This document shows, in pieces, positions 1 through 64,000 of a stretch of 64,000 nucleotides of DNA (position 1 is the stretch's first letter; each line of letters opens with the position of its first letter). The translations under genes were made by a program, and so were the position numbers. The stretch covers positions 1 through 64,000 of the forward strand of contig JAJRYV010000030.1 of NCBI GenBank assembly GCA_024275575.1. Reading direction: 5' to 3'. Under the pieces are notes generated by a model. That model searched no databases and had not been told where the DNA came from. It worked only from the letters and a program-made list of their open reading frames with translations. This stretch comes from a bacterium. GTDB taxonomy: Bacteria; Zhuqueibacterota; Zhuqueibacteria; Zhuqueibacterales; Geothermadaptataceae.

Positions 1-728
1 TCACCTATCTGCACAAAGATGGAGCCGGACTCGGTCAACAGGTCCCGCGCCACGGTCAGGCGGTCGCGCAGGTAGGTCAGGTAAGAGTGGATGCCGTCGC
101 GCCAGGTGTCCCGAAACGCCTTCACCTGCTCCGGCTCCCGGGTGATGTGCTCGGCCTTGCCGTCTTTCACGTCGCGGCTGGTGGTGCTCCACTGGAAGTT
201 GGAGTTGAACTTGATGCCGTAGGGCGGGTCGATGTAAATGCACTGCACCTTGCCGCGCAGTCCTTCCCGCTCGGCCAGGGAGGCCATCACCTGCAGGGAG
301 TCGCCCAGAATCATGCGGTTGCTCCAGTTGGCGTCGTGCTGATAAAACTCGGTGCGCGCCGCCTCGTCCGGCAGGCCGTTAAAATCGGCAAAGAGATCGA
401 TCTGAGTGGCTTGTGGCTGGTGGTCAGTGGCCAGTTTTTTGCTTTCGCGTTTCAGATCGTCCACAAGAACCTTTGGATGAATCTTTTCCTGAATATACAG
501 CGGCGGCGCCGGCACCACCAGGTCGGACCAGTCCAGCATATCCTTGCCGCGCCACACGAGCTGCGGATCCAAATCCCGGTTGCGGCGTTCGTACGCCACC
601 CGGATCGGGCTTTTGTCCTCCTCCCGCAGCACGGACTGGTACTCCGCTGTGGGGATATTTGTGCGTTTGGCTTCTTTGTGCTGCAGCGCTTCGATGGATT
701 TGGGCTTGCTGTGTTTCTTCCTGGTCAT
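1..728 (-). CDS. Site-specific DNA methyltransferase (Type III Mod-like), C-terminus beyond window
   Basis: Modification subunit of a restriction-modification system; it would methylate an exocyclic amino group of a base in the target site, using S-adenosylmethionine. The 242 visible codons start at an ATG (complement of 726-728) and remain open to the window edge. Residues 139-150 carry the R-M-I-L-G-D-S-L block typical of beta-class Mod proteins. The catalytic DPPY motif is at residues 167-170, followed by G-I-K-F-N-S-N-F. The target-recognition region and SAM motif I lie outside the window. It is the third gene of a minus-strand operon after the restriction subunit and a four-helix protein, 24 bases downstream of the latter. 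Family assignment is firm; the recognition sequence cannot be inferred. Confidence 0.9.
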   Translation of the reverse strand, partial: MTRKKHSKPKSIEALQHKEAKRTNIPTAEYQSVLREEDKSPIRVAYERRNRDLDPQLVWRGKDMLDWSDLVVPAPPLYIQEKIHPKVLVDDLKRESKKLATDHQPQATQIDLFADFNGLPDEAARTEFYQHDANWSNRMILGDSLQVMASLAEREGLRGKVQCIYIDPPYGIKFNSNFQWSTTSRDVKDGKAEHITREPEQVKAFRDTWRDGIHSYLTYLRDRLTVARDLLTESGSIFVQIG

Positions 729-752
729 GTTTTTTTCCTGAATGCTTTGTGT

Positions 753-1397
753 TTATTTTCTGTTGCGGCGGCTCTTGCGGCGCTGATAGAGTCGCTCTGT
801 AAAGCCGCCTTCCTTTTCAAAGGCTGCGGCCTGGGCGGCAAGCTGGCGGTCTAAAAAATAACAGCACAGATTTAATAAAGAAAGGGCCCCATTGGCTACA
901 ATTTCTGAATAAAATCTTTTTCGCTTCGGACTTTCATGGACAGGCACGGACTCACTTCCTTGATTGTCTTTTTCAGTGCCTGTGTCTATCCGTGTTCGTC
1001 TGTGTTCATCTTTTACCCAAGCCTGTACTTCTTCCAGAGTAGAACAGCGTTTCTTTTTAAATCGAATCAAAGCCGGATCATCCGGCTCCCACTTTTCCAA
1101 CCCCCGCTGCCTCAAAAAATCCTCATAGTCCAGCCGCAGCTCTTCCAGGCTGGCCCGGGCCACGTTGGTCAGTTTCATTTCCATCTTTTTCGAGGTGCCG
1201 GACACCTGGCTGCCTTCGGCAATGTTTTGCACGCCGCTGCGCGCCGCCTGCACCATCTGATCATGGGTGCGGCTGCGCCTGTCGATGTAGCGGTTGCAAA
1301 AGCGCACGGTTACATCGTACACCAACTGTGCAATCTGAAAGCTCTTCAGTTTGCGGTAGCCGCCGTGCTTTGGAATTAAAGGGTCATCTTCTTGCAT
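753..1397 (-). CDS. Four-helix bundle protein with C-terminal 'suffix' domain
   Basis: A 214-residue relative of the S23/intervening-sequence four-helix bundle family. Residues 7-100 form the bundle (K-H-G-G-Y-R-K-L-K-S-F start, then a Q-N-I-A-E-G-S signature at 57-63). Residues 162-214 match the short suffix domain (V-A-N-G-A-L-S-L-L-N-L-C-C-Y-F-L-D-R). A polar linker, residues about 130-160, is encoded by repeat-like DNA. The ATG at 1395-1397 overlaps the end of the restriction gene by 14 bases, so translational coupling is likely; an ATG further upstream would extend into unrelated sequence. Its position between the restriction and modification genes suggests a role with that system, but none is established; a structural or nucleic-acid-binding role is a guess. 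Confidence 0.82.
   Translation of the reverse strand: MQEDDPLIPKHGGYRKLKSFQIAQLVYDVTVRFCNRYIDRRSRTHDQMVQAARSGVQNIAEGSQVSGTSKKMEMKLTNVARASLEELRLDYEDFLRQRGLEKWEPDDPALIRFKKKRCSTLEEVQAWVKDEHRRTRIDTGTEKDNQGSESVPVHESPKRKRFYSEIVANGALSLLNLCCYFLDRQLAAQAAAFEKEGGFTERLYQRRKSRRNRK
936..1010. repeat. Repeat-like, in-frame insert in the four-helix gene
   Basis: This stretch encodes the low-complexity linker of the four-helix protein. It contains a perfect 8-base inverted repeat (ACAGGCAC at 940-947, GTGCCTGT at 976-983) and a run of near-repeats of the type CCGTGTTCGTCTGTGTTCATC. That pattern resembles dispersed intergenic repeats of many bacterial genomes. It keeps the reading frame. Whether other copies exist in this genome cannot be seen here. 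Confidence 0.45.
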
Positions 1398-4300
1398 GGA
1401 GCGCCTCTTCAACCAATCTGTTGAATTCAGCTTCAATTTCATACACATCCCGCAGCTCGGCAAAGGCCCAGCGGCCGTAGCTGCCGAGATTGTTCACCCC
1501 GGGTACCCAGTATTCTTCCATCGTGGCTTTTTTCTCCTTGGCATTCTCGCGGCGGTAGCCTTTGATCTCGATGATCAGATTGAGCGGATCATCCCGACCA
1601 TCATCCACCAGCACGATAAAATCCGGCAAATATTTGCGCGTGGCCGAGCCGTAACGGTACGGCACTTCCAACCCCAGGCCGTGGTTTTTCACATAGGCCC
1701 TGACCCGCGGGTACGCTTCGACCACCCGGCAAAGCTCAGCCTCCCAGTCGCTGTCCAGAATTACCCAGTTGATGTGGCACTTGCGCGAATCCGTTTCCCA
1801 GCGGTTTCGTTTTGATGTGCTGAAATTGACATGCGCCGTCGTACCGGTGGGATTGTAGGGATCGAGCACCGCCTTGATCGGTTTGTCTCCGACCAGGGCG
1901 CGGGTGATCCCCGCAGTGATGCGCTCGCAGGCTATATCCGCCAGCTCCTGGTACATGAGTTGCGCCGGATAGGTGCCGCCCTTACAAATCAGGCAGGTAT
2001 CCAGCCACAGCCGGGTAATGCGTTTGAGCTGGCCGAACAGATGCAGCTTCGGCTCCTCGCCCGGATCGCGCCATTTGGTGTAAATTAGTCGTGTGGTCAA
2101 ATGAAACAGCAAAGTCGATCTGCGTAAATCACCGGTATGAACCAGATTCAGATCCACCCCTTCGCCAATGATGCCGGCGTTTTGAGTCTTCGTCGGACCA
2201 ACTATAACTGGTGTGAGCTCCAGCATCGAATCTTCGTTAAATTCAGCCGTCAGCCGCTCCTCAGGCAATTCCACCCGATAACCCTGCACTCGCAGGAAAA
2301 GGATTTCCAGATGGTCGCGCTCCGGTCGCATGGCCTTGACCTGGATGACCTCGCGCGGCGGCTGCGGCGGCGCCACCACCGGCTTCGCCGTAAAATCGAA
2401 CGGGATGCCCAGCACGTCGGCGTATTCCACCTCGAACAGATTGTCCTCATTCAGCTCATAGGACTGCCGGCGCAGCGCCCGGCCGATGACCTGCTCGCAC
2501 AGCAACTGCGTTCCGAACGCGCGCACGCCGAGAATATGGGTGACATTGTTGGCATCCCAGCCCTCGGTCAGCATCGACACCGACACTACGCAGCGGATGG
2601 ACTCGCCCAGCCGGCCCTCTTTGCCCACCGTGTTCATGACCTCGCGCAGCAAATCCTGGTCGGTCAGCGTCTCCGCCTGGCGCCGGTCGCCGGTTCTTTC
2701 GATGATTTCGCGCCGGAAGCGTTTGATCTCGTCCGCTGCCATCTTGCGGAAGTTGCTGTCCAGCGCCTCACCGGATTCGAGCTGCTCGCTGTCGATCAGC
2801 AGTGTCCTGGGCCGTGCCAGGGGATTGCCGTGCTCATCGAAATTGCGAAACAGCGGTAGCCGGCCGTTCTCCAGTATGGTGGAACCGTCTTCCTTCTCGC
2901 GGTAAAATCCCGACACATAATCATACACCAGCTTGGAGGTCGAGGTGTTGTTGCAGACGATGATGAAACAGGGCTGCACCCGCAGGCCGCTTTGTTGCCA
3001 CAGCTCGAAAGTTTTTTCATAATGCCCATAGAGCGCTTCCAAAGCGGTCTGTAATTCCACCGGTATACTCAGCGGATCGAGCTTGCCGGATTTGCCGCGG
3101 CCCTTTTTCGGCATGCGCGTGCGGATGTGCTCCCAGAGATTGCGGAACTTCGGCATCTCCTCGCCGGGGATGTTGTCGGCCACCGGCACCCGCGGTAGCT
3201 TGACGATGCCGCATTCGATAGCATCCATCAGCGAAAAATCGCTCATCGTCCACGGGAACAGCGTGCCTTCGGCATAGCCGGAGCCGCGCAGAAAAAAGGG
3301 TGTGGCTGAGAGATCGATCACCCGGCTGAGACCGAGCTTCTTCTTGACGATCTCCAGACCGCTGATCCATAGCCGTGCCGCCTCATTGTTGCGCTCGGCT
3401 TCTTTTCTCTCGCCACCGCGCAGCTTCTCGCTGGTATCATCAGGTTTGGCACGGTAACAGTGGTGCGCTTCGTCGTTTAGCGCTATAATATTTTTCATGC
3501 CCATCAACTCAACCATAACCCTTTGCAGCATCTGACCCTTAGTTTCCAGCGTGTTCAACGTCGGGCCACGCCCTTGCAAAAGCAGACGCCCACCTTTGGA
3601 AAGCGCCATGCGTTCCCGCAGCCTGAAAGTGTGGTAATTGGCGATGACGATTTTGGCGCGCTTCAGGTCCGGCAGCAGGTCGTTGGGTACTAGTTCGCGG
3701 CTTTGATAGTAGCTGTCCGGATCGTTGGGCTGCAAGACCCGCAGGCGGTCTTTAATGGTCAGCTCCGGTGTGACCACGAGAAAGCCGCGCGTGAATCGAC
3801 TGCTGCTGGGCCGGCGCACGGCGTTGATGGTCTGCCAGGCGATGATCATCGCCATAACTGTGGTCTTGCCGGCTCCGGTGGCCATTTTCAACGCCAGCCG
3901 AAAAAGCTCCGGGTTGGCCTCGTTGTTGGCATTGGCCAAATGCTGAAGAAACTGCCTGCCCGCCTTGCCGATCTGCGGCGCCACTTCGATTAGCCAGATT
4001 AAGGTTTCAATGGCTTCGATCTGGCAGAAGAACGGCCTGAAGCTATTGAAATAGTAATGTCGCCAATGCTGCAGCAAGCGCGCGGTTTCCGGTGTGACTT
4101 TCCACTGCGTCGGATCCGGCAGATTGCGCCATTCATCAACATGCTTGCGCAGCGTATTGATTACCTCGGCATGCGCGTATTGCTGTTGCTCCGTCGAAAG
4201 ACCCTGCCCCTCGTCGAAAAGCAACTGCTGTTGATCGGCAGCGCCTTTTCGTTTTTTCGGTTTCGGGATCGGAGTGATGAACGCTACGTGTCGACGTTTT

Positions 4301-4407
4301 TCCATAATACGCTGCGTCGGCTGCCCCTGTTCATCCAGCTCCCAGTGTCGGGAAGGATATTTGTATGGGGAGTTGATGACGGGTTTTTTAAAAAAATGGT
4401 CGTTCAT
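1384..4407 (-). CDS. DEAD/DEAH helicase-nuclease restriction subunit (Res-like, BPTD_3080-type)
   Basis: A 1007-residue restriction subunit that would use ATP to translocate on DNA and cleave unmodified sites. Visible motifs in order are Walker A ATGAGKT at 176-182, an N-D-E-A-H box, S-A-T-P-F-F (motif III), a C-terminal helicase lobe with L-T-E-G-W-D and Q-V-I-G-R-A-L-R-R. Near the C-terminus there is a PD-(D/E)xK-type nuclease pattern, L-P-D-F-I-V-L-V followed by L-I-I-E-I-K-G-Y. The N-terminus (I-N-S-P-Y, P-S-R-H-W-E-L-D) fits the BPTD_3080 restriction family as I recall it. An AGGAGA ribosome site (complement of 4412-4417) precedes the ATG. It heads the minus-strand operon with the four-helix protein and methyltransferase. 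Confidence 0.9.
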   Translation of the reverse strand: MNDHFFKKPVINSPYKYPSRHWELDEQGQPTQRIMEKRRHVAFITPIPKPKKRKGAADQQQLLFDEGQGLSTEQQQYAHAEVINTLRKHVDEWRNLPDPTQWKVTPETARLLQHWRHYYFNSFRPFFCQIEAIETLIWLIEVAPQIGKAGRQFLQHLANANNEANPELFRLALKMATGAGKTTVMAMIIAWQTINAVRRPSSSRFTRGFLVVTPELTIKDRLRVLQPNDPDSYYQSRELVPNDLLPDLKRAKIVIANYHTFRLRERMALSKGGRLLLQGRGPTLNTLETKGQMLQRVMVELMGMKNIIALNDEAHHCYRAKPDDTSEKLRGGERKEAERNNEAARLWISGLEIVKKKLGLSRVIDLSATPFFLRGSGYAEGTLFPWTMSDFSLMDAIECGIVKLPRVPVADNIPGEEMPKFRNLWEHIRTRMPKKGRGKSGKLDPLSIPVELQTALEALYGHYEKTFELWQQSGLRVQPCFIIVCNNTSTSKLVYDYVSGFYREKEDGSTILENGRLPLFRNFDEHGNPLARPRTLLIDSEQLESGEALDSNFRKMAADEIKRFRREIIERTGDRRQAETLTDQDLLREVMNTVGKEGRLGESIRCVVSVSMLTEGWDANNVTHILGVRAFGTQLLCEQVIGRALRRQSYELNEDNLFEVEYADVLGIPFDFTAKPVVAPPQPPREVIQVKAMRPERDHLEILFLRVQGYRVELPEERLTAEFNEDSMLELTPVIVGPTKTQNAGIIGEGVDLNLVHTGDLRRSTLLFHLTTRLIYTKWRDPGEEPKLHLFGQLKRITRLWLDTCLICKGGTYPAQLMYQELADIACERITAGITRALVGDKPIKAVLDPYNPTGTTAHVNFSTSKRNRWETDSRKCHINWVILDSDWEAELCRVVEAYPRVRAYVKNHGLGLEVPYRYGSATRKYLPDFIVLVDDGRDDPLNLIIEIKGYRRENAKEKKATMEEYWVPGVNNLGSYGRWAFAELRDVYEIEAEFNRLVEEALHARR

Positions 4408-4712
4408 TTATTCTCCTGATAATCTTCCTGTTTGTATATTGTGAGAGCTTTGCTTGCAGACGAGATGAACTTACCAAAAAAACAATTGTGTTGACCCCAT
4501 TTGCTGTTATAAATTGTTTGGATAACTAAGAATTGAACGAGGTATATCAAACGGATTTGTCAGGACAATTCCAAGTTATTTTAAATACTGAAATGAGCGT
4601 ACCTTAAGTGCTGAGACGGGCTTGTCGGTTAATTTCTGTTTTATTTAAGTTACTGTTTTACGTTTTCTATTATTTGCTTCGTTTAACTTTAAACAGGTGC
4701 AGCCATTATTGC
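4408..4712. other. Divergent intergenic region, upstream part
   Basis: An AT-rich spacer between the minus-strand restriction operon and the plus-strand genes. The restriction gene's ribosome binding site lies at its left end. Open frames in the spacer are short and have no recognisable product. I see no convincing promoter for the restriction operon. Confidence 0.5.
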
Positions 4713-4741
4713 TTGACAAGCGGTCAATTTATCTTTATATT
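4713..4741 (+). promoter_or_regulatory. Sigma-70-type promoter
   Basis: A perfect -35 hexamer TTGACA (4713-4718) is followed by a 17-base spacer and TATATT (4736-4741), one mismatch from the -10 consensus. Transcription would start near 4748, about 47 bases before the hypothetical gene at 4795, and could extend into xerC and coaX. Confidence 0.75.
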
Positions 4742-4794
4742 CAAAATTCAAATAAAAACAGTCCTGTTTTTCATCTTTTTATTTCGAGGCATCG

Positions 4795-5268
4795 ATGAAA
4801 TTTACCAAAGCAGACATTGAAAATATCGCCGAGGTATTGGGCGCGACTTATAAAGATATGGGCAATAATTTTCGTCTGACGATCGTTGGCGAAGAAGATG
4901 ACCGCCGTATCAGCCTCGAAATTTATCCTCACACACAGATCGGCAAAAGCGAGGGCAGTCTGCTGATGGTTTACACCGCCAGCGCATTTTTGCAATTGCA
5001 ATTTTGCACCGGATATGTCATCAGTAAAATGCTCGGTGAAGTCACCTTTGTCGCCCAGCACAAAGGCCGCATCAGCGGGCTGATCGTCGAATCCGGCGCC
5101 GGCTGCTCCCTCTATTCCAACGTCGATGAATCCGTGCTTTCCGGAGATTTTACCCGACTGGGCCCGGAAGTAATGATGTCGAGCATCGCACTTTCGCTTT
5201 CCGAGCATTTAATTAATGCGGGCGAAGAACGGCTCGATGCCGATGCACTGGCTGAAGGCGAGGATTAA
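4795..5268 (+). CDS. Conserved-looking hypothetical protein upstream of xer
   Basis: A 157-residue protein with no signal peptide or obvious transmembrane helix. I do not recognise the family. It has an acidic, helical N-terminus (F-T-K-A-D-I-E-N-I-A-E-V-L-G), a central mixed strand region with several aromatic and Cys residues, and an acidic C-terminal tail. It follows a strong sigma-70-type promoter and lies 21 bases before the recombinase gene, so it probably shares a transcript with xer and coaX. Codon use and length look like a real gene. No function is proposed. Confidence 0.75.
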   Translation: MKFTKADIENIAEVLGATYKDMGNNFRLTIVGEEDDRRISLEIYPHTQIGKSEGSLLMVYTASAFLQLQFCTGYVISKMLGEVTFVAQHKGRISGLIVESGAGCSLYSNVDESVLSGDFTRLGPEVMMSSIALSLSEHLINAGEERLDADALAEGED

Positions 5269-5289
5269 CAGCGCATTCATAGCAAAAAT

Positions 5290-6219
5290 ATGCAGGCTGC
5301 AAAACCCCGGAATTTTCTTGCCGAGCTCATTTCAGAGTTTCTCTCCTATCTCGCGGCTGAAAGAAATTTGGCAAAGAATACGATTTCAGCCTATGATCGT
5401 GATCTCATGCACTATCAGTCATGGCTGCTCAGTATCGAAATTTTCCAGCTTAAAAAGATAGAACGCAATCACATCCTGCAATTTTTAAATGCACTTGAAA
5501 AACTGCATCTCACCGAAGCGAGCATCGCACGAAAGTGTTCGGCGATTCGTATGTTTCATCGCTACATTCTCACTGAAAATTACTGTGATACAGACCCTGC
5601 TGATCTGGTCTCTTACAAACGAAAAAAACAAAGCTTGCCCGATGTGCTGGATATAGCGGAAATTGAGGCCGTAATCGACTCTATCGATGCGAGCTCTCCC
5701 CTGGGTTTGCGAGACCTGGCGCTGGTCGAATTTTTATACGGTACCGGCTGCCGGATTTCCGAGGCGCTTGATTTTGAGCGGGCAGATTTTTATGCCGAAG
5801 ATCATTTCGTCCGTCTCACCGGCAAAGGCCGTAAATCACGACTCGTGCCAGTCGGTGAAGTGGCGATTCTGGCGATGTTGAATTATCTGCGTTTCGGCCG
5901 CCCGGCGCTGGCCAACCCATTGATTTCTCAGGATGTTTTTTTTCTCAATAACCGCGGACGGAAATTGTCGCGCATGGGTGCGTGGAAAATCATCCGAAAA
6001 TATCTCGATGCCGCGCATATCGAAAAACACGCTTCGCCGCATACTTTTCGCCATTCCTTTGCCACTCACTTGCTCGAGGGTGGTGCCGACTTGCGGGCGG
6101 TGCAGGAAATGCTCGGCCATGCGAACATTTCCACAACACAACTTTATACTCATATCGACCGCAGCTATCTGCATACGGTCATCCGTGATTTTCATCCACT
6201 CGAGCAACGGCGAAAATAA
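5290..6219 (+). CDS. xerC: Tyrosine recombinase XerC/XerD
   Basis: A 309-residue site-specific tyrosine recombinase, the usual length for Xer proteins that resolve chromosome dimers at dif. Residues 8-95 form the SAM-like core-binding domain. The catalytic set is complete: R155 (G-C-R-I-S-E), K179 (G-K-G-R-K-S-R), H251 and R254 (H-T-F-R-H-S-F), H277 (L-G-H-A-N-I) and nucleophile Y286 (Q-L-Y-T-H). XerC and XerD cannot be told apart reliably from sequence alone, and a second copy would be expected elsewhere. It sits between a hypothetical gene and coaX in an apparent housekeeping operon. Nothing suggests it is a phage integrase. Confidence 0.93.
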   Translation: MQAAKPRNFLAELISEFLSYLAAERNLAKNTISAYDRDLMHYQSWLLSIEIFQLKKIERNHILQFLNALEKLHLTEASIARKCSAIRMFHRYILTENYCDTDPADLVSYKRKKQSLPDVLDIAEIEAVIDSIDASSPLGLRDLALVEFLYGTGCRISEALDFERADFYAEDHFVRLTGKGRKSRLVPVGEVAILAMLNYLRFGRPALANPLISQDVFFLNNRGRKLSRMGAWKIIRKYLDAAHIEKHASPHTFRHSFATHLLEGGADLRAVQEMLGHANISTTQLYTHIDRSYLHTVIRDFHPLEQRRK

Positions 6220-6244
6220 TGAGTTCTATTCTCAAGGAGTAAAA

Positions 6245-7009
6245 ATGATTCTCGTAATCGATGTTGGCAACACGAATATCACCTTAGGTTTGTTTGAAAA
6301 GGAAAAACTAAAGGAAAGCTGGCGGCTTTCCAGCAAGGTGGCACGGACCGAAGACGAAATCTGGGTTTTTATGAACATGCTCTGCCGCGACGCCAACGTC
6401 GATGTTAAGGATATCAACGGCATTGCTCTCGGTTCGGTCGTGCCCTCGGTAACAATTTCGCTACAGCGCCTGATCAACAAACGGCTGAAGGCGCGTCTCG
6501 TTGAAGTTTCCTCCGATATCAAACTCAGTATTACGATTAAAAATGTCGATCCCCACACGGTCGGTGCCGACCGGATTTGCAACGCAGTCGCCGGATTTGA
6601 AGATTATGGCGGGCCGCTGATCATCGTCGATTTTGGTACAGCTACGACTTTTGATATCGTATCGCAAAAAGGTGAATATCTTGGCGGTATCATCGCACCG
6701 GGGTTGGAAAGTACGGTAAACAGCCTACACCGTTACGCGGCAAAGCTGCCCATGGTCGATCTTAAATTCCCTTCTGAAATTATCGGTCGTACCACGGAAA
6801 CCAGTATGCAATCGGGCCTAATGTATGGCGGCGCCGATATGGTCGAAGGCCTGCTAAGTCGGTTGAAAAATGAAATGGGTGCGGAAATGCGGGTCATCGC
6901 AACAGGCGGCCTGGCGCCGGTGCTGTTGCCGGAGTTACCTTCGGTTGAGAAAATTGAACCGACATTGACACTCATTGGGCTTTTCAGGATTTTTCAGATG
7001 AACAGGTGA
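6245..7009 (+). CDS. coaX: Type III pantothenate kinase
   Basis: A 254-residue CoaX enzyme that phosphorylates pantothenate, the first step of coenzyme A synthesis, in the cytoplasm. The ASKHA fold is shown by D-V-G-N-T-N-I-T-L-G at the N-terminus (phosphate loop), V-G-A-D-R-I-C-N-A in the middle, D-F-G-T-A-T-T-F-D (second phosphate motif), and G-G-I-I-A-P-G-L. The length is typical of the family. The start is fixed by the ribosome site AAGGAG at 6234-6239, five bases before ATG 6245; an in-frame upstream extension would overlap xer in another frame. A rho-independent terminator follows, so this is probably the last gene of the xer transcript. Confidence 0.95.
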   Translation: MILVIDVGNTNITLGLFEKEKLKESWRLSSKVARTEDEIWVFMNMLCRDANVDVKDINGIALGSVVPSVTISLQRLINKRLKARLVEVSSDIKLSITIKNVDPHTVGADRICNAVAGFEDYGGPLIIVDFGTATTFDIVSQKGEYLGGIIAPGLESTVNSLHRYAAKLPMVDLKFPSEIIGRTTETSMQSGLMYGGADMVEGLLSRLKNEMGAEMRVIATGGLAPVLLPELPSVEKIEPTLTLIGLFRIFQMNR

Positions 7010-7070
7010 AGCATATTGAAATATTTAGCGACGTAAAACTAAGCTCGCTGAAGTGAGCTTGATAATTGAG

Positions 7071-7092
7071 CCGCCTTCAGGCGGGCCTTTTT
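7071..7092 (+). terminator. Rho-independent terminator after coaX
   Basis: The stem CCGCC/GGCGG (7071-7075 with 7080-7084) has a TTCA tetraloop and is followed by five T residues at 7088-7092. Weaker hairpins lie on either side, including TGCGGGA/TTCCGCA near 7101-7118. It closes the xer-coaX transcript. Confidence 0.7.
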
Positions 7093-7225
7093 ACAATAGC
7101 TGCGGGATTCATTCCGCAGTGGAGGTTATATCACTATTATCTTCAAATGGTTTACGCTCTTAATTTGACAGCGATGCCCTGGAACCGCGGCAGGAAAGTC
7201 CCCAATGTCCCCAACAACTAGAGCG

Positions 7226-7270
7226 AAGGCGTCCTCGCCGAGCGTGCGTGTGCCTCGGCGAGGACGCCTT
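7226..7270. repeat. Perfect 17-bp inverted repeat (hairpin)
   Basis: The arms at 7226-7242 and 7254-7270 are perfectly complementary over 17 bases (AAGGCGTCCTCGCCGAG and its reverse complement), around an 11-base loop. No T-run follows on either side, so it is not a standard terminator. It could be a mobile palindromic repeat unit or a structured RNA. Confidence 0.8.
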
Positions 7271-7352
7271 TGGCCTATATTTTAGTCACTGACAAATTAT
7301 TTTCTGCCATTTTTTTGGCAAGAAATATTGATCTAAATCCTCAAAAGCAAAA

Positions 7353-7437
7353 ATTTCACGCGAAGACGCAAGGGAATCGCAAAGAAAAAATTAAAAAATA
7401 TTTGTGTATTCTCAGCGTCTCAGCGACTTTGTGTGCG
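7353..7437. repeat. Probable dispersed intergenic repeat
   Basis: The left arm has the pattern TTTCACGCGAAGACGCAAG and the right arm CAGCGTCTCAGCGACTTTG. They are roughly inverted around an A/T-rich centre. This resembles the 'cacgcaaagacgcaaag' intergenic repeat common in bacterial genomes. Copy number elsewhere is unknown from this window. Confidence 0.4.
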
Positions 7438-7799
7438 CTTTGGAATTTTCTTTTTCAAGTTCCGGTTTATCCGGGTTAGGGTTTCCAGCCGGACTTATAG
7501 GTAGAGAGTATATTTACCGCTTGCTGTTCTGGATACCCATAGCAATCCGGTCAGAAATGAGCAAGCGCAAACGCATTATCACGATGATTTCAAATCGTCC
7601 ACTTTGGCCGCTTTTCTCCCACCTGAGGGGCTGCTGCTTCGTGACAGTTGCAGCATATCTGTTATTCTTTGGCAATGACTACTTCCTGCCCACACGGGTG
7701 ATTCAGGCGCCGGTTATATCCCCTTTTACTGGCACTTTTGTTGCAAATTTCGCTCTTTTAAAAAATATCACCCCGTCAATCCAGTTGATAGCAATGACA
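7438..7799. other. Non-coding or unassigned stretch upstream of the 84-residue gene
   Basis: The frame of the gene at 7800 stays open leftwards through this stretch, but the translation has mixed low-quality composition, includes the repeat-derived sequence, and lacks a start with a ribosome site. I treat it as non-coding. No clear promoter is visible. Confidence 0.4.
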
Positions 7800-8054
7800 A
7801 TGTCTGAAAAATTTGTGCAATTACACGAAGCTTCCTTGTGCAAAGGTGGAATGAAAATACAACACGGGCCGGTTGGTTCTGTGATTAAAAGAACAGCACT
7901 ACAAGATGGTAAAGCGGCCAGAAAAATTATTCATCATGCTGCCAAACCATCTGTTGAAGCAATCATGGAAAATGAAATTATCACCGGTGTACGCATAAAA
8001 TGTGCCTGCGGTGAAGTGATTAAAGTTTATTTTCAATATGATCAATCATCATAA
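7800..8054 (+). CDS. Small hypothetical protein with CxCGE motif
   Basis: An 84-residue protein whose C-terminus has I-K-C-A-C-G-E-V-I-K-V-Y-F, a compact beta-type segment with two cysteines spaced C-x-C. I recall similar small proteins near motility kinases but cannot name a family. The gene ends 14 bases before the sensor kinase, in the same direction, so co-transcription is likely. The start is uncertain: ATG 7800 has no good ribosome site, ATG 7794 is equally possible, and ATG 7851 has AAAGGTGG too close. A metal-binding or adaptor role is only a guess. Confidence 0.55.
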   Translation: MSEKFVQLHEASLCKGGMKIQHGPVGSVIKRTALQDGKAARKIIHHAAKPSVEAIMENEIITGVRIKCACGEVIKVYFQYDQSS

Positions 8055-8068
8055 CTCGGTGTGTTGGA

Positions 8069-9304
8069 ATGGAAAAGACTAAAATCAGAAAAGTCGAAGA
8101 GATCGCTGACCTGACAAACGCGATCGATATTTTCACCGATACAACGCGGCGTCTTGAAAAAGCTTATTCTGAATTACAGGATAAAGTCGATCAATTGAAT
8201 TCGCAATTGGATCAGAAGAACCAGGAACTGTCGCAGCAGGTTTTCGAACTGAATTCATTGCGCCGCCATTTTGATAATGTGCTTGAAAGCATGCGTACCG
8301 GCATCGTTGCTATCAATCTCGATGGCGAAATAACCCTGTTTAACAAAGGCGTCGAACGTATCACCGGATTGCGGCGGGACCAGGTTTTCGGTAAAAAATA
8401 TGAAGAGATTTTTCCGGCGGAAAATGCTGAACGGCGGGATGCCCTGGCCACTTTGGAGAGTGGTTGTGCTTTTAATGATATCGAAGATTTCATCCATCAT
8501 AAAAATATGAGTGATATTCCTGTCCGGCGCACAACCTCCATCATTCTGGATGAAGATGATCAAATCGTCGGGGCGATGGATCTCATGGATGATATCACTG
8601 AACTCAAGGCATTGCAACAGGATATCGAACGTAAAAAAACCCTGGCAGCACTTGGAGAGATGTCGCGTCAGGTCGCTCATGAAATCCGCAATCCTCTTGG
8701 TGGTATCGCCGGCTTTTCGGCATTGCTGGAGCGTGAATTTGAGAAACAGGACCCGCGAAAAAAATATGTACGCAAGATCATCGAAGGAATCGGAGTGCTC
8801 GACCAACTTGTTTCTGATTTATTGCTCTACACACGGCCGCTGACACCGCAACTGCGGCCGCTGACGCTTGCGAAAATAACCGGAGAGCTGTTGGCTTTCG
8901 CGCGGATCAAATACGATCAGGACAATAAAATCAACATCCGCCGCAATTATGCAGATGAATCGATGATCGTGCTGCTGGATGCCTCGCTTTATCAGGAACT
9001 GATCCTGCATTTATTCCACAACGCAACCCGTATTTTGCCTGCAGGGGGTGAATTCCATGTCAATATTCGCCCGGACCGAATGAAAAGAAATGCTGTTTGT
9101 GAATTTGTCGACAACGGCCCGGGTATCGAACCGGAAGTTAAACAAAAACTCTTTTTACCATTTTTCAGCACCAATGCACGAGGAATCGGGCTCGGCTTAT
9201 CCATAGTTCAACGTATAGTCGATTTGCACCACGGGACCATCAAGTTCGATGATTCCGTTCCCAAAGGAACGAAAATCACCATCACTTTTCCCCTGAAATC
9301 TTAA
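8069..9304 (+). CDS. PAS-domain sensor histidine kinase (FleS/FlrB-like)
   Basis: A 411-residue soluble histidine kinase with no transmembrane segment. Order: coiled coil (about 25-65), PAS (about 66-182), HisKA with phosphoacceptor H204 in A-H-E-I-R-N-P-L-G-G, then HATPase_c with H-N-A-T-R (N box), D-N-G-P-G-I-E (G1) and G-L-G-L-S-I-V (G2). It would autophosphorylate and pass phosphate to the sigma-54 activator encoded 11 bases downstream. The architecture (cytoplasmic, one PAS, paired NtrC-type regulator, flagellar neighbourhood) matches FleS/FlrB, which sense flagellar assembly state. The signal sensed here is unknown. Confidence 0.9.
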   Translation: MEKTKIRKVEEIADLTNAIDIFTDTTRRLEKAYSELQDKVDQLNSQLDQKNQELSQQVFELNSLRRHFDNVLESMRTGIVAINLDGEITLFNKGVERITGLRRDQVFGKKYEEIFPAENAERRDALATLESGCAFNDIEDFIHHKNMSDIPVRRTTSIILDEDDQIVGAMDLMDDITELKALQQDIERKKTLAALGEMSRQVAHEIRNPLGGIAGFSALLEREFEKQDPRKKYVRKIIEGIGVLDQLVSDLLLYTRPLTPQLRPLTLAKITGELLAFARIKYDQDNKINIRRNYADESMIVLLDASLYQELILHLFHNATRILPAGGEFHVNIRPDRMKRNAVCEFVDNGPGIEPEVKQKLFLPFFSTNARGIGLGLSIVQRIVDLHHGTIKFDDSVPKGTKITITFPLKS

Positions 9305-9315
9305 AGCCGGATCGT

Positions 9316-10704
9316 ATGAATATATTTGAAGAAAAGAAAGTTCTCGTCGTTGATGATGAACCGCTGATAAACGAACTTTTAGACGAAACACTTTCACGTT
9401 TGCAATTCGATGTGACACTGGCATCGAACGGCAATGAAGCCATTGAAAGTTTGCAGCAGAAAGAATTCGATTTAATCATCTCGGATGTGCGCCTGCCGGG
9501 CCTGAGCGGCATGGAAATTCTCAATAAAGTCACTGAACTCAGCAATGCGCCGGGTGTGATCATGATGACGGCCTACGCCACGGTGAAAGACGCTGTGAGC
9601 GCTATTCGCAAGGGAGCTTATGATTACATCACCAAACCATTCGATCTCGACGAGCTGGAGATCGTTCTCAATAAGTACTTTAAATACCAGCAATTACAGC
9701 GGGAAAACACCATTCTGCGGCAACAGCTCGATAAAAATAATAGCCTCGATGATATCATTGGCAAGAGCCAGGCGATGCAGAAAGTTTATGAGCGAATCCG
9801 CCTGGTCGCACCCACTGACAGCACCGTTCTGATCATGGGAGAGAGCGGCACCGGCAAGGAGTTGGTTGCCCGCGCCATCCATAATTTAAGTGACCGGCGT
9901 GTGCATCGGTTTGTCGCACCGAACTGTGCCGCACTGCCGGAAGAATTGATGGAAACCGAACTTTTCGGGCATGAGCGCGGCGCCTTCACCGGCGCCCATA
10001 CGCGAAAAGAAGGACGTTTCATGCTTGCCGATAAAGGCACTATTCTGCTCGATGAAATTTCCGAGATGAGTCTGCATCTGCAGGCAAAACTATTGCGGGT
10101 GATTCAGGAAAGAGAAATCGAACCCATCGGCAGCACGAAAACGATCCCCGTCGATCTGCGGATTTTGGCCTCGACGAATTGTGATCTGCAAACGCACGTC
10201 GACCAGGGGAAATTTCGTGAAGATTTGTTCTATCGATTAAATGTCGTACAGATTGTTTTGCCGCCGCTACGGGAACGCAAAGAAGACATCCCCATGCTGC
10301 TAAAACATTTTGTGGAACAGAAAGCCGCCCGCTTGAAACGGGAAATCAACTATGTTTCGGAGGAAGTCTATAAAATATTCGAAAATTACGACTGGCCCGG
10401 CAATGTCCGGCAACTGGCAAATGAAGTTGAGGGTGCAATCGCCATCAGCAAAAGCGATAAGCTGGTGAAGGAGCAATTTTGCCATTTGGAGACGGCGCAG
10501 TCCACGGCCGATGATTATCGTAAGAAGATGGCACAAATGCCGCTGGCGGAGACCGAAAAAGTGGCGATTATCGAAACCTTGATTCAGTGCAAGGGTAATC
10601 GCACACATGCCGCCAAATCATTGGGAATCAGTGTGCGAACTCTGCGTAACAAATTGAAGGAATATGGTGAAGCGGGCGATCTTCCAGATGATGTGGAAAT
10701 ATAA
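9316..10704 (+). CDS. NtrC-family sigma-54 response regulator (FleR/FlrC-like)
   Basis: A 462-residue enhancer-binding protein. Receiver domain residues 8-120 with phosphoacceptor D57 (I-I-S-D-V-R-L-P-G) and conserved K in T-K-P-F. AAA+ domain with Walker A G-E-S-G-T-G-K-E and the sigma-54-contacting G-A-F-T-G-A loop. C-terminal Fis-type helix-turn-helix (N-R-T-H-A-A-K-S-L-G-I-S, R-T-L-R-N-K-L). When phosphorylated by the upstream kinase it should hydrolyse ATP and open sigma-54 promoters. Three sigma-54-type promoters occur in this window before flgB, fliR and flgF, which are its likely targets. It is the second gene of a two-gene unit. Confidence 0.93.
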   Translation: MNIFEEKKVLVVDDEPLINELLDETLSRLQFDVTLASNGNEAIESLQQKEFDLIISDVRLPGLSGMEILNKVTELSNAPGVIMMTAYATVKDAVSAIRKGAYDYITKPFDLDELEIVLNKYFKYQQLQRENTILRQQLDKNNSLDDIIGKSQAMQKVYERIRLVAPTDSTVLIMGESGTGKELVARAIHNLSDRRVHRFVAPNCAALPEELMETELFGHERGAFTGAHTRKEGRFMLADKGTILLDEISEMSLHLQAKLLRVIQEREIEPIGSTKTIPVDLRILASTNCDLQTHVDQGKFREDLFYRLNVVQIVLPPLRERKEDIPMLLKHFVEQKAARLKREINYVSEEVYKIFENYDWPGNVRQLANEVEGAIAISKSDKLVKEQFCHLETAQSTADDYRKKMAQMPLAETEKVAIIETLIQCKGNRTHAAKSLGISVRTLRNKLKEYGEAGDLPDDVEI

Positions 10705-10788
10705 TTTGGCTTGAAATTGCCAATTCTTCTGCCGACATCATGGTTAAGTGAATGAAATCAGACGGAAATTATCATAAAGGAAATAGTG

Positions 10789-11280
10789 ATGGCACTGGAA
10801 ACTGAAGTGATGGAAAAAGTCAGTACCCAGAAAACGGATGAGATTCTGCAGTTGGTCAGCTTTAAAATCGGCGAAGAAGAATTCGGGGTTGAAATTCTCG
10901 CGGTACAGGAAATAATCCGCATGATCGAAATTACGCGTGTGCCGAACTCACCTCATTTTGTCGAGGGGGTTATCAACTTACGCGGTAAAGTCATTCCGGT
11001 GGTCAATTTGCGCAACCGCCTGGGTTTGCCGCCGATGGAATATAGTAAAAGCACCCGCATCATCGTCGTTGAACTGGAGAAAAAAACCGTCGGTTTTATC
11101 GTCGATTCCGTTTCTGAAGTGCTGCGGATATCAACGATTGTCACTGAACCGCCACCCCAAATGGTCGGACGCGTCGATTCGGAATATATCATGGCTGTTG
11201 GTAAACTCGAAGACCGGCTGGTTATTTTGCTCGATCTGAACCGGATTTTATCGAATAAAGAAAAAGCTCTTTTGAGTTAA
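10789..11280 (+). CDS. cheW: Chemotaxis coupling protein CheW
   Basis: A 163-residue adaptor that joins chemoreceptors to the CheA kinase in membrane arrays. It is a single CheW domain: Q-L-V-S-F-K-I-G-E-E-E-F-G-V at 23-36, the V-P-N-S-P and G-V-I-N-L-R-G-K-V-I-P-V-V signatures, and D-R-L-V-I-L-L-D near the end. Start ATG 10789 is chosen because AAAGGA lies about seven bases upstream; a GTG just before it (10786) is too close. It is followed by a strong terminator, so it forms its own unit or ends the fleSR-like transcript. Confidence 0.95.
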   Translation: MALETEVMEKVSTQKTDEILQLVSFKIGEEEFGVEILAVQEIIRMIEITRVPNSPHFVEGVINLRGKVIPVVNLRNRLGLPPMEYSKSTRIIVVELEKKTVGFIVDSVSEVLRISTIVTEPPPQMVGRVDSEYIMAVGKLEDRLVILLDLNRILSNKEKALLS

Positions 11281-11304
11281 CTTAAATAGATACAGCATTA
11301 CAAG

Positions 11305-11343
11305 AAGCACATTTCCGGCTCACCGGGGATGTGCTTTTTTTTT
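11305..11343 (+). terminator. Strong rho-independent terminator after cheW
   Basis: A 14-base-pair stem (11305-11318 with 11323-11336, two G-T pairs) with a CTCA loop runs into nine T residues (11335-11343). It should separate cheW from the HEAT-cheR-cheY group. Confidence 0.9.
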
Positions 11344-11523
11344 ACCCTGAAGAATCTCCGTAGGGATGAGAAAAACCCACCAGGCCGATATGGCTGAATA
11401 ACTAATGCAAATTTTCAAACATGTTTAAATTCTTTCGAATGCTAAAGTACTATTTACAGTGAGTCGATGCCTTAGTAGTCAAAATTCAATGCTTCTATAC
11501 TTGCTTAAATACGAGGTGCAGAA

Positions 11524-13428
11524 TTGAAGGATTTAGAAAATAATAAAACCATTGAATTACTTTCGAGCACCGATCCTACGGAGCGCCGTCAGGCGGTTGA
11601 ATCCGTTGACCCATCCCAGGAAGAGAGTCTGGAGATTTTTTTATCAGCATTGCAGGATAGCAATAAGGGTGTGCGCGATGCTGCTTCGCAGATTCTGATG
11701 TTGGCCCCGACCAAAGAAGCAGCCACGCGCCTGGTTGGATTACTTGGTCACGATTCGATCGAAGTTCGTAACCTCGCCAGCGAGCTGCTCATTTCCTACG
11801 GTGAAATGGCTGTCGAACCCCTGGTTGCCGAACTCAGCTCCGACGATAGTGATGTCCGTAAATTTGCCGTTGATATTTTAGGGCTCATTCGGGATGATCG
11901 CGCATTTTCCGAACTGGTTAAAGCATTAGACGATGAAGAGCCAAACGTCGTCGTCTCTGCCGCTGAAGCCCTGGGTAATCTCAATAATCTGGAGGCCGCA
12001 CCCTGTCTGATCGGACATTTCCATGCTGTCGAAGGTATGGAGTATGTTGTCATCGAAGCATTGGGAAAACTACACACCAAAGAGTCGACTGATTTCTTGC
12101 TGGAAATTGCCGTTTCCGACGAATTGACCGAAGCCCAGGTTGCGTTGAACGCCCTGCAATTCGTCAAAGATTCCGCGATTGCTGATAATCTGTACAAACA
12201 GCTCGAATATCTCGACCCGATTCTTCGCGAAGAAGCCGTTTCCTCTATTTTGAGCATTCACCTCAATTCGGAAAATACCTTCCCCGCTTATTTTGATACC
12301 GATCAATATGCTGAAGAAATCAAGGAATTGCTTTCAGCGCGTGAATATAAACAGAAAAACCGGTTGGTTGAAGTTTTACCCATCGATTTTATTTCAAAAA
12401 ATATTCTTTTCTTTATTGGGATAAATCCGGAACATGATGAAGAGCTGGATCAAATTCTGGCAGTGAGGCTGGCGGAGATTGAGAATGAAAGACTGCTTCG
12501 TGAGGTAACGGAAAATTTTGCTTCTGCAAGTCTGGAAGAGCAACTTAGCCTGGCGCTCATTTTGGCGCAGAAAGATATGCCGAATGCGGTGCCGTTTTTG
12601 GAACGTCTGATCACCCGGCCTGAGCCTGAAGTCAAAACGAATATCATACAAGTTATCTCTGCAGTGCCAGACCAGTCGACCATACCGTTGTTGCGGCAAT
12701 TTATCGCTGATGGTGATGAGTCAATACAGGAGAGCGCTTATTATGTGCTGACCAATTTTCGTGATAAATCCAATCAGCAGCTTTTCGAGCAGGGCTTGCA
12801 AAGCAACTCCATCGCAATAAAAGAGATTTGTGGTGAGGCGCTTTCACAAATCGCACCGGAGCGACTGTCTGAGATCATCTCGGCCAAACTGGCTTCCCCG
12901 GATTCGGATGATCTGATTTTCGCTCTCGACATTGTTGCCCGGTTTCCGATGTTTGGTTCTTTGCCGACGATTGTGGAACACCTCGATAGCGATGATGCGC
13001 GGGTGCGTACAGCGGCGATAAACGCCCTGTCGAATTTCCAGCATTCTGAAGCTTTCGATGCGGTGGAATTTCTTTTGACCGACCTGGATGATGAAGTGCG
13101 CCGGGCTGCTTTTGATGCATTGCTGAAGATCGATCCCGAACAAGCAGAACGGCCGGTACGCGCAGCGCTGTCTGATGAAAATTTCTGGCTGCAGATTGCC
13201 GGAATCGAGTGTGTGAATGAACGTCGCCTGAAGATGTTCAACCGCGAGCTATTTCAATTGCTCGGTTCGGGAAATAAAATGGTGCAGATGAAAGCCGTCG
13301 AAGTGCTGCTCGATCTCTTTCCCGATGAAGTTGATGAAGAATTGACGCAAAAATTAAACGATCTGGGGGAAGATGGTGTAGCCATTATAACTACTGCTAA
13401 GGAACAAAAAGATGCTAATTGGTTCTAA
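11524..13428 (+). CDS. HEAT-repeat scaffold protein in chemotaxis cluster
   Basis: A 634-residue alpha-solenoid. Successive units of about 30 residues with the pattern D-x-x-V-R-x-x-A-x-x-x-L (for example D-S-N-K-G-V-R-D-A-A, D-S-I-E-V-R-N-L-A, D-S-D-V-R-K-F-A, D-A-R-V-R-T-A-A, D-D-E-V-R-R-A-A) run through both halves, separated by a less regular middle (about 230-330). No signal peptide or catalytic motif is seen. The start is TTG 11524 with GAGGTG at 11512-11517. Its 3' end overlaps cheR by 17 bases, implying coupling. HEAT solenoids bind proteins, so a scaffold for chemotaxis or flagellar components is plausible but unproven; it is not one of the standard Che proteins. Confidence 0.85.
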   Translation: MKDLENNKTIELLSSTDPTERRQAVESVDPSQEESLEIFLSALQDSNKGVRDAASQILMLAPTKEAATRLVGLLGHDSIEVRNLASELLISYGEMAVEPLVAELSSDDSDVRKFAVDILGLIRDDRAFSELVKALDDEEPNVVVSAAEALGNLNNLEAAPCLIGHFHAVEGMEYVVIEALGKLHTKESTDFLLEIAVSDELTEAQVALNALQFVKDSAIADNLYKQLEYLDPILREEAVSSILSIHLNSENTFPAYFDTDQYAEEIKELLSAREYKQKNRLVEVLPIDFISKNILFFIGINPEHDEELDQILAVRLAEIENERLLREVTENFASASLEEQLSLALILAQKDMPNAVPFLERLITRPEPEVKTNIIQVISAVPDQSTIPLLRQFIADGDESIQESAYYVLTNFRDKSNQQLFEQGLQSNSIAIKEICGEALSQIAPERLSEIISAKLASPDSDDLIFALDIVARFPMFGSLPTIVEHLDSDDARVRTAAINALSNFQHSEAFDAVEFLLTDLDDEVRRAAFDALLKIDPEQAERPVRAALSDENFWLQIAGIECVNERRLKMFNRELFQLLGSGNKMVQMKAVEVLLDLFPDEVDEELTQKLNDLGEDGVAIITTAKEQKDANWF

Positions 13429-14305
13429 ACTTACACCGGTTAACAGAAACGCAATTCTTACAAAAGATATTGTTCCTATGTCGGATCAGGAATTTCCGCT
13501 GGTGACAGCATTTATTTATGAAAAAACCGGAATTGAGTTCAAAAGCAATAAGAAATATCTGCTCGAGAACCGTTTGTCACCGCGATTGCGGGAGCTGGGA
13601 TGCAAAACTTACAAAGATTATATTCTTTATATAAAATATGATCAGAGCAAAAAAGAATTCCACCGCATGTCGAGCGCGATTACGATAAATGAGACCAGTT
13701 TTCTTCGCAACCCACCGCAACTCGAGGCGTTTCAAAATGTCATCTTGCCAAAAATCGTCGAAACGGCAAAAACACGGGTAAGCAATACGATCAAAATATG
13801 GAGCGCCGGCTGCAGCAGCGGTGAGGAACCGTATTCTCTTGCTTTGTTAAGTGTCGAGAAATATCCGACATTCGCCAATTCAAAACAATTGCAAATGCTG
13901 GCCACCGACATCGATGATGAGATTATCAGCAAAGCCAGGGCCGGACTTTACGGCCGCCTGACGCTGCGGAACTTAACCCCGCGACAATTGAGCGCATATT
14001 TCAAGCCTTCCGGTTCTAATTACGAAATCAATCAAAATCTCAAAGCGCTGGTCAAATTCTCCAATTTGAATTTGAATGATTCTGCCCGCATGCGTTTATT
14101 GCGTGATATCGATGTCATCTTCTTTCGCAATGTGATGATCTATTTCGGCGCCGATGCACGTAAACGAATCATCGCAAATATGTATGACAGTTTACGTCCC
14201 GGCGGTTATCTCTTTCTCGGGCATTCAGAATCACTGCATGGCATTTCAAAAGCATTTAAATTAACAAACCTCGGTAAATGCATGGTTTATCATAAAGAAT
14301 TATAG
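13412..14305 (+). CDS. cheR: Chemoreceptor methyltransferase CheR
   Basis: A 297-residue SAM-dependent enzyme that methylates glutamates of chemoreceptors during adaptation. The N-terminal helical domain contains E-K-T-G-I-E-F and L-E-N-R-L-S-P-R-L-R-E-L. The Rossmann domain has W-S-A-G-C-S-S-G-E-E-P-Y-S (SAM loop), A-T-D-I-D, and D-V-I-F-F-R-N-V-M-I-Y-F. ATG 13412 is preferred, with AAGGAA seven bases upstream and a 17-base overlap with the HEAT gene. ATG 13478 (M-S-D-Q-E-F) would better match the usual family N-terminus but has no clear ribosome site. It acts opposite CheB, encoded 4 kb downstream. Confidence 0.95.
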   Translation: MLIGSKLTPVNRNAILTKDIVPMSDQEFPLVTAFIYEKTGIEFKSNKKYLLENRLSPRLRELGCKTYKDYILYIKYDQSKKEFHRMSSAITINETSFLRNPPQLEAFQNVILPKIVETAKTRVSNTIKIWSAGCSSGEEPYSLALLSVEKYPTFANSKQLQMLATDIDDEIISKARAGLYGRLTLRNLTPRQLSAYFKPSGSNYEINQNLKALVKFSNLNLNDSARMRLLRDIDVIFFRNVMIYFGADARKRIIANMYDSLRPGGYLFLGHSESLHGISKAFKLTNLGKCMVYHKEL

Positions 14306-14329
14306 ATAGAGTGGCTAACAGGTGAAATC

Positions 14330-14695
14330 ATGAAAAAAACTGTATTGATAGCCGATGATTCGGCAACCATCCGGAAGCTGGTGACCCTTTCCTTAAGAGC
14401 AATCGGCAGCAATGTTGTTGCAGCGTGCGATGGCATGGAAGCCCTCGAAACGCTTCCAACTCTCGATGTGGATTTGATCATCACCGATTTGAACATGCCG
14501 AATGTTGACGGTTATGAACTGATCAAAGCGGTGCGGGAAAATGCGGCCTACGATGACGTCCCGATTATCATCCTGACAAGTGAAAAGGAACAGGCAGACA
14601 TCAACCGTGGAATTGATGCCGGGGCCAGCAGTTATCTGATCAAACCGTTTGTCTCAAAGAAGTTGTTGTACGAAGTCTCGAAGTATCTTGGTTGA
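14330..14695 (+). CDS. Single-domain response regulator (CheY-like)
   Basis: A 121-residue stand-alone receiver. The acidic pocket (I-A-D-D-S-A-T), phosphoacceptor Asp in L-I-I-T-D-L-N-M-P, a T/S switch (I-L-T-S) and Lys in L-I-K-P-F are present. It is clearly different from the next gene, which is closer to classical CheY. Two adjacent receivers may split roles, for example motor switching versus phosphate sink, but sequence alone cannot assign this. It lies 24 bases after cheR; CAGGTG precedes the ATG. Confidence 0.88.
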   Translation: MKKTVLIADDSATIRKLVTLSLRAIGSNVVAACDGMEALETLPTLDVDLIITDLNMPNVDGYELIKAVRENAAYDDVPIIILTSEKEQADINRGIDAGASSYLIKPFVSKKLLYEVSKYLG

Positions 14696-14731
14696 GCAGC
14701 GTAGAATTTAACCCGACAGGAGTCTTGATAA

Positions 14732-15103
14732 ATGAGTCTTAAATTTCTCGCCGTCGACGATTCTCCAACTATGCGCCGGATAGTTGCAAACACACTCAAA
14801 AGATTGGGCTATGAAGATGTCGTCGAAGCCACAAATGGCAAAGAAGCATTGGAAAAACTGGCAACCAACAGCGTTAATTTTATCATTACGGACTGGAATA
14901 TGCCGGAGATGGACGGGCTTGAATTTGTGCAAAATGTCAAAGCCAACGGCGACACTGCAGATGTTCCCATTCTGATGATCACAACCCGTGGTGTAAAAGA
15001 CGACATCGTCGATGCGATGAAAGCGGGTGTCAATAGTTATATTGTCAAACCGTTTACACCGCAGGTTCTCAAAGAAAAAATTGATTCTATCCTGAATGAA
15101 TAA
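14732..15103 (+). CDS. cheY: Chemotaxis response regulator CheY
   Basis: A 123-residue receiver with the CheY hallmarks: V-D-D-S-P-T-M-R-R-I-V at the N-terminus, phosphoacceptor Asp in I-I-T-D-W-N-M-P-E-M-D-G, I-T-T (switch Thr) and Y-I-V-K-P-F-T (Lys). Phosphorylated by CheA, it should bind FliM/FliN at the motor to change rotation. It stands directly before the CheZ-like gene, which supports its assignment as the motor-acting CheY. An ACAGGAG ribosome site precedes the ATG. Confidence 0.95.
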   Translation: MSLKFLAVDDSPTMRRIVANTLKRLGYEDVVEATNGKEALEKLATNSVNFIITDWNMPEMDGLEFVQNVKANGDTADVPILMITTRGVKDDIVDAMKAGVNSYIVKPFTPQVLKEKIDSILNE

Positions 15104-15155
15104 GGGCAAAGGAAAGAAGTGATGTATAGGCCAATGGAAAGATCAGGAGGAATTA

Positions 15156-16028
15156 ATGCGTCAGTCTGATGTTATCAAAATGCTGCATAAAGTCGAGGAA
15201 GTGAAAGCATTATTCGTTTTTGGTGCCCGCGTTATCCCATATCTCGAAGAACTGGTATTATTTGTCCAGGAAACGGCGCCAATTTTGGAGGAGATGAATA
15301 CCAGCATCGAAGAAAGCTCGCAAAAGATGCCTTTTGCGGTGGAAAAACTGGATAAAGTCACTGAAACGACGGAGAATGCCACCGCGAGTATGCTGGATCT
15401 CATCGATCAGATTTTAACCAATCTCGATCGTGTTATGGAAGGCATGGCCGAAGTGGAAAACAGTTATAATCAGCGCCTTGAACAGGAAAAAGAACTGGTG
15501 TTGAAACTGGCGCGCGCCCTCGATGGTGATGATGAAACCCAGGCCGCTGATGTTGAAGCGGAATTGAAGAAACTCATTGAGCTGGAAACCGATGGAAATA
15601 TTTTTTCATCTATGAACGATCGGTTAACAGGTATGCAGGGTGATGTTTTTGATATCATGAATGCGCTGCAAATCCAGGATATCACCAGCCAGCAAATCAT
15701 GGGCGCAAACAGTCTGATTGAAGCGGTGCAGGAGAAACTGCGCCAACTGCTGAGCAAGTTTTCTGATATCGAAGTCGATGAAAGCCCAAAGAAAAAGGTC
15801 AGAGCTTTCGACCCCAATGCTTCTTACGAAGATAAATCAGATATTCAGGCGATGGCCGATCAAATTCTTGCCGGACATGAGAACGAGGTGGAAGAGCCGG
15901 TGACGGTCGTTCCGGAGAAAGAAGAAAAACCGGCTGATGAAGAAAACGCCACCCCGCCTGCGATAGCGGAAGAGCAGGAAACCGTCGACCAGGCGGAAAT
16001 TGATAAGATATTAAAAAACTTGAAGTAA
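15156..16028 (+). CDS. cheZ: CheZ-like CheY-phosphate phosphatase
   Basis: A 290-residue, strongly helical protein. Helix-rich residues 35-200 fit the CheZ long hairpin. The segment Q-I-Q-D-I-T-S-Q-Q at 172-180 matches the CheZ F-Q-D-L-T-G-Q active-site region. In that register the catalytic Gln of E. coli CheZ falls on Leu171 or shifts to Gln172, so activity is not certain. A disordered acidic/proline linker (about 205-275) leads to a C-terminal peptide Q-A-E-I-D-K-I-L-K-N-L, resembling both the CheZ CheY-binding tail and the FliM N-terminal peptide. The AGGAGG ribosome site is strong. It lies between cheY and cheA. Confidence 0.82.
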   Translation: MRQSDVIKMLHKVEEVKALFVFGARVIPYLEELVLFVQETAPILEEMNTSIEESSQKMPFAVEKLDKVTETTENATASMLDLIDQILTNLDRVMEGMAEVENSYNQRLEQEKELVLKLARALDGDDETQAADVEAELKKLIELETDGNIFSSMNDRLTGMQGDVFDIMNALQIQDITSQQIMGANSLIEAVQEKLRQLLSKFSDIEVDESPKKKVRAFDPNASYEDKSDIQAMADQILAGHENEVEEPVTVVPEKEEKPADEENATPPAIAEEQETVDQAEIDKILKNLK

Positions 16029-16048
16029 TAAACCGGGAGCACTGAGGC

Positions 16049-18046
16049 ATGGCCGACGAAGACCTTGATTTTATGGCGGAGATAGTTGCTGAATTTCTTG
16101 TCGAATCCAAAGAACTTTTAGAAAAGCTCGATACCGATCTGATCTCTCTGGAAAAATCACCGGACGATCTCGATCTGATCAATGAGATATTTCGTGCTGC
16201 GCATACTTTCAAAGGCACATCCGGTTTCCTCGGATTTGATAAAATGATGCGCCTGACGCATGCGGCAGAAGATATTCTCAATCGCATGCGCAAAGGCAAT
16301 TTGAGTTTGACGCCGGAAATTATGGATGCTATCCTCGAAACAGTGGATGTGCTGCGTACATTCCTCGATAATATCGCCTCGACCAACAAAGAAGGCGAAG
16401 TGGAAGTCGAGACCCTTGTCGAAGTCCTGAATGAATTGAACTCGGCTGAGGAGAACGGCGGTGAGAGTGCGCCGGATGAAAAGCAGGATGTTGCGGCGAC
16501 CGAAGACGTTGCAACAGAGACTGAGGCTGCGGAAAGCGTAAAAGACGAGCCCCTGGCTGAAGCTGATGATGGTGAGAGCAAACCGGCGCCTGCAAAAAAG
16601 AAAAAGACTGTCGCCAAAGGCAAAAAAATTGTCGCAAAAAAATCTGAAAAATCTGTAAAGAAGGATAAAAATGTAGAAGCCAATAAAGCAGGGGGCGAGG
16701 AAGCAAAACCGCAGACGCACAAAAAAGCAGCCCCGGTAACAGCCCCAAAAGCACCTGCAACCGTAGAAAACAAAGACAATAAAACAGCGCAGACTGTGCG
16801 CGTGCCCGTGAGCCGTCTCGACCATCTGATGAACCTCGCAGGTGAACTCGTACTCGGCCGTAACCGTTTAAATCAGATCAATACTTTTTTCGAAGCGAGT
16901 ATTCATTCGATTCAAAGCGATGATGGCTTCGGCAATCAGGCCGATTATGCGGCGAGCAAGGAAATTCGCGGGATTTGGGAACATAACGTCGAATTGCTGT
17001 CGGAAACCAACTCCGCACTGGCGCTCATAACTTCCGAATTACAAATGGCGATCATGCAAACCCGCATGATGCAAGTTGCCTCTTTGTTTAAAAAAGTGCC
17101 GCGTCTCGTTCGAACACTTTCCCGCGAGATGAAAAAAGAAGTCGAGTTGGTCGTCAAAGGGGAGGAGACTGAACTCGATAAATCGGTTATCGAAGAGCTG
17201 GGGGATCCGCTGACGCATTTGCTGCGCAATTCAATGGATCACGGCATTGAATCACCCGAGGTACGCAAAGCGGCCGGTAAAAATCCTGTCGGCACAATCG
17301 AGCTTTTTGCCAAACAGCAGGGGAACCACATCATCATCGGCATCCGCGATGACGGCGCGGGTATCGATGTGGAGAAAGTGAAAGCGCGGGCGCTGCAGCG
17401 CAATATCATCTCTGAATCCGAGGCCGAACGGATGAACGATCGCGAGGCCTTTAATCTTATATTTCAGCCCGGTTTCAGCACTGCGGAAGTCGTAACCAGC
17501 GTTTCCGGCCGTGGCGTCGGCATGGATGTGGTTAAAACCAATGTCAGTCGCCTCAACGGTATGATCGAGGTTGAATCGGAAAAGGGTGCCGGCAGTACTT
17601 TTATTCTTAAATTGCCGCTCACGCTGGCGATCATTCAGGGTCTGTTGGTAAGAGTCGATGATGACGTATTTATCATTCCCATCGTCACGGTTCTCGAAAC
17701 ACTGCGCGTGCAAAAGGATAGTTTCAACACCATCGGCAGCCGCCAGGTCATCCGTTTGCGTGATACGGTTATACCGGTTGTGCATTTGCGTGACTTCTTT
17801 CATACCTGCACTGGTGAAAAAGTTGTGGAAGAAATGTACGTTGTCGTGGTTGGTGTTGCCAATAAACTGGTCGGGTTGGTCGTCGACAAACTGCTGGGCC
17901 AGGAAGAAGTGGTCATCAAATCACTGGGAGAGTTTTTTGAAAGTTCCGACGCCATCGCCGGAGCGACAATTATGGGTGACGGGCGTGTTCGCCTGATTAT
18001 CGACATCTCGGAAATCGTCAATATCGAACAGGAACGCGTTGCATGA
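16049..18046 (+). CDS. cheA: Chemotaxis histidine kinase CheA
   Basis: A 665-residue central kinase of chemotaxis. P1/Hpt domain with phosphoacceptor H52 (R-A-A-H-T-F-K-G-T). Then a long low-complexity linker (about 130-250) of Ala, Lys, Glu and Pro with K-K-K-K and A-K-G-K-K runs, where a CheY-binding P2 domain is normally found; I see no P2 fold. P3 dimerisation (P-V-S-R-L-D-H-L-M-N-L-A-G-E-L), P4 ATPase (L-L-R-N-S-M-D-H-G-I-E, D-D-G-A-G-I-D, G-R-G-V-G-M-D-V-V) and a CheW-like P5 complete it. The stop overlaps the cheB start by four bases (ATGA). Confidence 0.96.
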   Translation: MADEDLDFMAEIVAEFLVESKELLEKLDTDLISLEKSPDDLDLINEIFRAAHTFKGTSGFLGFDKMMRLTHAAEDILNRMRKGNLSLTPEIMDAILETVDVLRTFLDNIASTNKEGEVEVETLVEVLNELNSAEENGGESAPDEKQDVAATEDVATETEAAESVKDEPLAEADDGESKPAPAKKKKTVAKGKKIVAKKSEKSVKKDKNVEANKAGGEEAKPQTHKKAAPVTAPKAPATVENKDNKTAQTVRVPVSRLDHLMNLAGELVLGRNRLNQINTFFEASIHSIQSDDGFGNQADYAASKEIRGIWEHNVELLSETNSALALITSELQMAIMQTRMMQVASLFKKVPRLVRTLSREMKKEVELVVKGEETELDKSVIEELGDPLTHLLRNSMDHGIESPEVRKAAGKNPVGTIELFAKQQGNHIIIGIRDDGAGIDVEKVKARALQRNIISESEAERMNDREAFNLIFQPGFSTAEVVTSVSGRGVGMDVVKTNVSRLNGMIEVESEKGAGSTFILKLPLTLAIIQGLLVRVDDDVFIIPIVTVLETLRVQKDSFNTIGSRQVIRLRDTVIPVVHLRDFFHTCTGEKVVEEMYVVVVGVANKLVGLVVDKLLGQEEVVIKSLGEFFESSDAIAGATIMGDGRVRLIIDISEIVNIEQERVA

Positions 18047-19146
18047 TTCGTGAAATCAGAGTGCTCGTCATCGATGACTCGGCTGTGATGCGGCGTGCGA
18101 TTACGCAAATTCTGGAATCGACGCAGGAGATGAAAGTGATCGGGCAGGGGCGTTCCGGCAAAGACGCGATCGAAAAAGTAAAGGAACTGAAGCCGGATAT
18201 CGTCACCATGGATATCGAAATGCCGGTGATGGATGGGCTGACGGCGCTACGGCATATTATGAAAAATACGCCGGTCCCCGTCGTTATGGTTTCCAGTCTG
18301 ACTACGGATGGGGCGCACGCTACGTTGGAAGCATTGAGCGCCGGCGCCGTCGATTTTATTCCTAAGAACTTTGCCGCTATTATGCAGCAAAACAAGGAGT
18401 TTATCCAGGAGTTTATCGATAAGATTAAACTGCTGGCCCGCAAAAACCTGATCACACAGAAAAGTGATCCGGCCTTAAGATCGCCGCAATCTGCGGTATT
18501 GCGTTCGGCAAAACTAAATCCGTCGGCGAGTCGTGGAAGAAAGTATGAATTGATTTTAATCGCTTCCAGCACCGGCGGTCCGAAAATCTTGCACCAGATC
18601 ATCCCGCAAATCACTGCGGATCTTACAACGCCTGTGTTAATCGTTCAGCACATGCCGCCCCATTTCACCAAGTCTTTGGCCGAACGTTTAAACAACCTGT
18701 CACCCTTGTCTGTTGCGGAAGCGCGTGATGGAGACGTGCTTGCGCGTGGACACATCAAAATAGCCCAGGGTGGCCAGCAAATGTTGCTGGAGCGTCACGG
18801 CGATCGTTTTTTCGTGCATATCACCGATGCCGGCAGTGAAACGATTTATAAACCCAGCGTCGATCTCACCGCGCGTTCGATCGCCAATAATTTTCGTGGC
18901 AGGGTATTGGCTATTATGTTAACCGGCATGGGAAAAGACGGGCTGAACGGCTTTCGCCAGTTGAAAAAGAAAAACGCCCATATCATCGCCCAATCTGCCG
19001 AATCGGCAGTTATTTACGGCATGCCGAAAGCGATTGTCGAAGCCGGGATCGCCGATGAAGTTTTGCATACCGACCAGATTACCGCCCGTATCAACGAATT
19101 GTGCTGTAAAACCGGCATGAACGCTCACCGAACTCCGCAGCATTAA
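18043..19146 (+). CDS. cheB: Chemoreceptor glutamate methylesterase CheB
   Basis: A 367-residue protein that removes receptor methyl groups in adaptation. Receiver domain with phosphoacceptor D57 (I-V-T-M-D-I-E-M-P), then a linker and a C-terminal methylesterase domain. The catalytic triad is visible: Ser in A-S-S-T-G-G-P, His in V-Q-H-M-P-P-H-F, and Asp in G-M-G-K-D-G. CheA should phosphorylate the receiver to relieve inhibition. It is translationally coupled to cheA by ATGA overlap and ends the chemotaxis block. Confidence 0.96.
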   Translation: MIREIRVLVIDDSAVMRRAITQILESTQEMKVIGQGRSGKDAIEKVKELKPDIVTMDIEMPVMDGLTALRHIMKNTPVPVVMVSSLTTDGAHATLEALSAGAVDFIPKNFAAIMQQNKEFIQEFIDKIKLLARKNLITQKSDPALRSPQSAVLRSAKLNPSASRGRKYELILIASSTGGPKILHQIIPQITADLTTPVLIVQHMPPHFTKSLAERLNNLSPLSVAEARDGDVLARGHIKIAQGGQQMLLERHGDRFFVHITDAGSETIYKPSVDLTARSIANNFRGRVLAIMLTGMGKDGLNGFRQLKKKNAHIIAQSAESAVIYGMPKAIVEAGIADEVLHTDQITARINELCCKTGMNAHRTPQH

Positions 19147-19406
19147 TAAACTGTTATATCGACCAATCGATAACACAAGGAAAGAAAATCCGTACCCCGG
19201 CAATAATTTCCGGGTTCTTTTGATGACTGGCAATAGCTGAATCCATTTCTCTGAAAAACCATTGATTCCCGGAATAAGACTCTGTTACATATCACAAATC
19301 TGTTGCTGCTTAACTTCTTGATTTCATTCCGCTGGTTAAATGTCATTTGACACTGCTTCAACTTTTCCGGCAAATCGGATGGCTGTCATCACAGTAAATC
19401 TGGCGC
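19147..19406. other. Spacer between cheB and the flgB promoter
   Basis: About 260 bases without a gene. It holds a weak hairpin near 19196-19221 and a short dyad TGTCA-TT-TGACA at 19341-19352, about 55 bases upstream of the sigma-54 promoter. The dyad is where an enhancer-binding protein site could lie. No other copy of the dyad was found before the other sigma-54 promoters. Confidence 0.45.
19196..19221 (+). terminator. Weak possible terminator after cheB
   Basis: A five-base-pair stem CCCGG/CCGGG with a nine-base loop is followed by TTCTTTT. The stem is short, so this is only a candidate end for the che transcript. Confidence 0.35.
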
Positions 19407-19422
19407 TGGCATAACGATTGCA
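19407..19422 (+). promoter_or_regulatory. Sigma-54 promoter before flgB
   Basis: TGGCAT (19407-19412), five bases, TTGCA (19418-19422) matches the -24/-12 consensus with correct spacing and only one deviation. Transcription would begin near 19434, about 20 bases before flgB. The NtrC-type regulator at 9316 is the likely activator. Confidence 0.85.
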
Positions 19423-19454
19423 TTTAGCCTGATGCAGAAAAACAGGAGTGCATG

Positions 19455-19871
19455 ATGTTACTTAAAGGCATTTTCAATCACACAAAAATTCCATTGCTGA
19501 GCAAATCCCTGAAGGCCTCCGCGGTGCGGCAACGTATCCGCGCTAACAATATTGCCAATGCCAATACCAAAGGTTACAAGCGGCTCGAAGTCAAATTTGA
19601 GGAAGAATTACGTAAATCCTTGCGCAAACGCAGTGTCGGTGGAATGCAAACGAATGAAAAGCATATTCCGCTGGGCCGCCGGCGCGCTATCGAGCTGGAG
19701 CCGGAAGTTTATGAACCCAACGATCCCGTGGATCCCAGCGGTGTCAATAATGTCGATATCGAACATGAGATGGCGGAATTGGCAAAGAACCAGCTCATTT
19801 ACAGCGCAGCGGCAAAGTTTACTGCAAAAAATTTTATGAAAATAAAAGCAGCCATCAAAGGTCGCTCATAA
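19455..19871 (+). CDS. flgB: Flagellar proximal rod protein FlgB
   Basis: A 138-residue rod protein assembled in the periplasm after export by the flagellar type III apparatus. It carries the rod/hook N-terminal signature R-A-N-N-I-A-N-A-N-T-K-G-Y-K-R and a C-terminal helix E-M-A-E-L-A-K-N-Q-L-I-Y. ATG 19455 is six bases after AGGAG; another ATG three bases earlier is too close. It is the first gene of the large flagellar operon, just after the sigma-54 promoter. Confidence 0.93.
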   Translation: MLLKGIFNHTKIPLLSKSLKASAVRQRIRANNIANANTKGYKRLEVKFEEELRKSLRKRSVGGMQTNEKHIPLGRRRAIELEPEVYEPNDPVDPSGVNNVDIEHEMAELAKNQLIYSAAAKFTAKNFMKIKAAIKGRS

Positions 19872-19887
19872 TTGAAAACGGGATAAG

Positions 19888-20391
19888 ATGATGTCTTCAA
19901 TCGGAATTATGCCATCGATCGATATCAGTGCTACCGGCCTTTCGGTGACGCGTCGCAAGATGAATACGATCGCCAGTAATATCGCCAACGTGGAAACGAC
20001 GAGAACCGAAGACGGCGGCCCGTATAAACGCCGTGAATACAATTTCATCGAGGGGGAGGGCTTCCCCGGTGCGCCGTTTTTTTCAAAAAATAATTTTGGC
20101 CGCTTGCTGACAACCAACACAAAACATTTGCAGGAACGATTCACCCGGGTACCGGAGGACAGAAACCTGTTGCACGGCGTCAAGGGTGATCTGGTGATCT
20201 CTGAAGATGAACCTATCCGTGTATTTGATCCCGGCCATCCCGACGCTGACGAAAGTGGTTATGTTTTGCTGCCCAATATCAACGTTGTGGAAGAAATGGT
20301 TGATCTCATCGTTGCCTCACGCGCTTATGAGGCGAATTTGACGGTGCTCAATGCTGAGAAAAAAATGGTCAAAGATGCACTTGAAATTTAA
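19888..20391 (+). CDS. flgC: Flagellar proximal rod protein FlgC
   Basis: A 167-residue rod protein with the N-terminal I-S-A-T-G-L-S-V-T-R-R-K-M-N-T-I-A-S-N-I-A-N-V-type signature and a typical FlgC C-terminus (P-N-I-N-V-V-E-E-M-V-D-L-I-V-A-S-R-A-Y-E-A-N). It is somewhat longer than enterobacterial FlgC because of a middle loop. It stands between flgB and a small unknown gene, in the standard flgB-flgC order. Two adjacent ATGs (19888 and 19891) could both serve. Confidence 0.94.
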   Translation: MMSSIGIMPSIDISATGLSVTRRKMNTIASNIANVETTRTEDGGPYKRREYNFIEGEGFPGAPFFSKNNFGRLLTTNTKHLQERFTRVPEDRNLLHGVKGDLVISEDEPIRVFDPGHPDADESGYVLLPNINVVEEMVDLIVASRAYEANLTVLNAEKKMVKDALEI

Positions 20392-20406
20392 AACAGGTGA
20401 GTGAAA

Positions 20407-20745
20407 ATGAATATCAACGACAACATCTCCCGGGTAGATAATGAATTTCAGCGCATGCGACTGGTCAGTAAAATTCGGCAGCAAGATGCTGTCCAGGCGC
20501 CCTCAGCAGCTCAGAAGGCGCAAAAAACTCAGGCGCCGCAAGCGGTAGAAAAAACAGCGCTTGAAAATAATTTTAAAATGATTTTTTCCGACACTGCGCT
20601 GACAAAAGTACTCACCCGGGATGAAAAAGCTTTTATTACCAAAGTTTTTCAAAATGAAGAACTCAACTTCAGCGATGGTTATACCCGCGGCTCCCATGTT
20701 TCCTCGAAACCGAAACTGGGACAAAATATCGATGTGAAAGCATAG
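20407..20745 (+). CDS. Small hypothetical flagellar-operon protein
   Basis: A 112-residue protein of unknown function between flgC and fliE. The N-terminal half is Gln/Ala-rich and probably disordered. The C-terminal half contains L-T-R-D-E-K-A-F-I-T-K-V-F and ends in K-L-G-Q-N-I-D-V-K-A. That end resembles the L-G-H-T-I-D-I-L-G terminus of the small protein encoded at 46186. ATG 20407 is preferred over the GTG at 20401 because CAGGTGAG precedes it at the right distance. An export substrate or assembly factor is possible, but nothing proves it. Confidence 0.75.
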   Translation: MNINDNISRVDNEFQRMRLVSKIRQQDAVQAPSAAQKAQKTQAPQAVEKTALENNFKMIFSDTALTKVLTRDEKAFITKVFQNEELNFSDGYTRGSHVSSKPKLGQNIDVKA

Positions 20746-20779
20746 CCGTTGCAAGGAATTTTCTGGAGAACAACAGGGA

Positions 20780-21085
20780 ATGGACGTCACAAAAACAATG
20801 GGTTTGCAGCCCGGTTCACTCAATCCGGCAAAAACACAAAACAAAGAATCAAAAGATTCTGATTCAGCCAATTTTGTGGATTCGATGAAATCTTTTCTCA
20901 AAGAGGCGAACACTTTGCAAATGCATGCAGCCAATCAGGTGGAATCGTTGATCAGTGGCGAAACCACCGATGTACACGATGTGATGATCGCTATGGAAAA
21001 AGCAAGTGTGAGTTTTGAAATGGTCATGGAGATCAGAAACAGAATGCTTGAAGCTTATCAGGAAATAATGCGCACACAAGTTTGA
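20780..21085 (+). CDS. fliE: Flagellar hook-basal body protein FliE
   Basis: A 101-residue FliE, the adapter between the MS ring and the rod. The family C-terminus is clear: D-V-H-D-V-M-I-A-M-E-K-A, S-F-E-M-V-M-E-I-R-N-R-M-L-E-A-Y-Q-E-I-M-R-T-Q-V. The N-terminal 35 residues are variable, as usual. It lies between the small unknown gene and fliF, the common FlgBC-FliE-FliF order. Confidence 0.95.
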   Translation: MDVTKTMGLQPGSLNPAKTQNKESKDSDSANFVDSMKSFLKEANTLQMHAANQVESLISGETTDVHDVMIAMEKASVSFEMVMEIRNRMLEAYQEIMRTQV

Positions 21086-21150
21086 TTTTCTTTTTCATCT
21101 AAACCGAATACGACTGCGGAACCGGAACTGGCATATTTAACGGGACAGGA

Positions 21151-22701
21151 ATGGATCGATTTTTACGCCTGGTAAATCAATACCAGGAAAAAGCAAAAAT
21201 AATATGGGAACGGCTGAAAGTTTGGCAGAAAGTCGCCTTTTCTTCGGCGCTGATTCTCGTTTTTACCATCCTCTTTTCAATATTTGCGCTCTTGCCGTCT
21301 GATGATGAGTTTGGCGTACTTTTCAGCAATCTGACGGTCGAAGATGCCGCGACTATCATCACCCGCCTCAAAGAAGAAAACCTGAAATACAAACTGGAAA
21401 ATGATGGCCAGACTATTCTCATTAAAAAAGATTTGATTTTCGAAAAACGGCTGGTGTTGGCTGCAGAGGGCCTGCCGGAGAACGGCTCTGTCGGTTATGA
21501 AATTTTCGATAAGAATAATATCGGCCTGACGGATTTTGTCCAGCAGTTGAATTACAAACGCGCGCTGGAAGGAGAACTGGCGCGCACGATTCGCAACATC
21601 GATTATGTGAAATTCGTGCGCGTCCATATCATGGTGCCGAAACCGTCGCTTTTTATTGAAGATGAAAAACCTACGACAGCCTCGGTGATGTTGCATCTTG
21701 AAAAGAGAAGGAAGCTGACGCAGGCGCAGATCGACGGAATTGCTAACCTGGTGGCTTCCAGCGTCGAGGGCCTGGCGCTCGATAAAGTCGCAATCGTCGA
21801 TTCACACGGCAAAGTATTGAGCAAAAACCGGGAACGTAACAATCTCGTCGAGCTCACATCTTCGCAACTCGATTTGCAAATAAAGGTCGAACAATACCTT
21901 GAAAATAAACTTGCGACTCTGCTGCGCGGTGTCGTCGGTCAGGATAATTACATCGTGCGTGTTTCCACCACACTCAATTTCGATCAGATTGAGCGCACCA
22001 GCGAATCTTATGACCCGGAGAGCGCTACTATCCGCAGTCAGGAAAGCGACACCCAGGGTTCGGCTGATCCCGGCGCCACACAGCCGCAGTCGGATAATAC
22101 CATCACCAACTATGAAATCAGCAAAAGTGTGGAACGTATGGTCGGCGGTATCGGGCGTGTCGAACGGCAATCTGTTGCCGTAATGGTTAACGGCACATTT
22201 GCCATTCCACCCGGCGCGCCGGAGGGCGCCGCGCCGCAATATGTACCCCGCACGGATGAAGAAATTAAAAATATCACCACCCTCGTTCAAAATGCTATCG
22301 GTTTTGACGCCGGCCGCGGTGATCAGGTGCAGGTGACCAATGTTTCATTTGACACCTCGGAATACGAAAAAACGCAAGAGATGATCGTGCATGCCGAGCG
22401 TATGGAGCTTTATAAAACTATTGGCAAATACATCAGCCTGGCGATTGCCGCGATTGTTTTAATCAATCTGTTGCGCGGCATTTTTGATTCGATGCAGCCG
22501 AAGATTGAAATCGAAGAGAAAGAAGAAGTACTCGATTTCGAAGAGCTCGAAATGCCGGTTGAAACACAACTGAAGTTGCACAAACGCAAGATAGTGAACG
22601 ATATTGCGCGCGATAAGCCGAAGGAAGTTTCGAAGTTGATTCGAACCTGGTTATTCGAACTCGAAAAAGTGGAGACGGATGATTGGAGTATGAAAAACTA
22701 A
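21151..22701 (+). CDS. fliF: Flagellar MS-ring protein FliF
   Basis: A 516-residue inner-membrane ring protein. One transmembrane helix near 27-50 (V-A-F-S-S-A-L-I-L-V-F) and a second near 425-447 (I-S-L-A-I-A-A-I-V-L-I-N-L-L) flank the periplasmic ring-building motifs, including L-F-S-N-L, G-Y-E-I-F-D-K, R-A-L-E-G-E-L-A-R-T-I and R-V-H-I-M-V-P. The C-terminal cytoplasmic tail should bind FliG, whose gene overlaps the 3' end by 19 bases. Length is slightly short of the enterobacterial protein. Confidence 0.95.
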   Translation: MDRFLRLVNQYQEKAKIIWERLKVWQKVAFSSALILVFTILFSIFALLPSDDEFGVLFSNLTVEDAATIITRLKEENLKYKLENDGQTILIKKDLIFEKRLVLAAEGLPENGSVGYEIFDKNNIGLTDFVQQLNYKRALEGELARTIRNIDYVKFVRVHIMVPKPSLFIEDEKPTTASVMLHLEKRRKLTQAQIDGIANLVASSVEGLALDKVAIVDSHGKVLSKNRERNNLVELTSSQLDLQIKVEQYLENKLATLLRGVVGQDNYIVRVSTTLNFDQIERTSESYDPESATIRSQESDTQGSADPGATQPQSDNTITNYEISKSVERMVGGIGRVERQSVAVMVNGTFAIPPGAPEGAAPQYVPRTDEEIKNITTLVQNAIGFDAGRGDQVQVTNVSFDTSEYEKTQEMIVHAERMELYKTIGKYISLAIAAIVLINLLRGIFDSMQPKIEIEEKEEVLDFEELEMPVETQLKLHKRKIVNDIARDKPKEVSKLIRTWLFELEKVETDDWSMKN

Positions 22702-23699
22702 CTGGGACGCAAAAATCGGCTATTTTGATGGTCGCCCTGGGGGTAGAAACAGCCTCGATTCTCTTTCAAAACATGCCTGAAAGAGAGATGGAAAGGGTGG
22801 CGATGTCCATCGCCAGCCTCGATGAAGTGCCTTCCGAGATTATGGATAAAGTCGTCGAAGAATTTTTCCAGATGATCAAGGCGCAGGAGTATATAACACA
22901 GGGTGGTGTGAGTTATGCCTCCAAACTTTTGGAAGAAGCCATGGGCACGAGCAAAGCCAATGACATCATTCGCCGGATGGAAGCGGTACAGAGTGAGGCC
23001 GCCCGCGGATTCAGCCTGCTGAAACGGGCGGATATTCAACAGGTTCATAATCTTATCGCCAACGAACACCCGCAAACGATCTCGCTGGTTTTAGCGCATC
23101 TTGAGCCAAAACAGGCCTCGGCGGTTCTGGCCGGACTGAATTCCGACGTGCAGAGTGATGTTATATACCGCCTGGCTAATATGGAAAAAATCTCCTCCGA
23201 TTTGCTCGATGATGTTGAAAATATCATCAAAATTCAGATCGAGTCGGTTTATACGCGTGAACTGAACGAGGTCGGCGGAACTAAATCGGTGGCGGAAATC
23301 CTGAATCTGTCGGGTAAAATCACCGAGAAACAAATCATCGAACATATTCAGGAGCAAAACCCCGAGCTTGCCCAGGAAATCCGCGGCCTGATGTTTACCT
23401 TCGAAGACATTCAGAAAATCGACGATCGCGGCATTCAGCGCTTGCTTAAAGAGGTCGATACGAAAGTTTTGACAATCGCACTCAAAGGCAGTTCCGAACT
23501 CATTCAGGAAAAGATTCTTGGAAACATGTCGACCCGTGCCGGGCAGATGGTCAAGGAAGAAATGGAATTCCTCGGACCGCTGCGGGTCAAAGAGGTTGAT
23601 GATAGCCAGCGGCAAATCGTCGAGATTATTCGTAACCTCGAGGAAGAAGGTGAAATTGTCATCATAGGAGGCGAGGGTGGTGAAGAGTTTATCGTTTAA
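22683..23699 (+). CDS. fliG: Flagellar motor switch protein FliG
   Basis: A 338-residue C-ring protein that transmits torque from the stators. N-terminal FliF-binding domain, middle domain with E-H-P-Q-T-I-S-L-V-L-A-H-L (the EHPQ motif), and a C-terminal torque domain with D-D-R-G-I-Q-R-L-L-K-E-V and charged residues. The start is TTG 22683, giving M-E-Y-E-K-L-T-G-T-Q-K-S-A-I-L, the standard FliG beginning; GGAG seven bases upstream supports it. It overlaps fliF by 19 bases and fliH at the other end. Confidence 0.95.
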   Translation: MEYEKLTGTQKSAILMVALGVETASILFQNMPEREMERVAMSIASLDEVPSEIMDKVVEEFFQMIKAQEYITQGGVSYASKLLEEAMGTSKANDIIRRMEAVQSEAARGFSLLKRADIQQVHNLIANEHPQTISLVLAHLEPKQASAVLAGLNSDVQSDVIYRLANMEKISSDLLDDVENIIKIQIESVYTRELNEVGGTKSVAEILNLSGKITEKQIIEHIQEQNPELAQEIRGLMFTFEDIQKIDDRGIQRLLKEVDTKVLTIALKGSSELIQEKILGNMSTRAGQMVKEEMEFLGPLRVKEVDDSQRQIVEIIRNLEEEGEIVIIGGEGGEEFIV

Positions 23700-24330
23700 A
23701 GTTCCTTTTCCAGTCGGTAAAATCGGTGAATCGCCGTTTGTTACGGTGCTGCCGCCACCGTGTGAGGGAGAACCGGTGAGCCCTGAATTCGCCGAGCTTG
23801 CGGAAGCTGTTGAAGCCGTCAATCCGGCAGATGAAAATCCGGTAGCAAACCAGGAAGAGGAAATTGATCTCGAAAACATCATCCTGCAAAAAGCGCGGGA
23901 ACTGGTGGCGAGTGAAATGGAGTTGCCGATTCAGGCTGCACAGAACGTGCTTAATGCCTTGCAGGAAAAGTTTGATAAGGAAATACACGACTTGCAGCAT
24001 AGCGCATTAAAACTGGCTTATGCGATCGCCAAAAAGATTGTTCATCGCGAAATAGCGGAAACTCCGGCGCTCGTTATGGAGCAAATTCAGGCTGCTTTAA
24101 AACAGTGTAGTGAAAAGCAGGTGCAAGCTTTGCTCCTGCATCCGGATGACCATGTTTTTTTGCAAGAGAATCTCGATTTGTTGCGCTGGGTGGAAAGTAA
24201 TTTCCCACGGATGAAAATAGAAGTTGACGAAGGTATCAGCCGGGGCGGGTGCAAATTGGAGCTTGAAAGCGGTGCGATCGATGCAACGATCGAAGCGCAA
24301 CTGGCGCAGATTGAAAATGAACTTTTATAA
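23680..24330 (+). CDS. fliH: Flagellar export-ATPase regulator FliH
   Basis: A protein of about 216 residues that links the FliI ATPase to the export gate and C-ring. The N-terminal 50 residues are acidic and disordered. Helical residues 55-120 lead to a C-terminal domain (L-L-H-P-D-D-H, I-E-V-D-E-G-I-S-R-G-G-C, and L-D-x-x-x-E-A-Q-L-type ending) typical of FliH/SctL. The GTG at 23680 is eight bases after TAGGAGG; a GTG three bases earlier is an alternative. It overlaps fliG by 20 bases and precedes fliI. Confidence 0.9.
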   Translation: MKSLSFKVPFPVGKIGESPFVTVLPPPCEGEPVSPEFAELAEAVEAVNPADENPVANQEEEIDLENIILQKARELVASEMELPIQAAQNVLNALQEKFDKEIHDLQHSALKLAYAIAKKIVHREIAETPALVMEQIQAALKQCSEKQVQALLLHPDDHVFLQENLDLLRWVESNFPRMKIEVDEGISRGGCKLELESGAIDATIEAQLAQIENELL

Positions 24331-24345
24331 AAGAAAAGCAGGCAG

Positions 24346-25671
24346 ATGAATTTGCTGGAACAGGCTTTGGGAAAAATTTCGAGTTGCGATCCGATTCTCA
24401 AACTTGGGCGTGTATCAAGAGTCGCCGGAGGGATCATCGAAACGGTCGGTTTGCCGTTGAAAATTGGCGAAATTTGTCTCATCCGTGGCGATGCCGGGCA
24501 AGAGCTTGGCCTCGCGGAAGTGATCGGATTTCGCCAGGGCGCCGCTATTTTGATGGCGCTTAAGGAAATTGACGGCATCGGGCCGGGGGCGCTGGTTGAG
24601 CAGCGATTTCGTTTGTCTGCCGCCTCTGTCGGTGAACAATTTATCGGCAGAATCATTAATGCACTCGGTGAACCGCTCGATGGCAAAGGCCCGGTTTTCG
24701 GATCGGAAATACGTCCTCTTAAAGGCGTGCCACCCTCACCGATGAGCCGTAAACCCATTCGCCAGGCATTGGCAACCGGGGTTCGCGCTATCGACGCATT
24801 TTTAACGATCGGCTGTGGGCAGCGCATCGGCATCATGGCCGGCAGCGGTGTTGGCAAAAGCGTTTTGCTGGGCATGTTGGCACAACACGCTTCCGCCGAG
24901 GTGAATGTGATTGCACTGGTCGGTGAACGTGGTCGGGAAGTAGCTGAATTTATCGAAAGAGACCTGGGACCGCATGGTCTTGCCAGAAGTATCGTTGTGG
25001 TTGTGACCTCGGATGAGATGCCGCTGTTGCGCGTAAAAGGTGCGTTGCTGGCAACAACATTTGCCGAATATTTTCGCGACCAGGGTAAAAATGTACTGCT
25101 GATGATGGATTCGCTGACTCGTGTTTCCATGGCACAACGGGAAATCGGTCTTTCGGCGGGTGAACCGCCGACGACGCGAGGCTATACACCATCGACATTT
25201 TCGATGATGCCGAAGTTGCTTGAGCGGGCCGGCAACAGCGCTGACGGATCCATCACCGGAATTTATACGGTACTGGTGGAAGGTGATGATTTTAATGAAC
25301 CCGTGAGTGATACGGCACGCAGCATCCTCGATGGACATATCGTGCTTTCACGGCGTCTCGCGGCGCGGGCACATTATCCGGCTATCGATATTCTGGAAAG
25401 CACCAGCAGGGTCATGCCGTTCGTCATCACAGACAAGCATTTGCAGGCTGCACAAATCTTGCGGGAGACGCTGGCGGTATATACGGAATCCGAAGACCTG
25501 ATCAATATCGGCGCCTACAGCGCCGGCAGCAATGCAAAAATCGATTTTGCCATTCAGCGTATCGAAGCGATTCATAATTTTCTTAAACAGCGCTTTGACG
25601 AACAGACGGATTTTGCCGATATGCTGCAGGTCCTGCGCTTGCTGGCTTCACCTGCTGGAGAAAAACGGTGA
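24346..25671 (+). CDS. fliI: Flagellar export ATPase FliI
   Basis: A 441-residue F1-beta-like hexameric ATPase that energises flagellar protein export. Walker A is G-S-G-V-G-K-S, preceded by R-I-G-I-M-A, and Walker B is N-V-L-L-M-M-D-S-L-T-R. The signature G-E-P-P-T-T-R-G-Y-T-P-S-T-F follows. The length matches the family. It lies between fliH and fliJ, which encode its regulator and stalk. Confidence 0.96.
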   Translation: MNLLEQALGKISSCDPILKLGRVSRVAGGIIETVGLPLKIGEICLIRGDAGQELGLAEVIGFRQGAAILMALKEIDGIGPGALVEQRFRLSAASVGEQFIGRIINALGEPLDGKGPVFGSEIRPLKGVPPSPMSRKPIRQALATGVRAIDAFLTIGCGQRIGIMAGSGVGKSVLLGMLAQHASAEVNVIALVGERGREVAEFIERDLGPHGLARSIVVVVTSDEMPLLRVKGALLATTFAEYFRDQGKNVLLMMDSLTRVSMAQREIGLSAGEPPTTRGYTPSTFSMMPKLLERAGNSADGSITGIYTVLVEGDDFNEPVSDTARSILDGHIVLSRRLAARAHYPAIDILESTSRVMPFVITDKHLQAAQILRETLAVYTESEDLINIGAYSAGSNAKIDFAIQRIEAIHNFLKQRFDEQTDFADMLQVLRLLASPAGEKR

Positions 25672-25675
25672 TGCC

Positions 25676-26149
25676 ATGAAACGATTCCGTTTTTCATTAC
25701 AACAAGTGCTCGACTTGAAAACGAGTCAAAAGCGCCAGATAGAAAATGAACTGGCAGTGCTGCAGCGGCAAAAAAAACGACTCGGGAGTAATTTGCAGGA
25801 TTTACGTTGTCAATGGCAGGCTGAAAACGAAAAGTTGGCCATGTCAAAACGCAAAGCGCTCGATGCTGATTACCGGCTGCGCCGTGCTTATCTCGATTTT
25901 ATCGATCAGCAAAGCGAGGTCGAAAATAAATCGCTGCAAAATGTACTGAAACAGATTTCGACGACACGTGAAAAACTGGCGGCCATCATTCAGGAAGAAA
26001 AAGCGATTAAAAAACTGCGGGATAAACGCTTCGATGATTTTTATGCTGCATTGCGCAAGGAAGAGCAGGATACCAGTGATGATCTCGTTAATCAACGGAT
26101 AATTCAGGAAATGATGAACATTTCGCGATCTGATGAAGGTGATTTATAA
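25676..26149 (+). CDS. fliJ: Flagellar export stalk protein FliJ
   Basis: A 157-residue coiled-coil protein, start ATG 25676 four bases after the fliI stop. The N-terminal F-R-F-S-L-Q-Q-V-L-D-L-K is the FliJ signature, and the rest is almost entirely charged coiled coil, as in the central stalk inserted in the FliI hexamer. The sequence is weakly conserved, so the call rests on the signature, length and place between fliI and the MotE-like gene. Confidence 0.9.
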   Translation: MKRFRFSLQQVLDLKTSQKRQIENELAVLQRQKKRLGSNLQDLRCQWQAENEKLAMSKRKALDADYRLRRAYLDFIDQQSEVENKSLQNVLKQISTTREKLAAIIQEEKAIKKLRDKRFDDFYAALRKEEQDTSDDLVNQRIIQEMMNISRSDEGDL

Positions 26150-26152
26150 ACG

Positions 26153-26734
26153 ATGAAATACCAGGTGATACATTCGCAGAACGGCAACGTAAAAGCCGTG
26201 CTGGGCATTCTCATTTTTTCAGCGGTTTCGTTTGTCATCACCTTTGCTACCGTGTGGTTGGCGCTCATCGGGCCGGAAAACCCCTTCGTGGAAAAAGGGC
26301 CGCAACGAACCCGAGCTGAGCTGGCACGAGCAGATTCCTTGCGGGTGGTTGAAAATGCCATTCGCCAGCAGATTAAAGTCCTGGAAAAACGGAAAAACAG
26401 ACTTAATAAATCCGCCGATAGCCTGACGGCAAGGATTGCCCAGCATACGAAATCGGTGCAGAGCCTGAGGGATGAATTAACTCGTCTCGCCGGTCAGGTG
26501 GGCAAGCAAAAGAAAGAACGTATGAAGAAGCTTTCGGGAATCGTTTCCGGTCTATCGGATAGCAATCTAAAACGAATCACTGAAGACCTCGATGTGCAAA
26601 CGCTGGTTTCGCTGGTGATGAATTCATCCGGGAAACGGGCAAAGACAATTATGAATGCGATGAACCCGAAGAGGGCTGCAATTGTCGCACGGGAGATGTC
26701 CCGAATCAAGGGTCTGAAGACAAACGGAGGTTAG
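26153..26734 (+). CDS. MotE-like flagellar chaperone/membrane protein
   Basis: A 193-residue protein with one N-terminal transmembrane helix (about 14-38), a coiled coil (about 60-125) and a C-terminal MgtE-N-like helical domain (L-V-S-L-V-M-N-S-S-G-K-R-A-K-T-I-M-N-A-M). This order matches MotE, described as a stator chaperone, and Bacillus YlxF at the same place between fliJ and fliK. The function here is inferred from architecture and synteny only. Confidence 0.8.
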   Translation: MKYQVIHSQNGNVKAVLGILIFSAVSFVITFATVWLALIGPENPFVEKGPQRTRAELARADSLRVVENAIRQQIKVLEKRKNRLNKSADSLTARIAQHTKSVQSLRDELTRLAGQVGKQKKERMKKLSGIVSGLSDSNLKRITEDLDVQTLVSLVMNSSGKRAKTIMNAMNPKRAAIVAREMSRIKGLKTNGG

Positions 26735-26740
26735 TTAGTG

Positions 26741-29020
26741 ATGGATTTATCAGGATTATTATTTGGCGCCGGGTCCAAATTGCCCGAAAATCAGAATCAT
26801 ACGAACGATGCGCTTGCCGGCCAAACTCAGCAGGATAATCCCGATGGAGTAAAAACAGGCTTCTGGCAATTCCTGCAACATTTTCTGCGTAGTCATACGG
26901 CGGCGGAGGCCGGTCAAAATCTCGATATTACCAATATCGGATTCTCTGAAATCGATATTAATCCCTCTGCGATCGTCGTCGAGGGGATGATCGCAGAGGG
27001 ACCGCAGACCTTGCTGCAGTCTGATTCCGGACAGCCTGCAACAGGTGTTGCGGAAATCGAAAATAAAGCCCGCTTTCGTGAGGCTTTTTCGAAAATGAGC
27101 GAAAAGCAGTGGCTGACTTTTAACGAGCTGGCCGATCGGGTGAGTTTGGCAAAAAATGCAACTCCCGGCAATCTTTTTTCTGATGAAAATTTGCAGCAAG
27201 TTGCCGGGAAATTGCAAACCATTTTGTTCGTGGCGGCAACCGAAACGGCATCTGTACCAGTAGAAAATACTGCACAAGTTGATTTGCAGCCTGTAATCAA
27301 AGTACAAACTCAGTTAAGTTTAACCGGAGATGAAACTGAAAATCACCTTGTCCCGGAAAAATTGCCAACAGAAAACATCCCGTCTCCTGACCTGGAAACC
27401 AGGGGGAATCCGGCGATACAAAAGCTGGATTTCCGGGCTGAATCTGAAAAGAGTGAAATAGTGGAAAACGAGAAAGCGTCGTTGCAAAAGCCTGTGTTGC
27501 GGCCCATCGCGCTGGCCAGCAAAAACAGATCAGATATCGGTCAGCCGCCGAAAATAAGCCCGGCCTTTTCGTTTCAAACCGGGGTGGAAACTTATATCGT
27601 TGAACTCGAACCTGATCAAAATAATCTTGATATTGAACTCATCGGAGTTGCAGTGAATTCCGAACGGGCGCGAAACCTGTTGCAAATTATGGCGCCGGAA
27701 AACGACGAGGCGGCGCAAGATGTTTTCATGTCTTCAAGCGAACCCGAAAATCGGCTTTCCGCCGCTACTGTACTGCCCGCTGCAGAAAAATCTACTGCAA
27801 AAACTTTGAAACAGGAGACTGCTGATCAGGAAATGCCGTCGAGTGCCAAACCGCTGCTGCAGCCGGATGACTCTTCTGCGACAGCAGATGAGGTGAATGA
27901 GCAAAATTTGGATTCAGAGCGTGCTGGTACTCTGTCGCTGCAGGTGCCGGTGGCGGCAGGACAAAAATCAAAAACACCGCAAGCCACGCCGTTAAAACAT
28001 CCACAGCCGCCGCAACCGGTTGTGCTTAACGGGAAAATACCGGCAGAAGATACGGCTTACCTGAAACTGGACATCAATGAAACAGTTATTGATGAATCGT
28101 TGGAAAATCTCGAATCAACCGGCAAGCTGGAGCGGCGGATATCGGAAAAGCTCAATGTGCGCATTCTGAAAATCAGCCGGGATGCCCCGGAGCAGGTGGC
28201 CGGGCAAGTTTACAATAAAGTGCAGGAAATCGTTTTACCCGAGAAAAGCAAGGCGCAGTTGCTTGAATCTGTTCATGGTTTTCAGAAGACAGCTTCAGCC
28301 TGGCAGCTTGCTTTGTCGGATAAATTACAGCAGCAAAATCAGGCGCCGGAATTACGATCGGCTGTGGCAACCGGGGGTAATGACAACCCGGGGACGCGGC
28401 AGAATGCGATGAAGTCTTATTCTGAAAATGCCCATGATCGCTCTCAAACAAAGAAGGAACCGACAACATCACCAGAGTTGACTGAGGTATCAGGCAAAAT
28501 GGTAGATGAAGGTGTGCCGGTGTTGAAAGAAAAACCAGTCTTCCCACCGTTGCATGAGGCGAAAATAACAGCGACGAAATCAAAGCTGATGCAGCAAATT
28601 GACCGGGTGAAATCTTTTGAGAATATTCGCAGCCAGATTGCTGCCAGGGTGCGCCAGGGGCAATCGGAGATTCAGATTCAGCTTAAACCGGAAAGCCTGG
28701 GCAGCATGAAATTACTGATGTCGATGAAAAACGGCTGGTTAAATGTCAACTTTCTCGTCGAATCGAGTGAGGTGAAGGCGCTGCTCGAAAAAAATATACC
28801 GGCTTTGCGGGAGACTCTGGCCGATCGTGGCATCAAAGCTGAGCATGTGGAAGTGCAGATCAATCAGCAGGTTGTGCAAACGCAGCGGGCGGAAAATCAG
28901 GACGCGCGTAATTCGCGCAATAACCCGGATGAGCAGCGGCAAAAGCAGGAAGAACAGCCGCGCAAACAGCGGCAAAATCAGGACAAGGCTCCCCGAAAGC
29001 AGTTTGATCAATATTTATAA
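26741..29020 (+). CDS. fliK: Flagellar hook-length control protein FliK
   Basis: A protein of about 759 residues, long for FliK. The N-terminal 600 residues are low in complexity, rich in Glu, Lys, Gln, Ala and Pro, as expected for a secreted molecular ruler. The C-terminal Flg_hook domain (about 625-715) is clear: R-V-R-Q-G-Q-S-E-I-Q-I-Q-L-K-P-E-S-L-G, then L-P-A-L-R-E-T-L-type helices. The tail is Gln/Arg-rich. ATG 26741 follows CGGAGG at 26725-26730; GTG 26738 is a possible alternative. It sits between the MotE-like gene and flgD. Confidence 0.92.
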   Translation: MDLSGLLFGAGSKLPENQNHTNDALAGQTQQDNPDGVKTGFWQFLQHFLRSHTAAEAGQNLDITNIGFSEIDINPSAIVVEGMIAEGPQTLLQSDSGQPATGVAEIENKARFREAFSKMSEKQWLTFNELADRVSLAKNATPGNLFSDENLQQVAGKLQTILFVAATETASVPVENTAQVDLQPVIKVQTQLSLTGDETENHLVPEKLPTENIPSPDLETRGNPAIQKLDFRAESEKSEIVENEKASLQKPVLRPIALASKNRSDIGQPPKISPAFSFQTGVETYIVELEPDQNNLDIELIGVAVNSERARNLLQIMAPENDEAAQDVFMSSSEPENRLSAATVLPAAEKSTAKTLKQETADQEMPSSAKPLLQPDDSSATADEVNEQNLDSERAGTLSLQVPVAAGQKSKTPQATPLKHPQPPQPVVLNGKIPAEDTAYLKLDINETVIDESLENLESTGKLERRISEKLNVRILKISRDAPEQVAGQVYNKVQEIVLPEKSKAQLLESVHGFQKTASAWQLALSDKLQQQNQAPELRSAVATGGNDNPGTRQNAMKSYSENAHDRSQTKKEPTTSPELTEVSGKMVDEGVPVLKEKPVFPPLHEAKITATKSKLMQQIDRVKSFENIRSQIAARVRQGQSEIQIQLKPESLGSMKLLMSMKNGWLNVNFLVESSEVKALLEKNIPALRETLADRGIKAEHVEVQINQQVVQTQRAENQDARNSRNNPDEQRQKQEEQPRKQRQNQDKAPRKQFDQYL

Positions 29021-29050
29021 ATGTATTTCTCTCAGCGCCTCTGGCGAACA

Positions 29051-29088
29051 CTGAGTTTGCCGAAGCGGGCGCCCTTAGGCAAGCTCAG
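29051..29088. repeat. Inverted repeat between fliK and flgD
   Basis: CTGAGTTTGCC (29051-29061) and GGCAAGCTCAG (29078-29088) pair over 11 bases with one G-T pair and a 16-base loop. The wording resembles the 'ctgagcttgccgaag' family of intergenic repeats. No T-run follows, so it is not a clear terminator. Confidence 0.6.
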
Positions 29089-29153
29089 GTAACAGATACT
29101 TGTCAATGAATGGCTATCATGCTGAAATATACACTTAAACGAAAGGAATAATC

Positions 29154-29834
29154 ATGAACATAACACCTGCCACCGGTGCCCCGCCTCCGGTTCAAAATAA
29201 CGCTGATCTTTATGAAGACCCAAACTCGATGGATAAAGAGGTTTTTTTGAAATTGCTTATCGCACAGTTGAATTACCAGGACCCGCTGGAGCCGGCGGCA
29301 AATGAGCAGTTTGTCGCACAACTGGCACAATTTAGCTCTCTCGAGCAAATGCAAAATATAAACGAGAGTCTGCGGCAATCGATCGAATCCGATTTTCTGC
29401 TCAATCAATCGTTGAATAACTCCATCGTCACCACTTTGATCGGCAAGGACGTCGTCGCGCTGACAAATGAGTTTCAAGCTAACGGCAAGGATTCGGTCAA
29501 GCTGGCATTTGATGGGCGCCAGGCATTGAAAGACGTGAAAGTGACCATTTACGACAGCAGTGGTGCGATCGTGAAAGAAATCAGTCTCGGCAATGCCGAG
29601 ACGGGTTACAATACTATCGATTTCGATATTTCCGGGCTGTCTCGCGGTGTTTATACGTTTGAGGTTGCCGACACCAGCCTCACCGCCGGTACCCTGACCC
29701 CAGCTGATGCTTATATTCGCGGCCGAATCACCGGTGTGAGTTACGAAGGTGGAGAAGCGCGTCTCGTACTCGACGGCACGATGCTGAGCCTGGGCGATGT
29801 GGCCCGCATCGTCAGCCGGGAGAACGGTGGCTGA
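29154..29834 (+). CDS. flgD: Flagellar hook scaffolding protein FlgD
   Basis: A 226-residue hook-cap protein. The N-terminus has M-D-K-E-V-F-L-K-L-L-I-A-Q-L-N-Y-Q-D-P-L-E-type signature and F-V-A-Q-L-A-Q-F-S-S-L-E-Q, both diagnostic for FlgD. The C-terminal half has the FlgD Ig-like/tudor region (V-K-V-T-I-Y-D, G-V-Y-T-F-E-V). AAAGGA precedes the ATG. It lies between fliK and a small flagellar-operon gene before flgE, as expected. Confidence 0.95.
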   Translation: MNITPATGAPPPVQNNADLYEDPNSMDKEVFLKLLIAQLNYQDPLEPAANEQFVAQLAQFSSLEQMQNINESLRQSIESDFLLNQSLNNSIVTTLIGKDVVALTNEFQANGKDSVKLAFDGRQALKDVKVTIYDSSGAIVKEISLGNAETGYNTIDFDISGLSRGVYTFEVADTSLTAGTLTPADAYIRGRITGVSYEGGEARLVLDGTMLSLGDVARIVSRENGG

Positions 29835-29900
29835 TGGGTAGCGGCCGGATATGTTTCGTTTTATGGCAGGGAAAGATCGAATAGAACAAAGGAATAAATA

Positions 29901-30293
29901 ATGAATACAAACCCGCTAAACCCAAACAAGACAACGGGTGTGCAGCCACAGCAGGAACGACTGGTTCGCAAGGGCGTGGGTTCTTCCGGAGACGGCCCGG
30001 ATTTCAAATCCTTGCTCGACAAAGCGCTGCGGCCGGGTGAGAGTCTGAAATTCTCCCGGCATGTCCAGTCACGAATTGATCAGCGTGGCATCGCTATCGA
30101 TTCGACGCGCATGCAATCGCTGCAGCATGCGGTTGGCCTGGCTGCTGAAAAAGGAATCCGTGATTCGCTCGTTGTCGTGCAGGATGCAGCATTTATCGTT
30201 AACATTCCGTCGAAAACCGTGGTCACTGCTTTGGATCAGGTCGATCTGAAACAGCGGGTGTTTACCAATATCGACGGCGCTGTTTTTTATTAA
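29901..30293 (+). CDS. Flagellar operon protein, TIGR02530-like
   Basis: A 130-residue protein. After a disordered N-terminus, residues about 48-130 match the small flagellar-operon family: L-K-F-S-R-H-V-Q-S-R-I-D-Q-R-G-I, V-G-L-A-A-E-K-G-I-R-D-S-L, F-I-V-N-I-P-S-K-T-V-V-T-A-L-D, ending V-F-T-N-I-D-G-A-V-F-Y. The same family occurs between flgD and flgE in Firmicutes and others; its precise role is unknown to me. Confidence 0.85.
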   Translation: MNTNPLNPNKTTGVQPQQERLVRKGVGSSGDGPDFKSLLDKALRPGESLKFSRHVQSRIDQRGIAIDSTRMQSLQHAVGLAAEKGIRDSLVVVQDAAFIVNIPSKTVVTALDQVDLKQRVFTNIDGAVFY

Positions 30294-30298
30294 TTCAT

Positions 30299-30380
30299 TT
30301 CAAATGCATATGAGCAGGACCTCTTGAGGAATGCTCGGCTGCTGAACGAATGATGTAGCCTTGATACAAATGCATTTGAA
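30299..30380. repeat. Inverted/direct repeat pair in the flgE leader
   Basis: TTCAAATGCAT (30299-30309) and its exact reverse complement ATGCATTTGAA (30370-30380) flank 60 bases. Read as direct repeats, CAAATGCAT occurs at 30301 and 30367, each soon followed by GCAGG. It could form a long-range stem in the mRNA leader or mark an operator. Confidence 0.5.
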
Positions 30381-30414
30381 GCAGGTTATTCTTCAATAAC
30401 GGAGGTAAACAATT

Positions 30415-32451
30415 ATGATGCGATCACTTTTTGCCGGAGTTTCCGGCTTGCGCAACCATCAGGCACGAATGGATGTGATCGGTAACAATATCGCCAATGT
30501 CAACACGGTCGGTTTTAAAGCAGGCCGTGTTAATTTCAAGGAAGTGTTGGCTTTGACCCTAACCGGTGCTGTGCGGCCGACTGAAACCGATGGAGGCGCC
30601 AATCCGCGTCAAATCGGTCTTGGTATGACCGTCTCCAGTATCGATACGATTTTTGCTCAGGGTAATCTGGAAGCCACCGGTAAAACAACCGACCTGGCGA
30701 TAACCGGTGATGGTTTTTTCGTCATGCGCAACGGCAAATCGAATTATTATACCCGGGCGGGCAATTTTGATTTCGATGCCCGCGGCCGTTTGATCGACCC
30801 CTCAAACGGCTGGATCGTCCAGGGGCAAATGGCCGATAACCGTGGCGAAATTCCCAGCAGTTCTATTGTCGAAGATATCGTATTGCCGTTCGGCCAGAAA
30901 GTGCCGGCCAACCCGACCCAGCAGATCATATTTACCGGCAACCTCGATGCAAGCTCCATCCCCATCGGTACGATTCTCGATTCCAGCGTGCTGCTGGCCA
31001 TCGAAGAAGCCGGCGACGACAGCACTATGGACGGTCTTTTTTCCAAAGGACAGGCGAACTCATTGATCAGCGGTTTGATTTCCGGCGTGACCACACTTAC
31101 GGTCAACGATGGTACCACCACGCAGGTTTATACATGGGTGGCCAATGATACGGCAATAGGAAATTCACTTTTTAACTCGCTGGATGATCTTGTCGCTGAG
31201 CTCAATAATGATTTTGCCAGTTTTACGGCAGCGGTCAATTCCTCCGGCGCCGTCGTATTTACCGATACTACCGGCTCTGCACACACAATGAATTTCTCCA
31301 GTAATAACCCTACGTTGCAGACAGCGTTCAGCAACGCTAATGCCAGCATTGACAGCAGCGCCAGCTTGACAGCCTCAACCGATGAGTTCTCGCATTACGC
31401 GACAGAAGACGAGCCGCTGATCAAGTTGCGCAACGCTATTGGTGAATCGTTAACTATCGCCGATGGGGACAGTATCGATATCAGCGCGGATGTCGGTGGT
31501 TTGCCGACTTCCGACACCCTGGCGGTTACGAGCACTACAACCCTGGGGGATTTAACTACACAACTGATTTCTACCTTTGGTATCCAGGGTTTGCCCGGCG
31601 TTTCGGTCGATTCCGATGGTTCGATCTATATCGAAGGTGACCAGGGGATGGATAATGAGATTACCGCCGTGGTTATCCGTTCCACCGGCAATGCCAAATT
31701 TAATACGGCCATGAGTTTTGTTGAAGAGCAGGAGGCGAAAGACGTGACCCACAGCGCCAGTATAACGGTATTTGATGCGTTGGGTGAAGAACATGTTGTT
31801 TCACTGGAGTTCAAAAAAACCAGCTTGCGCAACCAGTGGGAATGGACGGCGACAGTCGGCGGTGATGAGATTATTTCCAGTGGCAGCTCAGGTGTGGTCA
31901 CCTTCAATGCTGATGGTTCCCTTAATACATTTACTTTTGATAATGGTCTAAATACTTTGAAAATTGATCCGAATAATGGAGCGAGTATCATCGATGTTGC
32001 ATTGGACGTCGGTACGCTCAATGCCTTTGACGGATTAACCCAGTTTGCCTCGTCTTCAACTGCCGTGGCGTCATTTCAGGATGGTTACGGTAACGGTGAT
32101 CTGGATAATATTTCAATCGACCGCACCGGTAAAATTACCGGAACGTTTACCAACGGTGTCACACAAACATTGGCGCGTCTGGTTTTAGCAACCTTTAATA
32201 ACCCTTCCGGCCTGCTGCGTGTCGGTGATAATGCATATCGCACAACAGGTAACTCCGGCAATTCTATCATCGGTATTGCCGGTGAATCGATTCGTTCGGA
32301 AATCGTTCCGGGAACGCTGGAAATGTCCAATGTCGATCTGGCACAGGAATTTACCAATATGATTATCGCGCAGCGGGGGTTTCAGGCCAACAGCCGGGTG
32401 ATCACCACCAGTGATGAAATGCTGACCGAACTGGTGAACCTGAAACGTTAA
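30415..32451 (+). CDS. flgE: Flagellar hook protein FlgE
   Basis: A 678-residue hook subunit, longer than the roughly 400-residue enterobacterial form because of a Ser/Thr/Asp-rich middle (about 190-560). The N-terminus has L-F-A-G-V-S-G-L-R-N-H-Q, then V-I-G-N-N-I-A-N-V-N-T-V-G-F-K, the rod/hook motif. The C-terminus has V-D-L-A-Q-E-F-T-N-M-I-I-A-Q-R-G-F-Q-A-N. GGAGG at 30401-30405 precedes ATG 30415. It lies between the TIGR02530-like gene and flbD. Confidence 0.94.
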   Translation: MMRSLFAGVSGLRNHQARMDVIGNNIANVNTVGFKAGRVNFKEVLALTLTGAVRPTETDGGANPRQIGLGMTVSSIDTIFAQGNLEATGKTTDLAITGDGFFVMRNGKSNYYTRAGNFDFDARGRLIDPSNGWIVQGQMADNRGEIPSSSIVEDIVLPFGQKVPANPTQQIIFTGNLDASSIPIGTILDSSVLLAIEEAGDDSTMDGLFSKGQANSLISGLISGVTTLTVNDGTTTQVYTWVANDTAIGNSLFNSLDDLVAELNNDFASFTAAVNSSGAVVFTDTTGSAHTMNFSSNNPTLQTAFSNANASIDSSASLTASTDEFSHYATEDEPLIKLRNAIGESLTIADGDSIDISADVGGLPTSDTLAVTSTTTLGDLTTQLISTFGIQGLPGVSVDSDGSIYIEGDQGMDNEITAVVIRSTGNAKFNTAMSFVEEQEAKDVTHSASITVFDALGEEHVVSLEFKKTSLRNQWEWTATVGGDEIISSGSSGVVTFNADGSLNTFTFDNGLNTLKIDPNNGASIIDVALDVGTLNAFDGLTQFASSSTAVASFQDGYGNGDLDNISIDRTGKITGTFTNGVTQTLARLVLATFNNPSGLLRVGDNAYRTTGNSGNSIIGIAGESIRSEIVPGTLEMSNVDLAQEFTNMIIAQRGFQANSRVITTSDEMLTELVNLKR

Positions 32452-32501
32452 TGATGCCTGGATAAGCATGATTTGTGCGCTTTTGTTCGTGCTGACAGCG
32501 T

Positions 32502-32534
32502 GGTCCTGTCGGGGTTTATAATTCCGGCAGGGCT
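32502..32534 (+). other. Possible hairpin upstream of flbD
   Basis: An imperfect stem pairs 32502-32512 with 32524-32534 (core CCTGTCGG/CCGGCAGG, with G-T pairs) around an 11-base loop. No T-run follows. It ends about 33 bases before the flbD start and might influence expression from the mRNA leader. Confidence 0.35.
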
Positions 32535-32567
32535 TCACAATAGTAATAGTCGAAATTGAGGTGAATT

Positions 32568-32792
32568 GTGATTGAAGTAACGAGGTTCAACGGTACGCAT
32601 TTTATCATCAATGCGGAACTCATTGAGACCATCGAGGCTACGCCGGATACAATACTTTCATTAACGACGAAATCAAAGTATGTCGTCAAGGAGTCGGTGC
32701 AGGATATCGTGCAAAAAGTGTTTGCCTATAAAAGGCGCCTGCACGTGACTAATTTTGGCGGTGATCTGGACGACGTTTCATTTAAAAACTAA
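32568..32792 (+). CDS. flbD: FlbD family flagellar protein
   Basis: A 74-residue FlbD-type protein: I-E-V-T-R-F-N-G-T-H-F-I-I-N-A-E-L-I-E-T-type opening, then T-T-K-S-K-Y-V-V-K-E-S. FlbD small proteins are encoded just before motA in many operons, as here; the molecular function is poorly known (this is not the Caulobacter NtrC-type FlbD). GTG start with GAGGTG upstream. The stop is followed by AAGGTGAG, the motA ribosome site. Confidence 0.85.
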   Translation: MIEVTRFNGTHFIINAELIETIEATPDTILSLTTKSKYVVKESVQDIVQKVFAYKRRLHVTNFGGDLDDVSFKN

Positions 32793-32803
32793 GGTGAGTG
32801 GAA

Positions 32804-33574
32804 ATGGATTTAGCCACAGTTATCGGAATTATATTGGGGCTGAGCGCCATTATTGGATCAATAATGGCTGGCGGGCCTCTTTCTTCATTCATCGATGTTG
32901 GTTCTATTTTCGTCGTCGTTGGCGGTACAATTGCCTCAACGTTAATTAATTTTTCTCTTGGTCAGGTAACGGCGGTTATCGGCGTGATTAAAAAAACATT
33001 TTTATACCCGATTGCCCCACCGGGAGAAACTATCAAAAAACTGGTTCATTTTGCCGATATGGCACGGCGTGAAGGCATCCTTTTTCTTGAAAAAGAAATG
33101 GCAAATGTCGATGATGAGTTTCTCAAACAGGGTTTGCAGCTCTCCATCGATGGCACCGAGCCCGATGCCATTCGCAATATCCTGACTACGGAAATCGCCT
33201 CATTGAAAACACGGCACGATTTAGGTTCGAGTATTCTGCTGAGCATGGGAACGATGGCGCCGGCTTTCGGTATGATCGGAACCCTCATCGGACTGGTGCT
33301 TATGCTCGGGTCCATGGACGACCCCTCGACCATCGGCCCGTCTATGGCGATCGCACTCTTGACCACATTTTATGGCGCTGTGCTCGCCAACGTCTTTTTT
33401 AACCCTATGGCCGGCAAGCTGCAGATGCGCTCAGGCGAAGAAATACTGGTGCGAACATTGATGATGGAAGGCATCCTGGCGATGCAGAGCGGTGATAATC
33501 CGCGTATCGTAGAGCAGAAACTCATTTCCTTTATCGCACCACAATTGCGCTCTGATGTGCGCAGTGAGGAGTAA
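32804..33574 (+). CDS. motA: Flagellar stator protein MotA
   Basis: A 256-residue inner-membrane stator subunit. Four hydrophobic segments are visible (about 2-22, 30-50, 147-170, 180-205). The cytoplasmic loop contains the M-A-R-R-E-G-I-L-F-L-E-K and F-L-K-Q-G-L-Q-L-type pattern. The C-terminal membrane pair has the conserved M-G-T-M-A-P-A-F-G-M-I-G-T-L-I-G-L-V-type motif with the critical Pro. ATG 32804 is chosen because AAGGTGAG ends six bases before; a GTG at 32798 is too close. It is followed directly by motB. Confidence 0.95.
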   Translation: MDLATVIGIILGLSAIIGSIMAGGPLSSFIDVGSIFVVVGGTIASTLINFSLGQVTAVIGVIKKTFLYPIAPPGETIKKLVHFADMARREGILFLEKEMANVDDEFLKQGLQLSIDGTEPDAIRNILTTEIASLKTRHDLGSSILLSMGTMAPAFGMIGTLIGLVLMLGSMDDPSTIGPSMAIALLTTFYGAVLANVFFNPMAGKLQMRSGEEILVRTLMMEGILAMQSGDNPRIVEQKLISFIAPQLRSDVRSEE

Positions 33575-33579
33575 TTGAA

Positions 33580-34353
33580 ATGGATGAAGAACAGAAGTGT
33601 CCTGAAGGATTACCGGAATGGTTAGCGACTTTTGCCGATTTGATGTCGCTTCTTTTATGTTTTTTTGTGCTCATCGTTTCTTTTTCTTCAATGCAACAAG
33701 TTGAATTTAATAAAGCGATGGGATCGTTGCAGGGAGCGTTGGGCATTTTGTCATCAAAAAGAGCGATAATCCACCTTGACGCCCAGCCGACGACACCCAT
33801 TCAGTTTCGCAAATTATCGATGATTTGGGAAAAGCTGCAGGATTTGAAAGAAGCGGTGCAAAACCAGGGCATGGCCGGGGCTGCCCAAATTGAATCGACC
33901 GAAAATTCCATTCGCTTCATCCTGCAGGATGAGCTGCTCTTTGAATCAGGAAAGAGCAATATCAAACCGCGTATTTTTCCTTTGCTACGTAAAATTGCTG
34001 AAATGAACATCGCTGCAAACGGAATTTTACGCATTGAAGGACACACGGATAATGTGCCCATCAATACCCGGCTGTTTCCGTCGAACTGGGAATTATCCAG
34101 CAGCCGGGCGCTGAATGTGCTGCATTATTTTGAAAACCTGGGCATAAAAAGGGAAAAATTGGCTTGCAGCGGTTTTGCCGATACCCGGCCACTTAAACCC
34201 AACGATAGCCCGGCAAACAGAGCAAAAAATCGCCGTGTGGAAATTTTTCTCGAACTCGTCGATCTTTACAAACCTGCTGCCGCAGTCGAAACTGCCGAAG
34301 GGCAAAACGAGAAAGAGCCGGCGTTTATTGCACCTGGAAATAATAAATTATAA
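33580..34353 (+). CDS. motB: Flagellar stator protein MotB
   Basis: A 257-residue stator subunit. One transmembrane helix near 15-37 (W-L-A-T-F-A-D-L-M-S-L-L-L) includes the conserved Asp needed for ion conduction. The C-terminal OmpA-like peptidoglycan-binding domain has I-E-G-H-T-D-N-V-P-I and N-R-R-V-E-I-F-L. The ion (H+ or Na+) cannot be assigned. AGTGAGGAG precedes the ATG. Confidence 0.95.
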   Translation: MDEEQKCPEGLPEWLATFADLMSLLLCFFVLIVSFSSMQQVEFNKAMGSLQGALGILSSKRAIIHLDAQPTTPIQFRKLSMIWEKLQDLKEAVQNQGMAGAAQIESTENSIRFILQDELLFESGKSNIKPRIFPLLRKIAEMNIAANGILRIEGHTDNVPINTRLFPSNWELSSSRALNVLHYFENLGIKREKLACSGFADTRPLKPNDSPANRAKNRRVEIFLELVDLYKPAAAVETAEGQNEKEPAFIAPGNNKL

Positions 34354-34399
34354 GGTGATTTTTCACGCTGAGAAGATACCTCTAACCGGAGCCTGACCA

Positions 34400-34921
34400 A
34401 TGGCGAAGAAAAAAAACGAAGAAGCCGCCCCTGAAGAAAATCAGGAACAGGAAAAGAAACAGGGCAGCAATACGATGAAAATGATCCTGATGATCGGTTT
34501 GCCGATCATGGTGGTGCAGGCCGGCCTGGCCTGGTTCCTGATTTCCAGTTTTGCACAACCGACGAAAGCGGTCGGCGAAGAAAAGCAGGAGACGGAAACT
34601 GAAGGCGACCCTGGCAAGCCGGGTATTCTTTTTGAGTTTAAAGATGTGATCATCAACCCGGCCGGAACCGCCGGCTCACGATTTCTCAATGCCACCATCG
34701 TTCTCGAATTCACCAAATCGGAATTGCAAGCAGAGATCTCTGAAAAGAGCGTCCAGGTGCGCGATGCGCTGGTGAATATTCTGGTGAGTAAAACCATTCT
34801 CGAGCTCGATGGGGCGCAGGGGCGGGCCAATATTAAACAGGAAATCAAGGAAATCTGCAACAGCATTTTGAAAAAAGGAAAAATCAGGGCGGTCTATCTG
34901 CCGAGTTTTATTTTCCAGTGA
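34400..34921 (+). CDS. fliL: Flagellar basal body-associated protein FliL
   Basis: A 173-residue membrane protein. A basic, Lys/Glu-rich cytoplasmic N-terminus (1-22) precedes one transmembrane helix (about 28-52). The periplasmic FliL domain follows: V-I-I-N-P-A-G-T-A-G-S-R-F-L-N-A-T-I-V-L-type stretch and L-V-N-I-L-V-S-K-T. It stabilises stators around the rotor. Its position between motB and fliM is standard. Confidence 0.93.
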   Translation: MAKKKNEEAAPEENQEQEKKQGSNTMKMILMIGLPIMVVQAGLAWFLISSFAQPTKAVGEEKQETETEGDPGKPGILFEFKDVIINPAGTAGSRFLNATIVLEFTKSELQAEISEKSVQVRDALVNILVSKTILELDGAQGRANIKQEIKEICNSILKKGKIRAVYLPSFIFQ

Positions 34922-34993
34922 GCAATCCCTGGAATAAAACCTATGTTTTGCAGTTTTTTCGTTTGATTTTTTTCCAGCAAGAAAGGTTTTCAA

Positions 34994-35974
34994 TTGGCTG
35001 AAATACTCAACCAAAATGAAATTGATGCGCTACTTTCCGAGATAGATTTCGGAGATGCTGCCGAAGAGAAGGTGCCTGAGAAGAAGAAACGCCAGATCAG
35101 CATCTACGATTTTCGCCATCCCAATTTGATCTCTAAAGACCATTTGCGTATGCTGCAAATGGTGCATGAGCGGTTTTGTCAACTGTTGGAAAACTACCTC
35201 ACATCAAAATTGCGTACCCTTGTCAATGTAAAACTGATCGCTGTTGATCAGGTAACCTATTCCGAGTTCAGCCTTTCGATGTCTGATCCCAGTTGTATTT
35301 ACATTCTCCGCATCGAGGAACTGCAGGGTGATGCGATTATGGAACTGACTCTGCCGTTCGTTTTTTACGGTATAGATCGCCTGCTCGGCGGTGAGGGCAA
35401 AGGCATCGATGTCAACCGGGAATTAACCCTGATTGAACAGCGGGTGATCGGCGCCGTTTCTGCGGAGATGGTGCGGGAAATGAATAATGCCTGGATTCAG
35501 GTAACACAACTCAATGCCTTTTTATCCAGCTATCAGAGCCGGCCGAATTTTATCCAGATTGCGCCAATTGAAGAAATCGTCATCTCGGTTTCAATTGAAG
35601 TGAAAGCGCAGCAGACGACGGGTTTCATCAATTTATGTTTTCCGATTCAGATTTTTGAAACGATTTTGCCGCAAATGACCGCCCATCAGATGATTCGTTC
35701 ACGCAAGATCGAAAGGACGAAAACCGAGGAGAAGCAGTTGATGAATCAGGTCAAGTCCGTGGAAATGCCGGTTCATGCCGAGCTCGGACGCCGCAGCATT
35801 ACGCTGAAAGAGTTTATCGATTTAAACGAAGGGGACGTCATCCGGCTCGATACGGAAATCAGCGGCGACGTTCCCGTCTATGTGAATGGTGCATTGCGTT
35901 ATCGCGGCCGTCCGGGTGTCGTAAAAAACCGGATCGCACTGGAGATTAATGAAGAAGTGGGGACCGGTGCTTGA
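34994..35974 (+). CDS. fliM: Flagellar motor switch protein FliM
   Basis: A 326-residue C-ring protein. The first residues L-N-Q-N-E-I-D-A-L-L form the CheY-phosphate binding peptide. A CheC-like middle domain (Y-D-F-R-H-P-N-L-I, L-L-E-N-Y-L-T, F-Y-G-I-D-R-L-L-G-G) and C-terminal SpoA domain (L-G-R-R-S-I-T-L-K-E-F-I-D-L-N-E-G-D-V-I) follow. The start is TTG 34994, with GAAAGG seven bases upstream. It lies between fliL and fliN. Confidence 0.95.
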   Translation: MAEILNQNEIDALLSEIDFGDAAEEKVPEKKKRQISIYDFRHPNLISKDHLRMLQMVHERFCQLLENYLTSKLRTLVNVKLIAVDQVTYSEFSLSMSDPSCIYILRIEELQGDAIMELTLPFVFYGIDRLLGGEGKGIDVNRELTLIEQRVIGAVSAEMVREMNNAWIQVTQLNAFLSSYQSRPNFIQIAPIEEIVISVSIEVKAQQTTGFINLCFPIQIFETILPQMTAHQMIRSRKIERTKTEEKQLMNQVKSVEMPVHAELGRRSITLKEFIDLNEGDVIRLDTEISGDVPVYVNGALRYRGRPGVVKNRIALEINEEVGTGA

Positions 35975-36010
35975 AATTGCCCCGGGTAAATATGTAAATG
36001 GAGCTAACCG

Positions 36011-36058
36011 ATGGCTGAGGAAGTTGCAAAAAATCTGATTTTAAAAGTTGAGTCATAA
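36011..36058 (+). other. Orphan start segment of fliN/fliY, closed by in-frame TAA
   Basis: ATG 36011 has a good ribosome site (GGAG at 36000-36003, seven bases away) and encodes M-A-E-E-V-A-K-N-L-I-L-K-V-E-S before TAA 36056-36058. The same frame continues after the stop, through I-S-Q-E-F-S-T, into the fliN/fliY gene. This looks like the true start, cut by a nonsense codon, or less likely a leader peptide. Confidence 0.65.
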
Positions 36059-36079
36059 ATATCGCAAGAATTTAGCACG

Positions 36080-36910
36080 ATGATGGCGAATGACGCCATG
36101 ATCACCTTAACTTTTACGCCGAAAGACGTGGATCTGCTGCAGGCAGATGACCTCGGCGCCCTTTTCGGGGATGCGCCTTGCCAGCTCATTAGTTCAAAAA
36201 TTACCTGGCAGGATGAGCTGGAGCAAAAATTTATCATCACCGAGGAGAATGCAAATGCGCTGATCGCAAAAATCAATGAATTCAACGACGCCATCGATTC
36301 GGTTGAAATTCTGCTGGAAAACTGGAACCTTGCCGGGCAAAACAATCTCGGTGCAAACCTTGAATCAGCGCCGCTCTTTTCAGCGCCGGAACTCGAAATG
36401 CGCAGCCTCACAGGATCGGACTCACCGGCTGAAACGCTGCATGTACAATATGAAATGGAAATCGACGGTTCAGTTTTTCATTTCAGCAAAATCGTCGGCA
36501 CAGGCTGGCAGACAATTCTCGAAGCTGCGCACCTCGATGTGACAACTGTCGATGATGTCGAAGCAAAACCAGCAGTCACAGTTGATGATGCCGATTTTAG
36601 TGACCTGGGCAGCGGATCAGCACAGAGCAATGACTCTAGCGAAAGCACTGACATTTCAATGCTTTACGATTTGAAACTCGACGTCGTCGTCGAGCTTGGC
36701 CGGACGCAAAAACTGGTGCAGGATATTCTGCAACTTGGCCGCGGCGCCATCGTCGAGCTCGATAAACTCGCCGGCGATCCGGTGGAAATCTATGTCAATG
36801 GTAAACGGCTGGCGCTCGGCGAAGTCGTGGTCGTCGATGATCATTTTGGTGTGCGCATCACGCAGCTGGTTCGGCGCTCCGAACGTGTACATAGCCTGGG
36901 AGATAGCTGA
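36080..36910 (+). CDS. fliN: Flagellar motor switch protein FliN/FliY, N-terminus interrupted
   Basis: At least 276 residues. The C-terminal SpoA domain (about 195-272) is clear: L-D-V-V-V-E-L-G-R-T-Q-K-L-V, L-G-R-G-A-I-V-E-L-D-K-L-A-G-D-P-V-type pattern, and V-V-D-D-H-F-G-V-R-I-T. The N-terminal half resembles a CheC-like domain as in FliY. I do not see the E-x-x-N phosphatase motif. ATG 36080 has no ribosome site, whereas ATG 36011 upstream in the same frame does; TAA at 36056-36058 separates them. The gene may be damaged, reinitiated, or mis-sequenced. It follows fliM and precedes fliO. Confidence 0.85.
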   Translation: MMANDAMITLTFTPKDVDLLQADDLGALFGDAPCQLISSKITWQDELEQKFIITEENANALIAKINEFNDAIDSVEILLENWNLAGQNNLGANLESAPLFSAPELEMRSLTGSDSPAETLHVQYEMEIDGSVFHFSKIVGTGWQTILEAAHLDVTTVDDVEAKPAVTVDDADFSDLGSGSAQSNDSSESTDISMLYDLKLDVVVELGRTQKLVQDILQLGRGAIVELDKLAGDPVEIYVNGKRLALGEVVVVDDHFGVRITQLVRRSERVHSLGDS

Positions 36911-36911
36911 T

Positions 36912-37415
36912 ATGGTATTGAGTAGAAATCTCAAGTTTATCCTGCCCGTCGTGCTTATCACGTTGACTTTCGGCTATGCTTTTGTGCAATTGATCTCTGG
37001 TGAAACAACTGAGGAAACAGCAAAACCGGCCGTGCTGGATGAGTTCGCCGCCTTGGAAACAGTTGCCGTGCTGGCATTTGTGTTTCTATTGCTCGCGGTA
37101 TTTGCCTGGCTGGCAAAGCGGTACTTCTCACCGCTGCATGCTTTAAAAAGAAATGATCGCCTGCTGAAAATACTCGACAGCATGCCGGTCTCCCCAAAAT
37201 CAAAAATCATCCTGGTTGAAGTGGCAAACGAAACTCTGCTGCTCGGTGTCACAGAACAGACGATTAATGTTCTGACAGATATTGAAATTGCACCGAAAGT
37301 TGTGGATAAACAGGAAATGGAAAAAAGACCGCATCGCTTTTTATCCTACATCAGAGAAATAAATAAAACCGAATCCGGCCCGCTTTCAAGTGAAAGAAGC
37401 AAAGGCCAATCCTGA
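36912..37415 (+). CDS. fliO: Flagellar export protein FliO
   Basis: A 167-residue inner-membrane protein. It has a hydrophobic N-terminus (about 8-25), a transmembrane helix near 49-66 (V-A-V-L-A-F-V-F-L-L-L-A-V-F) and a cytoplasmic FliO domain (L-D-S-M-P-V-S-P-K-S-K-I-I-L-V-E-V, T-L-L-L-G-V-T). FliO helps assemble the FliP-FliR export core. ATG 36912 is one base after the fliN stop. It precedes fliP as usual. Confidence 0.88.
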   Translation: MVLSRNLKFILPVVLITLTFGYAFVQLISGETTEETAKPAVLDEFAALETVAVLAFVFLLLAVFAWLAKRYFSPLHALKRNDRLLKILDSMPVSPKSKIILVEVANETLLLGVTEQTINVLTDIEIAPKVVDKQEMEKRPHRFLSYIREINKTESGPLSSERSKGQS

Positions 37416-37547
37416 AAACCTTTATTATTCTCCCCAACTCGCAGTGGCACAAATAAAAACAGTATAAAATATTTAAAAACAATATCGGCGACTAAATACG
37501 ATATGGAAGCCTCTAACTCTCATTTCTAAAATTACCGGGACTGCGTC

Positions 37548-38309
37548 ATGAGCAGGATGCCCAGACGAAGCTTATTCCTCATTTTTGTAATACTGGTCCT
37601 TTTGGGCGCTGCAGTGGCAGAGTCGCATGCGCAAACTGTGCCTAAGGTCTCGATCAATATCGACAATACGCAGAAGCCGCGGGATGTGGCGCTGGCGCTG
37701 GAAATACTTTTCCTTTTTACCATTCTAACACTGGCACCTTCGTTCATCATCATGATGACTTCGTTTACGCGCATCGTGGTGGTCCTGCATTTCGTTCGCC
37801 AGGCCATGGGGGTTCAGCAGATGCCGCCGAACCAGATTTTGTTGGGTTTATCGCTGTTTCTCACTTTTTTTGTCATGCAGCCGGTTTTTAATGCGGTGTA
37901 TGAAAACGCATTTCAGCCTTATGTCGATGAAAAAATCAGCTCACAGGTTGCGATCGAGCGCGGCATTGAACCGCTGCGGCAATTCATGCTGGAACAGACG
38001 CGGGAGAAAGACCTTGCCTTGTTCGTTAAGCTTTCCAAAGCAGAGCGACCAAAAAATCAGCAGGATATCAGCACGCTCATTCTGGTGCCGTCGTTTATCA
38101 TCAGCGAGATGCGACGGGCTTTTCAGATCGGGTTTCTGCTTTATGTGCCGTTTTTGATGATCGACATGATCGTCGCTTCGATTCTTATGTCGATGGGAAT
38201 GATGATGCTGCCGCCGATGATGATCTCGCTGCCATTCAAATTGCTGCTGTTTGTTTTGGTGGATGGCTGGTACTTGCTCATCGGTTCTCTTGTCGAAGGC
38301 TTTGGATAG
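37548..38309 (+). CDS. fliP: Flagellar export gate protein FliP
   Basis: A 253-residue export-gate component. A cleavable-looking signal sequence (1-29, ending S-H-A-Q) is followed by transmembrane segments near 48-70, 90-110, 185-205 and 215-240. Family motifs include F-T-R-I-V-V-V-L-H-F-V-R-Q-A-M-G, M-P-P-N-Q-I-L-L-G-L-S-L-F-L-T and S-E-M-R-R-A-F-Q-I-G-F. FliP forms the gate with FliQ and FliR. A 130-base AT-rich gap separates it from fliO. Confidence 0.96.
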   Translation: MSRMPRRSLFLIFVILVLLGAAVAESHAQTVPKVSINIDNTQKPRDVALALEILFLFTILTLAPSFIIMMTSFTRIVVVLHFVRQAMGVQQMPPNQILLGLSLFLTFFVMQPVFNAVYENAFQPYVDEKISSQVAIERGIEPLRQFMLEQTREKDLALFVKLSKAERPKNQQDISTLILVPSFIISEMRRAFQIGFLLYVPFLMIDMIVASILMSMGMMMLPPMMISLPFKLLLFVLVDGWYLLIGSLVEGFG

Positions 38310-38399
38310 GGCGTCGGAACTGTCGGCGTATTTGGGGATTTTTTCTGCACAGTGCAGAGAAAACGAAACAAATATTTACTAGGAAATTCGGAGTCAAAA

Positions 38400-38666
38400 A
38401 TGACGCAGGAACTTGTTATATCGATTATGAAAACAGCCCTCTGGACGACGCTGAAAATCTCCGGCCCTATTTTACTGCTCGGGCTGGTCGCCGGCCTGAC
38501 TGTGGGTATTTTTCAGGCCGTCACACAAATTCATGAGATGACGCTCACCTTCATCCCCAAAATCTTGCTCATCGTCGTCGCGCTGGCCATCTTCCTGCCG
38601 TGGATGCTCAATTCTATGCTCGATTTTACCACGACGGTTTTCGGTTATATCAAAACAATAAAGTAA
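38400..38666 (+). CDS. fliQ: Flagellar export gate protein FliQ
   Basis: An 88-residue protein with two transmembrane helices (about 16-38 and 50-75), with L-K-I-S-G-P-I-L-L-L-G-L-V-A-G and F-Q-A-V-T-Q-I-H-E-M-T-L-T-F-I-P-K as family signatures. ATG 38400 is preceded by CGGAG; an upstream in-frame extension crosses a short palindrome (TCTGCAC-A-GTGCAGA, 38344-38358) and is not convincing. It lies between fliP and fliR. Confidence 0.94.
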   Translation: MTQELVISIMKTALWTTLKISGPILLLGLVAGLTVGIFQAVTQIHEMTLTFIPKILLIVVALAIFLPWMLNSMLDFTTTVFGYIKTIK

Positions 38667-38872
38667 ATGCCGGGCGGAAAAAAATGCCACTGCTGTTCCC
38701 GGTTTTTAACGATAGTAGGAATTTCGCGCACCTCATAGGCAAAAGTTGCCGGATTAAAAACCGCTGTTTTTTACGCCGCAATATTTGCCGGTTTTCGCGA
38801 AATCTGCTTAACTGGTTATAAGACAAAGAGTAATCCTATTACAGTGTTATAAAGCGGTGTTTCAATGTTAAG

Positions 38873-38888
38873 TGGCATGTTGCTTGTA
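38873..38888 (+). promoter_or_regulatory. Probable sigma-54 promoter before fliR
   Basis: TGGCAT (38873-38878), five bases, TTGTA (38884-38888) matches the -24/-12 form with the -12 C replaced by T. It lies in the 274-base gap after fliQ, and transcription near 38900 would leave a leader of about 40 bases to fliR. The same TGGCAT spelling occurs at the other two sigma-54 sites. Confidence 0.6.
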
Positions 38889-38940
38889 TGGCAACCTGCG
38901 AAAAAGAGGAGAAGCGAACTGCAACGAGGGATTGGCAACT

Positions 38941-39711
38941 TTGGATGATTTGTTACAACATGTGGAAGTATTTTTTTTGATCTTTATCCGAATCTTCACC
39001 CTGTTTGTTTTAATTCCAATATTTAACCACCGCGCAATTCCCATGACGGTTCGAATTGCGCTCGCCCTTGTTTTTACCATTTCTCTGATCCCGCAAGTCC
39101 CAATCGTTCAAATCGATATTTCCAATACAGCCGGTTATTTTTTCCTTATCGGCAAGGAAGTTTTAACCGGCATTATTCTCGGTTTTGCGACTGAATTCAT
39201 TTTTCATGCCGTGCGTTTTGCTGGCCAGATCATCAGTTTTTTAATGGGTTTTTCCATGGTCGTCGTTTTTGATCCCGAAGTCAAACAGCAAATTTCGATC
39301 ATCTCCCGCATTAAGTCGATCACGGCGATAACTTTGTTTTTAATCATCGACGGTCATTTTTTACTGCTTGAGGCACTGACGCGGTCGTTTGATATCATCC
39401 CGCTGGTGGGGATGAAAGTATCCGGAGATTTGGTGATTTACATCGTGCGCCTGAGTGCTGATATTTTTGTCATCGCTTTACAAATCGCCGGGCCAATTCT
39501 GGTGATGTTGTTGCTGACCAATGTGGGGCTCGGTATTCTGGCGCGCACGGTGCCACAAATGAATGTTTTTATCGTCGGATTCCCGCTGACGATCAGCATT
39601 GGTTTTTTCGCTCTGGTTTTCACCTATCCGGCGTTCGGCCACTATTTCCAGGGACTGGTCATGAGCTTGCGCACCACCCTGAGCACGCTGTTGTATGCGA
39701 TGGCGGGGTAG
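38941..39711 (+). CDS. fliR: Flagellar export gate protein FliR
   Basis: A 256-residue polytopic membrane protein with six hydrophobic stretches. Family features include F-I-R-I-F-T-L-F-V-L-I-P, I-P-M-T-V-R-I-A-L-A-L, L-G-F-A-T-E-F-I-F-H-A-V-R-F-A-G-Q and G-I-L-A-R-T-V-P-Q-M-N-V-F. TTG 38941 is chosen: GAGGG lies ten bases upstream, the length fits the family, and a longer version from GTG 38872 would overlap the sigma-54 promoter and add unrelated residues. TTG 38932 is an alternative. It heads the fliR-flhBAFG group. Confidence 0.92.
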   Translation: MDDLLQHVEVFFLIFIRIFTLFVLIPIFNHRAIPMTVRIALALVFTISLIPQVPIVQIDISNTAGYFFLIGKEVLTGIILGFATEFIFHAVRFAGQIISFLMGFSMVVVFDPEVKQQISIISRIKSITAITLFLIIDGHFLLLEALTRSFDIIPLVGMKVSGDLVIYIVRLSADIFVIALQIAGPILVMLLLTNVGLGILARTVPQMNVFIVGFPLTISIGFFALVFTYPAFGHYFQGLVMSLRTTLSTLLYAMAG

Positions 39712-39714
39712 ACC

Positions 39715-40800
39715 ATGCCTGAAAATGAAAACGGCCAGGAAAAAACAGAAGACGCGTCGCCGAGGCGCAGGAGTGAAGCACGAGAAAAAGGCAATGTCGC
39801 CAAAAGCGTTGAACTCAATTCAGCAATAATCATTCTCGCCGGCAGCAGTTTTCTCTACTTTAGCGGTGGTATGATTTTACAAAATATCATCGTTTTATTT
39901 AAAAGCTATTTGCTCAATGCGGCTTCATTCAATATGACATTTGAAGAGGTTCGACCGATGTTCATTAAAATGTCAGCCCAAATGCTGGAGTTGATAGGCC
40001 CTTTTTTACTTTTTATCGTCGCCCTCGGGCTTACGGTAAATATTTCACAGGTCGGTTTTTTATGGGCACCAAAATCATTGCAACCGACTTTCGATAAATT
40101 CAATATCATCTCCGGCGTCAAACGGTTGTTTGCAGTGAAATCACTGCTGGAACTCTTGAAAAATATCATTCGGCTGATCATCATCGGGTCCATCATTTAT
40201 TCGGTTCTGAGTTCGAAATATGCCACGTTTTTCGTGCTGATGAACGAAACGACCGGCCACCTGATGCAGTTTATCGCCGATGTGGCCTTCGAGATTCTCG
40301 TCAAAGTCGGATTGGCCATGCTGGTTCTGGCCCTGGCCGATTATATTTATCAGAAATATGATTTTGAGAAAAATTTAAAGATGACCAAACAGGAAGTCAA
40401 GGATGAGCAAAAAATGATGGAAGGCAGCCCGCAGATCAAAGCCCGTATCCGTGAAATCCAGAGTGCGATGTCGCGCAAACGCATGGTTTCGGCAGTGCCG
40501 GAAGCTGATGTGGTCATCACCAACCCGACCCACTACGCAGTTGCGCTTAAATATGAACCGGGCAATAGCAATGCGCCGATCATCACAGCGAAAGGTGAGC
40601 GCAAATTTGCCCTGAAAATCAGGGAGATCGCCAGGAAACACAATGTGCCCATCGTCGAAGACCCGCCGCTGGCACGCCTGCTCTTTCATCAGGGTGAGCT
40701 CAACCGGGAAATTCCTATGGATGCTTTTGAAGCCGTCGCTGAAGTATTGAGTTATGTTTATCAAATGCAAAACCGCAGATTCAAGGACCGATTGAACTGA
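39715..40800 (+). CDS. flhB: Flagellar export switch protein FlhB
   Basis: A 361-residue export-gate protein. Four transmembrane helices (about 35-55, 95-115, 148-168, 190-212) are followed by a cytoplasmic domain with the autocleavage motif N270-P271-T272-H273, which changes export specificity from hook to filament substrates. The N-terminus is typical (E-K-T-E-D-A-S-P-R-R-R-S-E-A-R-E-K-G). A separate C-terminal paralogue is encoded at 49581. It lies three bases after fliR. Confidence 0.96.
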   Translation: MPENENGQEKTEDASPRRRSEAREKGNVAKSVELNSAIIILAGSSFLYFSGGMILQNIIVLFKSYLLNAASFNMTFEEVRPMFIKMSAQMLELIGPFLLFIVALGLTVNISQVGFLWAPKSLQPTFDKFNIISGVKRLFAVKSLLELLKNIIRLIIIGSIIYSVLSSKYATFFVLMNETTGHLMQFIADVAFEILVKVGLAMLVLALADYIYQKYDFEKNLKMTKQEVKDEQKMMEGSPQIKARIREIQSAMSRKRMVSAVPEADVVITNPTHYAVALKYEPGNSNAPIITAKGERKFALKIREIARKHNVPIVEDPPLARLLFHQGELNREIPMDAFEAVAEVLSYVYQMQNRRFKDRLN

Positions 40801-40801
40801 C

Positions 40802-42877
40802 ATGACCACAATCGCACTGACAATTTCGCAGCAGTTTCGCCGTTATGGCGATATACTCACCGCAATCGCAGTTTTGGGAATTCTCGCCATCATGATCATT
40901 CCCATGCCTACGGCATTGCTGGATATTCTGCTGGCGCTTAATATCTCCGCCGCCCTGTTGGTGCTGATGATCACCTTGTACATGACAGAGCCGCTGCAGT
41001 TCAGCGTTTTCCCCGGTTTACTGCTGATTTTGACCCTGTTCCGTCTCTCCCTGAACATCGGCTCGACGCGGCTGATTTTGAGCGAGGGGTATGCAGGCAA
41101 TATCATCACAGCTTTTGGTAATTTTGTCGTTAAAGGCAATTATGTCGTCGGTTTTATCATCTTTTTAATTCTCGTTATCATTCAGTTTGTCGTCATCACC
41201 AAAGGCTCAGGTCGTATCGCGGAAGTGGCGGCACGCTTTACCCTCGATGCCATGCCCGGCAAGCAAATGGCCATCGATGCGGATTTGAACGCCGGCCTGA
41301 TCGATGATGCGCAGGCGCGGCAACGACGCGAAGCCATCTCCAGCGAAGCGGATTTTTATGGTGCGATGGATGGTGCCAGCAAATTTGTTCGCGGTGATGC
41401 TATCGCCGGATTGATCATCACCGTTATCAATGTCATCGGCGGGTTTATCATCGGTGTCGGGCAACGCGGTATGGAATTTACCGATGCTGCCCAGACCTAT
41501 TCGCTGCTTTCAATCGGCGATGGCCTGGTCTCACAGATTCCGGCCCTCATCATTTCTACCGCCTCGGGCATCATCGTCACTCGCGCTGCTTCGGATGCTT
41601 CACTCGGTCAGGATTTGTTTAAACAGCTTTTTTTCGAACCACGCAGCCTGTTCATCGTTTCCGCCACCTTGGCCTTGATGGGCACTGCGCCCGGCTTGCC
41701 GACGATTCCATTTTTTACGCTGAGTGCATTTTTTCTGATCGCCGGCCGGACTATCGCCGGTGGCCGTAAAAAAGCTGCCGCCGATCAGTCTGTCGATAGC
41801 GAAGATACTGAAAAAGAATCTGAAGAGAATGTGGAGAGCTACCTGCATGTCGATGAACTCGAACTCGAAATCGGTTACGGCGTCATTGCATTGGTCGATG
41901 CCGAACACGGTGGCGATCTGCTGCACCGCATCACGATGATCCGCAAACAGGTGGCATTGGAGCAGGGTGTTATCGTACCGCCGATTCGCATTCGGGATAA
42001 TATTCAACTGCAGCCGGATGAATATTCCATTAAAATCCGCGGTATCAGCATCGCCACTGGTGAGGTGCGTTCCGGTTATGTCATGGCTTTAAACCCGGGT
42101 GGAATCGAGGGAAAACTGCATGGTATCGATGCTGTGGAGCCGGCTTTCGGCCTGCCTGCTGTGTGGATTGAAAGCTCCCGTCGTGACGATGCTGAAAGGC
42201 TCGGATACACCGTTGTTGAAGCCGCAGCTGTGCTGGCAACTCACCTGCGCGAATTACTAAAAGCGCACGCCCATGAATTGCTCGGCCGCCAGGAAACACA
42301 GAAACTTATCGATAATGTAAAACAGGACTATCCGGCGGTTGTCGAAGAGCTCATCCCCGCACAATTAAGTCTGGCGAATGTGCAGCGCATACTGCAGAAC
42401 CTGCTCAGCGAACGGGTATCCATCCGCGATCTCGTGCGTATTCTCGAAACCCTCGGTGATCATATTCATCTGACAAAAGACGTCGATTTGCTGACGGAAT
42501 ATGTTCGCAATGCTCTCGGGGCCTCGCTGCATTTACCCTATGTCGCCGATGATGGCGCTTTGCATGCTCTCTCTCTCGACCCGACCGTGGAAAAGTTAAT
42601 CAGTGAGTCTGTCAGGGGCGGTGAGAATACGCTGAAAATTCCAAATTTGTCTCCTGAAGTCTTGCAGAAAATCTACGCTGAAATCAAAAAATACATGGAT
42701 ATTTTACAGCAGGACGGCTACCCGGCGGTACTCGTTGTCTCCCCCGGTGTGCGCCTCTACACCCGGCGCATGATCGAAACCGTTTTTCCGGATCTGACCG
42801 TCCTGGCCATCACGGAACTGCCTACGACCCTGGAAATCAAGCTTGTTGGAGCGATTCGGATAGAAAATGAGAATTAA
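40802..42877 (+). CDS. flhA: Flagellar export platform protein FlhA
   Basis: A 691-residue FHIPEP family protein forming the nonameric export ring. About eight transmembrane helices fill the first 320 residues; the conserved loop has T-K-G-S-G-R-I-A-E-V-A-A-R-F-T-L-D-A-M-P-G-type sequence and K-F-V-R-G-D-A-I-A-G. The cytoplasmic domain binds export chaperones. Its 3' end overlaps flhF by 11 bases, implying coupling. Confidence 0.97.
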   Translation: MTTIALTISQQFRRYGDILTAIAVLGILAIMIIPMPTALLDILLALNISAALLVLMITLYMTEPLQFSVFPGLLLILTLFRLSLNIGSTRLILSEGYAGNIITAFGNFVVKGNYVVGFIIFLILVIIQFVVITKGSGRIAEVAARFTLDAMPGKQMAIDADLNAGLIDDAQARQRREAISSEADFYGAMDGASKFVRGDAIAGLIITVINVIGGFIIGVGQRGMEFTDAAQTYSLLSIGDGLVSQIPALIISTASGIIVTRAASDASLGQDLFKQLFFEPRSLFIVSATLALMGTAPGLPTIPFFTLSAFFLIAGRTIAGGRKKAAADQSVDSEDTEKESEENVESYLHVDELELEIGYGVIALVDAEHGGDLLHRITMIRKQVALEQGVIVPPIRIRDNIQLQPDEYSIKIRGISIATGEVRSGYVMALNPGGIEGKLHGIDAVEPAFGLPAVWIESSRRDDAERLGYTVVEAAAVLATHLRELLKAHAHELLGRQETQKLIDNVKQDYPAVVEELIPAQLSLANVQRILQNLLSERVSIRDLVRILETLGDHIHLTKDVDLLTEYVRNALGASLHLPYVADDGALHALSLDPTVEKLISESVRGGENTLKIPNLSPEVLQKIYAEIKKYMDILQQDGYPAVLVVSPGVRLYTRRMIETVFPDLTVLAITELPTTLEIKLVGAIRIENEN

Positions 42878-44051
42878 AAAATACCGGGCAAAGAGCATGA
42901 CTGACGCTCTCAAAACTGTAAAAAATGAATTGGGTGATAATGCCCTGATTTTGAGTTCGAAAAAGATGAAAGACAAAGATGGCGGCATCGAGGTTATCGC
43001 CGCTATCGACGACCGGCCGCTGCAAACCTTGCCGGCTGCTGTGCCGCCGGTTCCGGCATTCGAAGAGCGCAGCCCGGTCGCTAAACCGGCAAAAGCGAAA
43101 AAACGTCATTACGCAACACGGATCTATGCCGGCTCTGAAAGTGAAGTCGCTGATAAACGTCGTGTTACGGTTCCCGGCTTTGAGCGTATTTCGACGAATG
43201 AAGAGGGCGGGCATACGGTTGATAGCGAACGAGTATTGACCTCGCTGAACCCATTTTTTCACGCGCTGAAGCAGGTTTTATCCCGCGCCGGTGTGCACCG
43301 GGAAATCGCCGATGCGCTGCTGCTCGATTTGAGCGAAAATGTACCGCAGAATGAATTTCGCAGCGCCGAATCGGCGGCCGCTGTACTGCGTGAAAAACTG
43401 GCGCCATTTTTCAATATCAGTGCCAAACCGGCAGATAAAAAATCGCCGCAAATTATCGCGCTGGTCGGTCCGACAGGCGTTGGTAAAACGACTTCGATTG
43501 CTAAAATCGCAGCTCAGTTGACTTTGCACCAACAGATGAACGTCGCTTTGGTTTCTATCGATACCTATCGTATCGGCGCCATCGACCAATTGCGCACTTT
43601 TGCAGAAATTGCTGAAATTCCACTGAAAGTGGCTTTTTCACCGCAGCAACTGGAATACATCGTCAATTCCTTTGAAGACTGTGATTACATTTTTCTCGAT
43701 ACGACTGGCCGCAACCCGCGCAATCGTATTTTTCTGCGGGAATTAAAACTCTTTCTGGAAAATGTGGAAATTACCGAAGTGCATTTGACGCTGAGCGCAA
43801 CGACCCGTTATGCTGAGCTGGAAGATATCATCAACTGCTATCAAAAATTACCTTTTGACCACGTACTCTTCACTAAAATCGATGAGGTCATGGACCCGGC
43901 GATCATGCTGAATCTGAAAAAACTCACAGCGATGCCCGTTTCCTATATTTGCAATGGGCAAAATATTCCCGACGATCTGATCCCGGCTTCGGCCTCGGCT
44001 CTGGCGAAAATTCTCGTTGAAACCTGGGATGTCGATCGATGGATCAGTTGA
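42867..44051 (+). CDS. flhF: SRP-type GTPase FlhF
   Basis: A 394-residue GTPase that controls flagellar number and placement. The N-terminus is the FlhF signature (M-R-I-K-K-Y-R-A-K-S-M-T-D-A-L-K, L-G-D-N-A-L-I-L-S-S-K-K). A variable basic region precedes the NG domain with G1 G-P-T-G-V-G-K-T-T, S-I-D-T-Y-R-I-G-A, D-T-T-G-R-N, and T-K-I-D. It overlaps flhA and, by 13 bases, flhG. Confidence 0.95.
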   Translation: MRIKKYRAKSMTDALKTVKNELGDNALILSSKKMKDKDGGIEVIAAIDDRPLQTLPAAVPPVPAFEERSPVAKPAKAKKRHYATRIYAGSESEVADKRRVTVPGFERISTNEEGGHTVDSERVLTSLNPFFHALKQVLSRAGVHREIADALLLDLSENVPQNEFRSAESAAAVLREKLAPFFNISAKPADKKSPQIIALVGPTGVGKTTSIAKIAAQLTLHQQMNVALVSIDTYRIGAIDQLRTFAEIAEIPLKVAFSPQQLEYIVNSFEDCDYIFLDTTGRNPRNRIFLRELKLFLENVEITEVHLTLSATTRYAELEDIINCYQKLPFDHVLFTKIDEVMDPAIMLNLKKLTAMPVSYICNGQNIPDDLIPASASALAKILVETWDVDRWIS

Positions 44052-44896
44052 AAAAAATGCGCGATTATCGCGACGCACAGACCGGGCTGTCACAACCCCG
44101 TAGCAGCAGCGCTGTTGGTAAAAAACCGGTGTTTTGGGGTATTTTCAGCGGCAAAGGCGGTGTCGGAAAATCGATTCTGAGCGCTGCGCTGGCACTGCAA
44201 TTGGCACGGATGGGTTACAAAACCCTGCTGGTTGATACGGATTTTTCGCTGCCGTGCGCCCAGTTGCTGTTCAATCTCGATAACTTTGCCGAACCGGAGG
44301 AATTGTTGCGCAATGACCTGCGGGCAGAGACTTTCGATAGCGGTATCGAAAATTTGCATGTTTTTGTGATGCAGCCACAAATCGAACCGCACAGCGCCGG
44401 CGTGCTGCGCAGCTTTGAAGCGTTTATTCAAAATACAACAGCCGGTTTTGATTTCATCATTCTCGACGGCGCCAACGGATTTGCGGAAATTCACCGGCGT
44501 TTGATCCCGTCGCTGAGCTTGATGACTATCATTTCCACCGCTGATCCGGCTTCGATTGCCGGCGCCTACGCATTGATCAAAATGGCGAAAATGGTGCAGG
44601 AGAAGCTGCCTCTCAATATCGCATTCAACCGCATGGAGTCTCCGGAACATGCGAAGGATGCTTTTGTGAAGATCAATCTTATCGTCAAACACTTTCTTCA
44701 TTTTCAAATACCGATGCTGTGCTGGTTGCGGGATGACAAACAGATCTCGGAATTCATCCATGAAAGCGTGTCGCCGGATCAATGGCCTGTGCACCTTGCC
44801 ATTTTAAAAACCATGGCCGCAACATTGCAAAAACTGGCGCCGGCTCTGCAGCCGATGGAACAGAATCCTGCAAACAGAGCAAAAGCATTTGCCTGA
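44039..44896 (+). CDS. flhG: MinD-like ATPase FlhG
   Basis: A 285-residue P-loop ATPase that counteracts FlhF to set flagellar number. The deviant Walker A motif S-G-K-G-G-V-G-K-S starts near residue 38, followed by L-L-V-D-T-D-F-S-L-P (switch I) and I-I-L-D-G-A-N-G-F (switch II region, with Gly-Ala rather than the usual Thr-Gly-Ala). The N-terminal D-Q-L-K-K-M-R segment resembles the DQAxxLR motif of FlhG. It follows flhF. Confidence 0.92.
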   Translation: MDQLKKMRDYRDAQTGLSQPRSSSAVGKKPVFWGIFSGKGGVGKSILSAALALQLARMGYKTLLVDTDFSLPCAQLLFNLDNFAEPEELLRNDLRAETFDSGIENLHVFVMQPQIEPHSAGVLRSFEAFIQNTTAGFDFIILDGANGFAEIHRRLIPSLSLMTIISTADPASIAGAYALIKMAKMVQEKLPLNIAFNRMESPEHAKDAFVKINLIVKHFLHFQIPMLCWLRDDKQISEFIHESVSPDQWPVHLAILKTMAATLQKLAPALQPMEQNPANRAKAFA

Positions 44897-44917
44897 ATCT
44901 TGAGCTGGAACCGATAC
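44896..44917 (+). promoter_or_regulatory. 22-base repeated element, copy 1
   Basis: AATCTTG-A-G-C-TGGAACCGATAC just after the flhG stop, 25 bases before the next start. It matches copy 2 (45336-45357) in 20 of 22 positions. The ACCGATAC part resembles a sigma-28 -10 box, but no matching -35 is present. It may be a shared operator, post-transcriptional site or promoter part. Confidence 0.55.
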
Positions 44918-44942
44918 AGATTTAATAACACCGGAGTTGAAA

Positions 44943-45215
44943 ATGGTATTGAAAGCCTCGCTTTCCTTTGCGTTGTTTGTTTTTATCGTGCAAAATATTG
45001 CCGGTGTGCCCTATGGTGAAACCCTGATGAGCAGTGTTTTCTATTTTATCATCGCATTCGTCATCGGCCTCTGCATCGATACGTTGTACCGTCATATTCG
45101 TGTTCGAATAAAACTGATTGAAGAAGAAGAACGGAAAAACAGCGAAGAAGAAGACGCAAAAATCGCCGATGTTTCACGGGCAAAAGCTAGCGCTATTGCC
45201 AAATTATTTAATTAA
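44943..45215 (+). CDS. Small membrane protein of the flagellar cluster
   Basis: A 90-residue protein. Two hydrophobic segments (about 4-20 and 29-50) are followed by a charged helix rich in Glu, Lys and Arg (R-I-K-L-I-E-E-E-E-R-K-N). I do not recognise the family. ATG 44943 follows CCGGAG by about six bases; a TTG at 44937 is too close. It lies between flhG and fliA, in the same direction, and shares a 22-base upstream element with fliA. A role in flagellar regulation or export is plausible only by location. Confidence 0.7.
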   Translation: MVLKASLSFALFVFIVQNIAGVPYGETLMSSVFYFIIAFVIGLCIDTLYRHIRVRIKLIEEEERKNSEEEDAKIADVSRAKASAIAKLFN

Positions 45216-45335
45216 AAATTTCGAATCGAACAGTAATTGGGCCAGAGAAAGGAGGCAAAAAGCGAGAGCTGAACACTATTGTTACCATTGAATATTATGG
45301 GATTTAAAAGTTATTATTTCGCAGCGATTTATTAA

Positions 45336-45357
45336 AATCTTGCGGTGGAACCGATAC
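45336..45357 (+). promoter_or_regulatory. 22-base repeated element, copy 2 (before fliA)
   Basis: AATCTTG-C-G-G-TGGAACCGATAC, 30 bases before the fliA start. It differs from copy 1 only at two positions. An A/T-rich stretch, TTATTAAAAT, lies just before it. Confidence 0.55.
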
Positions 45358-45387
45358 TTTAAAAACCTCTTCGAGGAGAATTGCATC

Positions 45388-46152
45388 ATGCCAAATACCG
45401 AACAAAAAGTATTGTGGAAAGCTTACCTGGCGGACGGAGAAGCTGACGTGAGAGAACAACTGCTATCCAAATACTTGCCATTGGTTAAGTATGTCGCCGG
45501 AAAGATGATGATCAGCCTGCCTTCCAGTGTTGATTATGAAGATTTGGTGAGCTCTGGCGTTATTGGCCTAATCGGGGCGCTCGATCGCTTTGATCCCACG
45601 ATGGGCGTCAAGTTTGAAACTTTTGTTTTGCCGCGAATTCGTGGCGCCATTCTCGATGAACTGCGAAAACTCGATTGGGCGCCGCGCAGCCTGCGTTCGA
45701 AAGCGCGGAAATTTGACCGGGCGCTCAACGAACTGGAACGGGAGCTTGGCAGGCCGGTTAACGAGCAGGAAGTAATGGACCGTCTGGAGATGCCGGAAAA
45801 AGAATTTATCGCGTTAATTCGCGATATCAATACCGCATCGCTGGTCTCCCTCGATGGGCCGGGTGTCGATGATTCGGAGCAGCACACATCGATGTATGAC
45901 GTGGTTGAAGACCTGAAATCATCAAATCCATATAAATCGATTGAATCTGAAGAGGTAAAAAACCTGCTCGTCCGCACGATTGAGCTGCTGCCGGAACAGG
46001 AAAAAATTGTCATGGCGCTCTATTATTATGAGGAACTGACTTTGCGGGAAATTGGGCAGGTTTTGAATATTACCGAATCGCGCGTATCGCAAGTTCATAG
46101 TAAAGCTGTTTCAACTTTACGCAATCTATTAGCCGAAGAATTAACGGGGTAG
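45388..46152 (+). CDS. fliA: Flagellar sigma factor FliA (sigma-28)
   Basis: A 254-residue sigma-70-family factor without region 1. Region 2 (Y-L-P-L-V-K-Y-V-A-G-K-M, D-L-V-S-S-G-V-I-G-L-I-G-A-L-D-R-F-D), region 3 (W-A-P-R-S-L-R-S-K-A) and region 4 (T-L-R-E-I-G-Q-V-L-N-I-T-E-S-R-V-S-Q-type helix-turn-helix) match FliA/WhiG. It should direct late flagellar genes; a suitable promoter is seen at 61429. ATG 45388 has GAGGAG upstream; an earlier ATG at 45340 lies inside the repeated element. No anti-sigma flgM is in the window. Confidence 0.95.
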   Translation: MPNTEQKVLWKAYLADGEADVREQLLSKYLPLVKYVAGKMMISLPSSVDYEDLVSSGVIGLIGALDRFDPTMGVKFETFVLPRIRGAILDELRKLDWAPRSLRSKARKFDRALNELERELGRPVNEQEVMDRLEMPEKEFIALIRDINTASLVSLDGPGVDDSEQHTSMYDVVEDLKSSNPYKSIESEEVKNLLVRTIELLPEQEKIVMALYYYEELTLREIGQVLNITESRVSQVHSKAVSTLRNLLAEELTG

Positions 46153-46185
46153 TCTGAGGCCTTCCATGCGTTAAGGAGGTGCAAT

Positions 46186-46491
46186 ATGATTGGACCAGTA
46201 GAAATTTCTGATGCCATCGGCAAAACACAGGCACTGGAACGAGTGCAGCAATCAGATAAAATTGCCGAGAATGCCAGCCAGAAACAGGCCCATGCTGCGG
46301 TTGAGGATTCGCACAAAAAAGCCTTAAAAGAAGCGCCTCCCACGGGCAAGGATGAAGATGTGCAGAATTCTCTTCGCGACGAAAAAAAGAAAAACCGCAA
46401 GGGTAAAAAACGCAAACGGCGAAAAAAAACAGTGGACAAGGATGAGAAAAGAATGACAAATCTTGGTCACACAATTGATATCCTGGGATAA
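46186..46491 (+). CDS. Small Lys-rich hypothetical flagellar-cluster protein
   Basis: A 101-residue protein with an N-terminal helical, Gln/Ala-rich part and a very basic middle (K-K-K-N-R-K-G-K-K-R-K-R-R-K-K). It ends L-G-H-T-I-D-I-L-G. The strong AAGGAGGTG ribosome site shows it is translated. It lies between fliA and the HDOD gene. Small basic proteins of this kind occur after fliA in other lineages, to my recollection, without known function. The terminal motif resembles that of the small protein at 20407. Confidence 0.75.
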   Translation: MIGPVEISDAIGKTQALERVQQSDKIAENASQKQAHAAVEDSHKKALKEAPPTGKDEDVQNSLRDEKKKNRKGKKRKRRKKTVDKDEKRMTNLGHTIDILG

Positions 46492-46493
46492 TT

Positions 46494-47420
46494 ATGCACG
46501 TTAATGGAAATAGTAATACGATGTTCCTTGGTGAACTGCAGGCAAAACGCATCGCGCAGAATGTGCTCAATCTGCCGACTCTACCCACAGTCATAGCGAA
46601 AATGATGCAGATTATGGATGATCCACGCACCACAGTTGCCCAACTGAGCCGGCTCATTTCCAGCGATCAGGTCTTGTCGGCAAAATTGCTCAAACTGGCC
46701 AACTCCGCTTTCTATGGTATTCCACGAAAAGTCGGTACCCTCGAGCTTGCCATCGTCATGCTCGGCTTCGAGAGTTTGAAAACACTGGCGCTCGGCGTCA
46801 GTGTGATCGATCGATTCTCCGATAACTGGAATGATGCATTTGATTACAGCGAGTTCTGGGAACATGCTTTTGGCTGTGCCGTGGCCTCCAGTATGGTTGC
46901 GCGCGATATCTGCCCCGATCAAAAAGGCGAGGCCTTTGTGGCGGGATTGCTGCATGACATCGGAAAATTGATTCTCAGCCAGTTTGCAAAACGGCATTTT
47001 TCCGCAGTGATTAAAAATGTGAGCGAGTATAATTCAGATTTCTTTTCCGCGGAAAAAGCAATTCTTGGGGTGGCGCATGCGGATATCGCGGCATGGTTTG
47101 CCGATAAATGGAATTTCCCACGCAAGTTGATCAATGCTCTGCACTACCACCATACACCAAAATACGCACAGCAGGACAACCAGCTGGCAGCTTGTGTCCA
47201 TCTCGGCGATTATCTGGTTCGTCTCGTCGGTATCGGCTTTTGCCCCGGCAAAAATATGCCGCTGTTTGACGATACTGCTTTCGAGGAAAAAACCGTGCAG
47301 CGCGATGCGATCGGTCAAATCGATTTCCAGTATTATTCAGAAAAATTGCTGGTTGGGGTGGAAGAATCAGACTCATTTTTAAAGATTATCGCGAGGGGCA
47401 TCAATCATGCTATGGACTAA
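46494..47420 (+). CDS. HDOD domain signalling protein
   Basis: A 308-residue single HDOD protein. The domain (about 20-230) shows L-P-T-L-P-T-V-I-A-K-M, L-I-S-S-D-Q-V-L-S-A-K-L-L-K-L-A-N-S-A-F-Y and G-L-L-H-D-I-G-K-L-I-L, the last retaining an HD pair. HDOD proteins act in signalling and chemotaxis-related regulation and are mostly thought non-catalytic. It ends overlapping the next gene by 14 bases and lies just after fliA and a small gene, so a motility-linked role is likely. Confidence 0.88.
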   Translation: MHVNGNSNTMFLGELQAKRIAQNVLNLPTLPTVIAKMMQIMDDPRTTVAQLSRLISSDQVLSAKLLKLANSAFYGIPRKVGTLELAIVMLGFESLKTLALGVSVIDRFSDNWNDAFDYSEFWEHAFGCAVASSMVARDICPDQKGEAFVAGLLHDIGKLILSQFAKRHFSAVIKNVSEYNSDFFSAEKAILGVAHADIAAWFADKWNFPRKLINALHYHHTPKYAQQDNQLAACVHLGDYLVRLVGIGFCPGKNMPLFDDTAFEEKTVQRDAIGQIDFQYYSEKLLVGVEESDSFLKIIARGINHAMD

Positions 47421-48828
47421 AAAAACAATCAGCATTGCCCTGCTGCTACTGATGCTTGTGCCTGTCGCGGCACAGCAACAGGTGAAGATCGATGAAATTC
47501 GTTTCGAAAAATATGATCGCTTTGTGCGCTTCGATATCGCGGTGTCAAACAAACCCGTTTTTTCATTTGAAGATGATTTGCGGCACGGCGTTCTTCAGGT
47601 GCATCTCGATGCTGAAATCCCACAAAACCTGCCTATGCCGCAGGCTGCTCCGGGTGCAATAGCTGTTTTGCAAAGCGGTAAGAAGACCGTTCTGCAAATC
47701 AGGTACCCGAACAAGTTTCGCTATAATTCCTTTTTCTACGCTCCGGAAAATAAAATTATCATCGATATTTATCCCGGAAAAGAGCCGGCCGCAGTGAAGA
47801 CTCCGGTAAAGAATACTGTTGTCGCCATCGGCAGTACATATGCCAACGCATTGACCGCTTTGCAATCGGGCGATACGACGAAGGCGATCGCTCTTTTTAA
47901 AAAAGCTATTGAAAAAAACCCAGGGCATGACCGGGCGTATTTGCAACTCGGGATTTTACATGCGTTGCGCAATGATAAAGAGGCCGCAATTGCCAGCCTG
48001 CAACGTGCCCGTAAAAATGTCGAATTCTCTTTTATTTCCAACCTCTATCTGCAAAAACTCACCGACTCTGAAACAGCCGTTGTTAATGCCCAAACGATCA
48101 GCAGCAAGTTAAATCAAAAAGTGCTGAAAAAAGACGAACCTGGTATTGAAAATCAAAAAGAAACAGGCTCTGCGGGTGAAAATGCTGCTGCCGGGCCGCT
48201 GAAAAAAGCAGGCTCATATCTGTCTGGTCGTGTGCTCACCTATGCAGGCATCGTCATCGCACTGACCGTGTTGATTTATTTATGGCGTTTATTGTTCGGT
48301 TCGAAACCTGGGCGAAAAACCGGCAAAGATGATCAGGTGCAACGCATTCTCAGTTTGATGGAGAAAAATGATCTGTACCGTTCAGCAAAATCACAAACGC
48401 CGAGTAGCCCAATGGAGGAGGTAGATGATGAAGCCGAACCTGCGGCTGAGCGTTTGAGTCGGTTAAATTTGCAGGATGAAGCGGTGCCAGCCGCACCTCG
48501 AACAGCACTGCCGCAGGAAAAAATTCAACTTGCTGAAGGTTATCCACCGGCGGAACGACGCATCGAAAGCTCGCGTCTGCGACAAATTCAGCGGACAATG
48601 AATGAAAATAATGTTGTGCCGGAAAGCCGCAACCGCTTGACAGCCACGGCTTTAAAGGTAAAATCGCAGGTTCTCGACTACGCGCTGGATGGTTACTCCG
48701 TACGGGAAATTGCTGAAAAATTGCAGGTGGGTGTCGGTGAGGTGGAGCTCATTCTCGGCCTGAAAAAAGCGCCAAAAACAAAAAAAGGCGATGACAAATC
48801 CGCCTTGCGAATCGATTTTTCCTATTAG
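47407..48828 (+). CDS. AMIN/TPR membrane protein with C-terminal helix-turn-helix-like domain
   Basis: A 473-residue protein. Signal peptide or anchor at 1-22 (L-L-L-L-M-L-V-P-V-A-A-Q). An AMIN-like beta domain follows (about 25-120; I-I-I-D-I-Y-P-G). A tetratricopeptide unit lies at about 140-205 (A-I-A-L-F-K-K-A-I-E-K-N-P). One transmembrane helix is near 275-297 (L-T-Y-A-G-I-V-I-A-L-T-V-L-I-Y-L-W). The C-terminal, presumably cytoplasmic, domain has G-Y-S-V-R-E-I-A-E-K-L-Q-V-G-V-G-E-V-E, like DUF2802/DUF6115 proteins of motility loci. It may connect envelope status to the flagellar cluster. It overlaps the HDOD gene by 14 bases. Confidence 0.75.
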   Translation: MLWTKKTISIALLLLMLVPVAAQQQVKIDEIRFEKYDRFVRFDIAVSNKPVFSFEDDLRHGVLQVHLDAEIPQNLPMPQAAPGAIAVLQSGKKTVLQIRYPNKFRYNSFFYAPENKIIIDIYPGKEPAAVKTPVKNTVVAIGSTYANALTALQSGDTTKAIALFKKAIEKNPGHDRAYLQLGILHALRNDKEAAIASLQRARKNVEFSFISNLYLQKLTDSETAVVNAQTISSKLNQKVLKKDEPGIENQKETGSAGENAAAGPLKKAGSYLSGRVLTYAGIVIALTVLIYLWRLLFGSKPGRKTGKDDQVQRILSLMEKNDLYRSAKSQTPSSPMEEVDDEAEPAAERLSRLNLQDEAVPAAPRTALPQEKIQLAEGYPPAERRIESSRLRQIQRTMNENNVVPESRNRLTATALKVKSQVLDYALDGYSVREIAEKLQVGVGEVELILGLKKAPKTKKGDDKSALRIDFSY

Positions 48829-48841
48829 CCCTATATGATCT

Positions 48842-49528
48842 ATGAATGTGTCGCAATTTGCCGAGCTGTTTTCACCACCGGTCGCTGTCAAAGTTCTTTC
48901 AAAAAAGGTCATCGAAACATTATTCCGGCCGGGCAGGAGTTTGCGCGGCATCGTCACCCGGGACCTGGGTGACGGCAAATTCGTCTTTCGAGTGGCAAAA
49001 TATAACCTGGTTGCAACTTCGGTTAAACCATTGCTTGTCGGCCAGCAAGTCAAAGTGTTGGTGAAACAGAATAAACCCAAACTGTTTCTGCAGATCAAAT
49101 CCGATGATGAAGAATTCACGGTTGAGAAACCGGCAATCGAAAAAATGCGAAAGCAGGAAAAAACGGAGGTCCCCTGCATTTATCTAAAATGCACTGAGGG
49201 TGAAGCCATCGAAGAAGCGCGAATTTTTGACGCCAAACTTCCACTTTCCCGGGAAGCGGCGGCGGGAGCCGCTTTTGTTCTCAGCATGTTTACCGGAGAA
49301 ACGGGCAACAGTACATATCAATTTTGCCAGACAGATGAAGCATTGAACATCGATATTATTACCGGGAATTATCGTTGGTTCCAAAAAATACGCTCGAGTT
49401 TGCCGGAGCTGCAGCGGCTTTTAAAGCGGCAAACAGCGAAACGGGTTTTTATCAATGTTCGTCTGCAAAAAGAGGGTAATACGGCAAAATCAGTTCCAAC
49501 TTCCGGTTCATTAAATTATAAAATCTGA
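48842..49528 (+). CDS. Second FliK-like protein (YlqG-like)
   Basis: A 228-residue protein. Residues 30-85 form a beta-rich module (L-R-G-I-V-T-R-D-L-G-D-G-K-F-V-F-R-V) of the sort found in hook-length-type proteins. The C-terminal part (about 165-215; A-L-N-I-D-I-I-T-G, S-S-L-P-E-L-Q-R-L-L-K) resembles the FliK C-terminal domain. It is followed by a free-standing FlhB C-terminal paralogue, the pair seen in Bacillus as ylqG-ylqH. No ribosome site is obvious before ATG 48842. Confidence 0.65.
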   Translation: MNVSQFAELFSPPVAVKVLSKKVIETLFRPGRSLRGIVTRDLGDGKFVFRVAKYNLVATSVKPLLVGQQVKVLVKQNKPKLFLQIKSDDEEFTVEKPAIEKMRKQEKTEVPCIYLKCTEGEAIEEARIFDAKLPLSREAAAGAAFVLSMFTGETGNSTYQFCQTDEALNIDIITGNYRWFQKIRSSLPELQRLLKRQTAKRVFINVRLQKEGNTAKSVPTSGSLNYKI

Positions 49529-49580
49529 ATCGACTCAAAAAAAACGGTAGTTAACCGAAAATAATAAGATAGGGTGGGAC

Positions 49581-49859
49581 TTGCAAAAAAGGAGGAAACA
49601 AAAGACCGCCGTCGCCCTTTCTTATCATCCTGAAAAGCGGACAGCCCCACAGATCGTGGCAAAAGGAAAAGGTTTGTTCGCGGAAAAAATTATTGCAATC
49701 GCACGCGAGAACGGGGTCGAAATCCATGAAGAAGCGAATCTGGCAGAGGCTTTGTTTAGCCTTGAAATTGAACGGGAAATTCCTGTCGAGCTGTATGATT
49801 CAGTCGCGGCTGTGTTAGCGTTTATCTTTCAAAAACACAGGGCGATGAAGTCCCGGTAA
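49581..49859 (+). CDS. FlhB C-terminal paralogue (FlhX/YlqH-like)
   Basis: A 92-residue protein equivalent to the FlhB cytoplasmic fragment after autocleavage. It has A-V-A-L-S-Y-H-P-E-K-R-T-A-P-Q-I-V-A-K-G and I-P-V-E-L-Y-D-S-V-A-A-V-L-A-F-I-F, as in FlhB, but no NPTH cleavage motif and no membrane part. It might substitute for the cleaved FlhB fragment in export switching. TTG 49581 follows AGGGTGGG. It stands beside the FliK-like gene. Confidence 0.85.
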   Translation: MQKRRKQKTAVALSYHPEKRTAPQIVAKGKGLFAEKIIAIARENGVEIHEEANLAEALFSLEIEREIPVELYDSVAAVLAFIFQKHRAMKSR

Positions 49860-49889
49860 TATCGTGTTTTCATCAACTGGAAAACAGCA

Positions 49890-50336
49890 ATGAGCAAAGA
49901 GAAATTAAATGTCCGTGTGGTCTCCGATGAAGAAATTCACATGAGCATGCGTGGACTTCGAAGTTTGATTAAACCAATCCGTGACAAGCTGGAAGATTTT
50001 GCCCAGGAAAACGGCTTCAACAGCCGGCAAATTTACGAAATAAAACTGGCGGTCAATGAGGCGCTGGCGAATATTATCAAACATGGTTACAAGGGGGAGG
50101 ATGTTGGTGATATCGAGCTTTCAGTTGAAACGAACAATATGGGTGACCTGGAGATTGCTATCCAGGATTTTGCTGAAATCGTCGATATGGCCAAACTGGT
50201 TTCACGCGATCTCGATAAAGTGGAAGACCGGGGGCTCGGACTGTTTTTGATGAATTCGTTGATGGATGAGGTTGAATATAATCTGTCGCAGGAAAAAGGA
50301 ACGCGACTTATTTTAAAAAAGAAATTGAAACCATAA
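49890..50336 (+). CDS. RsbW-like anti-sigma regulatory kinase
   Basis: A 148-residue GHKL ATPase of the HATPase_c_2 (RsbW/SpoIIAB) type. The N box is V-N-E-A-L-A-N-I-I-K-H-G and the G box E-D-R-G-L-G-L-F-L-M. It should phosphorylate a STAS antagonist, encoded 13 bases downstream, and bind a partner such as a sigma factor. The likely target is not defined; fliA is the nearest sigma gene. The next two genes carry GAF and receiver-PAS-DHp domains, suggesting a partner-switching module. Confidence 0.9.
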   Translation: MSKEKLNVRVVSDEEIHMSMRGLRSLIKPIRDKLEDFAQENGFNSRQIYEIKLAVNEALANIIKHGYKGEDVGDIELSVETNNMGDLEIAIQDFAEIVDMAKLVSRDLDKVEDRGLGLFLMNSLMDEVEYNLSQEKGTRLILKKKLKP

Positions 50337-50349
50337 ACAGAGGTCGGCT

Positions 50350-50682
50350 ATGAGTGAACTGGTTGAAAAAACGAACGATACTGCGGTCATCACACTTCAG
50401 GGCGAGCTGGATGTGAATAACGTGGACAATCTCAAATCGGCGATTGAGGCGGAACTGCAGGAAGGCACCGGCAAAATCCTGGTGGATTTGAAAAATGTAT
50501 CTTATATGGACAGCGCGGCCCTTGGCGTTTTGGTCAGCGGCCTGAAAAGGGCGCGCCTGGCGAATGCCCAGTTCAAACTGGCCAACGTCACCGGCAACGT
50601 CGAAAATATTTTCAAATTAACCCGCCTCACAAAATTTTTCGAAATCTATACAAGTGTTGATGAAGCTGTCGAGAGTTTTTAA
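50350..50682 (+). CDS. STAS anti-sigma factor antagonist (RsbV-like)
   Basis: A 110-residue STAS protein with the antagonist signature V-D-L-K-N-V-S-Y-M-D-S-A-A-L-G-V-L. Ser55 is the expected phosphorylation site for the RsbW-like kinase upstream. No PP2C phosphatase gene is seen in the window to reverse it. It is the second gene of a four-gene cassette. Confidence 0.93.
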   Translation: MSELVEKTNDTAVITLQGELDVNNVDNLKSAIEAELQEGTGKILVDLKNVSYMDSAALGVLVSGLKRARLANAQFKLANVTGNVENIFKLTRLTKFFEIYTSVDEAVESF

Positions 50683-50695
50683 AACAGGAGAAATG

Positions 50696-51229
50696 ATGGA
50701 TATCATTCGTATCATCCGGGAAAAACTAGAAGAAAGCAAGGCGCGTTGTTCCACTGAGGAGTATCGCGAGCTGGTGAAAAGTGAGCTGGATAAATGTCTG
50801 GATTTACTCGCTGAACAGATTGAATTCGAATCAGCGAGCCTGTACGTTCTCGTGCGCCGCAAACGAAAATTGCAGAAAATGTGTGACCTCGGCGGCGGTG
50901 TCAATTTTATCGACAGTGTGCGCTTTGAAAACGGCTCTGGTTTGTCCGCCTGGGTCGCCAAGAAGCAAAAGCCGATTTATCTGTCGGATATTCACCGTGG
51001 CAGCCGTCATGGTCAGGCGCCCATCCGTTCCTATTTATCGATGCCCATCGTCGCTGATGAAAATGTGATCGGTGTGCTGAATCTTGCACACACCAAAGCG
51101 GCGGCTTTCGAACGACGCGAGATGCTGACCATCAAAAATTTTATCGAAAATCTGAAACCCATCCTGGAAATTTACCAACGCTACAGCTATGGATTTAGAA
51201 ACCTCTCGGAAAGCAATTTTACTTATTGA
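50696..51229 (+). CDS. GAF domain protein
   Basis: A 177-residue protein with a short helical N-terminus and one GAF domain (about 30-165): L-Y-V-L-V, G-S-G-L-S-A-W-V-A-K-K-Q-K-P-I-Y, S-Y-L-S-M-P-I-V, V-I-G-V-L-N-L-A-H. The ligand is unknown. ATG 50696 is preferred, six bases after CAGGAG; ATG 50693 is too close. It overlaps the next gene by 41 bases and could sense a small ligand to control the neighbouring regulators. Confidence 0.85.
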   Translation: MDIIRIIREKLEESKARCSTEEYRELVKSELDKCLDLLAEQIEFESASLYVLVRRKRKLQKMCDLGGGVNFIDSVRFENGSGLSAWVAKKQKPIYLSDIHRGSRHGQAPIRSYLSMPIVADENVIGVLNLAHTKAAAFERREMLTIKNFIENLKPILEIYQRYSYGFRNLSESNFTY

Positions 51230-52268
51230 TGATGACCGCAATCTGCACCAGATTCAGCAATTTGTCCTTTCGCAGCATGGATTTGAGCTCATCTCCGCCT
51301 ATTCCGGGGAAGATGGCCTGAAAAAAGCGCTGTGTGAAAAACCGGATATCATTTTAATGGATTATATGATGCCCGGTCTTTCCGGTGAACAGGTGCTGCA
51401 GAAAATTCATACTGAAGCGCGCTATAAAGAACTCAAACCCGTTCCGGTTGTCATGCTGACTGCGGTTGACCACGACGAAAGGCATATTAAAAGCTTGTTG
51501 CGTAATGGTCTGGCTGCTTATCTCAGCAAACCCTTTGGTAAAAATGAACTGATCAATGTATTGCAAAATGTGATTCATAAACAGGAAGAGACGCTGCAAG
51601 AAAAGCGTTTGATGGATCAATTGCTGCAATCGTGCGATTTTTTCTATAATATTCTTGCCAACTTCCCGGGTTTGCTGTTCGCAACCGATAATCTCGGCGA
51701 TATCACTTATTTTACCAGGGGCGCCAGCCGCTTCACCAGCCTTGATTATCAACAAATTAAGGGCCTTTCCTTATGGGAAATCGTGCGGTTGAACGAAGGC
51801 GAAGTGTTCAATTATTTCCTTGATAATGGCAATAGCAAGGATTTTAAGAAAGAGACCATGCTTTGCGATCCGCAAAAAGGCGAGTTGCCGGTGGAAGTGA
51901 CACTCACCCCGTTAAAAGTCAATAATGCCGATGTGCAGGGATTGTTGTGCATTGCCAATGACCTGACTGCCAAACGCAAGCTGGAAATCGAACGCAGTGA
52001 GAAAGAGAAAATCAAAGGTATTGTCCAGGCGATGGCTACGGTCAACCATGAAATCAATAACCCGCTGACGCCGATCCTTGGCAACCTGAGTCTGCTGATC
52101 GCTGACGCCGCTCATCTCTCGCCGGAGGAAATCGCAAAACTCAAAGGTATACAGGATAGCGCCGAATTGATCCGGGAAAAGGTTTATAAAATGAGCAATA
52201 TTTCCAAGCCTATTTTCAAACCGTATTATAAAGATGAGATGATCATCGACATCGATCGCTCACAATGA
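51189..52268 (+). CDS. Receiver-PAS-DHp protein without ATPase domain
   Basis: A 359-residue protein. The receiver (about 8-130) has D58 in I-I-L-M-D-Y-M-M-P-G and Lys in L-S-K-P-F. A PAS domain follows (about 150-265). A HisKA-type helix has H287 in V-N-H-E-I-N-N-P-L-T-P-I. The chain ends about 70 residues later, with no N, G1 or G2 boxes. It therefore cannot autophosphorylate alone. It may be phosphorylated in trans by another kinase or act as a phosphotransfer hub. It overlaps the GAF gene, so the four genes are one unit. Confidence 0.88.
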   Translation: MDLETSRKAILLIDDDRNLHQIQQFVLSQHGFELISAYSGEDGLKKALCEKPDIILMDYMMPGLSGEQVLQKIHTEARYKELKPVPVVMLTAVDHDERHIKSLLRNGLAAYLSKPFGKNELINVLQNVIHKQEETLQEKRLMDQLLQSCDFFYNILANFPGLLFATDNLGDITYFTRGASRFTSLDYQQIKGLSLWEIVRLNEGEVFNYFLDNGNSKDFKKETMLCDPQKGELPVEVTLTPLKVNNADVQGLLCIANDLTAKRKLEIERSEKEKIKGIVQAMATVNHEINNPLTPILGNLSLLIADAAHLSPEEIAKLKGIQDSAELIREKVYKMSNISKPIFKPYYKDEMIIDIDRSQ

Positions 52269-52432
52269 ATTGCCGGCACTTGTGCGAACCAAACAGCCCG
52301 GCATTTCTCTCCCTGCCCTGCAAAAAATTCCCCGTTAATCGGATGCATCTGCTTTTATTCTTTTGGAAATTGATTGTTTTAAACCATGTGATAATAAAGA
52401 GTTAACTTGAGCATTTGTGGTCTGTATCCCTG

Positions 52433-52448
52433 TGGCATAGCCCTTGCA
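52433..52448 (+). promoter_or_regulatory. Sigma-54 promoter before flgF
   Basis: TGGCAT (52433-52438), five bases, TTGCA (52444-52448): the same spelling and spacing as at flgB. It lies in the 221-base gap after the signalling cassette, about 30 bases before the predicted transcript start region of flgF at 52490. Confidence 0.85.
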
Positions 52449-52489
52449 TATAGCCGGGTAATTTGCGTGCACACTGAGTTGAGGTTGAA

Positions 52490-53206
52490 ATGATCCGAGG
52501 TTTATACACATCTGCATCGAGTATGATGGCGCGCCGCACCGTTCAGGAAGTCGTCACCAACAATCTGGCGAATCTCAATACCGTCGGTTATAAACGTGAC
52601 CGGGTTGCCTTCCGCAATATTCTCGATGCGCAAAATCTTGTGGGAGATGATGAAACCGGCCAGGGCGTGGAATATATCGAAACTGATTTCTCCGGGGGGC
52701 AGTTCAAACAGACCGACAACCCCCTTGATTTCGCCCTTGAAGGCAAGGGCTTTTTTGTCGTGCAAAACGGCGACGATAGACTTTACACGCGCAACGGTAA
52801 TTTCAAACTGGGGACGGAAGGAGAGTTACTGACGGTAAACGGCTATCAGGTGATGGGGGAAGATGGACCGATTATTTTGCGCGAGAATGAAATCATCGTC
52901 GATAAACAGGGAGCGATTTCATCTGATGGTATCACCATTGGCAAGTTGCTCATCGTCAACTTTGGCCAGCCGAATCTTTTAAAAAAGGCCGGAAATAATT
53001 TTTTTACCAGACCCAAAACAGTGCAAGAACCAAACCTGATTGATACCCCAATCAAGCAAGGTTCGCTGGAAGATTCCAATGTAAACCCGCTTGAAGAGAT
53101 GGTCAATTTGATCATGATTTCACGGGATTACAGCCAGAACCAGAAATTAATCCAGACACAGGATTCGACACTGCAGAAAGCCGTCAACGATTTAGGACGC
53201 ATCTAA
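52490..53206 (+). CDS. flgF: Flagellar rod protein FlgF
   Basis: A 238-residue proximal-rod protein. It has G-L-Y-T-S-A-S-S-M-M-A-R, T-N-N-L-A-N-L-N-T-V-G-Y-K-R, D-N-P-L-D-F-A-L-E-G-K-G-F-F-V and a C-terminal V-N-P-L-E-E-M-V-N-L-I-M-I-S-R-D-Y. The pair flgF-flgG is normal for diderm rods. It is the first gene after the sigma-54 promoter. Confidence 0.93.
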   Translation: MIRGLYTSASSMMARRTVQEVVTNNLANLNTVGYKRDRVAFRNILDAQNLVGDDETGQGVEYIETDFSGGQFKQTDNPLDFALEGKGFFVVQNGDDRLYTRNGNFKLGTEGELLTVNGYQVMGEDGPIILRENEIIVDKQGAISSDGITIGKLLIVNFGQPNLLKKAGNNFFTRPKTVQEPNLIDTPIKQGSLEDSNVNPLEEMVNLIMISRDYSQNQKLIQTQDSTLQKAVNDLGRI

Positions 53207-53241
53207 GACCGGAACCGGATTTCCATGAAAGGAAGTTGAAA

Positions 53242-54030
53242 ATGATTCGAGCACTACGAACCGCTGCAACGGGCATGTATGCGCAGGAATTGCAGATTGA
53301 CACCATCTCCAATAATCTCGCCAACGTCAATACCACCGGATATAAGAAAGCAAAGATCGAATTTCAGGATTTGCTCTACCAAAACCGTCGCGCCATTGGT
53401 GTTGCCAATATTCAGGGCGTCAACACACCGACGGAAATCCAGATCGGGCATGGTACAGCAGCAGTTGCCGTACAAAAAAGCTTCTCCCAGGGGGATATTA
53501 ACATCACCGAAAACCCGCTTGATCTCGCCATTGACGGCGATGGTTTTTTCCAGTTGCTACGCAACGACGGCACCATCGCCTACACCCGTGACGGCTCCTT
53601 TAAACTGGCGGCTGATGGCCGTATCATCAATTCCGAAGGCCTGGTTTTAGAACCGGAGGCAACGCTGCCGGCCGATACTCAGAGTATGCGAATTTCCAAA
53701 GACGGTATTATTTCGGTGCTGACTTCCGGTGAAACCGAGTCCATTGAAATCGGTCGCATCGAATTGGCGCGTTTTATCAATCCTGCGGGGCTGGAAAATA
53801 TTGGCGGCAATTTGTATATCACGACAGAGGCCGCAGGCGAACCGATTGTCGGCAATCCGGGTACGGAAAATTTCGGCACCGTGCTGCAGGGTGATCTGGA
53901 AATGTCAAACGTCCAGGTTGTGGAGGAAATGATCAACATGATCGTCGCGCAACGTGCGTATGAGCTCAATTCAAAAGCGATCCGGACTTCGGAAGAGATG
54001 CTCAACATCGCCAGCAATCTCAGAAGATAA
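53242..54030 (+). CDS. flgG: Flagellar distal rod protein FlgG
   Basis: A 262-residue rod protein, the usual length. It has R-A-L-R-T-A-A-T-G-M-Y-A-Q, S-N-N-L-A-N-V-N-T-T-G-Y-K-K, and a C-terminus with E-M-S-N-V-Q-V-V-E-E-M-I-N-M-I-V-A-Q-R-A-Y-E. ATG 53242 follows AAAGGAAG; a TTG at 53236 is too close. It lies between flgF and flgA. Confidence 0.96.
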   Translation: MIRALRTAATGMYAQELQIDTISNNLANVNTTGYKKAKIEFQDLLYQNRRAIGVANIQGVNTPTEIQIGHGTAAVAVQKSFSQGDINITENPLDLAIDGDGFFQLLRNDGTIAYTRDGSFKLAADGRIINSEGLVLEPEATLPADTQSMRISKDGIISVLTSGETESIEIGRIELARFINPAGLENIGGNLYITTEAAGEPIVGNPGTENFGTVLQGDLEMSNVQVVEEMINMIVAQRAYELNSKAIRTSEEMLNIASNLRR

Positions 54031-54043
54031 GCAGGGGGATAAA

Positions 54044-55039
54044 ATGAAAAGTAACTCAAACCGCGGTATTCTCTTTTTCTCCGTTTTTCTCCGTTGTGCA
54101 CTCTTTGTCTTTTTGTTGGCTGATTTTGTTGTAGCCGGGCAGAAAATGACGCTCAAATTAAAATCCCAGGTTATCGTTGTGGGGCCGAATGTAAAATTAA
54201 CAGAGATTTGTACTATCCTGCCGAATGATGCAGCGTTGCTGCGCCGGCTTGATAAAATCATTCTTGGCCGGGCAGCCCCGCCTGGCGAATCGAAAGAAAT
54301 TTCCCGCAGCCTGATTAAAATGAATCTGCGGCGAACCGGCATGTACGATCGCCTGGGTGCCATCACCGGGCCGCGCACCGTGCGGGTTAAAACCGCTCAA
54401 AAAGATATTACGCGGGTAAAAATTGAAGATGCCGTGGCGCAGTTTATCGGAAGCAAAATGCCTGACAGGGCCGTCGAGTGGCGTTTTGATTATAGCCGAA
54501 TCGCAGAAAAAATAGCCGGCCCGGTGCACCCGTTTGAGTTCAAAATCAGATTGCAAAATAGCCGATTAAACAAAGGGCACACGACTTTTGAAGTTCGTAT
54601 AATGGCCGACGGCAAAACTGTGACCCGCACCAAAGTGTCCGGTATTTTGCGAACGTTTGAAAACGTCGCCATCGCTGCGAAAGAATTATCCCGCGGGCAA
54701 GTATTGCAGCCGGGCGATATGCTGACAAAAAAAATGGAGACGACTTATCTCGCCGGCGATCCACTGCTCACCCTTGGCGGGGAAAAACCGCTGGAAAGTC
54801 GTGTGCGCATCCCTGCAGGAAAAATAATAACCCGGAAAATGATCATGGCAAGCCCGGCGGTTCGCAAAGGCGAGCGGGTTGTGCTGGAAATCGTTGCGGG
54901 AAATGTGGCCTTGCGCACCCGGGCATTATCGCAGCAGAATGGCGCTTTGCATGAAAATATCCGCGTCTGGATGCAGGATACGCGCAAAATTTTAAAAGGT
55001 GAAATTATCGCCAAAGGTTTGGTGAGGGTTGAATTATGA
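54044..55039 (+). CDS. flgA: P-ring assembly chaperone FlgA
   Basis: A 331-residue periplasmic protein. The N-terminus looks like a signal peptide (about 1-38, with V-F-L-L-A-D-F-V-V-A-G). The C-terminal SAF/FlgA domain has A-A-K-E-L-S-R-G-Q-V-L-Q-P-G-D and R-K-G-E-R-V-V-L-E-I-V-A-G-N-V. FlgA helps FlgI form the P ring. It overlaps flgH by four bases (ATGA). Confidence 0.9.
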   Translation: MKSNSNRGILFFSVFLRCALFVFLLADFVVAGQKMTLKLKSQVIVVGPNVKLTEICTILPNDAALLRRLDKIILGRAAPPGESKEISRSLIKMNLRRTGMYDRLGAITGPRTVRVKTAQKDITRVKIEDAVAQFIGSKMPDRAVEWRFDYSRIAEKIAGPVHPFEFKIRLQNSRLNKGHTTFEVRIMADGKTVTRTKVSGILRTFENVAIAAKELSRGQVLQPGDMLTKKMETTYLAGDPLLTLGGEKPLESRVRIPAGKIITRKMIMASPAVRKGERVVLEIVAGNVALRTRALSQQNGALHENIRVWMQDTRKILKGEIIAKGLVRVEL

Positions 55040-55626
55040 AAAGATTACGATTTGCCGGTTTTTTTTTCACCCTGATATTTTTTGTCTGCAATGCAAATGA
55101 ACTGCTGCTTGCTCAAACATTTGCGACAGCCGAATCATTTTATGCCGATACCCGGGCACACCGGGTTGGTGATATCATTACCATCCACATCGTCGAATAT
55201 TCACAAGGCAGCAATGAAGCCGATTCGCGCACGCAGAAGGATAGTTGGATTGGGCTGAATACGAAAGGCTCGGGGCCGTTGGGATTTATTCCCATCGGCG
55301 GATTTGGGCTGCAGAATAAAGTTGATTTTACTGGCCGGGGCGAATCAAACCGCAAGGGCAGTCTGCGTGGTAAGATGACAGCAAGAATTACCTCGGTTGA
55401 TGATAACGGCAATTTCGCTATCAGGGGGAACCGGGAAATCATCGTCAACAACGAAAAACAGATGATGGTTTTGGATGGCACCATTCGTCCCGAAGACATC
55501 TCAAAACAAAATATAATCATGAGTTATCAAATTGCAGATGCTAAAATCAGTTACAACGGTTCGGGCCCGACGGTGCGGAGCCAGAAACCGGGTTGGATTA
55601 CGCGCATATTTAACTGGCTTTTCTGA
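55036..55626 (+). CDS. flgH: Flagellar L-ring protein FlgH
   Basis: A 196-residue outer-membrane ring protein. The family core is present: V-G-D-I-I-T-I-H-I-V-E, G-E-S-N-R-K-G-S-L-R-G-K-M-T-A, and I-R-G-N-R-E-I-I-V-N-N-E-K-Q-type ending. FlgH is usually a lipoprotein; here the only early Cys (residue 18, in F-F-V-C) is not in a standard lipobox, so lipid modification is uncertain. It overlaps flgA, and flgI follows. Confidence 0.92.
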   Translation: MKRLRFAGFFFTLIFFVCNANELLLAQTFATAESFYADTRAHRVGDIITIHIVEYSQGSNEADSRTQKDSWIGLNTKGSGPLGFIPIGGFGLQNKVDFTGRGESNRKGSLRGKMTARITSVDDNGNFAIRGNREIIVNNEKQMMVLDGTIRPEDISKQNIIMSYQIADAKISYNGSGPTVRSQKPGWITRIFNWLF

Positions 55627-56716
55627 CCTGTTTTTTCTATGTTTGGTTAGTTTTTTGCTTTTTTCAACCCTGCATGCGGCAGTTCGAACGAAAGATATTG
55701 CCAGTGTTCAGGGGTTGCAAGCAAAAAAACTCGTTGGATATGGGCTGGTCATCGGCCTTGACGGCTCCGGGGATACCCGCCGTTCGATGGTATCATTGCA
55801 GACCGCAACGAATATGCTGCGTCGTTTCGGCATCAGCCTGCCGAAGGAACCGCTGCAATTGCGCAACATCGCGGCGGTGATGATCACGGCGGACCTTCCG
55901 GCATTCATGCCTGCCGGCAGTGCCATCGATGTGCAGGTTTAATCGATGGGCGACGCTAAAAGCCTTGAAGGCGGCACACTTGTGCTTTCGCCTCTTGTCG
56001 ATGATCGTGGTAAACTCTTTGCCCAGGCTCAGGGCCCGGTATCAGTCGGAGGTTACAATATCGAAAGCATTGGCGGAGATCGCATTCGTAAAAATTTTAC
56101 CCTTGTTGGCCGTATTCCAAATGGAGCAGCCCTTGTGCGGGATAGTGAGATCACGAGTCTTCCCGATTCCGTTCTTTTTCTCACATTGAAATCGCCGGAC
56201 TTTACGACCGCCGTCAAACTGGCGATAGCGATCAATACGACTTTGAACAGTAAGCAGGCGAGTGCGCTCAATGCGGTACAAATTCGTGTCGATATTCCTG
56301 CCCAGTATCAGGCCAAAGTTGCTGAATTTATAAGCCTTATTGAAAATACCGAAGTCGAACCGGACGTGCCTGCCCGCGTTGTTGTTAACGAGCGTACCGG
56401 AACGGTCATTGTCGGAGAAAATGTGACGATTTCGCCGGTGGCAATCGCCCATGGAAATTTGCGCATCGAAGTGAAAAATTTCCCCATCGTTTCGCAGCCA
56501 GCACCGTTTTCACAGGGGCAAACGACGGTTGTACCCAATACACAAACGACGGTAACCGATACCTCCGGCCGCATGCTGGCGTTTGACGCTTCGGCAAACA
56601 TCAAAGACGTCGCCCGCGTGCTCAATGCGCTGGGTGTGACGCCGCGTGATCTCGTGGCGATCTTCCAGGCATTAAAGAGGGCTGGTGCGCTGAAAGCTGA
56701 ACTGGTCATCATGTGA
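55532..56716 (+). pseudogene. flgI: flgI, P-ring protein gene with in-frame TAA
   Basis: The frame encodes a complete FlgI apart from one stop. The N-terminal part has V-R-T-K-D-I-A-S-V-Q-G-L-Q-A, Y-G-L-V-I-G-L-D-G-S-G-D-T and I-A-A-V-M-I-T-A-D-L-P. The conserved Ser of I-D-V-x-V-S-S-M-G is replaced by TAA at 55940-55942; S-M-G-D-A-K-S-L-E-G-G follows at once. No ribosome-binding start is convincing: the frame opens at TTG 55532 inside flgH, and TTG 55643 gives a short signal peptide. Either the gene is damaged, reinitiated, or has a sequencing substitution. Confidence 0.75.
55946..56716 (+). CDS. flgI: FlgI C-terminal part, downstream of the in-frame stop
   Basis: A 256-residue frame beginning at ATG 55946, three bases after the TAA. 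It contains the main FlgI body: G-G-D-R-I-R-K-N-F-T-L-V-G-R-I-P-N-G-A, L-K-S-P-D-F-T-T-A, and A-R-V-V-V-N-E-R-T-G-T-V-I-V-G. It lacks a signal peptide, so alone it would not reach the periplasm. Reinitiation at this ATG is conceivable, but there is no clear ribosome site. Confidence 0.7.
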   Translation: MGDAKSLEGGTLVLSPLVDDRGKLFAQAQGPVSVGGYNIESIGGDRIRKNFTLVGRIPNGAALVRDSEITSLPDSVLFLTLKSPDFTTAVKLAIAINTTLNSKQASALNAVQIRVDIPAQYQAKVAEFISLIENTEVEPDVPARVVVNERTGTVIVGENVTISPVAIAHGNLRIEVKNFPIVSQPAPFSQGQTTVVPNTQTTVTDTSGRMLAFDASANIKDVARVLNALGVTPRDLVAIFQALKRAGALKAELVIM

Positions 56717-56761
56717 TACAATTACTGGCTGTCATTTCCGCTTACAAAGGATACAGATATC

Positions 56762-57475
56762 ATGGAAGATTTTAAAATCATCAATAATCCTTTTGCCGAC
56801 AAGCTGCTGAGCGAGGCGCAGGCCAACATGAAAAACCCGAAGTCGGCAAAAGCTGATAAAGCCAACGAGCAGTTTGAGTCGCTTTTCGCTGGTATGCTTT
56901 TCAAGGCGATGCGCAAAGCGATGGCGCCGGAAGGTTTTTACGGTGAGGGTCCGCAAGGTGACATTTTCCAATCGATGATGGAACAGCGCTTCAGTGAAAT
57001 TGTCGCGCGTCGAAACCAGCTCGGCATCGCCGATTTGCTCAGACAACAGTTTGATCTTTCCAGTGGTCGCCCGAAAAACGAAACATTACCCGAGTCACAA
57101 TTGCAGGAAATTGTCGCGGAAGCTGCCAAACGAACCGGACTTGATGCACGCTTGATCCTGGCTGTGATCAACCAGGAAAGCGGCGGCAATCCAATGGTTG
57201 TTTCAAAAGCCGGCGCCAAAGGCATGATGCAGTTGATGGATGAAACTGCAGCGCAATTGCAGGTACAAAACGTTTTTGACGCACGGGAAAATATTTTTGC
57301 CGGCAGCCGATATTTAAAGCAACAACTGGATGAATTTCAGGATTTGAAACTGGCACTGGCTGCATATAATGCCGGCCCGTCGGCAGTGAAAAGGTACGGC
57401 GGTATTCCGCCGTATAAAGAAACGCAGAATTATGTGCACCGCATTTTTAACCTGCTGCAGCGCACGGAGGAATAA
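56762..57475 (+). CDS. flgJ: FlgJ-like rod-cap and lytic transglycosylase
   Basis: A 237-residue protein with two parts. The N-terminal rod-binding domain (about 30-100) has E-Q-F-E-S-L-F-A-G-M-L-F-K-A-M-R. The C-terminal SLT-type transglycosylase domain (about 115-230) has catalytic Glu in A-V-I-N-Q-E-S-G-G-N-P, then G-A-K-G-M-M-Q-L-M and A-L-A-A-Y-N-A-G. Enterobacterial FlgJ carries a different C-terminal enzyme, a glucosaminidase. It should open peptidoglycan for the rod. No signal peptide is needed, as export is by the flagellar route. Confidence 0.88.
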   Translation: MEDFKIINNPFADKLLSEAQANMKNPKSAKADKANEQFESLFAGMLFKAMRKAMAPEGFYGEGPQGDIFQSMMEQRFSEIVARRNQLGIADLLRQQFDLSSGRPKNETLPESQLQEIVAEAAKRTGLDARLILAVINQESGGNPMVVSKAGAKGMMQLMDETAAQLQVQNVFDARENIFAGSRYLKQQLDEFQDLKLALAAYNAGPSAVKRYGGIPPYKETQNYVHRIFNLLQRTEE

Positions 57476-57477
57476 GC

Positions 57478-57966
57478 ATGAATTCCCGGATTAAAAGGGC
57501 AAATAGCGGTTTGATTTCTCAACTGAAAAGCGCCCACCGGCAACTGGCATTGTTAATCGATTGTTTGAAAAAGGAACAAAAAGCGCTCACCGGGCGTGAC
57601 AGAGAGTCCCTTTCTGAAATTTTACAAACCAAGCGGAAAACAGTGGCAAATGTTAATGCCCTGCTTCGTCGATTGCCTGCGCCCAAAAAAAATGTCACTA
57701 CCTGCCCGAATGATGAAACATGCCAGTTAACCGCCGGTATTTTCCATCCTGCAGAGCAAAAACTGTGGCGGGAAATTCAGGAGCTGGCAGAGCTTGCCAT
57801 GCAGATGAATCAAAACAACGCTAATATTATTCAGTTGAGTCGAAGTTTTTTTAATGAATATTTGAATAAACTCAAAGATTTTCGCAAGCATGTTTGCTGC
57901 TACCATAAATCATCCCGGAACAGTGATATGTTCTTGAGCAATATGATAATAAATCGAATAACTTAA
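57478..57966 (+). CDS. flgN: FlgN-like export chaperone
   Basis: A 162-residue helical protein with a leucine-rich FlgN-type pattern (L-K-S-A-H-R-Q-L-A-L-L-I-D-C-L-K-K-E, L-S-E-I-L-Q-T-K-R-K). FlgN chaperones carry FlgK and FlgL, whose genes follow. The C-terminus is longer and basic. It begins two bases after flgJ. The family is poorly conserved, so the call relies on position as well as sequence. Confidence 0.78.
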   Translation: MNSRIKRANSGLISQLKSAHRQLALLIDCLKKEQKALTGRDRESLSEILQTKRKTVANVNALLRRLPAPKKNVTTCPNDETCQLTAGIFHPAEQKLWREIQELAELAMQMNQNNANIIQLSRSFFNEYLNKLKDFRKHVCCYHKSSRNSDMFLSNMIINRIT

Positions 57967-57983
57967 CGGTTGAGGAAATTGCG

Positions 57984-59360
57984 ATGCCCGGTGGTCTGAT
58001 GGGATTGCTGCAGTTGGGAAAGCGGACACTGCAAGCGAATCAATATGCACAAAATGTCGTTGGTAATAATATTGCCAATGTGAACACACCCGGTTATTCA
58101 CGCCAGCGTGTCCGGTTAACGCCCGGGCCATCGGTTCAATCACCTTACGGAAAAATCGGTTCGGGTGTGAATATCGAAGGCATCGAACGCATGCGCGATA
58201 ATTTTACCGATCAGATTTTCCGCAACAGTACAAGCAATCTCAGCCGCTGGGAGATGACGGATATGATTCTGCAGCGTACGGACGCGGCCTTTAGCGAAGA
58301 AGACGACAGCGGTATCGGCGCGATGATCGACCGCTTTTTCAACTCCTGGTACGATCTTTCCAATGACCCGGAAAGCACACAGGCCCGCGTTGCCGTGCGT
58401 GAGGCCGGGCTTTCTTTAAGCCATACGATCAACCGAATGGCGCGATATGTTCGCGATCAGCGAGTCAGCGCCAATGCACAGGTCGAATCCATCGTTGGCC
58501 GGGTTAATGGATTAATCTCAAAAATTGCAGATTTAAATGCAAAAATCCCGGGAGTAAAAGATTTAAGCATTACCCGATCCAGCGAACTGATGGATCAGCG
58601 GGACCGGCTTATCGATGAACTTTCCGAACTGGTCGATGTGCAGGTTTCGGATAGCGGCAATGTTGGGTTGAATGTTTACATCGGTTCGCTCAACGTCGTT
58701 TCTGGCGGCAATGCGCTGGAAATCGAAATGACGAGCAATGTCTCAAACGGCGTGCCGATTACGGAATTGACGGTTTTAGGCAGTGTGCCGCTGGAGATTA
58801 AAAATGGCGAGTTGGCCGGTTTGATCGAACTGCGGGATGAGACCCTGCCGGCTTATTCCAATGATCTCGATACATTGACGCAGGGTATTGTCGAGCAGGT
58901 GAACACTTATCATGCTGCCGGTTATGCCGCCGACGGTTCCACGGGTATCAATTTCTTTGATAATCAATTTATCACAGCCGAGTCGATACGCCTTTCCAGT
59001 GATATCTTGAATGACGTCAATACTATCGCACCTTCAGCACAGGATGCAGCCGGTGATAATAACCAGGCGTTGCTCATCGCCGGGCTGAAAGATACACCGA
59101 CGCTTGATGGCAGCAGTATCCGGGATTACTACGGCCGGATTATCAATCAGATCGGAGAAGACGGTTATCTCGCCAAAGTCAACGTACAAAATTATGAAAT
59201 AATGCAAAGCCAGGCGAGCTTGCAACGCGAGGCGATTATCGGCATATCTTTAGACGAGGAAATGGTGGAGATGATCAAATACGAACAGGCCTATCAGGCG
59301 GCGGCTCGAGTCATCAGCACGGCAGATTCGATGATTGAAACACTGTTATCTTTAAAATAA
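57984..59360 (+). CDS. flgK: Hook-filament junction protein FlgK
   Basis: A 458-residue HAP1, somewhat shorter than the enterobacterial protein. It has V-V-G-N-N-I-A-N-V-N-T-P-G-Y-S-R-Q-R at the N-terminus, M-I-D-R-F-F-N-S-W-Y-D-L-S-N-D-P near residue 110, and ends S-L-D-E-E-M-V-E-M-I-K-Y-E-Q-A-Y-Q-A. It joins hook and filament. It starts 17 bases after flgN. Confidence 0.95.
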   Translation: MPGGLMGLLQLGKRTLQANQYAQNVVGNNIANVNTPGYSRQRVRLTPGPSVQSPYGKIGSGVNIEGIERMRDNFTDQIFRNSTSNLSRWEMTDMILQRTDAAFSEEDDSGIGAMIDRFFNSWYDLSNDPESTQARVAVREAGLSLSHTINRMARYVRDQRVSANAQVESIVGRVNGLISKIADLNAKIPGVKDLSITRSSELMDQRDRLIDELSELVDVQVSDSGNVGLNVYIGSLNVVSGGNALEIEMTSNVSNGVPITELTVLGSVPLEIKNGELAGLIELRDETLPAYSNDLDTLTQGIVEQVNTYHAAGYAADGSTGINFFDNQFITAESIRLSSDILNDVNTIAPSAQDAAGDNNQALLIAGLKDTPTLDGSSIRDYYGRIINQIGEDGYLAKVNVQNYEIMQSQASLQREAIIGISLDEEMVEMIKYEQAYQAAARVISTADSMIETLLSLK

Positions 59361-59444
59361 CATCATAGCTTTTCATTTTTCCCGATTCTATCCGATCATT
59401 TACCTGAGGGTTGCTTAACTTTAAAGAATATACGGAGCTAGGAT

Positions 59445-60350
59445 ATGCGAGTCACGAACAACCAGTATTATATTCAAATGTTGCGCAATATTCGCCGGCC
59501 TGCTCAAAATATGCTGGATATTCAGAACAAGCTCTCGTCCGGAAAACAGATCAACGCCTATTCCGATGATCCGGGTGGTGCGGCGATCCTGGAAAAATAT
59601 AAGAGCACACGCAATGATTCGCAGCAGTTTGTGAGAAATATCACCGATGGCAAGGTCTGGATGAACCAGACTGAAGCGGCTTTGTCGAGAATCGAGGACA
59701 ACATCATTCGTGCAAAAGCGCTCACCGTGCAGGCGGCAAATGCTTCAAATTCCCGCAAGGAGCGGCAGGATATCGGTAATGAGATCAACCAGATTCTCGA
59801 AGATATGCTCTCGGTTGCCAATACAAACTTTCGTGGTAAATACATTTTTGCCGGTCTTTATACCCAGGATCGCCCGTATGTTGAAACGCGTGACAGCTCA
59901 GGAAATATCGACGGTTTAGGCATGGCCAACGATTTGAGCGGTGTTGTCAAACGTGCGATTAATGAGGGGGTGAATGTGCAGATAAACATCTCCGGAACAG
60001 ACGTTTTCAACACGACTGATGGCCCCCTGGCAACACTGATGACACTGCGTGATGCACTTTTTAGCAACGATATCGAGGGAATTCAAAACTCACTCGATAC
60101 ACTTGATTCTGCTTTGGAAACATCTCTGACGGCGAGAACGGAATTGGGATCGCGGATGCAGCGTATGGAAACAACGCAGTTTTTTTTGGAAACACAAGAA
60201 ATTAGTTATACTTCACTCATATCAGAAATAGAAGATGCAGATTATGCAGAATTGTCAGTGCGCTTGGCCACGAGTGAAGTCGGTTATCGTGCGGCAATTG
60301 CAACAACTGCACGAATTGTCCAGACCAGCCTTGTAGATTTGCTGACCTAG
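59445..60350 (+). CDS. flgL: Hook-filament junction protein FlgL
   Basis: A 301-residue HAP3 with flagellin-like ends: R-V-T-N-N-Q-Y-Y-I-Q-M-L-R, L-S-S-G-K-Q-I-N-A-Y-S-D-D-P, and a C-terminal helix with L-A-T-S-E-V-G-Y-R-A-A. It is flagellin-like but the length, position after flgK and the middle sequence favour FlgL. An 84-base gap precedes it; a TCCGATCA there is only a weak sigma-28 candidate. Confidence 0.93.
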   Translation: MRVTNNQYYIQMLRNIRRPAQNMLDIQNKLSSGKQINAYSDDPGGAAILEKYKSTRNDSQQFVRNITDGKVWMNQTEAALSRIEDNIIRAKALTVQAANASNSRKERQDIGNEINQILEDMLSVANTNFRGKYIFAGLYTQDRPYVETRDSSGNIDGLGMANDLSGVVKRAINEGVNVQINISGTDVFNTTDGPLATLMTLRDALFSNDIEGIQNSLDTLDSALETSLTARTELGSRMQRMETTQFFLETQEISYTSLISEIEDADYAELSVRLATSEVGYRAAIATTARIVQTSLVDLLT

Positions 60351-60362
60351 GAGAAAGAAAGC

Positions 60363-60839
60363 ATGGTTTCAAAAGCGAGTTTAAAGGAAGATATTGTGGA
60401 AGATCAAGGTTGTTACAAGCTCGAGCACAAGCGGTTAGGTGAGATTTCTTTCAAGGATGAAGATATCATAACCTTTCCACAGGGTTTGCTGGGGTTTGAA
60501 AAGAAGAAAAAATTTATCGTTGTCGACCGTGAAGATTATTATCCCTTCGTTTGGATGTTGCATACGGAAGACCCGTTGACAAGTTTTGTCATGGTCAATC
60601 CATTGCTTTTTCATCAGGAATATAATCCCAATGTTACCAAGCGTGATTTGAGCGAAATTGAAATTGACAATCCGCAAAGCCTGTTGATGTATGTTATTAT
60701 AACTCTGAAACCTGATGCTTCACAGTCAACGGCAAATTTGCGCGCTCCGATTTTGATTAACATCGCAAAGAAAATTGGTAAACAGTTAGTACTACTCGAT
60801 GATCAATACTCAACTAAACACCGAATCCTCAATCCTTAA
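60363..60839 (+). CDS. fliW: Flagellar assembly factor FliW
   Basis: A 158-residue protein. It has I-T-F-P-Q-G-L-L-G-F-E, F-V-W-M-L-H-T-E-D-P and A-N-L-R-A-P-I-L-I-N, the FliW marks. FliW binds CsrA and flagellin, relieving repression of flagellin translation when flagellin is exported. csrA follows directly, the expected arrangement. Confidence 0.95.
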   Translation: MVSKASLKEDIVEDQGCYKLEHKRLGEISFKDEDIITFPQGLLGFEKKKKFIVVDREDYYPFVWMLHTEDPLTSFVMVNPLLFHQEYNPNVTKRDLSEIEIDNPQSLLMYVIITLKPDASQSTANLRAPILINIAKKIGKQLVLLDDQYSTKHRILNP

Positions 60840-60863
60840 ACAGTCTTTCCAAAAGGAGTTTGT

Positions 60864-61127
60864 ATGCTAGTCCTGACACGGAGGTTGGGAGAAACAATAG
60901 TCATCGGCGACGATATTACCATAAAGATTGTTGATATACATGGAAAACAAATCCGCATAGGAATAGAAGCCCCCAAAGAAATTAGCGTCTACCGCGGTGA
61001 AATATATGACCGCATCATGCAGGAAAATAAAGCTGCCGCGGAGGCTGCTAACGTCCAAAATGACACCATCACTGATAATATGCGGCAACTGCTGCAACAA
61101 AAAACATTGCCCGCCAAAGATGATTGA
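60864..61127 (+). CDS. csrA: Carbon storage regulator CsrA
   Basis: An 87-residue RNA-binding protein with the complete core: [37 protein letters not shown]. The C-terminal 25 residues are an extension beyond the short enterobacterial form. It represses translation by binding mRNA leaders and is antagonised by FliW, encoded just upstream. AAAGGAG precedes the ATG. A terminator follows. Confidence 0.96.
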
Positions 61128-61131
61128 ACTT

Positions 61132-61156
61132 AGGGAGCTTTAAGGTTCCCTTTTTT
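61132..61156 (+). terminator. Rho-independent terminator after csrA
   Basis: AGGGAGCTT pairs with the AAGGTTCCCT side (about eight pairs with two G-T), followed by six T residues at 61151-61156. It ends the flgF-csrA transcript. Confidence 0.8.
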
Positions 61157-61428
61157 ATCTCCCATTCAAACTTTTTGCCCCTCCCCCAAAAAACTTGTGT
61201 TGTTTAAATTCTTCTTCAAATTATCCCATCGCCAATAACATGAATTTGTATCTCGCTCAGTGCACAACGCGCACGCTGCGCCAGCCGAAGCGGCAGTATC
61301 TTCTCATCTCGTCCAAATGCGCCTTCCTTCGCAAGCTCAGGGAGCGCTTCTCTCACGCAGGCTGAACGAGATACATAAATTGCTCTCTATCTGCCTGTTT
61401 GTTGTGAAATTAATTCAGTTTAACATGC
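61157..61428. other. Spacer between csrA and the sigma-28 promoter
   Basis: A region of mixed composition with fragments GCCGAAGCGG and GCAAGCTCAGG that also occur in the repeat at 29051-29088. An open frame at 61260-61535 reads through it but has no ribosome site or recognisable product. I see no gene. Confidence 0.45.
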
Positions 61429-61455
61429 TCAAGTTGGCATTAGCCTCACCGATAA
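61429..61455 (+). promoter_or_regulatory. Sigma-28 (FliA) promoter
   Basis: TCAAGTTG (61429-61436), 11 bases, ACCGATAA (61448-61455). Against the consensus TAAAGTTT-N11-GCCGATAA, six of eight and seven of eight positions match, with exact spacing. Transcription would begin about 61462 and leads into the glycosyltransferase gene. Confidence 0.72.
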
Positions 61456-61515
61456 TACTTCAGACATCGATGTCAAAAGCTCATCAATTACCTATCCCCG
61501 AAGGTTTTCATAATC

Positions 61516-64000
61516 GTGACAAATATTATCGCTGAAGCTGAAAAATATTATTTGAGTGGCGAGGTTGAACGTGCCCGAAGCCATTTTGAGAAGGCGCTTG
61601 CTGAAAATCCTTACAACGCCGAGGTCCTGAACAATCTCGGTGTTATCGCGCACGAGTCCGGTGACCCGTACACTGCCGAGGCTTATTTTTTGCGCGCCAT
61701 CGAAAATGATGCAGATTCCGTCGATGGCTATCTCAATCTTTTGCCCCTTTTATGCGAAATCGGCAGCGTAGCTCGCGCTGCATTGCTCGCCGAGTTTATG
61801 CTCGATCGCTTTGCTGGTAATGAAGATATTCAGGCACAAACCATGCAAGTCGTTGAATTTCTCGCCATGGATTTTGCAAAAAAACTGCCTGAATTAATGG
61901 CCGGCTACTGGCACGACCGCAATATTCTTAAATACAGTGAATTATTTCAACACTTGTGCGAAAAATCTGATAGAATACAGGAGCAAAATGCTCATGCCAA
62001 ATTGACTGCCGCGCTTGCATACGTCGCTCGAAATGATGATTATCCGAGAGCATGCAAGCATATCACACCGCATTTTGAAACCGAAAACCTGATGCCTGTG
62101 GAATACCTGCTTTTGTCCTGCTTCTGGTTTGCCGCAGAGCGAATCTACGAAAGCCGCCTTTACGCTTCTTTTCTGTTAGATGATGAAAAATTCGCTCACC
62201 TGGCGCGGGCGCTCATCGATGCCGGCCTGACAAAAGTAAATAGTCAGGTTGTGGCGGCTGCATACAAAAAAATATTGGTCGTCATGGATGAAGGCATTGG
62301 CAACATGGTAATGCTGACCCCGTCATTGCAGGGAATCCGCCGGCGTTTTCCCAGCAGTGAAATTACCGTGCTCTGCAAAAAACTCTCCGCTCAGATCATC
62401 GATGGTCTGCCCTTTGTCGACAAAACAGTGCAGCAATTGGCTGATGATCAATACGACCTTGTTCTATGTTCTATCTGGTCACAAAATTTTCTTTCCCAAA
62501 ACGCTGTTGAGATGCCGAAAAAGACGACGTTTGCATTCACCGCACCGTTTAAAATCGGCATCGATCATGAGGTCGAAGCCAATTTCCGCTTGGCCAATTT
62601 TTTGGGCTGCGGCAATCAATTTCCCCTGCCGCAAGTGGCCTGGGAACCCTGTGAGATGATCGATCTCACCGACCGCGACCTAGCTATCATCGCCAATACC
62701 ACGGTGAATAACGACGGCTGGGAACGCAAACGCTGGCCACATTATGCTGCGTTAGCGGAAAAACTTTTGCATGGCGGTTATCAGGTCGCTGTCGTCGGCG
62801 GAGATGATGAGGCGTCAAAGTTTTCAGCCGGCTACTGGCCGGCCGGTGTTTTGGATTTGCAGGGTAAACTCAACCTGAAAGAAACCGCCGGACTGATCAA
62901 ACAAGCTGCCTTATTCGTCGGTAATGATAGCGGACCGGCGCATATTGCCGCGGCGTTGGCCGTGCCGACCTATGTCTTGTTCGGTGCGTCCAATATTTCG
63001 AAAAACCGGCCGCTCGGAAAAAATGTGCACGTATTGACAAAAGAGCTGCCGTGCAGCCCCTGTCAATATACCGAGCGCTGGAAGAAATGCACCGATTGGC
63101 AATGTATGGCGAAAATGTCCGCCGATTGGGTTTTTGATCATATCAAAGGACGAAAATCGCAAGTGCGTTGTCTGCTGTCAACAAAAGAAACAGAGAAATT
63201 AACCCTTGTTCGCCGGCAAAATCGTCTGTTCGTCAAAAGCGAAGATGCAGAAGAACCTCTGCGCATTCACCTCGTTGGCAAAAGCGTTATCAATTTCCCC
63301 TGGGGAATGGAAATTGAGGTCGCCCGGGTTTTTGAGCGGCTGGGCTGCGAGGTAATCACGACGGATTATGTCGCCCATGCCAATGACTTTTCCGCGCGGT
63401 TTTTTCGCCCGGCACACCTGATGCTGGTTTTCCGCGGTAGCGGCATCCCCGGTCAGTTGATCAGACGCGTTGCCTGCAAAAGCGTGCTCTGGTATCAGGA
63501 TGACGTTTTTGCGGCGCCACATGTTCAACGAGACCTGGCATTCAATGCCCGCTTTTTCGACAAGGTTTACAGCTTCGATAAAAACGCCATCGATGAATAC
63601 AAAAAATACGGCGTTAAAAATATCGACTGGCTGCCGCTCGGCGCGACACCGGAAATCTACCATAAACAATATCTGCCAAAAAAATATGATGTGAGTTTTG
63701 TCGGTAATATTTATGAAAACCGTCAAGCGCTGTTCAAAAAGTTGGAGAAAAAATTCAATCTCTACGTCACGCAGGCATTTGCGCGCGACGCCGCCGGAAT
63801 TTACAATCAATCAAAAATCGTTTTAAACCTCGGTATCGGAAAAACCGGTATTCAGCAACGTGTATTTGAGGTGCTTTGCTGTGGCAGCTTGCTGTTCACC
63901 AGTGAAATCCCGTCCGAAGGCCGCCTTTTTAAAGATAAAAAACATCTGATTTATTTTAACGATGAAAATATCGAAGAATTGCTCGCTTATTATCTGCAAA
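61516..64000 (+). CDS. TPR and double glycosyltransferase protein, C-terminus beyond window
   Basis: At least 828 codons, open to the window end. Tetratricopeptide repeats occupy about 1-100 (A-E-K-Y-Y-L-S-G-E-V-E-R-A, N-N-L-G-V-I-A). A GT9/heptosyltransferase-like domain spans about 250-540, with V-M-D-E-G-I-G-N-M-V and G-N-D-S-G-P-A-H-I-A-A-A. From about 580 a second glycosyltransferase region resembles CgeB-like proteins (L-W-Y-Q-D-D-V-F, L-P-L-G-A-T-P-E-I-Y, F-E-V-L-C-C-G-S-L-L). GTG 61516 is chosen as start; GAAGG lies 11 bases upstream. The position and sigma-28 promoter suggest glycosylation of flagellin or another late flagellar protein; this is inference. Confidence 0.82.
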   Translation, partial: MTNIIAEAEKYYLSGEVERARSHFEKALAENPYNAEVLNNLGVIAHESGDPYTAEAYFLRAIENDADSVDGYLNLLPLLCEIGSVARAALLAEFMLDRFAGNEDIQAQTMQVVEFLAMDFAKKLPELMAGYWHDRNILKYSELFQHLCEKSDRIQEQNAHAKLTAALAYVARNDDYPRACKHITPHFETENLMPVEYLLLSCFWFAAERIYESRLYASFLLDDEKFAHLARALIDAGLTKVNSQVVAAAYKKILVVMDEGIGNMVMLTPSLQGIRRRFPSSEITVLCKKLSAQIIDGLPFVDKTVQQLADDQYDLVLCSIWSQNFLSQNAVEMPKKTTFAFTAPFKIGIDHEVEANFRLANFLGCGNQFPLPQVAWEPCEMIDLTDRDLAIIANTTVNNDGWERKRWPHYAALAEKLLHGGYQVAVVGGDDEASKFSAGYWPAGVLDLQGKLNLKETAGLIKQAALFVGNDSGPAHIAAALAVPTYVLFGASNISKNRPLGKNVHVLTKELPCSPCQYTERWKKCTDWQCMAKMSADWVFDHIKGRKSQVRCLLSTKETEKLTLVRRQNRLFVKSEDAEEPLRIHLVGKSVINFPWGMEIEVARVFERLGCEVITTDYVAHANDFSARFFRPAHLMLVFRGSGIPGQLIRRVACKSVLWYQDDVFAAPHVQRDLAFNARFFDKVYSFDKNAIDEYKKYGVKNIDWLPLGATPEIYHKQYLPKKYDVSFVGNIYENRQALFKKLEKKFNLYVTQAFARDAAGIYNQSKIVLNLGIGKTGIQQRVFEVLCCGSLLFTSEIPSEGRLFKDKKHLIYFNDENIEELLAYYLQ

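Follow-up and report, generated by a model that had tools for sequence, protein, structure and literature searches.

An in-frame TAA after codon 15 of fliN is most likely a consensus error in a draft bacterial genome

The fliN gene analysed here carries an in-frame TAA shortly after its start codon. In our interpretation, one base of the deposited sequence is altered here, most likely through a base-calling or assembly error in the consensus and not as a biological feature, with a probability of about 55%. The gene would be an otherwise ordinary fliN with its native start at ATG 36011, in which the draft consensus gives one base incorrectly, and the cell itself would carry a sense codon at positions 36056–36058. 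The TAA belongs to a group of in-frame stops spread across the draft genome. Because stray stops occur genome-wide, even in a normally essential gene, an error or a very recent mutation is favoured over a flagellar feature.

The window, that is, the whole stretch of DNA analysed, is the first 64 kb of a contig of 105,302 bases (C1) in a draft genome of 4.96 Mb (144 contigs, 97.7% complete). A flagellar and chemotaxis cluster lies in the window, with gene names taken partly from reading of the frames, and fliN directly follows fliM (Table 1). According to a study of KSB1, two of its four clades have flagellar and chemotaxis genes (PMC9012183). The fliN TAA is in frame with both ATG 36011 and the open reading frame 36080–36910. 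FliMN_C (Pfam PF01052) matches residues 195–264 of the 276 encoded by this frame with an E-value of 1.9e-23, compared with 1.1e-28 for a PDB FliN chain against the same profile. By this FliMN_C (SpoA-type) C-terminal domain, the product is predicted to be a FliN/FliY switch protein.

No Pfam model matches the ~190 residues before residue 195 (window positions 36080–36660). FliY, unlike FliN, has a CheC-like phosphatase domain ahead of FliMN_C. In the predicted fold of the FliN read-through, which is of low confidence (mean pLDDT 31.7), positions 36080–36660 form helices and strands, which may represent a degenerate CheC-like domain of the FliY kind. Residues 2–27 are drawn as one helix in the same fold, in agreement with the continuous helix across the stop proposed by an earlier sequence-only reading, but at a confidence that lends the proposal little weight. 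At the TAA site, no repeat and no unusual RNA fold (z = −1.27) is found.

Table 1. Positions of fliN and flgI features in the window, and in-frame stops found across the genome.
Feature	Position	Strand	Description
Shine-Dalgarno-like GGAG	36000–36003	+	4-base match to the AGGAGG core, 7 bases before ATG 36011
fliN codons 1–15, MAEEVAKNLILKVES	36011–36055	+	Aligns with the start of G001 FliN, ATG in the same place
In-frame TAA	36056–36058	+	Glu, Ala, Asp or Ala in this column of relatives
Seven codons between TAA and ATG 36080, conserved as coding sequence	36059–36079	+	8 of 10 residues after the stop match G001
Remaining fliN, 276 aa, FliMN_C at the C-terminus	36080–36910	+	No ribosome site at ATG 36080
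Second in-frame TAA of the window, flgI (aligned frame 55532–56713)	55940–55942	+	Inside one FlgI domain match
Seven genes with a stop: fliN, flgI, C1:77471, C112:135281, C18:14598, C134:24326, C71:60156			All TAA
glmS, HD-domain response regulator, M14 peptidase			TAA inside one domain match in each
UvrD helicase, laminin-G-like domain			TAG and TGA, respectively, inside one domain match
Peptidase_S66			TAA between the family's two domains

FliN was searched for in 60 genomes including this one, and 22 are positive. Since only the C-terminal part of FliN matched outside the family, starts are compared in four relatives, G001 (same genus, 78% identity) and G003, G004 and G005 (same family). 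A FliN match is absent in G002 (same genus, 67% complete) and G006 (same family, 83% complete). A stop in the FliN of G034 is its natural end and was rejected as an internal stop. In all four relatives, FliN begins at the ATG equivalent to 36011, 23–27 codons before the equivalent of ATG 36080, and no stop is encountered up to the FliN domain. The TAA column is occupied by E in G001, A in G003, D in G004, and A in G005. The equivalents of ATG 36080 in G001, G003, and G005 are internal methionine codons without a ribosome site. With translation in all four relatives starting at the counterpart of ATG 36011 and continuing past the TAA column, ATG 36080 is not the native start.

These comparisons bear out part of the sequence-only reading. 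It had claimed that ATG 36011 has a ribosome site and shares the fliN frame until a TAA 15 codons on, and that ATG 36080 lacks such a site. In accordance, the ribosome-site match covers four bases at ATG 36011 but only two at ATG 36080 and ATG 36083. Its claim that the stop interrupts the true N-terminus agrees with the start and the sense residues of the relatives. It had also held that relatives starting naturally at the position of ATG 36080 would speak against it; none of the four does so, and the claim stands.

Similar stops are found elsewhere in the genome. When 1,186,046 sampled bases are compared with 1,346,513 bases of G001, an internal in-frame stop is judged genuine in 7 of 205 genes (205,749 aligned bases), versus 0 of 206 G001 genes in the reverse direction (Fisher p = 0.007; p = 0.015 for 6 versus 0 without the edge case). 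Two of the seven are flagellar genes. The residues of G001 at the seven sites are E, S, Q, Q, E, E, and A. C71:60156 is visible only as a 76-residue piece at the edge of a stretch, and C1:77471 is the weakest of the seven, with 2 of 10 residues matching after the stop. The latter site (L036:13471) is the third in-frame TAA on the contig and lies near the start of a TPR-containing protein. Seven further frames, namely C12|74549 (two stops), C12|130090 (two), C8|291570 (three), C12|38598, C12|28940, C8|156570 (two), and C14|298488, were dropped for being antisense, for a stop a few codons from an end, or for a poorly aligned N-terminus. Every stop in the reverse direction was rejected on inspection by eye, as lying in an antisense or wrong frame, an N-terminal extension, or a C-terminal tail; the most convincing of them, C134|31852, is antisense to a frame of 217 codons that both genomes conserve. 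Among control MAGs, genes with an internal stop number 0 of 17 in G004, 0 of 17 in G005, and 1 of 39 in G003 (at codon 6).

A coding-potential scan of 1.186 Mb gives 50 candidates (24 TAA, 17 TGA, and 9 TAG), compared with 19 in G001. The Pfam check covers 14 of the 50; on inspection by eye, the other 36 looked like gene boundaries or antisense frames and were left out. Three of the 14 (fliN, flgI, and C18:14598) are already among the seven genes, and six sites are new and family-supported, five of them with the stop inside one domain match. The 14 also include a KaiC-type candidate (TAA) near the C-terminus. A PorV-like gene (TAG), pyruvate dehydrogenase E1 (TAG), an NACHT-type gene (TAA), and one TAA without a family match are kept out of the tally. 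The 13 supported sites comprise 11 TAA, 1 TAG, and 1 TGA, a tally that may be biased by selection made partly by eye and by Pfam checking of 14 of the 50 scan candidates. No stop is present in any of the ABC-domain matches listed (39 matches here) or among the response-regulator domain matches listed.

The stop in glmS affects a normally essential gene. A single full-length glmS exceeds the TIGR01135 cut-off in this genome (C112:10820–12655, 815.5 bits), and it contains one TAA, which lies outside the window (G000:C112:11387–11389; L165:11387). The G001 gene scores 814.4 bits and has no stop, and the other TIGR01135 matches in this genome are partial and below the cut-off. The cell wall depends on glucosamine-6-phosphate made by GlmS, and walled bacteria without amino-sugar uptake need the gene to live. 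The gene is well conserved and therefore not long dead, so that the living cell lacks the stop, bypasses it, or has acquired it very recently. With a stop in its sole full-length glmS, the in-frame stops of this genome are not to be taken at face value.

A consensus error is the likeliest explanation, and next to it stands a real, very recent nonsense mutation, which we regard as possible but considerably less probable. The functional start of FliN would be lost and, with flgI also affected, the population would probably be non-motile. Loss of motility is a common change, the fliN stop is clean with its context conserved on both sides, and flgI in the same locus is broken too, its single FlgI domain match (residues 52–393) spanning a TAA where G001 has Ser. 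Restart at an ATG after the flgI TAA would leave the product without a secretion signal, and it could presumably not make the P-ring protein. Two flagellin N-terminal domains, at G000:C130:3449 and C130:9971, are uninterrupted, and the filament genes thus appear intact. Against a recent mutation, the same type of lesion is present in the sole full-length glmS and in genes unrelated to motility. In addition, one frameshift-like case stands beside seven nonsense cases, whereas decaying genes usually accumulate indels too. The flagellar-cluster genes are also as constrained as in G001: at columns invariant in outgroups (3139 columns of 20 genes, flgI not covered), 86 unique amino-acid changes are found here versus 97 in G001, with no excess of lineage-specific changes that would point to relaxed selection. 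For fliN alone, the numbers are 3 and 1 in 129 columns. This test is too coarse to pick up an error rate of the size given below. The flagellar genes are still constrained, and any genuine loss must have happened very recently. The sequence-only reading had stressed two nonsense codons in one flagellar locus; the flgI stop is indeed there, but the flagellar emphasis is unsupported, with five of the seven stops elsewhere and a further one in glmS. As judged from sequence comparison, a flagellum-specific story does not hold, since similar stops occur across the genome.

Three other explanations would leave the TAA in place. Translation could end at TAA 36056 and restart at ATG 36080, ~22 bases on, to give a FliN that lacks 23 residues but keeps FliMN_C. 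The closeness and common frame of ATG 36080 and ATG 36083 and the intact C-terminal domain suit such a harmless stop; it is nevertheless unlikely, given that ATG 36080 has no ribosome site, that the N-terminal segment is kept in all four relatives, and that the flgI and glmS stops would be left unexplained. If, instead, ATG 36080 were the native start and the upstream frame open by chance, the gene would begin with its sole uninterrupted frame, but the conservation of the upstream codons and start in four of four relatives refutes this. A leaky ochre codon, with UAA partly read as an amino acid to give full-length protein from fliN, flgI, and glmS, is very improbable. It would fit the TAA at 7 of 7 comparison sites (0.462^7 = 0.0045 under a uniform spectrum) and at 11 of 13 supported sites. 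However, TAG and TGA sites exist too, and TAA-only recoding, suggested by the first seven sites, was discarded when the wider scan gave them. Of 41 tRNA matches in the genome, ARAGORN reads 37, none with anticodon UUA; a 38th is Gln(UUG) by pattern, and three of 82–84 bases are unread. A UUA-loop pattern matches 34 times, versus 65 for the reversed control, and its only match within a found tRNA is Lys(UUU) according to ARAGORN. Two PCRF-domain genes are present, as expected for RF1 and RF2, with no stop inside the match. TAA remains a normal terminator, with no sign of avoidance among 195 compared genes (91 of 195 here versus 102 of 195 in G001), and a backup stop follows within 10 codons of 38 of 91 TAA ends here and 39 of 102 in G001, with no clear excess. 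It is hard to credit that UAA is the commonest terminator and yet usefully read through at scattered sites (glmS, fliN, and flgI) without a dedicated suppressor tRNA, and programmed recoding is poorly supported.

Returning to a consensus error, the stops are mostly substitutions, as far as the alignments tell, with one frameshift-like pair in the same comparison (near C112:96,000, L169; matches to a 444-codon G001 gene). Against an error, the contig is 105 kb long and the genome is 97.7% complete, and, with seven nonsense sites over 205.7 kb, the implied error rate of ~9 substitutions per 10,000 bases if random (nonsense fraction 0.038) is a high one for long contigs. The spectrum is a further constraint. 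TAA is expected to make up 46% of nonsense changes under a uniform spectrum, 26% under G:C to A:T transitions alone, and 59% under G:C to T:A changes alone, and 11 of 13 has probabilities of 0.005, 1.7e-5, and 0.049, respectively. Plain random error does not explain this over-representation of TAA relative to a uniform spectrum. The set of stops looks unlike ordinary transition-driven mutation and would fit a G:C to T:A process best. Oxidised guanine gives such changes in repair-defective cells; a mutator was considered and rejected, as mutY and fpg matches are present without a stop. Formed in DNA shearing or library preparation, oxidised guanine can also yield G:C to T:A sequencing errors (PMC8748355). 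Against such a process, the cluster's missense changes found in this genome alone are not enriched in G:C to T:A (0 of 28 one-base codon changes versus 5 of 41 in G001).

Flagellar loss should accordingly not be read into this genome. If the TAA codons proved real, glmS, fliN, and flgI together would be an exceptionally clear set in which to look for UAA read-through. A literature search on premature stops in MAGs found no paper.

This copy resembles known FliN/FliY switch proteins (PF01052) in its C-terminal domain and its position directly after fliM, and differs in the ~190 residues without a Pfam name before the domain and in the in-frame TAA after codon 15. As in recent flagellar pseudogenes, one nonsense codon interrupts a gene that is otherwise conserved, but the stops here are not confined to dispensable genes. 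When consensus errors create spurious stops in draft metagenome assemblies, these are likewise scattered substitutions that break conserved genes, including normally essential ones; the set described here differs from them in being predominantly TAA.

Follow-up and report, generated by a model that had tools for sequence, protein, structure and literature searches.

Does the in-frame stop codon in flgI mean that this bacterium has lost its flagellar P ring, or does it reflect something else in the assembled sequence? The window, a stretch of 64,000 nucleotides, lies in contig C1 (105 kb); the genome, that of an uncultured Calditrichota bacterium, totals 4.96 Mb in 144 contigs and is 98% complete. 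The gene for the P-ring protein, flgI, occupies positions 55628-56716 of the forward strand and contains a single internal TAA at 55940-55942, in frame with the coding sequence on either side. With the stop read through, the frame from 55643 to 56713 matches the FlgI profile over its full length (PF02119, positions 1-343 of 343, E 7e-123), and the NCBIfam FlgI model as well; the initial annotation, which had seen intact FlgI on both sides of the stop, was thus correct on this point. The locus resembles known FlgI (PF02119; PDB 7bgl, 8z5n) in this homology and in its flgA-flgH-flgI-flgJ context; it differs in that its frame is not uninterrupted, with TAA at an almost invariant serine. The genome has no second flgI, which rules out rescue by another copy. 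Plasmid records contain only distant FlgI proteins, with less than 60% identity, and viral contigs gave zero matches to the pattern around the stop site.

All the neighbouring genes lie on the same strand and are intact: flgA, the P-ring chaperone (54044-55039; PF13144), whose start was placed by the match to its orthologue and which is whole relative to that of the congener G001; flgH, the L-ring gene (55036-55626; PF02107); and a flgJ-like gene for a rod-binding protein with an SLT transglycosylase domain (56762-57475; PF10135 and PF01464). Nearly all other orthologues on this contig are intact too. The frame of flgI is open upstream as far as 55532, and its start is probably either CTG 55628, placed just past the flgH stop, or TTG 55643. 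In G001, flgI has no ATG, GTG or TTG where the start is expected (55624-55643 of the window); all three genomes of the genus keep a CTG one nucleotide past the end of flgH, which suggests a coupled CTG start.

None of 18 relatives carries a stop in flgI, and none of those aligned ends and restarts the gene here. The codon at the stop site encodes serine in 64 of 66 rows of relatives and alanine in the other two, though a few contigs are represented by more than one row. The initial annotation had quoted the corresponding E. coli segment; the best-matching FlgI in the PDB reads VDVTVSSIGSAKSL, and the claim that a conserved serine was replaced stands. Both congeners (the Calditrichaeota MAGs CLD2 and CLD5) have TCA at this codon, so the single base change proposed for the TAA would explain it. 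Downstream of the stop, flgI shows a dN of about 0.07-0.10 against the congeners, with saturated dS and no frameshift. This branch has 10 unique residues, and those of the congeners have 7 and 12: it is not the faster one. An ordinary decayed pseudogene does not match these data, with neither relaxed constraint nor further lesions in flgI. The lack of relaxation past the stop implies that the TAA arose very recently, or else that it is not real or that the functional gene lacks it.

The case shows how a control across the genome helps to weigh a striking lesion in a single gene of an environmental assembly. We compared seven contigs (C1, C52, C116, C62, C20, C30 and C138) with the syntenic stretches of G001, reading each ORF of one genome across the other; 408 orthologous genes were covered, amounting to 146 kaa or about 440 kb of coding DNA. 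An isolated stop was counted when the protein aligned well on both sides. This assembly has 12 isolated stops (11 TAA and one TAG) and two frameshifts in 408 genes, while G001 has none or one stop in 404 genes (Fisher p 0.003 for 12 of 408 against at most 1 of 404). Further hits in antisense ORFs of C116, in a 5' extension of C20 and at a gene 3' end (C1:82851) were set aside; reverse hits in G001, mostly antisense ORFs, 5' extensions and tRNA regions, were judged spurious by position and identity rather than one by one. Four further relatives, G003 (about 36 genes), G005 (about 34), G004 (9) and G002 (8), showed no isolated stops in samples of 8-38 genes each.

The stops fall in unrelated genes and are absent from relatives. 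On C1, besides flgI at 55940, they interrupt a fliN/fliY-like C-ring gene (36011-36910, forward strand; FliMN_C, TIGR02480), with TAA at codon 16 (36056-36058), where the congener's open orthologue has glutamate, and a TPR protein (77471). C52 contributes a sigma-54 activator (77549), alaS (70466), a large protein of unknown family (48310) and a SurA-like protein (20948); C116 an unknown gene (102467) and a CTP synthase gene, pyrG (188012); C62 a sugar transferase (43699); and C20 a PMT_2 family protein (65228) and an LD-carboxypeptidase (20305). The frameshifts are an insertion in a TPR gene and, in a gene of the LPG_synthase_TM family (L199, C20 near 49840), a T-run one T shorter than in the congener. 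With 12 stops against two frameshifts, substitution-type lesions dominate. What had been read as an event of flgI itself consequently survives in part: a TAA does stand at a conserved serine, one base from TCA, but the 408 genes hold 11 further isolated stops, and alaS, a single-copy gene, has one of these; this indicates a genome-wide, sequence-level cause not specific to flgI.

Two of these genes, alaS and pyrG, are expected to be essential, and lesions in such genes favour a sequence-level cause. The alaS stop is a TAA at codon 621 of 872 (gene found as L175), in the only copy found in the genome; it precedes the tRNA_SAD and DHHA1 domains and removes both. The pyrG stop, a TAA at codon 481 of 575 (in L147), falls inside the glutaminase (GATase) domain. 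Truncated AlaS can nevertheless charge tRNA, residues 1-700 of the E. coli enzyme being active (PMC4649089), and the alaS stop is thus not strictly lethal.

The composition of the set is not random. TAA accounts for 11 of the 12 stops (p 0.002), and a G:C>T:A change fits at least nine of the 12, an approximate count with ancestral codons inferred from the congener's residues; from codon usage one would expect 31% (p 0.002). The residues replaced, as judged from G001, are glutamate six times, serine three times, and glutamine, aspartate and alanine once each. G:C>T:A changes are typical of oxidised guanine, whether in vivo or in the library. Both mutY and mutM are intact, so that their loss, as in a mutator lineage of the 8-oxoG type, is rejected. 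Polarised amino-acid changes are only slightly more numerous in this genome than in the congener (570 vs 524; 362 vs 353), and a uniform load of random errors, sought as excess amino-acid changes, was undetectable at the power available. The outgroup-polarised single-step spectrum shows no excess of C>A (24 vs 32). In well-conserved stretches of this genome, radical G:C>T:A missense changes number 38 vs 28 and conservative ones 229 vs 319, an asymmetry that depends on the threshold (Fisher p 0.011; two other thresholds gave 0.06 and 0.16); with several thresholds tried, this mild excess of radical changes is no more than suggestive. As an independent gauge of substitution error we turned to rRNA, but none of the five genomes yielded a 23S.

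Could the stops be real and yet harmless? A change of the genetic code, with TAA standing for an amino acid in this lineage, would account for TAA standing inside several conserved genes, and some protists do translate UAA as Glu or Gln. Here, however, TAA is a normal terminator: of the 201 genes whose ends were compared, 105 close with it, at positions that coincide with those of the congener (mean extension 0.14 codon). No UAA-reading tRNA occurs among the 41 tRNAs, none having a UUA anticodon, and the anticodon of tRNA-Sec is UCA. The mixture of replaced residues leaves TAA without a single amino-acid meaning, and the congeners have no internal TAA. The locus thus shares with known cases of reassignment or readthrough the internal TAA in conserved genes and differs from them in that genes still terminate normally at TAA, a matching tRNA was not found and the replaced residues are of several kinds. 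Both a reassigned TAA and a suppressor tRNA are rejected, and the code change can be given next to no credence. Taken together with the intact repair genes, the same observations exclude as causes both recoding and a defect of mutY or mutM. It is also very improbable that the isolated TAAs are real and tolerated in a Calditrichota lineage that reads UAA through appreciably while keeping it as its normal terminator.

For flgI itself, enough protein could in principle arise from UAA readthrough or from a restart at ATG 55946-55948, three bases past the stop on the same strand. The reading frame is intact to either side of the TAA, an AGG at 55935-55937, eight bases before the ATG, may serve as a weak Shine-Dalgarno-like element, and the prevalence of TAA among the internal stops, six of the 12 at a glutamate of the congener, would suit readthrough. 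Against readthrough stand the regular termination at TAA, the tRNA complement and the mixed residues described above. The restart, which the initial annotation had held out as a possible escape, is not credible: its ORF (55946-56716) encodes 256 residues, so that the signal peptide is missing along with some 100 residues from the N terminus, the greater part of the conserved region there. The E. coli FlgI is exported by Sec with cleavage of its leader, all substitutions that impair motility lie within the conserved N-terminal region (residues 1-120), and disruption of flgI halts the flagellum at the rod (PMC2885626). By this analogy the 256-residue product is not expected to form the ring, and a stop that is real but tolerated is very unlikely. 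A cell that truly carries the stop is probably non-motile; the proviso "if real" in the initial annotation was well placed and is the key issue.

Two readings carry most of the weight. In the one that we somewhat favour, the TAA would be a change of one base that the assembly shows but the organism's functional flgI lacks: most likely a consensus error of the MAG, or a stray non-functional allele picked up by the consensus, with about a dozen substitutions of this kind across the compared portion of the genome. In its favour are the excess of stops over the relatives, the needed genes among those hit, the dominance of substitutions over frameshifts, the unrelaxed flgI and its intact neighbours. 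The technical origin of the set is an inference, probable but far from assured. Polarised amino-acid changes barely above the congener's count and an alaS stop short of strictly lethal weaken it. The contigs are 105-204 kb long, which argues against very low coverage and so counts against a consensus error, and the non-random type of the stops (TAA, G:C>T:A) could reflect a biological mutation bias. That bias would suit the competing possibility, which we regard as distinctly weaker though serious: a real, very recent nonsense mutation, giving a non-motile strain without FlgI and P ring in a lineage that accumulates nonsense mutations, whether because its population is small, because selection for motility has relaxed or because G:C>T:A mutation is raised. 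Flagellar genes account for two of the 12 stops (flgI and fliN/fliY), the stop classes are skewed to G:C>T:A, radical missense changes of this class are in mild, threshold-dependent excess, and arrest at the rod is the known outcome of flgI disruption in E. coli (PMC2885626). It sits poorly, however, with intact mutY and mutM, with the paucity of frameshifts, unlike ordinary gene decay, with alaS and pyrG among the genes hit, with the unrelaxed flgI and with a single-step spectrum free of C>A excess. Compared with the nonsense pseudogenes of draft genomes and MAGs, the set is alike in its isolated single-base stops, in constrained genes and absent from relatives; it differs in being unusually rich in TAA and G:C>T:A and in including genes expected to be essential. 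A literature search on premature stops caused by assembly error in MAGs found nothing.

Altogether, the flgI stop is most likely a sequence-level stray or a recent mutation rather than a meaningful loss of the P ring. Should all the stops be real, this would be an unusual genome, with nonsense accumulation biased to G:C>T:A. About 3% of the compared genes carry such stops, among them genes that should be essential. Claims from this assembly that motility is lost, or that a gene is a pseudogene, are therefore untrustworthy without reads.

One case in the congener is of another kind. The remaining interruption in G001 is a TGA in a methyltransferase gene, opposite a cysteine of this genome (L158:18511-18573, minus strand; L130:9930-10952). 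The stem-loop sought downstream of it was not significant. A tRNA-Sec is present in this genome, in G001 and in G003, and on that ground the TGA may encode selenocysteine.
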